33,657 nucleotides of DNA from Gammaproteobacteria bacterium (lineage in GTDB: Bacteria; Pseudomonadota; Gammaproteobacteria; Tethybacterales; Persebacteraceae). The position numbers and the translations under genes were made by a program. Location: the NCBI GenBank assembly GCA_020027345.1, contig JAHRAH010000104.1, positions 1 to 33,657 on the forward strand, written 5' to 3'. Of this stretch, positions 1 to 33,657 are shown one piece after another. The notes below the pieces were generated by a model. It did no database searches, was not told where the DNA came from, and saw only the letters and a list, made by a program, of their open reading frames with translations. Numbering within the stretch: position 1 is the first letter of the stretch; each line of letters starts with the position of its first letter.

Positions 1-144
1 AACAACCATTTGGAAGGCGGAATCAACGCAAAACTGCGCCGCCTGCTGCGAAACCATCCCGGCCTTCCCGTCCGCCACCAGCAATCCCTCATCGCCCATC
101 TGCTCCTCTCCAAATGCCCGAAAAAAAACAACACGAAATGTTAC

Positions 145-978
145 TTAACTCTCTCCATAGGTGTAACGAGGCCTCGTTTTTTCTGTTGGGTTTGTGTGGA
201 TTCCCGCTTTCGCGGGAATGACGGGGGGGGCGGGGATGACGAATATGGGGGGGGACTCTTCGGGGGCAAGTTTTTCGGGGGGGGACTCCCAATCGGGGAG
301 GGAGATGCGGCGGAAGGTTTCGTTTTTTTGGGTTTGCCATTGTTCGTCGGCGGGGGAATGGAAATGGCCGTGGATTAAAGTGTGGCAGTTGTTTTTGCGC
401 ATCAGCGCTTCGGCGGCGGGGCGGGAGAATGTTGGCGGGCGGCGGTTTCGCCGGCTGCGGGCGCGGAGGTTTTTTGCGGTTTTCTTGCGCGCGGTTTTTG
501 GCATCGCGGCGTATAGCAACCGCGCGGCGCGGCTGCGGACGACGCGGCGAAAAAGAAGATAGGAAAAATCGCCGCAAAACAAATCGCCGTGGGCGAGCAG
601 CAGTTTTTTCCCGGCGGCGGAAAGTATGTGTTCGTCGGCGATGAGCTCGCAGTTTGCGGCGCTTGCAAAGCGTTCGCCCAAAAGGAAATCGCGGTTGCCG
701 CGCTGCAAATACACTTTCACCCCTTCGGCGGCGAGGTTTTGCAGTTCCTTTTTTGTTTGCGCGCCGACTCCGTCTTCGCCGTCGCCGGTTTCCTGTTCGT
801 CGCCGAGCCACAAATCAAAAACATCGCCGAGCAAATACAGCGCGCGGCATTCTTTTTTTGCGGCGCCGCGCAGGAAGGAAAAAAAGCGTTCGTTGCGCCG
901 CGGATGCGCGGGGGAGAGATGCGCGTCGGCGGCTATCCAAACGGCGCCTTCTTCGGGCGCGCGAGTTTGCCGCAGCAT
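145..978 (-). CDS. lpxH: UDP-2,3-diacylglucosamine diphosphatase-like metallophosphoesterase (LpxH family), C-terminus extended by repeat-derived sequence
   Basis: Motifs AADAHLS, LGDVFDLW, GNRD, HGD, HGHFH in the translation; last ~30 aa (VIPAKAGIHTNP...) come from a dispersed repeat. Confidence 0.85.
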   Translation of the reverse strand: MLRQTRAPEEGAVWIAADAHLSPAHPRRNERFFSFLRGAAKKECRALYLLGDVFDLWLGDEQETGDGEDGVGAQTKKELQNLAAEGVKVYLQRGNRDFLLGERFASAANCELIADEHILSAAGKKLLLAHGDLFCGDFSYLLFRRVVRSRAARLLYAAMPKTARKKTAKNLRARSRRNRRPPTFSRPAAEALMRKNNCHTLIHGHFHSPADEQWQTQKNETFRRISLPDWESPPEKLAPEESPPIFVIPAPPVIPAKAGIHTNPTEKTRPRYTYGES

Positions 979-1006
979 ATTCCGCCTTTTTTTGGCGGGG
1001 GGACGG

Positions 1007-1540
1007 TTAGTCCGCGGCGGCGGGTTCGCCGTCTTCGCCGATGCGCTCCGCCGCCTCTACGACGACATCGCGCGCGGGGACATTGTCGTAGCCGGCGCGC
1101 GTTTCGGTTTCGGCTTCGCTGATTGCGAGGACGGTTTCTTCGCCTTCCACAATGCGCCCGAAAACGCAATAGCCGAATCCGTCGTCGTCGGGCGATTTGT
1201 AGTTGAGGAAGTCGTTGTCGGCGACATTGACAAAAAACTGGCTGCGCGCCGAATGCGCCGCCGGCAGGCGCGCCATCGCGAGGGTGTATTTTTCGTTTTT
1301 GAGACCGTTCGCCGCTTCGTTTTGCAGCGGTTCTTCGGCGTTCTTTTTTTCCGCGAGCCCGGGCAGCATTCCGCCGCCCTGAATCATAAAGCCGGGGATG
1401 ACGCGGTGGAAAAGTGTGCCGTTGTAAAAGCCGGCGTCAACATAACGCAGGAAGTTTGCGACGGTGCCCGGCGATTTTTCCGGAAAGAGTTCGGCGGTCA
1501 TCGCGCCGTAGTTTGTGCGAATGCGCACGCGCGCGCTCAT
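1007..1540 (-). CDS. ppiB: Peptidyl-prolyl cis-trans isomerase, cyclophilin type (cytoplasmic)
   Basis: FHRVIPGFMIQGGG, SQFFVNVADNDFLNY, YCVFGRIVEG cyclophilin motifs. Confidence 0.9.
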   Translation of the reverse strand: MSARVRIRTNYGAMTAELFPEKSPGTVANFLRYVDAGFYNGTLFHRVIPGFMIQGGGMLPGLAEKKNAEEPLQNEAANGLKNEKYTLAMARLPAAHSARSQFFVNVADNDFLNYKSPDDDGFGYCVFGRIVEGEETVLAISEAETETRAGYDNVPARDVVVEAAERIGEDGEPAAAD

Positions 1541-2073
1541 TTCGCCACCGCCTTTTCTATGACAATGTCATTTAGCGGGACATCGCGGAATCGCCCGACG
1601 GTGCCGGTCGCCGCGCGGGCGATGGCGTCGACGACTTCCTTCCCTTCAATGACTCGCCCGAAGACGGCGTAGCCGGGTTTGCCGCTTGCGCCGTCCAGCG
1701 ATTTGTTGTCGTTGAGGTTGATAAAGAATTGGCTGGTCGCCGAATCGGGATTGGAAGTGCGCGCCATGGAGATGGCGTATTTTTTGTTTTTCAGCGGCGT
1801 GTGTTCGTAGGCGACGGGCGCGCGCGTTTCGCGCTGTTCCATTCCGGGTTCAAAGCCGCCGCCTTGGATGACGAATCCGGGAATGACGCGGTGGAAGATG
1901 AGACCGTCAAAAAATCCCTCGGCGGCGTATTGCAGGAAGTTCGCCGCGGTTTGCGGGGCGCTTTCCTCGTCAATTTCCAGGACGATGACGCCCTGCGAAG
2001 TGCGCATTTCCACTTCGCCCGCCGCCGCCGGCGCCGCCGCGAGCAACAAGACCGCCGCAAGCAATCGTTTCAT
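1537..2073 (-). CDS. Peptidyl-prolyl cis-trans isomerase, cyclophilin type, with signal peptide
   Basis: Start MKRLLAAVLLLAAAPAAAGEVEM (ATG at 2073), FHRVIPGFVIQGGG, SQFFINLNDN; 4-bp overlap with the downstream ppiB ORF. Confidence 0.88.
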   Translation of the reverse strand: MKRLLAAVLLLAAAPAAAGEVEMRTSQGVIVLEIDEESAPQTAANFLQYAAEGFFDGLIFHRVIPGFVIQGGGFEPGMEQRETRAPVAYEHTPLKNKKYAISMARTSNPDSATSQFFINLNDNKSLDGASGKPGYAVFGRVIEGKEVVDAIARAATGTVGRFRDVPLNDIVIEKAVAK

Positions 2074-2125
2074 ATGGCAAAATTCCCCTTTCGCATTCGC
2101 GGAGTATTGTATCACAGCGCGCCCG

Positions 2126-3523
2126 ATGAGTTTTGCCGCCCGTTTCGCCCCCAGCCCGACGGGGCTTTTGCACTTGGGCAACGCGCGCACCGCCCTCTTC
2201 AACTTTCTGGCGGCGCGGGCGCACGGCGGCGAACTGCTGCTGCGCATTGAGGACACCGACAGCGGGCGCGCCGTCGCCGGTTTTGCCGACGCGCTCGCCG
2301 AGGACTTGCGCTGGCTGGGGCTGGACTGGCGCGCGACGGCGCCGCAGTCGCAGCGGAAACCCGCGCACGAAACGCTTTTGCGAAAACTCGCGGCGGCGGG
2401 GGCGGCGTATCCTTGTTTTTGCGCGCCGGAGGAACTTGCGGCGGAACGCGCGCGACTGCTCGCCGCCGGCAAACCGCCGCGCTATTCGGGGAAGTGCGCC
2501 GCGCTTTCCGAAGCCGCCGCGAAAAAGAAAATAGCGGCGGGGGAAAAACCGGCGACGCGCTTTCGGATGCCGCGGGGGGTTGTTGCGCTGCGGGATTTGG
2601 TGCGCGGCGAAATGCGTTTTGAGGGCGGGGACATCGGCGATTTTATTGTGCGCCGCGCGAGCGGGGAGTTTTCGTTTTTCTTTGTGAATGCGGCGGACGA
2701 CGCAGCCGACGGCGTTACGCATGTTTTGCGCGGCGAGGATCATCTCTCCAACGCGCCGCGCCAGATTGCGCTGCTCGCGGCTTTGGGTTTGCGGCGGCCG
2801 CTTTACGGCCATCTGCCGCTGCTCACCGACGCCAACGGCAAGCCGCTTTCCAAACGCGGCGGCGCGCTTTCGCTCGCGCAAATGCGGCGCGACGGTTATT
2901 TGCCTTCGGCCGTTCTTAATTATCTTGCGCGATTGGGCTGCGCTTTTTCGCGCGGCGAAGCGATGACGGCGGAAGAAATGGCGGCGGAGTTTTCGTTTGC
3001 GCGGCTTTCCAAATCTCCGGCGAAGTTTGACGAAAAACAATTGCTGAGCCGCCAGCGCGAGGCGCTGCATTCTTTGGACGGCGGCGGACGATTGCGCTGG
3101 ATGGACGGTCTCACGCCGCCGGGCGCGAATCCCTCCGCTTTTGCCGATGCGGTTATCGGCAATGTTTCGCTTTTTGCCGATGTTAAAGAATGGGCGCGAA
3201 CCGTCGCCGACGCTTCGCCGAATGCGGATGCGGCGGCGGTTATTAAAAAAGCGGGGGGGGACTTTTATCGCTCTGCTTTGGCGGCGATGGAAAACGGTAA
3301 CGGTGACCGTAACGATGGCGGCGGCGACGGTGATTGGCGCGCGTTTTGTGATGCGGCCGGGGCAAGAACAAAACTGCGGGGGAAAGATTTGTTTCTGCCG
3401 CTGCGCGCGGCGCTGACGGGGCAAACAAGCGGCCCCGAAATGTCCCCCTTTTTCGCATTGATAAGCGAAGACGAACGCAAAAAAAGATTGCGCGCCGCGA
3501 TTGCGCTTGCGGATTCCAATTAA
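2126..3523 (+). CDS. gltX: Glutamyl-tRNA synthetase
   Basis: MSFAARFAPSPTGLLHLGNARTALFNFL (HIGH-type motif), LSKRGGA (KMSKS-type). Confidence 0.93.
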   Translation: MSFAARFAPSPTGLLHLGNARTALFNFLAARAHGGELLLRIEDTDSGRAVAGFADALAEDLRWLGLDWRATAPQSQRKPAHETLLRKLAAAGAAYPCFCAPEELAAERARLLAAGKPPRYSGKCAALSEAAAKKKIAAGEKPATRFRMPRGVVALRDLVRGEMRFEGGDIGDFIVRRASGEFSFFFVNAADDAADGVTHVLRGEDHLSNAPRQIALLAALGLRRPLYGHLPLLTDANGKPLSKRGGALSLAQMRRDGYLPSAVLNYLARLGCAFSRGEAMTAEEMAAEFSFARLSKSPAKFDEKQLLSRQREALHSLDGGGRLRWMDGLTPPGANPSAFADAVIGNVSLFADVKEWARTVADASPNADAAAVIKKAGGDFYRSALAAMENGNGDRNDGGGDGDWRAFCDAAGARTKLRGKDLFLPLRAALTGQTSGPEMSPFFALISEDERKKRLRAAIALADSN

Positions 3524-3533
3524 AAACCGGCCC

Positions 3534-3677
3534 TCGTTCCCACGCTCCAGCGTGGGAACGCAGCCAGCAAACAAATTACCCCCCCATCTTTGATGGGGGC
3601 TGGGGGGGACGCCCGCTCAAACTAAGAGTCGGCGTGGACGCCGGGGTATCCGTTCCCACGCTGGAGCGTGGGAACGA
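3534..3677. repeat. Palindromic CGTTCCCACGCTCCAGCGTGGGAACG repeats, two copies with other short repeats between
   Basis: Copies near 3536-3561 and 3651-3676; a diverged copy near 7343-7369. Confidence 0.85.
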
Positions 3678-6600
3678 GGCCCGTCCCTCATTCCACCCCC
3701 TCGTCATTCCGGCGAAAGCCGGAATCCATATAATTTTTCCTTTTCGCCACCGTTTTCGGGGAACGGAAAATTCGTCTTTTTCGGCCGGCTCTATATGGAT
3801 TCCGGCTTTCGCCGGAATGACGGCCGGCTTTTTATAGTCGGCAAAGGCGACAGCAGGAAAATCACCGCCGTATTCCGATTGCAGCATTCCAAAAAGCCCC
3901 GCCCCCGGCGCGACCGTAGCAGTCATCGTCATCGTCATCTCGGTAACCGTCAAATTGCCGATGGTCACCGTCCGCGGGATAAGATCCAACTCGCCGGTCG
4001 CCACATCATATATCGGAAGTCCGCCGCCGACATAATTCGGAACAACCCATCCGTGCGTGTTACGCTCCCCCGTAAATATCGCCGTTCCGTTCACCGCCGT
4101 CACCGCCTGCTCCACCGGCGAAAGCCATATCAATCTGTTCCTGTCCGGTTCCGCAGACGCCCTTCTGGCCGTCGCCGTCGCATTCCCCATCCAAACCGTC
4201 GCGCCGTTGAAACCGGTGGTGACTGTGTTGGTAACCGTCATAATCCGCAAGGAAAACAAAGTAACCGCCGCCGTCAAAAACTTGTCGGCGACACCGGGAT
4301 GCGAATCGCTTGCGCGGACGGTTGTTGTAAACCGTCCCGCAACCGCCGCGTTTGCGATAACTAAAACAGTGTCATTGACAAAAGAGAAATTGTTTTCCGT
4401 TCCCGCAAAATCCGGATTCCCCGGATTGTCGCCGCCGGAAATAGCAATGGTGCCGATTGTCACCGCATTCGTCGTCATCAAAAGCGAAAGCGAAGGCGTC
4501 CCCGCAAAACCGATAGTCAACTCCGGCGGATTAACAATTTCCAAAGTAACCGCAGCCGTCGCAATTTGCAATTCGCCGATAAGATTTTGCGCGCTCGCCG
4601 TAACCGTCACCGAAACCGTCGTCGGCAAATGCGGATTGACCGAAAAACGCAGTTCGCCGTTGTTCGCGTTTATCGCAAATGTCGGCGAAGCGGGCGCGTT
4701 CAACAAACCGTAACGAATATCCGTCCCGCCGCCCGCGGCGAATGTCGCAAGCGCGTTGTAGTTTGTGTGTGTCGTCAGCATCAGCGGATTATCAAGCGGC
4801 GAAGCCAGCACAAACCCCGTTACCAACGAAAGCGCCGCCGTCAGCGTCGCGTCCGGCGTGTTTGCGTGCGCGTCGCCGATGACGATGGTCACGGCTATCG
4901 TCTCCGCAGTGTCCGCATCTGTAAATACCAAAACCGAATTGTTGAAAGTGCGCGGCGCTCCGCTCAGCGTCGGCAAATGCGCGCCGAATCCTCCGCCGCT
5001 TGTAACGGTGCCGAACAAAACATTCCCTCCGGTTGTAAGCGCGACCATGCGCGGCGTCCCCAAAAAGCCCGCGACAACCGGCGGCGGGTCGGCGGCGACG
5101 AGCGTCAACAATGCCATTGCAGTTTGCGTTATGTCCACCGGTTTTATCCCCATCACAGTCGCCGTCAGCGTAACCGTCAGCGGCAAATGCGGCGGGGAGG
5201 ACAGTGTTAATTTGCCGTCCGTTTCGCCGATTGCGACGGTTATGTCCGTGCGCGCGAGCAAGCCGTAACGGTAACTCGCTGCATCGCCGCCGTCCGCCGC
5301 AAGCGTCGCAATCGCATCGGCTGCGGCGACGCGAGTCGTCACCATAATCGGCGGGGACTGTTGCGGCAGCATTACGCTTTCCAAACCGGTAACGGTCACG
5401 CCGCCGGTTATTGCATACGCGCCTTCGGCAATATCCAATATCACCGAGTCCGGCAATGTCGGCGAAGACATTCCACCTTCGTGCAATGTTATTTTTGTTT
5501 CGCCGCCGCCGATATCCCACGAAAAGCGCGTTCCCAAAAGTCGGACGGTTACGCCGGGCATTATTACCGTTTGCAATCGGTTATTTCCAAAACGCTCAAA
5601 CTCCCCGCCCCCGCTGATTACTTCAAGAATGCGAGCGGTTTGCGAAATGACGACGCGGGAATTTGCGTTTAATGTCAGATTCCATCCGCCCGCCTGTTGC
5701 CGGAAAAACGCTTTTTCAGTTGCGGAACCCGCGCCGGTTCCGACATTCACATCGGAAGTCAGCGGGAAAGTGTAATTAATTTGCGTTGTCGTCCCCGCGA
5801 AAGCCGTTGCCATCGCACCGACGGTTATGTCCACCGACAAATCGGAAGTGACCAATACCGCCGCGAATTGCGAAACGCCGCCGCCCGCGCGGGAGATGCG
5901 CTGCGAATATTCCCGGCGCGCAGAATCATAAAAATGCAAACGCGGATTAAAACCCCCCGCTTTTTCCGCGCCCGATGACGCTTCGCCGAATGTGTGCGAA
6001 TACGAAAAACTGCCGCCAAAGTCGCCGCTGTCCTCGTCGTATTCCGCTTCCAAATACACCCCGCCGCCGGGCGACAAACGCAAACCATAACGAAAACCTT
6101 CGTCGTCCCTGTCCCCGCGTTCTCCTTCCCATCGGTAATATCCGCCGCGCAATGCCGCCCATTCCAAACCCGGCGCGCGCAAATACAAATCGGCGTCAAA
6201 ACCCTCGCGCGTGTAATAGTAACCGTCGGCTTGCTGTTTGCCATCGGTTATCCGCCAGTAACGGTTTGCGGATAGTTCCCCGTATTTATTCTTCCATTCC
6301 GCCCCAAACGACCACCGCCAGAATCCCCCTGCATTTTCATCGCGCTCATAATCCAAAAACGCATTTGCGCCCAGCAACGACTCTCCTTTAACAACGCGCC
6401 AGAATAAACCTGCATTCCCCCCGCGCGCCTTTTCCTCCCCGGCATACCCGCGCAAGTGCCAGCCCATTACATCGTCCCCCCGCTCGCGCAAACCTCCAAG
6501 TGCATCAATCGCAAATTGCCCCTTGCGCCCGCCAAGGGAAGTTTGAAAGTCCACCCGCGCCTTTTTGACAAACCCAAACCGCGAAACCGCCGCATCGCCG

Positions 6601-6953
6601 ACAGCCACCCCCGCCCGATTTTCCCATTCGCCAAGTAGTCGCCGCAACTCCGCCCGCTTCCATTCCCCCAATTTGTCATTCCCGCGAAAGCGGGAATCCA
6701 GAACAACGCGCGCGCCGCGATGAATTGCGGACTCGGCAATGACTCCCCCCGTCATTCCAGCGAAAGCTGGAATCCATAACCCGCTTGCCGAAACCGCAGA
6801 ATCCCCGCCCGCCCCGACGCCCGGGGAAAAAGGAATGTCCGTATGGATTCCAGCTTTCGCTGGAATGACGGGGTGGGCGGGAACGGCGGAGGACGAGGAA
6901 TCCCCCTTAGCGCCGAGGGCGAGGAAGATTAGCGCGCCAACGGCGAGCGCCAA
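3576..6953 (-). CDS. Inverse autotransporter / intimin-invasin-like outer-membrane protein with cadherin/Ig-like passenger repeats
   Basis: Beta-domain-like region (GGYYRWEGERGDRDDEGFRYGLRLSPGGGVYLEAEYDED) followed by long repetitive Val/Thr-rich extracellular repeats; two 121-bp MITE-like elements lie in frame inside the ORF; in-frame TTG at 6953, true start uncertain. Confidence 0.75.
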   Translation of the reverse strand: MALAVGALIFLALGAKGDSSSSAVPAHPVIPAKAGIHTDIPFSPGVGAGGDSAVSASGLWIPAFAGMTGGVIAESAIHRGARVVLDSRFRGNDKLGEWKRAELRRLLGEWENRAGVAVGDAAVSRFGFVKKARVDFQTSLGGRKGQFAIDALGGLRERGDDVMGWHLRGYAGEEKARGGNAGLFWRVVKGESLLGANAFLDYERDENAGGFWRWSFGAEWKNKYGELSANRYWRITDGKQQADGYYYTREGFDADLYLRAPGLEWAALRGGYYRWEGERGDRDDEGFRYGLRLSPGGGVYLEAEYDEDSGDFGGSFSYSHTFGEASSGAEKAGGFNPRLHFYDSARREYSQRISRAGGGVSQFAAVLVTSDLSVDITVGAMATAFAGTTTQINYTFPLTSDVNVGTGAGSATEKAFFRQQAGGWNLTLNANSRVVISQTARILEVISGGGEFERFGNNRLQTVIMPGVTVRLLGTRFSWDIGGGETKITLHEGGMSSPTLPDSVILDIAEGAYAITGGVTVTGLESVMLPQQSPPIMVTTRVAAADAIATLAADGGDAASYRYGLLARTDITVAIGETDGKLTLSSPPHLPLTVTLTATVMGIKPVDITQTAMALLTLVAADPPPVVAGFLGTPRMVALTTGGNVLFGTVTSGGGFGAHLPTLSGAPRTFNNSVLVFTDADTAETIAVTIVIGDAHANTPDATLTAALSLVTGFVLASPLDNPLMLTTHTNYNALATFAAGGGTDIRYGLLNAPASPTFAINANNGELRFSVNPHLPTTVSVTVTASAQNLIGELQIATAAVTLEIVNPPELTIGFAGTPSLSLLMTTNAVTIGTIAISGGDNPGNPDFAGTENNFSFVNDTVLVIANAAVAGRFTTTVRASDSHPGVADKFLTAAVTLFSLRIMTVTNTVTTGFNGATVWMGNATATARRASAEPDRNRLIWLSPVEQAVTAVNGTAIFTGERNTHGWVVPNYVGGGLPIYDVATGELDLIPRTVTIGNLTVTEMTMTMTATVAPGAGLFGMLQSEYGGDFPAVAFADYKKPAVIPAKAGIHIEPAEKDEFSVPRKRWRKGKIIWIPAFAGMTRGWNEGRASFPRSSVGTDTPASTPTLSLSGRPPQPPSKMGG
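3702..3822. mobile_element. 121-bp MITE-like element A
   Basis: TIR cgtcattccggcgaaagccggaatccata / inverted copy, 63-bp centre. Confidence 0.85.
6750..6870. mobile_element. 121-bp MITE-like element B
   Basis: TIR cgtcattccagcgaaagctggaatccata / inverted copy, 63-bp centre. Confidence 0.85.
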
Positions 6954-7006
6954 CCTCCCACACTTTTCAACTTTCGCGCATAAGTCATTGTTTTTCCGGC
7001 GAAAAC

Positions 7007-7022
7007 GGGGGGGGGGGGGGGG
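7007..7022. repeat. G16/C16 homopolymer tract
   Basis: Read directly: gaaaac-G16-ttaaaac. Confidence 0.97.
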
Positions 7023-7377
7023 TTAAAACTTGCGCCGCCCCACCGCCGAAAACGGCGGAACGGTTGTTGCGAAAGAGTCCCCTGTTACTCATAATTTCCC
7101 CCGCCGCCCGAAAGCGACGACGGGGGGATAATACCACAATCCGCACAAAAATTTCAACTTTTTTAAATTTTTCCTCCTCCTCCGTCGTTCCCGCGAAAGC
7201 GGGAATCCAGACCGAATTAGAGAATACCCGCTTCTCGTTACATCTCTCCAGAGGTGTAACGCATCGCCATGAGCGGCGTCCACGCGCTCCTAATTAGAGT
7301 CGGCGGAGACGCCTGAGAGTCGGCGTGGACGCCGGGGGGTATGCGTTCCCACGCCGGAGCGCGGGAACGAGGCCGTT

Positions 7378-8640
7378 TCAGCCCTCTTCTTTGTATTGTT
7401 TGAGTTTGCGGTAGAAGTAGGTGCGCTCCAAGCCGGAGATTTCGGCCGCCTGCTGCATATTGCCGCGCACGATTTGCACGAGGTTGCGAAAGTATTCGCG
7501 CTCAAACATCTCGCGCGCCTCGCGCAGCGGCATGGAAAATATGTTCGGCGAAAAACCGCGCGAGGAGGAATTGCGCGAGAAGCGGTCCAGAATGCTTTGC
7601 ACAATGTCGGCCTCCACTTTGTCGCCCTCGGCGTACATAAAGGCGCTGCGCACGACGCTCATCAGTTCGGAAAAATCGTTTTCGTAGTTGTGCTGGCACA
7701 AAAGGTTCACCGCCTGCGGCGTGAGATGCTTGCCGGCCATGTCGGTCTGCGCCGTCAGCGATTTCGTTATCAGCGCCGCTATTTCGGGCAGGTCGTCCAT
7801 GCATTGCGAAAGCGGCGGCATCATCACGACGCGGCGGGAGAATATCTCGGCGAGTTTCTGGTTGAAGCGGCTTTTTTCGGCGAAGACCTCCGGCGGCTGC
7901 GTGCTGCAGGCGGCGACGCGCGTGTTGATTCTCGCCGCCTCGCGCACCAGCCCGAGCAGCCCGCTTTGCTGCACGGCGTTGAGAAAATCCAAATGGCGGA
8001 CGATAATCAAACCGCCGTCGGCCTTGCGCAGCAGTTTGTCAAAGCCGATTTCCAGCTGTATGCCGCTGTCTATGAAAACGACCGGCTTGTTCGGCGGCGC
8101 AAGAAACTGCGCGAAAAAAAAGATGCCGCTGTCGGGGCTGCCGACAAACAACACCGGCAGCGGTTCGGCGGAAGCGTCCAGCATGTTTTTTTTCAACTGC
8201 CGCATCGCCGGCGATTTGCCGAAGTTTTCCTGCCGGATGTAGGGGCTGGAATGGCTGGCCTGCCCGCGGTGGAGCGTGTTTTCCACGGCGGTCAGCAGGC
8301 GGCTCGTCGCTATCGGCTTTTCCAACACTTCGCGCGCGCCCAGTTTCATCGCTTCCACCGCCATGTCTATCGTCGCGTGCCCGGACATAATCAGCACGGG
8401 GACATCGCTGAGCCCGGATTCGTTCCATTGCTTCAGCAGCGTGAGGCCGTCCAGCCCCGGCATCCAGATGTCCAGCAGCACCAGCGAAAGGTTTTCCTCC
8501 ATCCGCGCCTTCCACGCGGCTTCGGCGTTTTCGGCGCAGACGACGGCGTAACCCTCGTCGCTGAGTATCTCCGCCAGCAGTTCGCGGATGCCAATCTCGT
8601 CGTCAAGGACGAGTATCTTTTTGCGTTTGCCCTGATTCAT
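7378..8640 (-). CDS. ntrX: NtrX-like response regulator (receiver + degenerate AAA+ region + C-terminal Fis-type HTH)
   Basis: ILVLDDEIGIRELLAEILSDEGY, LLDIWMPGLDGL, C-term QAAEISGLERTYFYRKLKQY; no GAFTGA seen. Confidence 0.85.
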   Translation of the reverse strand: MNQGKRKKILVLDDEIGIRELLAEILSDEGYAVVCAENAEAAWKARMEENLSLVLLDIWMPGLDGLTLLKQWNESGLSDVPVLIMSGHATIDMAVEAMKLGAREVLEKPIATSRLLTAVENTLHRGQASHSSPYIRQENFGKSPAMRQLKKNMLDASAEPLPVLFVGSPDSGIFFFAQFLAPPNKPVVFIDSGIQLEIGFDKLLRKADGGLIIVRHLDFLNAVQQSGLLGLVREAARINTRVAACSTQPPEVFAEKSRFNQKLAEIFSRRVVMMPPLSQCMDDLPEIAALITKSLTAQTDMAGKHLTPQAVNLLCQHNYENDFSELMSVVRSAFMYAEGDKVEADIVQSILDRFSRNSSSRGFSPNIFSMPLREAREMFEREYFRNLVQIVRGNMQQAAEISGLERTYFYRKLKQYKEEG

Positions 8641-8730
8641 TCTTTCGCGCGCGAAACCGCATTTTACAACCCAAAGCGCAAATTGCGCCAACCCCGCATT
8701 TTTTTTCGCCGCGGCGATTAAAATGACGGT

Positions 8731-9597
8731 ATGGTGCGCAGGGGTATTTTACTCGCCGGCGGCGCAAACACGCGCCTGCTGCCGATGACGAAGGCAACGC
8801 CCAAATCGCTGCTGCCGGTCTTTGACCGCCCGCTGATATATTATCCCCTCTCGCTGCTCTTCGCCGCCGGCGCGCGCGAGATACTTCTCATCGCCGCCCC
8901 GCGCGGGATAAGCGCGCACAAGCGGCTGCTCGGCGACGGTTCCGCCTTCGGCGCGCGCATTGTTTACGCCGCGCAAAAAAAACCGCGCGGCATCGCCGAC
9001 GCCTTTCTCATCGGGCGCGACTTCCTCGGCGGCAAACCCTCGGCGCTCGCGCTCGCCGACAACATATTCTTCGGCGGCAAAACCTGCGCAGTCCTGCGCA
9101 AAGCCGCCGCCGGCAAAGGCGCGCAAGTTTTGGCAAAGCGCGTCCCCGACCCGGAGCGCTTTGGCGTCGTCACATTCGGCAAAAGCGGAAAGGCGCTCTC
9201 GCTCGTGGAAAAACCCAAACAACCCGAATCCGACTGGGCGGTCGCCGGCTGTTATTTTTACGACGCCGATGTTTGCGCTATCGCAAAAAACCTCCAACCC
9301 TCGGCGCGCGGCGAATTGGAAATCACCGACATCAACCGCGAATATTTGCGCCGCGGCAAACTGCATATCAACAAACTCCCCGCCGATTCCCTCTGGTTTG
9401 ACGCCGGCACCGCCGAGTGTCTGCTGCAAGCGGCAAACACTCTCCGCGACGCAAGCGACCCTTCCGGCCTGGGCTGCCCGGAAATCGCCGCGCGCAAACA
9501 AGGATGGCTCAGCCAAAGCGAGCTCCTGCAATCCGCCAAAGCGCAAAAATCCTCCCTCTACGGCAAACGCCTTCTCGCCCTCGCACAAAAAAACTAA
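8731..9597 (+). CDS. rmlA: Glucose-1-phosphate thymidylyltransferase-like nucleotidyltransferase
   Basis: RRGILLAGGANTRLLPMTKATPKSLLPVFDRPLIYYPL, VEKPKQPESDWAVAGCYFYD. Confidence 0.88.
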   Translation: MVRRGILLAGGANTRLLPMTKATPKSLLPVFDRPLIYYPLSLLFAAGAREILLIAAPRGISAHKRLLGDGSAFGARIVYAAQKKPRGIADAFLIGRDFLGGKPSALALADNIFFGGKTCAVLRKAAAGKGAQVLAKRVPDPERFGVVTFGKSGKALSLVEKPKQPESDWAVAGCYFYDADVCAIAKNLQPSARGELEITDINREYLRRGKLHINKLPADSLWFDAGTAECLLQAANTLRDASDPSGLGCPEIAARKQGWLSQSELLQSAKAQKSSLYGKRLLALAQKN

Positions 9598-9598
9598 C

Positions 9599-9719
9599 CG
9601 TCATTCCCGCGAAAGCGGGAATCCATACGGAGCCGGGGAAAAAGAGGAATCGTCCCCCCGCCCGCAAATAACAGCGAAAAGAAACAACCGTATGGATTCC
9701 CGCCTTCGCGGGAATGACG
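9599..9719. mobile_element. 121-bp MITE-like element C
   Basis: TIR cgtcattcccgcgaaagcgggaatccata / inverted copy, 63-bp centre. Confidence 0.85.
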
Positions 9720-9727
9720 GCGGGGGG

Positions 9728-10969
9728 TCAGATAATCCCCTGCTTGCGCAGTTGCGCTTTCAGGTATTCCATTGCGCGGTCGCCTTTTATGCTGTTGCAG
9801 GCCTGGCAGAGCAACTGCAAATTCTCTATCGCCGTCTGCCCGCCTTTCGCCTTCGGAATGATGTGATCCAGAGTCAGATTCCGCTTGTGAAAACCGATGC
9901 GGCAGCCCTCGCAGATGCCGCCCTGTTTTCCGTAAAGGTAATCCTTGTCGTTCAGTTCGGCGCGCGTTTGGAATTTCCGGTCCGCGCCGGTGCGCGTCGG
10001 CAAATCAATGCGCACGATAATGTCTTTCTTCAGCAGCGGCAACCGGTTCTTGATAATCGCGGCGGCTTTCGCAGAGGCGTCAATCCCTATCCACTTGCGC
10101 CCGAGTTTTTCCGCCGCCTCCATCGCCGTCCCGCAGCCGCAGAAGGGGTCCAAAACCAAATCGCCCTTGTCGCTGGAAGCGGCGACAATCCGTTCCAACA
10201 GCGCCCGCGGTTTTTGCGTCGGGTAGCCGGTCTTTTCTTTGGAAAAACTTTTAATCATAATGGAATCCAGAATGTCCGCCGGGGAGCAATTCCATGTGTC
10301 CTCTATCGGAACGCCTTTGCCCGACGGCTTTTTGCCGTCGCGCCGCACATACCCCTCCGGGTAGGGAATGTATTCCTTGTTGAATTTTTTCGCCGCCGCC
10401 GGGGTTTTTGCGTAATACAAAAGCGTGTCGTGATTGCGAATCCAGCCCCGCTTTTGCGTTTTGAAGCCGGACACCCATCCGATTCTCCAAATAATCTCGT
10501 TGCGAAAGTTCGCCGCGCCGAAGACGGCGTCCATCGTCAGTTTGAGCAAGTGCGACATTGTCGGGTCGCAATGCAAATATACGCTCCCCGTTTCTTTGAG
10601 AATGCGCCGCATTTCCAGCAGGCGAATCGCCATATAGCACAGATAGGATTTGTCCGGCTTGCCGCCGCTCATCCCCGCCGCGTCTATCACCGCGTAAAGC
10701 GCGCGGTTTGCGCTTGCTATTTCGCCCAGCCATTCCGCTTTGATGTCGTCGTAAGTCCAGCGGTCTTTAAACGACGCCCCCGCCGCCGCGCTCCCTATCG
10801 GCGCGTCCCATTGTTTTTTGCTGTTGAACGGCGGGTCCAAATAAATCAGGTCGACGGATTCCCCGTCCATCCCCCGCATCACTTCCAGACAGTCGCCGTC
10901 GCGCTGCATTGTCCCCGTGAACACCGTGCGATTCTGAATGTTCGCCTGCATCGCCGCGCATTGTATCAC
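9728..10969 (-). CDS. DNA methyltransferase (DPPF motif then FxGxG-type motif, beta-class order) fused to a C-terminal HNH domain
   Basis: VDLIYLDPPFNSKKQW ... LVLDPFCGCGTAMEAAEKLGRKWIGID ... CEGCRIGFHKRNLTLDHIIPKAKGGQTAIENLQLLCQACNSIKGDR; GTG at 10969 overlaps the ntrY TGA; alternative ATG at 10951. Confidence 0.88.
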   Translation of the reverse strand: MIQCAAMQANIQNRTVFTGTMQRDGDCLEVMRGMDGESVDLIYLDPPFNSKKQWDAPIGSAAAGASFKDRWTYDDIKAEWLGEIASANRALYAVIDAAGMSGGKPDKSYLCYMAIRLLEMRRILKETGSVYLHCDPTMSHLLKLTMDAVFGAANFRNEIIWRIGWVSGFKTQKRGWIRNHDTLLYYAKTPAAAKKFNKEYIPYPEGYVRRDGKKPSGKGVPIEDTWNCSPADILDSIMIKSFSKEKTGYPTQKPRALLERIVAASSDKGDLVLDPFCGCGTAMEAAEKLGRKWIGIDASAKAAAIIKNRLPLLKKDIIVRIDLPTRTGADRKFQTRAELNDKDYLYGKQGGICEGCRIGFHKRNLTLDHIIPKAKGGQTAIENLQLLCQACNSIKGDRAMEYLKAQLRKQGII

Positions 10970-13101
10970 GCGCCTTCGCCGCCGCTTTCGTTTTCGCTTT
11001 CGCGGAATGCCGGCAAATATATCGCGGCGCGCACTCCTTCGCCGCTGTTTTCCACGGCAACTTCGCCGCCCATTGCCGCGATGGCTTTGCGCGCCATTGC
11101 GAGTCCCAGCCCGGTGCCGCCGGGTTTTGTCGTAACATACGGCTCAAACAATTTCCCCGCGATTTCTTCGGGCAGTCCCCCGCCGTTGTCGCAAACCGTC
11201 AACAGCGCGCCTTCTTTTTCCGGGCGCAGCGCGACGGTTATTTCCGGCGACTCTTTTTCGGCGACGGCTTCGGCGGCGTTGCTCAGCAAATTATGCAGCA
11301 CCTGCCGCAGTATCAGCGGCGCGGCCGCGACCGCCGGCGTTTGCGCCAAATCCAGCGAAAGCCGCAACCCCGGGCGTTCGTAAAGCCGCGCGACTTCGCG
11401 AACCAGCGCGCTCAAATCCACCCGCTCCGTTTGTTGCGGGCGTTCGCCGGCGTTGCCGCGAAAAGAATCCACCATCTCGCGCATTGCGTCCACCTGATTC
11501 ACGATGGTCGTAACCAGTCGCTCGAGTGTTTCTTTTTCTTCGGCGGGGAGTTTGCCGGAAAGTTTTCGCCCCAACCTTTCCGCCGCCAACCGTATCGGCG
11601 TAAGCGGATTTTTGATTTCGTGCGCGAACCGCCGCGACGCTTCTTCCCAGGCCGCTTCGCGTTCCGCGCGCATTTGCCGCGTGATGTCGTCAACGACAAC
11701 AATAACCGTCCCCGCCCCCGCGCGCGAAGGCGAAAGCCGGCGAGTGCGCGCGACCAACGCCGAATCGCCGGGGCCCGCCAACCTTCGCTCCTGCGTTTCG
11801 CCAACGGCGACGGCGACGGTTTCGGCAATCCCCGCAAGCGCCGGAGTGTTTTGCGCCGGTTTGCCGACAAACGCATTTAAATCCGCGCGCAAAAGCCGCG
11901 ACGCCGCCGCATTAACCTGCGAAAGCCGCCCCGCCTCGTCAAAAACCAAAACCCCCGAACTCAGCGACGCAAGTAAATTTTCCAAATACAAATTTGCCGC
12001 AGCCAAAGCCGCCCGCCGTTCTTCCGCCGTCCGCCGCGACTGCGCGAGATCGTCAACCATCGCATTAAAAGCGCGGCTCAGCATTCCGATTTCGTCCGAA
12101 CCGCTTTCGGCGAGCCGCCCGCTGAAATCGCCGCGCCCGACAGCAGTCGCCGCCGATGCCATTCGCACCAGCGGATGCGAAAGCCGCCCGCCCAGCCAAA
12201 GCGCCGCCGCCGCCGATGCAAGCAGTATCATCAAAAACGCCAGTGTCAGAGTGAGCAAAAAAGAAAGCCGCAAACCCCGCCGCACCGCCAACAGTTTGTC
12301 GTATTCCCGCCGGCCCAATTCCACTTCGCGCAAACCGGCGAGCAAATCCGCCGGCAATGCGCGCGCAATGCGCACGGCAAAAACCCCGCCGCCGGCCGGC
12401 GCCCGCGCGACCACTGCAATGCCGAAATCCGAAAGATCGCGGTGCAGCGGTTTCTCGCGCAGTTTTGCCAAAGCCGCCGCCGGCAACCGTCCCCCCGCCG
12501 CTTCTTTTCCGCTCGCCGCCAGCGCGCGCCCTTCGGAATCATACAAAGCGACGCCGTCCAATTCGTGAAACAAACGAAAGTCCTCCACCCAAAAAGGCAG
12601 CGCCCCGCCGCCGCGCAAATTCCCCGCCAAATCCCGCGCGATAACTTCCAAAGACGCAAACTCCCCGTTTAAAACACTTTTGCCGAACGCCTCGCCCTGT
12701 TCAAAAGAACGACCAAGCGGAGTCGCAAACCACGAATCAATGCTGCGAAAAATACCCGCCGCCGAAACCCCGTATAAAACCGCCGAAGGCAAAAGCGCCG
12801 CGCCCAAAAGCACCCCGCCCAAGCGCATCGCCAAACGACCCCCCGGCGCGTCCCGCCGCCAAGCCGCCGCCAAACGAAAAGCCGTCGCGCACGCCGCGCA
12901 AAATATCAAAAATATCAAAACGCCGTCCGCCACCAGCAACCAGAAAAACCACCGCCCCGGCGGGTCCGGCGATTGATACATCGCCGCCTGCGTCAACACC
13001 AACGCCAAAAGCGCCGCCGCGCTCAGCGCAACCAGCGGCGAAAAGCGCGTCACTTCCGCACCCGCAAAGGAAAGCGCCGCCAGCCCGAAGAAGATTCCCA
13101 T
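10966..13101 (-). CDS. ntrY: NtrY-like membrane sensor histidine kinase
   Basis: HAMP/PAS region, SRRFAHEIKNPLTPIRLAAERLGRK H-box, NLLSNAAEA N-box, GGTGLGLAMARK G-box. Confidence 0.88.
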   Translation of the reverse strand: MGIFFGLAALSFAGAEVTRFSPLVALSAAALLALVLTQAAMYQSPDPPGRWFFWLLVADGVLIFLIFCAACATAFRLAAAWRRDAPGGRLAMRLGGVLLGAALLPSAVLYGVSAAGIFRSIDSWFATPLGRSFEQGEAFGKSVLNGEFASLEVIARDLAGNLRGGGALPFWVEDFRLFHELDGVALYDSEGRALAASGKEAAGGRLPAAALAKLREKPLHRDLSDFGIAVVARAPAGGGVFAVRIARALPADLLAGLREVELGRREYDKLLAVRRGLRLSFLLTLTLAFLMILLASAAAALWLGGRLSHPLVRMASAATAVGRGDFSGRLAESGSDEIGMLSRAFNAMVDDLAQSRRTAEERRAALAAANLYLENLLASLSSGVLVFDEAGRLSQVNAAASRLLRADLNAFVGKPAQNTPALAGIAETVAVAVGETQERRLAGPGDSALVARTRRLSPSRAGAGTVIVVVDDITRQMRAEREAAWEEASRRFAHEIKNPLTPIRLAAERLGRKLSGKLPAEEKETLERLVTTIVNQVDAMREMVDSFRGNAGERPQQTERVDLSALVREVARLYERPGLRLSLDLAQTPAVAAAPLILRQVLHNLLSNAAEAVAEKESPEITVALRPEKEGALLTVCDNGGGLPEEIAGKLFEPYVTTKPGGTGLGLAMARKAIAAMGGEVAVENSGEGVRAAIYLPAFRESENESGGEGA

Positions 13102-13616
13102 TCCTCGTCGGTCAGCAAGTCCACCTGCATCGGCGCCGACAAATGGCTTATCTCCGCCTCAAACCGCGCGATGACATAAATCCGCGGCGTTTCGCTCAGC
13201 CGCGCAAAACCCGGATTGTCCGAAGGTTTGGAACGCAGCCGCCCCAGCCGCGCAAGCGCCGCGCTCAGCGAATCGTATTCCGTTTTGCGCTCGCCCGATG
13301 TCACAACATACCGCGACAACAACGAATCAAAAGAAAGCGAGGGCTCCCACGCCACAAAACCCAAATCCTCGTCCGGCCACCAATTGCGCTCGCGCACAAA
13401 GCGCACTTCAAAACTCATCCGCAGCGGCGCCCCGCTCGCCAATATCCCCCGCAGTTTTTTGCTGTCGGCGAGCGCCAAATCCGCCTGCACCGCATAACCC
13501 GTCTCCGTCCGCTGCAGCCACACATCGCGCACTTCAAAATCCTCGGCGCGCGCCGTCCCCCCAAACAAAAGCGCAAAAAGCAACGCCCCCCGCAAAAATA
13601 ACTTCGCCGCCCTCAC
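13050..13616 (-). CDS. DUF4390-type secreted protein upstream of ntrY
   Basis: Signal peptide followed by FEVRDVWLQRTETGYAVQADL; position before ntrY. Confidence 0.7.
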   Translation of the reverse strand: MRAAKLFLRGALLFALLFGGTARAEDFEVRDVWLQRTETGYAVQADLALADSKKLRGILASGAPLRMSFEVRFVRERNWWPDEDLGFVAWEPSLSFDSLLSRYVVTSGERKTEYDSLSAALARLGRLRSKPSDNPGFARLSETPRIYVIARFEAEISHLSAPMQVDLLTDEEWESSSGWRRFPLRVRK

Positions 13617-14345
13617 CGTTTTTCCCTCCGCGCTATTATCCCCTCAATCACCAAATGCGGACGATGGCATACCGCGCTTTGCGGCAACCACGGCAACAGT
13701 CCCCCGCCGTCGCCGCCGGTAACAAGTATCTTTGCGCCCGGCAACACCCGGCGGCGAAACTCCAAAACCGTCCCCGCCAACGCCGCAACAGTCCCCCCGG
13801 CAATCGCCGCAACAGTCCCCCGCCCCGGCAACGAAGACGGCAACGGCAACGCTTCCGCTTTTTTCGCATTCGCAACCGTCACCGTCGGTAATCCGGTTTT
13901 CGCGCGCAACGCAAAACGCATCAGCCGCGCCCCGGGAACAATAACCCCGCCCAAAAACTCCCCGCCGTCCAGCGCGTCAACAGTCAACGCCGAACCGGCG
14001 TCGGCGACTATAACCCGCGCCGCTTTTTCGTTTTTCGCCGCAAACAAAGCAAGCCAGCGGTCAACGCCAAGCGCGCGCAAGGGACGGTAACGACAGCGCA
14101 ATCCCCCGCCGCGCAAAGGCGAAAGCAAAAACCGCGCGCGAAAACCCGAAGGCAGCGCGCGCTTAATTTGCATCGCCCGCTTTTCGCCGCCGACATTCGC
14201 AATCCACGCATCGCCCGCGCCGCCGATTTGTTTCGCCGCAACAGTCAGCGCAAGCGCGTTTTCGCCCGCGCCGCAATCGGCGATTTTCCCGCCGCGCACA
14301 ATCGCCCACTTCACGCGCGTGTTTCCCGAATCAACTGCCAGCCAC
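13613..14345 (-). CDS. coaX: Type III pantothenate kinase
   Basis: VWLAVDSGNTRVKWAIV, LGVDRWLALFAA, IVADAGSALTVDAL, GGVIVPG; GTG start at 14345 proposed. Confidence 0.9.
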
Positions 14346-15260
14346 ACCGCAAACTTCCCCGCACAAATGCCGCGTAACGCGCCCGCCGCTTTGCAATAGC
14401 AGCGCGCCGTCCTCGGCAAAACCCGCAAACACCCCGCCCTTCCCCGTGTCCGTCACAGTCAACTGCGAACCGACCGATGGAAAATGCGCGTCAATCGCAT
14501 CCGGCAAAAACGGCGCCAAACCGTCCCCCGCAAATTCTTCCACAGCATTTTGCGCCGCGCGCGCAAACGCATTCGTCAACACCCCGCGCGGCGGCAAATC
14601 ATCCGCAATTTCATCCAACCCCGCGGCGGGACGGCCAATCCGCCGCGCAAGACGATGCGTCAAATGCAAATTAATCCCGACACCGACGACGACTCCGGAA
14701 TTCGTCGCCGACGCCAAAACGCCCCCGACTTTGCGCCCGCGCTCGTCCAGCAAATCGTTCGGCCATTTCAGCCGCGCATTCGCAAATTGCTTTAACGCGC
14801 GCAGCAACCCGACGGCGACGGCGACTGTCAACCCCGACAACCGCCCCGGCTTCGGCAAATGCGCCGAAAACAAAACAGACGCCCCCGGCAAAGAAAACCA
14901 TTCGCGCCCGCGCCGCCCGCGCCCCGCCGTTTGATGTTCGGCAAAAACAAATGCCGGCGGCGGCAACCCCCGCGCGTCGTCGTTCGTGCTTTCCGTTTCT
15001 TCCAAAATCCGCGCGCCCGGAAAAAACAAATCCCCGCCGCGCAGCCACTGCGGGGAGTAACACAACCGCCATTCGCCGTTTTCGTTTTCCGCAACCGCGC
15101 CGTAATCGTCCCCCCACCGTCGCAGCGACGACAAAACAAATCCCCCTTCCCCGGCGATCTCCGCGGGGAAAGCGCGCCCGCCGAGAAGATCCAGCGCGCG
15201 CAAAACTGCGGTGTCAGCTACGGCAGGGTGCATCGCAAAAAAAAGCGCCGGCCGCCGCAA
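14331..15260 (-). CDS. birA: Biotin-[acetyl-CoA-carboxylase] ligase
   Basis: ETESTNDDARG, AEHQTAGRGRRGREWFSLPGASVLFS, LKWPNDLL; start could be the internal Met of MHPAVAD. Confidence 0.9.
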   Translation of the reverse strand: MRRPALFFAMHPAVADTAVLRALDLLGGRAFPAEIAGEGGFVLSSLRRWGDDYGAVAENENGEWRLCYSPQWLRGGDLFFPGARILEETESTNDDARGLPPPAFVFAEHQTAGRGRRGREWFSLPGASVLFSAHLPKPGRLSGLTVAVAVGLLRALKQFANARLKWPNDLLDERGRKVGGVLASATNSGVVVGVGINLHLTHRLARRIGRPAAGLDEIADDLPPRGVLTNAFARAAQNAVEEFAGDGLAPFLPDAIDAHFPSVGSQLTVTDTGKGGVFAGFAEDGALLLQSGGRVTRHLCGEVCGVAGS

Positions 15261-15330
15261 AAGCGGCGCCGGCGCCTTCGTTGAACGCTCAAAAAAAGCC
15301 CGCGCGCCGCCTCCCGGCGGCGCGCGCAGC
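15246..15330. terminator. Cluster of strong GC hairpins downstream of the histone-like gene / birA start
   Basis: gcgccggccgccgc-aaaa-gcggcgccggcgc and cgcgcgccgcctcccggcggcgcgcg inverted repeats. Confidence 0.5.
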
Positions 15331-15357
15331 GAGCCCGGGCTTGCGCCCGGCGCCCGC

Positions 15358-15636
15358 TTAGGACTTCTTCCGGCGCTTCTTGGCCGCCTTCTTCTTCTTC
15401 GGGCGGCCCGCCTTTTTCTTGCGCCGGCCGTTCGCCGGCTTTTTGGCGGCTTTCTTTTTCTTCCGCCGCCCGTTCGCCGGCTTTTTCTTGGCGGCTTTCT
15501 TCTTCCGCCGGCCGTTCGCGGGCTTCTTCGCGGCTTTCTTCTTCCGCCGGCCGTTCAACGACTTCTTGACGGTTTTCTTCCGCCGGCCGTTAACCGCCTT
15601 TTTCTTTTTCGCCGCTTTCTTTTTCTTTTTCACCAT
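15358..15636 (-). CDS. Lysine/arginine-rich histone H1-like nucleoid protein with NGRRKKKAAKKPA repeats
   Basis: 92 aa, repeated NGRRKKK-AAKKPA units, GRPKKKK; good SD (AAGGAGGTCTTTCATG) and TGTGATAGAAT -10 upstream. Confidence 0.8.
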   Translation of the reverse strand: MVKKKKKAAKKKKAVNGRRKKTVKKSLNGRRKKKAAKKPANGRRKKKAAKKKPANGRRKKKKAAKKPANGRRKKKAGRPKKKKAAKKRRKKS

Positions 15637-15710
15637 GAAAGACCTCCTTGTGTCTTTGGTTGGTTTTCCCGCGGCTCGTCAAAAAAGGAAAACATCCCGG
15701 CTCCCGCCGC

Positions 15711-16802
15711 TCAGTCGTCCCACTTTAACTTGCCGCCCGTTTGATATTCTATCACACGCGTCTCAAAAAAGTTCTTTTCCTTTTTCAAATCCGCCGCCTC
15801 GCTCATCCACGGAAACGGATTGCGCGAGCCCGCAAACAATCCCGGCAGCCCGATTTGCTCCAAGCGCCGGTCCGCGACAAAACGCAAAAACTCCTTGAAC
15901 ATCGCGCAGTTCAGCCCCAGAATGCCCCGCGGCATTGTTTCTTCGGCGTAGCGGCATTCCAATTCCACCGCGGTCTTCATCATCTCCAAAACCTCGCCCT
16001 GCAGCGAAGCGTCCCACAAATGCGGGTTTTCCAGTTTTATCTGGTTGATGACATCAATCCCGAAATTCAAATGCAGCGACTCGTCGCGCAGTATGTACTG
16101 CACCTGCTCCGCGCAGCCCGGCATCCGGCTGCGCCGCCCCAGCGCCAAAACCTGAACAAAGCCCACATAGAAAAACAGCCCCTCCATAATCATCGCAAAC
16201 GCTATCAGCGATTTCAGCAGCCGCCGGTCCGCCGCCGGCTCCCCCGTCTCAAACGAGGGATCCGTCAGCGTGTCTATGTATTCCAGACAAAAGGCGTCCT
16301 TGTCGTGAACGCACGGTATCTCCATGTACATATTGAAGATCTCGCCCTCGTCCAGCCCCAGCGCCTCCACGATGTACTGGTAGGCGTGAACATGCACCGC
16401 CTCCTCAAAGGCCTGCCGCAGCAGGTATTGGCGGCATTCCGGATTCGTTATCAGCCGGTAGGTGCCCAGCACAATGTTGTTCGCCGCCAGCGATTCCGCC
16501 GTCGCAAAAAAGCCGAAATTACGCTTGAGCATATGCCGCTCCTCCGCGCTCAGCGCCCCGCCCTGCCATTGTTCTATGTCGCGCTGCATGCTGATTTCGC
16601 TCGGCATCCAGTTGTTCGCGCAAGCCGCCAGGTATTTCTCCCACGCCCATTTGTACTTGATGGGGACCAGTTGATTCACATCCGCGCGGCAGTTGATAAT
16701 GCGCTTGTCGTCCACCTTCACCCGCCGGTAGCCGCCCGCCAAAGGCGGCGACAAAACCGGTTCAACCCCGTTTTTCCGCTTAAGAACCGAAACATCGCTC
16801 AT
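15711..16802 (-). CDS. nrdB: Ribonucleoside-diphosphate reductase beta subunit
   Basis: [14 protein letters not shown] and [14 protein letters not shown] ligand motifs; ATG at 16802 with SD AACAGGAG. Confidence 0.92.
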
Positions 16803-16928
16803 TTTTTTTCTCCTGTTGTTTTTTTGACAGCCCCCCAAAACCGCCCAAACCAGCAAAATCCCCCCCATTGTAACCGCTTTCCGCTTTTTTAATTCCACTT
16901 CGTTTTCCCCCGTCGCAACCGCCGTCAA

Positions 16929-17591
16929 TCAAAAAGTTTCGTATTGTTCCGGCATCACGATGGTCTCCTGTGCATCTTCCATCACCCGCGGCAAAGAACA
17001 ACCGGCAAAATGCTGGGCAAAACGCGCCCTGATAAGCAAAGGGAGCCCGGTTGCCGAATCCTTTGTCGCCGCAGCTTTCAAAGCGTCCGACCTGACGCTC
17101 GCCTCCCTGTCATGCGGCGGAGCAGGGACAACCGGCGGAATCATCAATCCTGCCTCCTTTCCGAATTTTTCCCGGACGGCCTGCAAAACCGGCGCGAAAT
17201 CATTGTCGGAGGAAAGCAGCCAGCATCGGTCGTATTTGTCATCCATCGCGTCCAGCACCATCGCCAAAGCGATATTGACATCGGTTTGCTTCTCCTCCAC
17301 CCCGCCGCTTTTCTTGGAAAAATAACCGCTGACCACCCGAACGCCCCTTTTCCGCAAGGCGCGAATGTATGCCTCGTGCCTGCTTTTTCTTCCGCCATCC
17401 CACAATTGATAGTAGGCGGTAAAAAAACAAACCTCGGACAATTCCTGGCCGTCCCTTACAAATTGACGGACAAATTTGCGGTAGTCCAGCCAGCGGTAGT
17501 TTCGGCCGCACCGTTCGTGATAACTCTTGATGCGATGATAGGCGTTGAACCCGTCTATGTAAAAACCGACCCTGATTTTTTGCTTGTCCAT
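16929..17591 (-). CDS. NYN (LabA/PIN-like) domain protein
   Basis: KIRVGFYIDGFNAYHRIKSY ... KQTDVNIALAMVLDAM ... CWLLSSDNDFAPVLQAVRE. Confidence 0.82.
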   Translation of the reverse strand: MDKQKIRVGFYIDGFNAYHRIKSYHERCGRNYRWLDYRKFVRQFVRDGQELSEVCFFTAYYQLWDGGRKSRHEAYIRALRKRGVRVVSGYFSKKSGGVEEKQTDVNIALAMVLDAMDDKYDRCWLLSSDNDFAPVLQAVREKFGKEAGLMIPPVVPAPPHDREASVRSDALKAAATKDSATGLPLLIRARFAQHFAGCSLPRVMEDAQETIVMPEQYETF

Positions 17592-17715
17592 GTTCGGTTC
17601 CTGAAAAAAAAGGCCCCGGGAGACCCGGGGGCACCCTTGCGGGCGTTGTGAAATGTCCGAGGCAGCCCCGGATGCGCCCGTCCCACGGGCGTCACCGGGC
17701 AGTATAGCACATTTT
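17592..17715 (-). promoter_or_regulatory. Promoter (TGTGCTATACT) plus structured leader and terminator-like hairpin (CCCCGGG-TCT-CCCGGGG-CC-T8) before the NYN gene
   Basis: 24-bp and 16-bp blocks identical to 24673-24696 and 24703-24718. Confidence 0.7.
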
Positions 17716-17808
17716 CCCCGTTCCCGACTTTTTGCCGAACAGACATGCAAGCGGGGGGAAAGATTGGCGGTGCTTTACCACAAAATCCGGTTTTGTCCGC
17801 CTTCGTTC

Positions 17809-18987
17809 TTAATGCAGTCCCCCCGCGCCGCCGCCGCCTTCGCCGGATTCTTGAAGAAGATAGGCGTAGCGTTTGCGCGCGAGACGGCCCACGGCGTCGC
17901 GGACGGTTTCGTCCCATTGCGTCGCGCCCATTTTTCGCATTACTTCGCGCGCGAGGTCGGGGAGTTGCCGCCGGATTTCCTCGTGCTGCAAATCGGGAAA
18001 GGTCTCGTCAAAATCCACCCGCGCCGCCGCCAGCCATTCGCGGTTGCGGACAATCGTTTCGGTTTGCTCGTCCGCCATCTGCAGCGTTTTCTTCATCAGC
18101 GCCACATCCACCGCCAAAAACTCGTCCCGCGCCTGTTCCACCGCCAGTTTTGCAATATGCGCCGCCAGCCCGCGAACCGATTTGCCAAACTCCTCCGAAT
18201 CGTCCGACTTCAAACCCTCCGCCAGCCGCAGCGGAAACGATTTCATTTTTTCCAAAAAATGCCCGTCCAAATCGTCCACAAAGGACGGCAGTTTGTTTTC
18301 GCCGCCGGCATTTTCGCCGTCGCCGCTTTCGCCGCCGCGCTTTTCGCCGTTTGCGCCGCCGGCCTCGCGCAACATATCCACGATGCGGCCGTATTCCGCC
18401 GCTTTCGGAATGTCTTTTTGCGCGCGCCGCGCGCCGTGTTCGGCGAGGTCCAGCGGCGTTTCGCCGTCTTCGTCTTTTGCGTTCACATTCGCCCCCGCTT
18501 TGACGAGCGCTTCGGCAACGGCGCTGTGCCCCCGCCCCGCCGCGACATGCAAAGGCGCGGGACCGTCTTTTTCGGCGGCGTTGACATCCGCTCCGGCCTT
18601 AATAAGCAATGCGGTGATTTCAAGATAGCCGTCGCGCGCGGCAAAATGCAGCGAACGCAAACCGCTTTCGGTTTTCGCGTTGACATTGCATCCGGCTTTG
18701 ACGAGTCCGGCGGCGATTTCGCAATGACCGTTCAGCGCGCTGAGATGCAGGGGAGTGCAGCCGTCCGCTTTTGCGGCGTTGACATTCGCGCCGGCCTTAA
18801 TGAGAAGCGCGGCGATTTCGCCGTTGCCCGCCTTCGCCGCAAAATGCAGCGGACGCCAGCCGCCGCCGCATTGCGCGTCCGCATCCGCCCCCGCCCGCAC
18901 CAACTCCGCGGCAAACCCCCCGTTCCCATGCAAAGCCGCATAATGCAGCGGCGTCATCCCCTCGTCGTCCCTGACATTCACATCCAT
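17809..18987 (-). CDS. Ankyrin-repeat protein
   Basis: Successive GxTPLHxAAxxGxxEIAxLLxxAGAxVNA repeats from MDVNVRDDEGMTPLHYAALHGN. Confidence 0.9.
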   Translation of the reverse strand: MDVNVRDDEGMTPLHYAALHGNGGFAAELVRAGADADAQCGGGWRPLHFAAKAGNGEIAALLIKAGANVNAAKADGCTPLHLSALNGHCEIAAGLVKAGCNVNAKTESGLRSLHFAARDGYLEITALLIKAGADVNAAEKDGPAPLHVAAGRGHSAVAEALVKAGANVNAKDEDGETPLDLAEHGARRAQKDIPKAAEYGRIVDMLREAGGANGEKRGGESGDGENAGGENKLPSFVDDLDGHFLEKMKSFPLRLAEGLKSDDSEEFGKSVRGLAAHIAKLAVEQARDEFLAVDVALMKKTLQMADEQTETIVRNREWLAAARVDFDETFPDLQHEEIRRQLPDLAREVMRKMGATQWDETVRDAVGRLARKRYAYLLQESGEGGGGAGGLH

Positions 18988-19083
18988 AGTTTCGCCTCCC
19001 TTGCGCGGTAATTGTATAACCGATTTTCCGGGTATTATCCTGCGCCGCGTCCGCGGCAAGCCGCCCCGGCCGGAGGGCGACGG

Positions 19084-19305
19084 TTACAGGCGCACCGGCT
19101 TGCCCGCCGCCGCTTGATGCATTTCCCAGGCGACCGCCGCATCGCGGGTGGTTACCTCGCCCACTTTCTTTATGCGCCCCTTTTCCCAGCCGGGATGCAA
19201 ACGGTGTTCGTATTCGCGTTGCTCCAGATTCATGGCCACGCCGGTGTAGACGATTTTCCGCCCGACCTTGAAGTGATATTTGTAAGTGTTGCGTTGTGCC
19301 GGCAT
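19084..19305 (-). CDS. Small GIY-YIG-like protein
   Basis: YKYHFKVGRKIVYTGVAMNLEQREYEH; SD GGAGG 7 nt before ATG 19305; paralog of 25878-26099. Confidence 0.6.
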   Translation of the reverse strand: MPAQRNTYKYHFKVGRKIVYTGVAMNLEQREYEHRLHPGWEKGRIKKVGEVTTRDAAVAWEMHQAAAGKPVRL

Positions 19306-19323
19306 TTGTCGTCCTCCCATCCG

Positions 19324-20040
19324 TCATTTTATCACAGGATTCTGCACTGCCTTAAGCGCGGCAAGGCATCCGGCGACAAAATCGGGCAGCACAATCTGCG
19401 CCCTCCATATCGTCGGCGGTTTTTGTTCTTCGCCTTTTCCCGCTTTGCCCCTTTCCCATTTTCCGTAAAGCGTTATCCGCTCGCCGAAAACGGGCGCGCT
19501 TCGGGACGGTTTGTCCGTCTCCTCGTAAAACAGGGTTCTTGTGGCGTGGACCACCTTGCTGCAGGCGTCATACAAAAACAGCGGTTCCTTGCTCGCGCTT
19601 TTTGCATGAATGTTTTTGACAAGCGCGCCGCATTTGTCACTAACGCCGTAAAGCGGCGGCTCGGCGTTTACAGTTGCGGCAAGCGCGCTCCTTATGGAAA
19701 CGGCGACCGTCAACAGTTTCAAAGACGCCGTGGAATGCAGCATTTCCTCCGACAAATCGCCGAATTCGCTCTGCTTTTCCGCCAATTCCGCAATCCGCCC
19801 GTCGGCGAGCAAAATCGTCAGCAAAGAATACAATTCCCGCCGAATTTCCAACGGCCTGAGATTCCAATATTCCCGCTCGGGGCCGAGAATTTCCTGAAGT
19901 TGCCGCTCAAAGGCAGAGGCATATTTCTGCGTGAAGGGATTAGCAGTATCCCCGCTGGCGGCGATAAGTTGTTGAATGACACGGTGATAGTCGGATTCTG
20001 CCTTGCCGCCCCCCGAAGTTTTGCTTTTTTTCTCGTCCAC
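19324..20040 (-). CDS. Hypothetical protein (238 aa)
   Basis: Long ORF, GTG start, AAGGGGG SD, promoter TGTGCTACACT upstream; no confident family. Confidence 0.6.
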   Translation of the reverse strand: MDEKKSKTSGGGKAESDYHRVIQQLIAASGDTANPFTQKYASAFERQLQEILGPEREYWNLRPLEIRRELYSLLTILLADGRIAELAEKQSEFGDLSEEMLHSTASLKLLTVAVSIRSALAATVNAEPPLYGVSDKCGALVKNIHAKSASKEPLFLYDACSKVVHATRTLFYEETDKPSRSAPVFGERITLYGKWERGKAGKGEEQKPPTIWRAQIVLPDFVAGCLAALKAVQNPVIK

Positions 20041-20167
20041 GATGCTGTTTCCCCCTTAAAAAAGTCCCCCGGCCCGGCGGCAGTGTAGCACACTCCCGCC
20101 ATCGGGAAACATCCCCGCCGCCGCCAAATGCGAATTTTGCGGAAGGACAGATTGCGCCAGCGGAGTT

Positions 20168-20307
20168 TTGTGGTATAGTAGGCGTTACCAAACGAGAGCG
20201 AATCGCCCGATGTCGGGTTGTTCGCTGAATAAAACACCCGTCAAACGGAGCGGCTTGCAATCGCGCCGGGGAAATAGGCGGAACGACAGTGTTCGCTTTC
20301 GTTTGGT
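20168..20307 (+). promoter_or_regulatory. Promoter TGTGGTATAGT followed by a leader closed by a 16-bp long-range stem
   Basis: 20187-20202 ACCAAACGAGAGCGAA pairs with 20292-20307 TTCGCTTTCGTTTGGT (one G-U). Confidence 0.55.
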
Positions 20308-20352
20308 CAGCCCGACGCATATCGCACGGACATTGCCAAAAAGGAGCGAACA

Positions 20353-20679
20353 ATGCAAAAACCGATGATTTCGCGCCGCCCGGCGCCCGCCCCCGTCTCC
20401 CAACGGACGCCGCACATGACGACGGCCGCCGCCGTCTTGCTCGCCGCCGTTTTTCTTACGGGATGCGGCACCAAACTGTACTATCCCATTCCGGGTAAGA
20501 AAACAATGGAATTCGCCCACGCGAAGATTATTTGCCAGGGCGAAATTGCCAACCGTCGCCCTGCCGCGGCATCGGACGGTTTCGTCATCCTCGGCAACGC
20601 CATCAATTTCAGGATGGAGCAGCAATTGCTTCTTGACGCATGCATGCTGCGGCACGGCTGGGAACTCCGGGAAAAATGA
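20353..20679 (+). CDS. Small putative lipoprotein
   Basis: AAVFLTGCGTK lipobox; SD AAGGAGCGAACAATG. Confidence 0.6.
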   Translation: MQKPMISRRPAPAPVSQRTPHMTTAAAVLLAAVFLTGCGTKLYYPIPGKKTMEFAHAKIICQGEIANRRPAAASDGFVILGNAINFRMEQQLLLDACMLRHGWELREK

Positions 20680-21110
20680 ACCCCGCAACAACCATCGGCA
20701 AGCGCGCCGCCAAACTTTTCTTTGCGGCGGCGGCCGCTTTGTTTATGGCAGTCAACCACGCTCCCGTCCGCGCCGACGATTCCGTTTGCGTTGCCGTCAA
20801 GGGCGCGGCGGTCGTCGCGCAGGACGGCGAGAACACCTTTCTCGGCAAGGTGGATAACAAATACAGCAGCGAGTCCATCTTCAACAAATTCGGCACATTC
20901 GGCAGCCGGTTTAGCAGCCAGTCCATTTGGAACAAATTTTCCACTTTCGGCGGCTCATACGGTCTGCATTCCCCGCACAACAAATTTTCCGCCGAACCGC
21001 CGATGCTGATTAAGCGCGGCAAAGTCATCGGCTATCTTTCCGCAAACAAAACAATAACGCCGTCCATATCCCCCAACCTGCTCAAAGCCCTCTGCGAGGA
21101 CATTTTATGA
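20676..21110 (+). CDS. Secreted hypothetical protein with FLGKVDNKYSSESIFNKFGTFGS... repeats
   Basis: Signal peptide; ATGA overlap with upstream lipoprotein; internal NKFGTFGSRFSSQSIWNKFSTFGG repeats. Confidence 0.7.
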   Translation: MNPATTIGKRAAKLFFAAAAALFMAVNHAPVRADDSVCVAVKGAAVVAQDGENTFLGKVDNKYSSESIFNKFGTFGSRFSSQSIWNKFSTFGGSYGLHSPHNKFSAEPPMLIKRGKVIGYLSANKTITPSISPNLLKALCEDIL

Positions 21111-21203
21111 GCCATCTCCCGCCCGCCGAAAAATCTGACGCACTGCGTGGGGTGTGATACAATCCCGACGGCAACATAGCATCGCTGGAAAACAGGAGGC
21201 AAC

Positions 21204-22886
21204 ATGCAAATAACGACCATGTCCACCGGCGGCAAGCCGGGGAAAACGGTGCAGTACCTCATAGACCAAGAGGAGAAGGAGAGCCTGCTCTTTAACTCCG
21301 AGTACCAACGCGCGCCGGCGTGGAACAGGAGGCAAAAGCAGCTGTTTGTTGACTCTGTTTTTCGCGGCTACCCCATTCCCGCTTTCTACTTTCACAAACA
21401 AGCGGGCGGCGAGGGGGTAGTGGATGTCATTGACGGTCAGCAACGGATTCGCGCTATTTGCGGATTCGTGGGCGGGGAATTTCGGTGCTTGCATGCGTCG
21501 GAATTCAAAATGCCCTCCCCGCAAGACAGCAACTCGCCCTGGCTCGGCAAAAAATTTGCCGCTTTGCCCGATGATTTAAAGCGGGATTTCTGCGGCAGAC
21601 CGATTGTCATCCACGAAATGGCGGCAGTCAGTGATATCGTGGTCCGGGATTTGTTCATCCGCCTGCAAGGCGGAAAGCCGCTGAGCCCGCAGGAAATTCT
21701 GGACGCATATCCCGGAGAATTTTCCGAGTACATAAAGCAAATTGGCGGTAAACCAACGCTAAACCGTGAGGAGGCATTTTTGTACTCCGGGCACCGCTTC
21801 TTCAATGAATTTGTCCGGGGCAAAGAAAAGAGCGTCCCCAAGCGGAAATTGGCGGCGCAACTGTCAATGCTTCTGTGGGAAAATCGCCCCGGGGGCGAGT
21901 TGGTTTTTTGCGACATCAATTCGCAGACAATTGCCAATTTTTATTGGGCCCGTGTCAATGACGGATTTGACCCGGATAACAGCGAAGGCGCCGTCCGGTT
22001 GGAAAAAGTCATGGATGGAATTTGCGACATCTTTCCTGACAATCCCAAATTGCACGGGCATCAGGCGATTCATTTGTCATTGCTGGTCAATTCCCTTATG
22101 GACGGTTACCCGCAGGGGTGGGGGCAACACTTGCCGGAAGCGTTTCGCAATTTTTGCGAAAAATTTCAAAAGGCGAAAAATTCCGGAAAGGGGGAATACT
22201 TTTCCCGTTACGCCCAGTGGACGAGACAGCAAACCGACAGGGAGCACGCCATCAGGACGCGGCACGAATTTTTCTTGCAGGAAATGTTGCCGCAAATTTC
22301 TGCAAAATTGGAAAATACGCTCCGTGAATTTTCCATTGCGGAGAAGCAATACATATATCTCCGCGACCGCGGAATGTGTCAGTGGTGCCGTTGGACGCGA
22401 ACAAAGGACTCTGGTGCTTGGAATCCCATCGCCTGGGGTGATGATATGAAAATCCATGTTTTTCGCCCGGAAATGGGCGTGGCGGAATTGGATAACGGCG
22501 CATTGGTGCATTCGCGTTGCCACGAAAATCTTCTTCGCCAACATCCTCCCGCCGAATTTCAAATTTGGTTCCGTTCAAAAGCACGGGGAGCTTCTGTCGG
22601 AAAAAGGAAGATTCACATGCTACCGGACAAGACGGAATGCCGCTTCGTGTATCACGAAGAGGAAAGTTCGTATGTCTACGGGCAAATTACTGGCGGAAGA
22701 TTGCATATTCCCGCCGACGAGAGCGATCCGAAAGCCCCGAAATTCGGGAGTTTCGGATCATTCAAGGAGGCATCCGAGGCAATTCTCAACCACAACCCCG
22801 GCTCTCACAATTGGTGGAAAGAGTGGGAAATACGACTTCCGGACAACGACGAATGGATGTCCGCGGATGATTGGCGCCCGGAGTAA
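21204..22886 (+). CDS. DUF262-domain protein with C-terminal HNH-like zinc region
   Basis: SEYQRAPAWNRRQKQLFVDSVFRGYPIPAFYF, VIDGQQRIRAI; C-term CQWC...NGALVHSRCHENLL; SD and TGTGATACAAT promoter. Confidence 0.8.
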   Translation: MQITTMSTGGKPGKTVQYLIDQEEKESLLFNSEYQRAPAWNRRQKQLFVDSVFRGYPIPAFYFHKQAGGEGVVDVIDGQQRIRAICGFVGGEFRCLHASEFKMPSPQDSNSPWLGKKFAALPDDLKRDFCGRPIVIHEMAAVSDIVVRDLFIRLQGGKPLSPQEILDAYPGEFSEYIKQIGGKPTLNREEAFLYSGHRFFNEFVRGKEKSVPKRKLAAQLSMLLWENRPGGELVFCDINSQTIANFYWARVNDGFDPDNSEGAVRLEKVMDGICDIFPDNPKLHGHQAIHLSLLVNSLMDGYPQGWGQHLPEAFRNFCEKFQKAKNSGKGEYFSRYAQWTRQQTDREHAIRTRHEFFLQEMLPQISAKLENTLREFSIAEKQYIYLRDRGMCQWCRWTRTKDSGAWNPIAWGDDMKIHVFRPEMGVAELDNGALVHSRCHENLLRQHPPAEFQIWFRSKARGASVGKRKIHMLPDKTECRFVYHEEESSYVYGQITGGRLHIPADESDPKAPKFGSFGSFKEASEAILNHNPGSHNWWKEWEIRLPDNDEWMSADDWRPE

Positions 22887-23002
22887 CCAAATGGCTACTC
22901 CACACCATTACCGCGCATAACCTGCTTCGGCAACGATGGAGCAGTCCTTGTCGCCGTCACCGAAGTAGCGAAAGCGCATGCATTCGTCATCGCTTCACAA
23001 AA

Positions 23003-23028
23003 GTGGCGGTCACCGTCGTGACCGCCAC
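23003..23028 (-). terminator. Perfect 11-bp stem hairpin at the 3' end of the small membrane protein gene
   Basis: gtggcggtcac-cgtc-gtgaccgccac followed on the minus strand by TTTTGTG. Confidence 0.55.
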
Positions 23029-23360
23029 CAGCATGCAAGGCGTAAACCAAGGCAGATTAAAAGAAGTACGGCGAGATTAACGATTGGCACCGCAATTTGC
23101 AGGCCGTAATAAGAAAGGATACTGGAAAACATCCAGTTTAAGATCTTGGAGCGGAGGATTTGCAATATCTGCAAACATATTGCTCTTCCACTCTCTCTTC
23201 GGATAATTTGGCGGCGGATGATTCTAAAATCGTTCGCCAAATCAAGAAAATCGGCAACATTCGGAAACTCGTAACCAATGAAACTTTTGGCTAAGCGTCT
23301 TGCCCGCCTTCGTCTCATTTTCTTAAGCATCCGGATGACTTTCTCCCAGTTCACTCTCAC
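23010..23360 (-). CDS. Small membrane protein, unknown
   Basis: GTG start with AAAGGAGGAG SD; hydrophobic C-terminal half; TGTGGTATAAT promoter ~310 nt upstream. Confidence 0.5.
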   Translation of the reverse strand: MRVNWEKVIRMLKKMRRRRARRLAKSFIGYEFPNVADFLDLANDFRIIRRQIIRRESGRAICLQILQILRSKILNWMFSSILSYYGLQIAVPIVNLAVLLLICLGLRLACWWRSRR

Positions 23361-23871
23361 TTTCTCCTCCTTTCGCGGTGAAACTTCAGAATCATTAAGG
23401 AACTGCGCGTTAACCTTTCAGAAATGTCCGTCATGTTTACGCGATTCTCCAAAATTGGCATGTAGACAAACCTCTGGCGTTTCCGGCTTGCCGAAATTCC
23501 CCCAAAGTGTGCAACACTTCAAGTTGCACATCAATGATTTCATTATGCAAATTTCGCGCTTTCGTTATCCTCCTGCAGTTAACGACCACTTCCGTTTTTC
23601 ACAAATGTTTCATTATTCCAATTTCGTCCGTTGCCAGACGCTCGTTGTGCGGTTTTTTCTCACTGTTCCGTTCCATTATACCACAGAGTTTCAATATTTT
23701 ACCAAATTGTGCGTCTAAACCACAACGAATTTGGCGGCGTTGTCACGCGGAGGTGTCTACTACGCACAAAGGTGGGGGTGACGCACCGAATCGGTCGCCG
23801 ACCCAATTTTTGTATTATTATCGGAAACACCTGAGGCGGCCGCCTTGGGAGAAAAAAGCAAGGAGAAAGCC

Positions 23872-24027
23872 ATGCAAAACAATGACACCAGTCCATCCAT
23901 ATCCAAACACGCCACATACGCCAATACAATAAAGAGAGTTTTGCCTGTGGTGCGTGTTCTAATAAGGTTTTGTTTAGGAGGTGATTTTTCCCTCATCCAA
24001 CAAATCCTTTTTTGGGTATTTGGGTAA
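23872..24027 (+). CDS. 51-aa small protein with hydrophobic C-terminus
   Basis: AAGGAGAAAGCC-ATG; MQNNDTSPSISKHATYANTIKRVLPVVRVLIRFCLGGDFSLIQQILFWVFG; followed directly by a strong terminator. Confidence 0.45.
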   Translation: MQNNDTSPSISKHATYANTIKRVLPVVRVLIRFCLGGDFSLIQQILFWVFG

Positions 24028-24030
24028 TCA

Positions 24031-24068
24031 AAAAGAAAGGCGGGCAGCAAGCCCGCCTTTCTTTTTTT
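24031..24068. terminator. Bidirectional intrinsic terminator
   Basis: aaaaagaaaggcgggcagcaagcccgcctttcttttttt. Confidence 0.85.
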
Positions 24069-24101
24069 AAGAGCGATGCCGCGCGCTTGTGGAACGGCAA
24101 A

Positions 24102-24527
24102 TCAGCCGTGTGCCGTCTTGTTGTATTTCGGATAATAATCCGAAAAAACACGGAAGATGTGCAAATAAATCTTCTCGGCTTGCCGTGCCTCCCTTGTGTT
24201 CCGATGCCGGGACACCACACGATAGGAAGTAAAGTTTTTTCCCTCCTGCCAGTGCTCTTCCAACCGGGCCGACAATTGCCCAGTGCTACCGACATAAACG
24301 ACCCGCACCCCAAAAAGCAGTTCGTAAACAACGGGGCAATGCCCGCAGTCCGGCGCCGCCGCAAAAACGGCATTCATATCGGGGGCGCATCGGGAGAGCG
24401 CTTCCCAAATCCAATTTGCCGACGCAACAGGCGCAGGGAAATACCTGTTGGAAAGCGCGTTCGGCACTCTATTCATCGGCGAGGCCTCAGTCATCCCGAG
24501 GAAGTCAAACGGTGTTTTCATTTTCAA
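24102..24527 (-). CDS. GIY-YIG-type nuclease-like protein
   Basis: VVYELLFGVRVVYVGSTGQLSARLEEHWQEGKNFTSYRVV...AEKIYL. Confidence 0.6.
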   Translation of the reverse strand: MKMKTPFDFLGMTEASPMNRVPNALSNRYFPAPVASANWIWEALSRCAPDMNAVFAAAPDCGHCPVVYELLFGVRVVYVGSTGQLSARLEEHWQEGKNFTSYRVVSRHRNTREARQAEKIYLHIFRVFSDYYPKYNKTAHG

Positions 24528-24599
24528 TTCTCCTTTTGACGCGCAGTTTTTCAGCGACGCCTGCCTGCGTCTGAAACAAGCGCCTTAACTCAGAATTGG

Positions 24600-24718
24600 A
24601 ATGATAATCAAAATCCCCCGGACGAGCCGGGGGCGCTCATTTGAGCATAGTAAAAATGCCCCGAGGCGGGCTCGGGGGCACCCTTGCGGGCGTTGTCGGG
24701 GACAGTATAGCACATTTT
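24600..24718 (-). promoter_or_regulatory. Promoter (TGTGCTATACT) + conserved leader + two terminator-like hairpins
   Basis: CCCCGAG-CCCGC-CTCGGGG-CATTTTT and CCCCCGG-CTCGT-CCGGGGG-ATTTTG; shared blocks with 17626-17715. Confidence 0.65.
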
Positions 24719-25650
24719 TTTCCAAAGTCAAGGGGAAAAACGCCAAAGCGCATTTCGGGCGTTGCGGCGACAGCGCATTGGCGGGGCGTAAAAAAGCTCG
24801 CACTTATCCGCGGACGGGGGGGGCTAAGTGTCATTTTGTGTGGGATTTTTGGCGGCATTTGGAGAGGAGGAAATGGGCGATGAGGGCTTTTTGGCGGGGG
24901 CGGGACAGGCCGCGGCGCGCAGGCGGCGCGCAAGCGCGGATGCGCGTACCGGTGATAGCGGCGGCCGATGCGGTCGGTGCGGGGGACCCGCTCCTCCAAC
25001 ACCGCCGCGTGCCGCCGTTGCCAGCGGGCGAAGCGCGACAGCCAGCGTTGCCGTTGTTGGGTGTTGCGCACCGCCGTCAGTTCTTCGCGCAGTTCGTCCA
25101 GTTCGCGCCCGGCACTGTCGCGGCGGCTCCACAACTTCTTGCGCACCTCTTCGGAAATGTGCCTGAGACAGCGTTGGCGCGGGATATCAGGCCACTGCGC
25201 GGCGATGGCATGCAGCAATGCCGGATGTCCGTCGGTGACGACCAGCCGCGGCGGCGGCAGCGTGGCGACAAACTCGCCCCATGCTTTGCGGCTTTCCGCG
25301 GCGGCGAAAGCGAAGGAGACGACCTCGCTTTTGCGCGACGCGATAAGGACGACTTCGGCTGTTCCGCCGCGCAGCCAGAAGCCGTCCAACAACAAGCATT
25401 CCACCGATGCCGGCGACGGCGCGGCGGGGATGTCGTCCAGAAAAACGCAAAAGCGCCGATACAAAGTGCTGCGCGAAATGCGCAAGTCGGCGGCAATATC
25501 GCGCAGGCGGGCTTTGCGGTCCAGCCAGCGCCAAAACCCTTTGCGCCATTGCCTGTGCCGGGCGGCGGGGTCTTTGCGCGTCGTGCTGACGCAACATTGC
25601 GGACACCGCCAGCGTTGTTTCCCGGCGCTCGTTTTGCCGTGCCGATGCAT
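24637..25650 (-). CDS. Transposase ORF; runs out of the IS left end, first zinc knuckle lies upstream of the in-frame ATG
   Basis: KQRWRCPQCC zinc finger, LLLDGFWLR, VVTDGHPALLHAI, RCLRHI; frame open from the IS into flanking DNA. Confidence 0.8.
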   Translation of the reverse strand: MHRHGKTSAGKQRWRCPQCCVSTTRKDPAARHRQWRKGFWRWLDRKARLRDIAADLRISRSTLYRRFCVFLDDIPAAPSPASVECLLLDGFWLRGGTAEVVLIASRKSEVVSFAFAAAESRKAWGEFVATLPPPRLVVTDGHPALLHAIAAQWPDIPRQRCLRHISEEVRKKLWSRRDSAGRELDELREELTAVRNTQQRQRWLSRFARWQRRHAAVLEERVPRTDRIGRRYHRYAHPRLRAACAPRPVPPPPKSPHRPFPPLQMPPKIPHKMTLSPPRPRISASFFTPRQCAVAATPEMRFGVFPLDFGKKCAILSPTTPARVPPSPPRGIFTMLK

Positions 25651-25799
25651 TGTCCGCTCGCATCGCGGACAGCGTTTTTTTGGTCATTTTCTTGCCCTTT
25701 CTTAAAACGGGTCAAGAATTGTCGCCGAAAACGCCCCTCAACCCCTTACCCCGCTTGAAATTCCGCAAAACAAATCCCACACAAAATGACACTTAGCCC
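24821..25799 (-). mobile_element. IS256/IS1249-like insertion sequence, 979 bp, 28-bp perfect TIRs, 8-bp TSD GACGGGGG
   Basis: TIR GGGCTAAGTGTCATTTTGTGTGGGATTT at 24821-24848 and inverted at 25772-25799; TSD 24813-24820 and 25800-25807. Confidence 0.9.
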
Positions 25800-25877
25800 G
25801 ACGGGGGCGGGGTTGGCGATGCCCGGCGGGCGGCGCGAAAGGTTGCCGTGCGGCAGAAAGCGCCGCGCGACAACCAC

Positions 25878-26099
25878 TTACAACCGCACCGGCTTGCCTT
25901 TTGCTTCCTGTTCCATTGCCCAGGCAATTGCCGCGTCGCGGGATGTTATTTTTCCCACGCGCACGATATGCCCTTTTGCCCAGCCGCGGTGTTGTTGGAG
26001 TTGCCGTTCGCGCCGTTCCAAATCACCGGTAATGCCGATGCGAACGATTTTCCCCTCCACCTTAAAGTGGTATTTGTAAGTGCTGATTGTCGCGACCAT
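25878..26099 (-). CDS. Small GIY-YIG-like protein (paralog of 19084-19305)
   Basis: MVATISTYKYHFKVEGKIVRIGITGDLERRERQ. Confidence 0.6.
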   Translation of the reverse strand: MVATISTYKYHFKVEGKIVRIGITGDLERRERQLQQHRGWAKGHIVRVGKITSRDAAIAWAMEQEAKGKPVRL

Positions 26100-26120
26100 A
26101 GTTTTCTCCGACGCATCCAA

Positions 26121-29100
26121 TCACTGGCACGACTCGCATTCGGCGTCTATGCGGCAGATGTTACCGTTGCCGTTACCGTTGCCGGCGTTGCCGTTGCCGT
26201 TGTTGGCGGAGGGGACTTTGTTCAGGGCGCCGGTGCGGGTGGTGGGTTTGTCGGTGCTGGTTGCGCCGAGGGTGCGGAGATAGTAGGTGGTTTTTAATCC
26301 GCGCATCCAGGCCAGTTTGTACATTGCGTCCAGTTTCGGCCCCGAGGGTTCCGCCATGTACAAGTTCAGCGACTGCGCCTGGTCAATCCATTTTTGCCGG
26401 CGCGCGGCGCATTCTATCAGCCATTCCGGGGCGATGTCAAAAGCCGCCGGGTATTTCGCCCGCGTTTCGGCGGGAATGCGTTCAATGCTTTCCATCCGCC
26501 CGTCGTAATATTTGATGTCCTGCAGCATCGCCTCGTCCCAGAGTCCGAGTTGCTGCAGGTCGCGCACCAAATACCGGTTGGCGACGGTGAAGTCCCCGGA
26601 GAGATTGGACTTCACATAAATGTTCTGGTAGGTCGGCTCAATGGACGCGGTAACGCCGACGATGTTCGCTATCGTCGCCGTCGGCGCGATGGCGACGCAG
26701 TTGGAATTGCGCATTCCATGCTTTTGTATGCGCGCGCGCAAGTCGTCCCAGTCGCGGCGGCGCGAAATGTCCGCTTGCAAAAACTCGCTTTCCACGCGCC
26801 CGCCGGCGGCTTCGCCCAAAGGCAGTTCGCCGGAAACGCCTTCGGCATCGCCGCCGCCTTCGCGTTCATTCGCGAGCAAACGCAAAGTGTCGTGCGGAAG
26901 TATTCCGCGGCTCCACAAACTCCCCGCAAAACTTTCGTATTTGCCGCGCTCCTTCGCCAGATCGCAGGATGCGCCGTAGGCAAACCAGCAAACCGTTTCC
27001 ATGGAACGGTCGGCAAACTCCACCGCGTCTTCCGAATTATAGGAAACCCCCAATTCATAAAGGCATTCCTGAAATCCCATAATGCCGAGCCCGACCGGGC
27101 GGTGCCGCATATTCGCGTTGCGCGCTTTTTTGACGGCGTAATAATTAATGTCAATGACATTGTCCAGCATCCGCATCGCCGCGCGCACGGTGTCGGCGAG
27201 CATTTCCTCGTCCAGTTTGCCGTTGCGAAAATGCGCGTGCAAATTCACCGAGCCGAGATTGCAAACGGCGATTTCGTCCTTGCCGGTGTTGAGCGTGATT
27301 TCCGTGCAAAGATTGGAGGAATGCACGACCCCGCAATGCCGCTGCGGCGAGCGCACATTGCAAGCGTCTTTAAATGTAATCCAGGGATGCCCGCTTTCAA
27401 AAAGCATCCCCAGCATTTTGCGCCAGAGCGTTTGCGCGTCCGCGGTTTTGTGCGGGAGTTCGCCCCGGATTGCGCGCGCTTCGCATTCCAGATATTCGCG
27501 TTCAAAGTCGGCGCCGAAGGCGTCGTGCAGCCGCGGCGCGTCGCTGGGCGAAAAAAGCGTCCACGGTTCCTTGCGCATCACGCGTTTCATAAAAAGGTCG
27601 GGCACCCAGTTCGCGGTGTTCATATCGTGCGTGCGCCGGCGTTCGTCGCCGGTGTTTTTCCGCAGGTCCAAAAACTCCGGGACATCGGCGTGCCATGTTT
27701 CCAAATACGCGCAAACCGCGCCCTTGCGTTTGCCGCCCTGATTCACCGCGACGGCGGTGTCGTTCACGATTTTCAAAAACGGAACGACGCCTTGCGACTT
27801 TCCGTTCGTCCCCTTAATGTGCGAGCCCATCGCCCGCACCGGAGTCCAGTCGTTGCCCAGCCCGCCGGCAAACTTCGCCAGCAACGCGTTTTCCTGATAG
27901 GCCAGAAAAATGCCTTCCAAATCGTCGGCGACAGTCGTCAGATAACAACTGGACAACTGCGGATGCCGCGTCCCCGAATTGAAAAGCGTCGGCGTGCTGC
28001 TCATAAAACGAAACGACGAAAGCATTTCGTAAAACTCTTTCGCCCGCGCCGTCGGATTTTTTTCGCGCAGCGCCAGCCCCATCGCGACGCGCATGAAAAA
28101 ACTTTGCGGAAGTTCCAGCCGCCGCTCGCTGATGTGCAAAAAATAACGGTCGTAAAGCGTCTGCAAGCCGAGATACTGAAACTGCAAATCGCGTTCCGGA
28201 CGCAGCGCCTTGCCGAGCGCGCGCAAATCAAAAACCTTCGCCATTTCCGGCGCCAGCAGTTCCGCCGCAACCCCGCGCGCGATCATGTCCGAAAGATGTT
28301 CGGGGTACAGCGCCTCCATCTCGCCCTGCGCCGTCGGACGACCGAAAACTTCCTGCCGCAGCGATTCCAAAAGCAGCCGCGCGCTCACAAAAGAATAATC
28401 CGGCTCCTTCTCAATCAACGCGCGCGCCGAAAGGCAAAGCGCCGCCGCGACTTCGCTCTCGGCGATGCCGTCGTACATCTCTCGCAGCGAAAGGCGCAGG
28501 ACGGTGTCCGGATCGGTGCGCGACAACCCCCCGCAGGCGGCCGCGATCTTTTCCTGCAAATCGTGAACATCCAAATGCCGCGCCTTGCCGTCGGCGCCGA
28601 CGACCGTCATTTCCTGCGGCAGAATCTTGCGCGCCGTCTCCTTGCGCGCGCGCGCCCGCTCGGCGCGGTAGAGCATATACGCGCGACCGATTTCGTGGTG
28701 TTCGCTGCGCATCAGCACGAGCTCCACCTGGTCCTGAATGGACTCAATGTTAAAAGTGGAGGCGGTCGGATTGCGCGCTTGCAGTTTTTCCACAACTTCG
28801 CGCGCGGCGGCGGCGATGAACTCCTGCACCGCCGCCGAGTTCGCCGCGGCCGCCCCCGTCTGCGCGATGAAGGCCTTGCTCATCGCCGCGGTGATTTTGT
28901 CCGGGTCAAAAGGCGCGACGCTGCCGTTGCGCCGGATGACTTTGTACTTCCGCCGCGCCGACTCCCCCCCGACTTCGCCGCTCACGCCAACGCCCCCGCC
29001 CGCGGAAACCGCAGAAACCCCGGAAACCCCAACACCAACAACGGCATCCGCAACCGTCCCGGCAACAGTCCCCGCAACGGCATCCACAACCGTCCCGGCA

Positions 29101-29213
29101 ACGCCCCCGACAGCGTCCCGTCCGCCGCCGTCACCGTTCCCGGCCCCCGCCGTCTCTGCCGCCCCCGCGAAAACCTGCCTTCCGCCGTCGCCGACAATGC
29201 TCCCCTTTTTCAT
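26121..29213 (-). CDS. nrdA: Ribonucleoside-diphosphate reductase alpha subunit with ATP cone and Gly/Val/Ala-rich N-terminal extension
   Basis: KYKVIRRNGSVAPFDPDKI ATP cone; SSTPTLFNSGTRHPQLSSCYL; C-terminal CRIDAECESCQ. Confidence 0.93.
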   Translation of the reverse strand: MKKGSIVGDGGRQVFAGAAETAGAGNGDGGGRDAVGGVAGTVVDAVAGTVAGTVADAVVGVGVSGVSAVSAGGGVGVSGEVGGESARRKYKVIRRNGSVAPFDPDKITAAMSKAFIAQTGAAAANSAAVQEFIAAAAREVVEKLQARNPTASTFNIESIQDQVELVLMRSEHHEIGRAYMLYRAERARARKETARKILPQEMTVVGADGKARHLDVHDLQEKIAAACGGLSRTDPDTVLRLSLREMYDGIAESEVAAALCLSARALIEKEPDYSFVSARLLLESLRQEVFGRPTAQGEMEALYPEHLSDMIARGVAAELLAPEMAKVFDLRALGKALRPERDLQFQYLGLQTLYDRYFLHISERRLELPQSFFMRVAMGLALREKNPTARAKEFYEMLSSFRFMSSTPTLFNSGTRHPQLSSCYLTTVADDLEGIFLAYQENALLAKFAGGLGNDWTPVRAMGSHIKGTNGKSQGVVPFLKIVNDTAVAVNQGGKRKGAVCAYLETWHADVPEFLDLRKNTGDERRRTHDMNTANWVPDLFMKRVMRKEPWTLFSPSDAPRLHDAFGADFEREYLECEARAIRGELPHKTADAQTLWRKMLGMLFESGHPWITFKDACNVRSPQRHCGVVHSSNLCTEITLNTGKDEIAVCNLGSVNLHAHFRNGKLDEEMLADTVRAAMRMLDNVIDINYYAVKKARNANMRHRPVGLGIMGFQECLYELGVSYNSEDAVEFADRSMETVCWFAYGASCDLAKERGKYESFAGSLWSRGILPHDTLRLLANEREGGGDAEGVSGELPLGEAAGGRVESEFLQADISRRRDWDDLRARIQKHGMRNSNCVAIAPTATIANIVGVTASIEPTYQNIYVKSNLSGDFTVANRYLVRDLQQLGLWDEAMLQDIKYYDGRMESIERIPAETRAKYPAAFDIAPEWLIECAARRQKWIDQAQSLNLYMAEPSGPKLDAMYKLAWMRGLKTTYYLRTLGATSTDKPTTRTGALNKVPSANNGNGNAGNGNGNGNICRIDAECESCQ

Positions 29214-29299
29214 CAAAAACCTCTCTTTTCCACAACTTGCAAACAATATATGGACAGCAAAACCCGCTTCCCGCCGATTCCCGTCCACATATAGAGCGA

Positions 29300-29520
29300 A
29301 ACCCCATTGTATACCAAATTTTCCCCCAAAAACGCCAAGCCCAACAAAAATTTTTTCCCAAAAAATCCCCCCAACAGTCCCCCCGAAAACCCCTCCCCCT
29401 GCAACAAAAACCCCCATCCCCCCCCAAAAATCAACAACACCCCCCAAAATCCCCCAAAACCCAAAAATAAAAACCCCCCACAAAAACCCCCAACCCTCCC
29501 ACCCCTAATTAAGTACACCC
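29300..29520 (-). promoter_or_regulatory. nrdA promoter (TGGTATACAAT) preceded by a G-tract array on the sense strand
   Basis: + strand attgtatacca at 29306-29316; repeated C3-C8 runs 29310-29520 on the + strand. Confidence 0.55.
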
Positions 29521-29662
29521 AAACCACCCCCCACTCTCCCCTCCCCGCGTCATTCCCGCTTTTCCCCAAAGGCGGGAATCCAGCAAACTAAATCGCGTCA
29601 TCCCCACCCCCCCGCAAAAAAGCGGGAAACCAGCGTCTTCGCCAAAATCAATCCAACGAATA

Positions 29663-29694
29663 AAGCCCCGCAGGGGCGGCCGGTTGTAGCACAG
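29663..29694. repeat. 32-bp repeat copy 1 (aagccccgcaggggcggccggttgtagcacag)
   Basis: Identical to 33448-33479. Confidence 0.95.
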
Positions 29695-29695
29695 T

Positions 29696-29835
29696 TATAC
29701 CCCCCGCCGCTTGCGGGGGGGGTCAAAATCTCCGATTTTGGGGGGGTGGTCGTGCGGTCATCGTGCTTTTTACGACCACCCCCCCAAAGCCGCTGCCGCG
29801 CCTTTGACCCCCCCCCGCAAGCGGCGGGGGGTATA
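29696..29835. repeat. 140-bp near-perfect palindromic element
   Basis: TATACCCCCCGCCGCTTGCGGGGGGGGTCAAA ... TTTGACCCCCCCCCGCAAGCGGCGGGGGGTATA, plus an inner inverted repeat. Confidence 0.85.
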
Positions 29836-29859
29836 AATCGCCCCGCGCGATTGTCCGAT

Positions 29860-30633
29860 TTATGTAAACACCCCCGCCAATTGCCGTAGCAACCCCCCGG
29901 CGGCCACGGCAAATATTAAACCGAGCGCAAAGAGACGGTATTTTTCCGGGGTGCTGCGTTGGAAAAACCTGCCGCCTATTGTCACTCCGGCGAAGAGCGC
30001 GGGCAAAAGCAGCAGCGCCGTCCAAAAATGCGCGGCGCCGGCGACGCCCATCGCCCCGCCCCAGCACAGCGCGTAAATGTCCGTCGCCAGAAACAAGCAC
30101 ACCAGCGACGCCCGAATCCGCGCCGGGTCGTTTTCGCGCTCGGCGAGCAGGAACAAAACCGAAATCGCCCCCGCAATCGCCGCCATACCGTTGCCGACCC
30201 CCGCCAGCAAGCCCACAACCGGCGCCGGCGCCCGCCATCGCCGCAGCCGTCCCCGTTGCTGAAAGAGCGCCAGAACGCTCACGCAAAGCAGCGCGCCGTA
30301 AAGCGCCGAGCGCAAAACATCCGCCGGCAGGCGCGAGAGCAGCGTCAGCCCCAGCGGCGAGCCGACCGCAATCCCGCAAAAAACCAGCGCCACCCAGCGA
30401 AAATCCGCGCGCCGCCAGACCGAAGGCAGCATCCAGCAACTCGCCGCAATTTCCATCGCAAAAACCATCGGCACCACCATCGCCGGCGCCGCCAGCAGCG
30501 AAAGCGAAGCGACCGTCAGCGCCGAAAAACCAAACCCGGCAAAACCCCGCACCGCCGCCGCCAAAAAAACGGCAACACCCGCCGCCGCCCATTCCCAGCC
30601 GGCAAAAACCGGCGCGGCAAACACCGCCGTCAA
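29860..30633 (-). CDS. TauE/SafE-family membrane permease (second of a tandem pair)
   Basis: Polytopic; GFAGFGFSALTVASL, VGNGMAAIAGA; probable TTG (30633) or GTG (30624) start overlapping the upstream stop. Confidence 0.75.
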   Translation of the reverse strand: MTAVFAAPVFAGWEWAAAGVAVFLAAAVRGFAGFGFSALTVASLSLLAAPAMVVPMVFAMEIAASCWMLPSVWRRADFRWVALVFCGIAVGSPLGLTLLSRLPADVLRSALYGALLCVSVLALFQQRGRLRRWRAPAPVVGLLAGVGNGMAAIAGAISVLFLLAERENDPARIRASLVCLFLATDIYALCWGGAMGVAGAAHFWTALLLLPALFAGVTIGGRFFQRSTPEKYRLFALGLIFAVAAGGLLRQLAGVFT

Positions 30634-31391
30634 ACGCCGGCAAGCATCAAAAGCAGCGCCGCCGCCACTATCGCCAGCAAACTCCGGCGCACAAAGTTTT
30701 CCGACACCCGGTGCAGCAGCCGCCCGCCGACCGGCACCGCAAGCAGCGAGCCGGCGAGCATCCACATCGCCAGCCCGAAGCGCACCTGCCCGCCGCCGGC
30801 ATACACCGCCGCCGCAATCGCCGAAAGCGCCAGCGCGATGAGTATGGAAGTCCCCACGACGCGCTTGGGCGTCTCCCCGCCCAGCAGCAAAAGCGCCGGC
30901 GCGATGAGAACGCCGCCGCCGATGCCGGTCGCGCCCATCACCGCGCCGATGCCGGCGCCGGCGGCAAAGGCGGGCGGCGACGATTCCGCCGTCACCTTCG
31001 GCTTTGCGACGATGAACGCCAGCGAACCGGCAATCGCCGCCGCGACCAGCCAGCGCAGTATCTCCTGAATCGCCAAAGGTTCCAGCAGCCGCCAATGCAA
31101 AGCCAGATTGACCGCAGCGGCGGAAGCGACGGCGCCCGGCGCGGCGCCCGCAAAAAACTTCCAAAACAGCCGGTAGTTCACATTGCCGCGGCGGGAGTGT
31201 TCCATCCCCGCGAAAACTTTTGTCACCGCCGTGTAGAAACTCGCCGTGCCGATGGCGGCGGAGACCGGCAAGCCGAAAAAAAACGAAACCGCCGGAATAA
31301 CCAGCACGCCCCCGCCCACGCCGGTAAAACAGATGAGAAATCCCATCACGAACCCGCAAGCAAGCGCCTGCCCCGCAAACATCCAATCCAC
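30630..31391 (-). CDS. TauE/SafE-family membrane permease
   Basis: GFLICFTGVGGGVLVIPAVSFFFGLPVSAAIGTASF, GATGIGGGVLIAPALLLLGG. Confidence 0.85.
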   Translation of the reverse strand: MDWMFAGQALACGFVMGFLICFTGVGGGVLVIPAVSFFFGLPVSAAIGTASFYTAVTKVFAGMEHSRRGNVNYRLFWKFFAGAAPGAVASAAAVNLALHWRLLEPLAIQEILRWLVAAAIAGSLAFIVAKPKVTAESSPPAFAAGAGIGAVMGATGIGGGVLIAPALLLLGGETPKRVVGTSILIALALSAIAAAVYAGGGQVRFGLAMWMLAGSLLAVPVGGRLLHRVSENFVRRSLLAIVAAALLLMLAGV

Positions 31392-31423
31392 GCCCGCATT
31401 CTACCCCGCCGCCGCTAAAACCC

Positions 31424-31616
31424 CGTCGTTCCCGCACCCCTGTTAAAAAGCGGGAACCCAGCAAACCACCCCGCGTCATTCCCGCACTCCTGTTAAAAGG
31501 CGGGAATCCAGCAAACCACCCCGCGTCATTCCCGCACTCCTGTTAAAAAGCGGGAATCCAGCAAACCACCTCGTGTCATTCCCGCACTCTTGTTAAAAAG
31601 CGGGAATCCAGCAAAT
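31424..31616. repeat. Four tandem copies of a 50-bp hairpin repeat
   Basis: Exact 50-bp period: cgtCattcccgcactcctgttaaaaagcgggaatccagcaaaccacccc at 31424, 31474, 31524, 31574. Confidence 0.95.
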
Positions 31617-31641
31617 TAAAAACAAGTATAATAAACCCCCA

Positions 31642-32085
31642 ATGATAAAGGGCTTGCGCACAGCGATATACCTCGTCCCCGATATGGCGCGGGCGCGCGA
31701 ATGGTATTGCCAAGTGCTGGGAAAGCAGCCCTATTTTGACGAACCCGGCTACATCGGCTTTGACGCCAACGGTTACGAGTTGGGCTTGTTCCCGCAAAAA
31801 GCCGCCCAAGATTTGGGAATGTTCGGCGACGACAACAACGGCAACAACAAAGACGGCAACAACACCGTCCCCCCGTCAATGCCAATAAAACCCCCAAGCG
31901 TCCTCGCCTACTGGGGAGTGGACGACATAAACGCCGAACACGCCCGCCTCTTGTCCCTCGGCGCGCGCGAACACGAAAAAATAACCGATGTAGGCGGCGG
32001 AATAAAAATCGCCTCCGTCCTGGACCCCTTCGGCAACCCCTTCGGCCTAATCCAAAACCCAAACTTCCAAGGCGAAAAAGCATAA
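31642..32085 (+). CDS. VOC-family (glyoxalase-like) protein
   Basis: LRTAIYLVPDMARAREWYCQVLGKQPYF ... SVLDPFGNPFGLIQNPNF. Confidence 0.85.
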   Translation: MIKGLRTAIYLVPDMARAREWYCQVLGKQPYFDEPGYIGFDANGYELGLFPQKAAQDLGMFGDDNNGNNKDGNNTVPPSMPIKPPSVLAYWGVDDINAEHARLLSLGAREHEKITDVGGGIKIASVLDPFGNPFGLIQNPNFQGEKA

Positions 32086-32158
32086 CCCCCGCCGCGCGGC
32101 GGCCGTGTTATAATCCCGTCGGTTACCCGCTTTTATTTCGTTTTACGAGGTTTGCCCG

Positions 32159-32761
32159 ATGTCCACTATTCCCGGCGCCGTCCCCGCCGCCGCTTTGGAG
32201 GCGGCTCTCCGTTTTATCAACCGCAACAAACCGGCGACGGTGACGGAATCCGTCGCCAAAGAAACTTTCGCCGAAGTGTTGAAGTCCGCCGCCCGCAAGC
32301 CGGTCACCGTCACCCGCAACGGCAAACCCGCCGCCGTCCTCCTGAGCGCCCGCCGCTACGGGGAATTGGAAAAACTGTTGCAGGAATTGGCGCCCCCCGC
32401 CCCGCCGGAACAAAAAGAACGCGGCGCTTCCGCGCAATCGGAAAAGCACGACTTGGCGGATGTATACGAAGACGCCAAAGAGCACGGATACCCCGCTCCC
32501 AGCCAAATTTCCGTTGACTTGGCAAAAAAGATTTTGGACGCCATCGGCGGGCGCTTTGATTTCTTCGTGGATGTGTCAACGACAAGGGACCGGGATGTCG
32601 TTCTGCACGCGCAGGAACGGCACGGCTACGGCGTTTTTGTTTTCTGCCACGAAAACGGCAAGGCGTCCTGCTACGCCGGCAACGACCGCGTCCATTACGG
32701 AAAGGCGTCGGCGGCGCAATTGCCGGACAACTTCATTTGGGACGCCCTAAACCGTGTCTGA
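32159..32761 (+). CDS. Phd/YefM-like antitoxin domain fused to an uncharacterised C-terminal domain
   Basis: AKETFAEVLKSAARKPVTVTRNGKPAAVLLSARRYGELEKLL; then RFDFFVDVSTTRDRDVVLHAQERHGYGVFVFCHENGKASCYAG. Confidence 0.65.
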   Translation: MSTIPGAVPAAALEAALRFINRNKPATVTESVAKETFAEVLKSAARKPVTVTRNGKPAAVLLSARRYGELEKLLQELAPPAPPEQKERGASAQSEKHDLADVYEDAKEHGYPAPSQISVDLAKKILDAIGGRFDFFVDVSTTRDRDVVLHAQERHGYGVFVFCHENGKASCYAGNDRVHYGKASAAQLPDNFIWDALNRV

Positions 32762-33188
32762 CGCGCCGCTTAAAAATATTAAAGGCGGCAAAAGCGAACT
32801 CGGCCGGCGGTTGTATTCGCGCAAGGATGCGGGCAGATGCCGTCGCGGAAAAACCCGCCCCGGCGTTTTTTACCCCCCGTCCGGCGGCGCGGAAATTTCC
32901 GTTGACATGCTCGACATTGTAGGAGACGAAACAATCGCCGAAAAGGCGGCGGCGGACGAAGTAAAGCGGGACGGCCCCTTTCGCGGCTGGGCGGCAGTGT
33001 CGCATAGTAACGCTTGCGCGCAAAACAGAAAAGTCAAGGAGGACCCTTTGCCGGAAAATCCTTATCACGCCCTCATTGTTTTTCCCGACGAGGCAAAGCA
33101 CGACAAAAACATTTACGACTCTCACGCATCGGACCTCGCACAAAACGCTCACTGGCGCGAAAGCCCGCTGACACCGGCGCGGGAATAA
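32754..33188 (+). CDS. Uncharacterised protein overlapping the Phd-fusion gene
   Basis: GTG start overlapping the upstream TGA by 8 bp; SELGRRLYSRKDA...AEISVDMLD...GWAAVSHSNA...NPYHALIVFP...HASDLAQNAHWRESP. Confidence 0.6.
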   Translation: MSDAPLKNIKGGKSELGRRLYSRKDAGRCRRGKTRPGVFYPPSGGAEISVDMLDIVGDETIAEKAAADEVKRDGPFRGWAAVSHSNACAQNRKVKEDPLPENPYHALIVFPDEAKHDKNIYDSHASDLAQNAHWRESPLTPARE

Positions 33189-33262
33189 AACCAAACGCGG
33201 CAATCCCCGCCCCCGCGCCGCCATTCCCGGCATTCCTCTCCAATCAATGCCGCCCAATTAAG

Positions 33263-33446
33263 ACCTTGCCGACATTGCGAACTTTTAGCACTGCGGACTT
33301 TTTGTATTGCGGACTTTTGGCGTTGCGAACTTTTAGCACTATGGACTTTTGACACTGCGAACTTTTGGCATTATGGATTTTTGGCATTGCGGATTTGGCA
33401 TTGCGGATTTGGCATTGTGGATTTTTGGCATTACGGGTTTTTGTTG
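33263..33446. repeat. Degenerate ~16-bp tandem minisatellite, ~11 copies (CTTTTGGCATTGCGGA)
   Basis: Read directly. Confidence 0.9.
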
Positions 33447-33447
33447 G

Positions 33448-33479
33448 AAGCCCCGCAGGGGCGGCCGGTTGTAGCACAG
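33448..33479. repeat. 32-bp repeat copy 2
   Basis: Identical to 29663-29694. Confidence 0.95.
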
Positions 33480-33533
33480 ATGCTATGTCAAAAGTCAACT
33501 CTCGGCGCGGCGTTTTTTTTGCCTTGTTGTTTT

Positions 33534-33657
33534 TTAGGAGCGGGCGGCGGCGCGGGCGGGGTCGTAGGCAACGCCGCTCTTCACCACTCCGAACATCTGC
33601 CGCAGCAACTTGTGCGCGCACGCGCACACCGCCGACTTCCCGCTTTTGCCCCGTTTG
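33534..33657 (-). CDS. C-terminus of an IS110-family-like transposase (truncated by the window edge)
   Basis: KRGKSGKSAVCACAHKLLRQMFGVVKSGVAYDPARAAARS*. Confidence 0.6.
   Translation of the reverse strand, partial: KRGKSGKSAVCACAHKLLRQMFGVVKSGVAYDPARAAARS

Follow-up and report, generated by a model that had tools for sequence, protein, structure and literature searches.

Stand-alone NYN-domain nucleases of the HEC-09 family share a conserved layout, predicted from their DNA sequences, in which a promoter, a structured RNA and an intrinsic terminator precede the coding region and separate the predicted transcription start from the start codon of the nuclease. The layout stands before most stand-alone relatives of the nuclease, in bacteria and phages, and suggests an unrecognized RNA-controlled defense or toxin system.

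Two leaders in one genomic stretch

The layout occurs twice in the window, which is the whole 33,657-nucleotide stretch of gammaproteobacterial DNA that was analyzed (Table 1). In leader 1, the promoter is followed by two 7-bp hairpins, CATTTCACAA, hairpin A (hpA), a single C, the terminator with its CC and T8, an SD-like AGGAA, and the ATG. Leader 2 consists of promoter, hpA, C, a first terminator hairpin with the tail CATTTTT, and then the small hairpin and second terminator, with the gene beginning ~95 nt further on. Sequence inspection and folding recovered every hairpin named in a preliminary description of this DNA, including the two terminator-like hairpins (24677-24659 and 24633-24615) said to end leader 2. 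Leader 1 contains a fourth hairpin, of 7 bp, that was absent from that description (TCCGGGG-CTG-CCTCGGA, 17672-17656).

Table 1. Features of the two leaders and their surroundings (window positions unless a contig is named)
Feature	Position	Strand	Details
nrdB	15711-16790	-	
NYN-domain nuclease gene, HEC-09 family	16929-17591	-	220 aa; Pfam NYN E 6.6e-17; PADLOC HEC-09 E 9.8e-30
Leader 1 terminator hairpin	17614-17630	-	CCCCGGG-TCT-CCCGGGG, then CC + T8 (17604-17611)
Leader 1 hairpin A (hpA)	17632-17645	-	CGCC-CGCAAG-GGTG; within 24-mer
Leader 1 hairpin	17656-17672	-	TCCGGGG-CTG-CCTCGGA; sequence and MFE fold
Leader 1 hairpin	17675-17691	-	CGCCCGT-GGG-ACGGGCG; sequence and MFE fold
Leader 1 extended -10 promoter	17701-17711	-	TGTGCTATACT
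GmrSD N-terminal domain protein	21204-22886	+	match to defense protein NsnA, E 1e-25
GIY-YIG-like gene	24102-24521	-	139 aa; SD AGGAGA; Pfam GIY-YIG E 0.007, sub-threshold
Leader 2 terminator hairpin 2	24615-24633	-	CCCCCGG-CTCGT-CCGGGGG-ATTTTG
Leader 2 second small hairpin	24635-24646	-	GCTC-AAAT-GAGC
Leader 2 terminator hairpin 1	24659-24677	-	CCCCGAG-CCCGC-CTCGGGG
Leader 2 hairpin A	24679-24692	-	same sequence as in leader 1
Leader 2 promoter	24704-24731	-	TTGACT-16-TATACT with TG
IS, IS1249/Mutator type	24821-25799		28-bp perfect terminal repeats; ~100 bp upstream of leader 2 promoter
nrdA	26121-29483	-	
C190 leader	C190:4494-4609		before 222-aa HExxH protein (L096 739-1407, -)

Two blocks reported as common to both leaders proved to be exact and not extendable, namely a 24-mer (17626-17649 and 24673-24696) and a 16-mer (17700-17715 and 24703-24718). 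In 180 Markov-simulated windows, the longest exact direct repeat was 19-20 nt; the real window also has repeats longer than 24 nt, but these belong to other repeat families, and the 24-mer is thus significant, though not the largest repeat present. It spans hpA and runs into the start of the terminator stem, and the two terminator stems differ by one compensatory change, from G-C to A-U. The 16-mer is less remarkable, because most of it makes up a strong extended -10 promoter, to which copy 2 adds TTGACT at 16 nt, and sites resembling TGTGCTAYANT are enriched in the window (11 versus 0.5 expected). A dispersed element, CTGTGCTACAACCGGCCGCCCC, looks like a promoter but is a genome-wide repeat, and was rejected as a candidate.

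Other repeats occur in this genome. Copies of a dispersed repeat, CTGTGCTACAWYCGGCCGCCCCTGYGGGGCTTTT, lie in the window at 29663-29693 and 33448-33478 and also at loci L088, L090, L093 and L095; several are preceded by CACAGGGCG..CGCCCTGTG and resemble a repeated double-hairpin or terminator element. Positions 33275-33446 hold 16-bp tandem repeats similar to TTGCGGACTTTTGGCA. On contigs C114 and C159 (loci L086 and L092), two related long palindromic structures, reading GCCCG..CGGGTTG..CAACACCCG..AACGGCGCGGC, are found 3' of TGTGCTAYAAT.

Genes and genomic context

The Pfam match of the gene behind leader 1 bears out its earlier assignment as an NYN gene. Its AlphaFold model (pLDDT 91) has VPA0982 and the NYN domains of MARF1 as nearest folds, and its conserved acidic residues are D13, E100, D104, D129 and D131. 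The alignment used for structure prediction comprised window, genome and viral loci only. This protein and all 48 of the 48 aligned homologs match the PADLOC HEC-09 protein model. One survey linked the presence of HEC-09 to phage susceptibility (PMC12447246). Some homologs on Pseudomonas plasmids (for example, L195, from a Pseudomonas syringae plasmid) are annotated as nicB, 6-hydroxy-3-succinoylpyridine monooxygenase, an assignment at odds with their being NYN nucleases. The gene behind leader 2 had been called GIY-YIG-type; the Pfam match falls below the cut-off, but the VVYVGSTGQLSARLEEH motif is present.

Both leaders reside within a ~9.3-kb stretch of accessory genes between nrdB and nrdA, with the NYN gene directly upstream of nrdB and leader 1 in front of the NYN gene. 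In a genome of the same order (G003) and one of the same class (G008), nrdA adjoins nrdB. Two genomes of the same family, from two genera, have a DNA methylase-type gene between nrdA and nrdB, assigned by Pfam in one (G001) and by resemblance to the G001 gene in the other (G002). With its GmrSD/NsnA-like protein, the insert in the window looks like a small defense island. A search of relatives showed the NYN gene and its leader to be absent from sister genera.

Further leader copies in the same genome

The genome that contains the window (2.36 Mb) was searched for hpA followed at 13-43 nt by GGGGNNTTT, which gave exactly four matches, versus none for a reversed control. Because the pattern was derived from these four sites, the informative part of the result is the absence of further matches; since the assembly, in 194 contigs, is 86.5% complete, additional copies may be missing. 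The four sites are the two window leaders and one leader each on contigs C40 and C190. All of them have a promoter before and an ORF after them, rather than being scattered at random relative to genes.

The C40 leader precedes a second HEC-09 NYN gene (E 3e-19), and the protein encoded behind the C190 leader matched no Pfam family. These two leaders share 84% identity over 104 nt, and a compensatory change distinguishes their first hairpins (GCGCC/GGCGT versus GCGTC/GACGC). The genome therefore has two leader families, in each of which one leader precedes a HEC-09 gene and the other a gene unrelated to it (NYN and GIY-YIG; NYN and HExxH), and the earlier observation of one leader before unrelated genes holds in the window for the NYN and GIY-YIG-like genes. 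The accompanying suggestion of a mobile cassette was not borne out, as nothing mobile was found except the IS beside copy 2.

The 24-mer was not found in viral contigs, and its single match in GTDB genomes, which has no T-run, was judged to be due to chance. The same judgment applies to a near-match at C119:302, inside a coding region. Searches for leader 1 in relatives yielded nothing convincing, and homologs of the GIY-YIG-like gene of the window do not carry the leader.

Conservation of the layout among HEC-09 homologs

A strong terminator with a stem that ends no more than 75 nt from the start codon was detected at 32 of 49 HEC-09 homologs (dereplicated at 70% identity) versus 1 of 72 control ORFs, a small set drawn from the same loci (Fisher p = 9e-16). 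No terminator was found at the start codon of any of 28 NYN genes outside HEC-09 (p = 1.5e-9 versus 32/49). The preliminary description had pointed out a terminator in the interval from promoter to start codon; this is supported for both window leaders, and the 32 homologs have a terminator close to the start codon. About one third of the homologs lack a scored terminator; some of these are embedded in other operons, and in five (L068, L130, L143, L180 and L183) a terminator is visible by eye. A further hairpin ends 0-5 nt 5' of the terminator in all 32 leaders, with a mean folding z of -1.26. Promoter-like sites were identified in 17 of the 49 homologs (5.2 expected), with the -10 mostly 65-130 nt before the start and thus upstream of the hairpins; homolog start codons were chosen by rule, as the nearest plausible start with an SD, which adds noise to these distances.

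The carriers of HEC-09 genes include IMG/VR contigs; small plasmids of E. coli, Salmonella and Klebsiella; and plasmids of Xanthomonas, Pseudomonas, Aeromonas and Methylobacterium. Of the 5426 genomes in the E. coli set, 12 have the small-plasmid version, exclusively on plasmids. What looked like another leader copy on E. coli plasmids was discarded, being only the palindromic terminator matched to itself. Leaders from Xanthomonas and Eleftheria, both followed by an NYN gene, align at 82.5%.

Two subfamilies of homologous leaders could be aligned, and both hairpins show compensatory base changes in each, the kind of stem change by which the preliminary description proposed to judge the RNA. 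In subfamily A1 (19 sequences), 95.1% of pair cells are standard pairs (25-67% in slid controls), and changes on both sides of a pair number 31, versus 12.4 in shuffles. The corresponding values for A2 (18 sequences) are 94.0% (37-62%) and 45 versus 13.1. The slid control somewhat favors these structures, because they were predicted on the same alignments, and the shuffles ignore relatedness. The window leaders belong to neither aligned set, and have the architecture in common with them but not the sequence.

A motif of the form ACGCC..GGCGTCGGGCC..GGCGGGG, found before some HEC-09 genes in Thermus and others (L059, L062, L067, L190, L196-L200, L311 and L374), was considered as a second RNA class and rejected. 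Sulfuricystis has this motif too, but with no NYN gene immediately downstream; the motif is therefore probably a feature of the operon around it. It may be a piece of the host's helicase/methylase operon or mark a site of insertion.

Possible function of the leaders

Our preferred reading, to which we assign a probability of roughly 0.55, is that these loci are cassettes of promoter, noncoding RNA, terminator and nuclease gene, in which the nuclease is made by read-through only and is probably restrained by the RNA. Each leader would be a small RNA gene with a sigma-70 promoter, joined to the front of the nuclease gene. Its structured RNA of ~50-100 nt would contain hpA directly followed by the terminator hairpin and T-run, and for most NYN homologs the start codon lies within ~10-45 nt beyond. 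RNA polymerase would, by default, make the short RNA and stop, so that this RNA accumulates, and nuclease mRNA would arise only from read-through. By analogy with AbiF/RCd22 and ToxIN, we infer that excess short RNA binds and restrains the nuclease, as an RNA antitoxin or autoregulator. When phage or stress halts new RNA synthesis, the nuclease would be freed. The cassette appears to have been copied before a second gene twice in this genome, once before the GIY-YIG gene of the window and once, from the second HEC-09 gene, before that of the HExxH protein, and such copying would place these genes under control of the same RNA or nuclease. Several observations speak against this reading: the sequence of hpA differs between leader subfamilies, unlike that of a uniform antitoxin; the tandem repeats that are typical of type III antitoxins are mostly absent; about one third of the homologs have no scored terminator; homologs of the GIY-YIG-like gene do not carry the leader; and the survey cited above tied HEC-09 to phage susceptibility.

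A short RNA had been one of two interpretations offered initially, and as a prediction it is supported. The other, classical attenuation, is not: no conserved antiterminator was found in the 32 leaders, where upstream pairing of the 5' arm of the terminator was 0.47 versus 0.54 in shuffles, and one possible alternative fold was seen, in window leader 1 only. The missing antiterminator pairing also weighs against the main rival that remains, a plain expression throttle. Here the terminator and hairpin would simply hold a dangerous nuclease at a low level, read-through would be raised by phage antitermination or stress, and the RNA would have no role in trans. Such a throttle needs nothing beyond the terminator enrichment of HEC-09 genes, and it would suit both the position of the terminator directly at the start codon and the presence of a nuclease of another family (GIY-YIG) behind the same leader in the window. 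However, it leaves unexplained why the terminator always has a second hairpin immediately before it, why the A1 leader sequence is kept between beta- and gammaproteobacteria, and why exactly hpA was copied before other genes. We regard it as rather unlikely, though a serious competitor.

We give considerably less credence to the idea that a convenient promoter-leader was recently duplicated, or that the window copies underwent gene conversion, leaving two genes without a regulatory link. The identity is limited to the promoter and the 24-mer, with differing flanks, and the IS near copy 2 could be taken in its favor; yet the event would have occurred twice, each time joining a HEC-09 NYN gene with another gene, and hpA stayed identical even as a compensatory change altered the terminator stem. 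Although G+C hairpins and repeats abound in the genome, chance, an ordinary end-of-operon terminator or a dispersed repeat is very improbable. The counts already contradict these explanations, given four copies only, each placed alike with respect to promoter and ORF, with none in the control, and strong terminator enrichment across the family.

A broader version of the RNA-nuclease cassette, which we put forward tentatively and at somewhat less than even odds, is that HEC-09 NYN proteins form a widespread, unrecognized RNA-controlled toxin or defense family, and that in some genomes the RNA has been copied before a second effector, such that one RNA-nuclease pair governs two. HEC-09 is currently cataloged as a single candidate defense protein only. 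Should RNA plus nuclease prove to be its true unit, experiments on the isolated protein would overlook what controls it, and their outcomes could be weak or toxic. This layout is also found on 3.5-kb Escherichia coli plasmids, among them the 3555-bp NZ_CP097217.1, which makes direct testing possible, and the duplicated leaders would allow a test of how an RNA cassette spreads to further effector genes.

Comparison with known systems

Neither the window leaders nor those of 31 related loci scored above the gathering threshold of any Rfam family. The PADLOC-DB entry lists HEC-09 as a candidate defense protein, and its HMM library describes the protein alone. Within the limited open-access literature covered (most preprints and subscription papers being outside its scope), we found no description of an RNA associated with HEC-09 or such NYN nucleases. 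The leaders resemble transcription attenuators in having a terminator between promoter and gene, but differ in that no conserved antiterminator was found and no leader peptide is apparent by eye.

In type III toxin-antitoxin loci (ToxIN, CptIN, TenpIN), a terminator separates the RNA from the toxin (PMC5086642). The window and 32 of the 49 homologs likewise have an RNA element and an intrinsic terminator ahead of a protein of ribonuclease type. However, the HEC-09 protein has an NYN/PIN fold (nearest VPA0982 and MARF1) and is not of the ToxN/AbiQ, CptN or TenpN family. There is also no clear tandem-repeat array, since the leaders are mostly a single hairpin-terminator unit, and no pseudoknot was identified in them; among selected leaders viewed by eye, the unit is doubled in window leader 2, L113 and L176. 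The HEC-09 locus is thus not type III by toxin fold or repeat array, but may work like one.

The nearest precedent is AbiF (Abi_2) with RCd22 of Clostridioides difficile, in which promoter, noncoding RNA, terminator and read-through are combined with direct neutralization of the protein by the RNA (PMC12373285). HEC-09 loci share the order of promoter, short structured noncoding RNA, Rho-independent terminator and protein gene, as well as phage-encoded and mobile distribution, and read-through would give the protein mRNA in them too. They differ in that AbiF belongs to the Abi_2 family and the HEC-09 protein is an NYN protein, and in that RCd22 has two copies of a defined abiF motif, whereas the RNA of HEC-09 loci consists of a single hairpin and a terminator, with divergent sequence. 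Binding of RNA to protein is established for AbiF; for HEC-09 we propose it by analogy.
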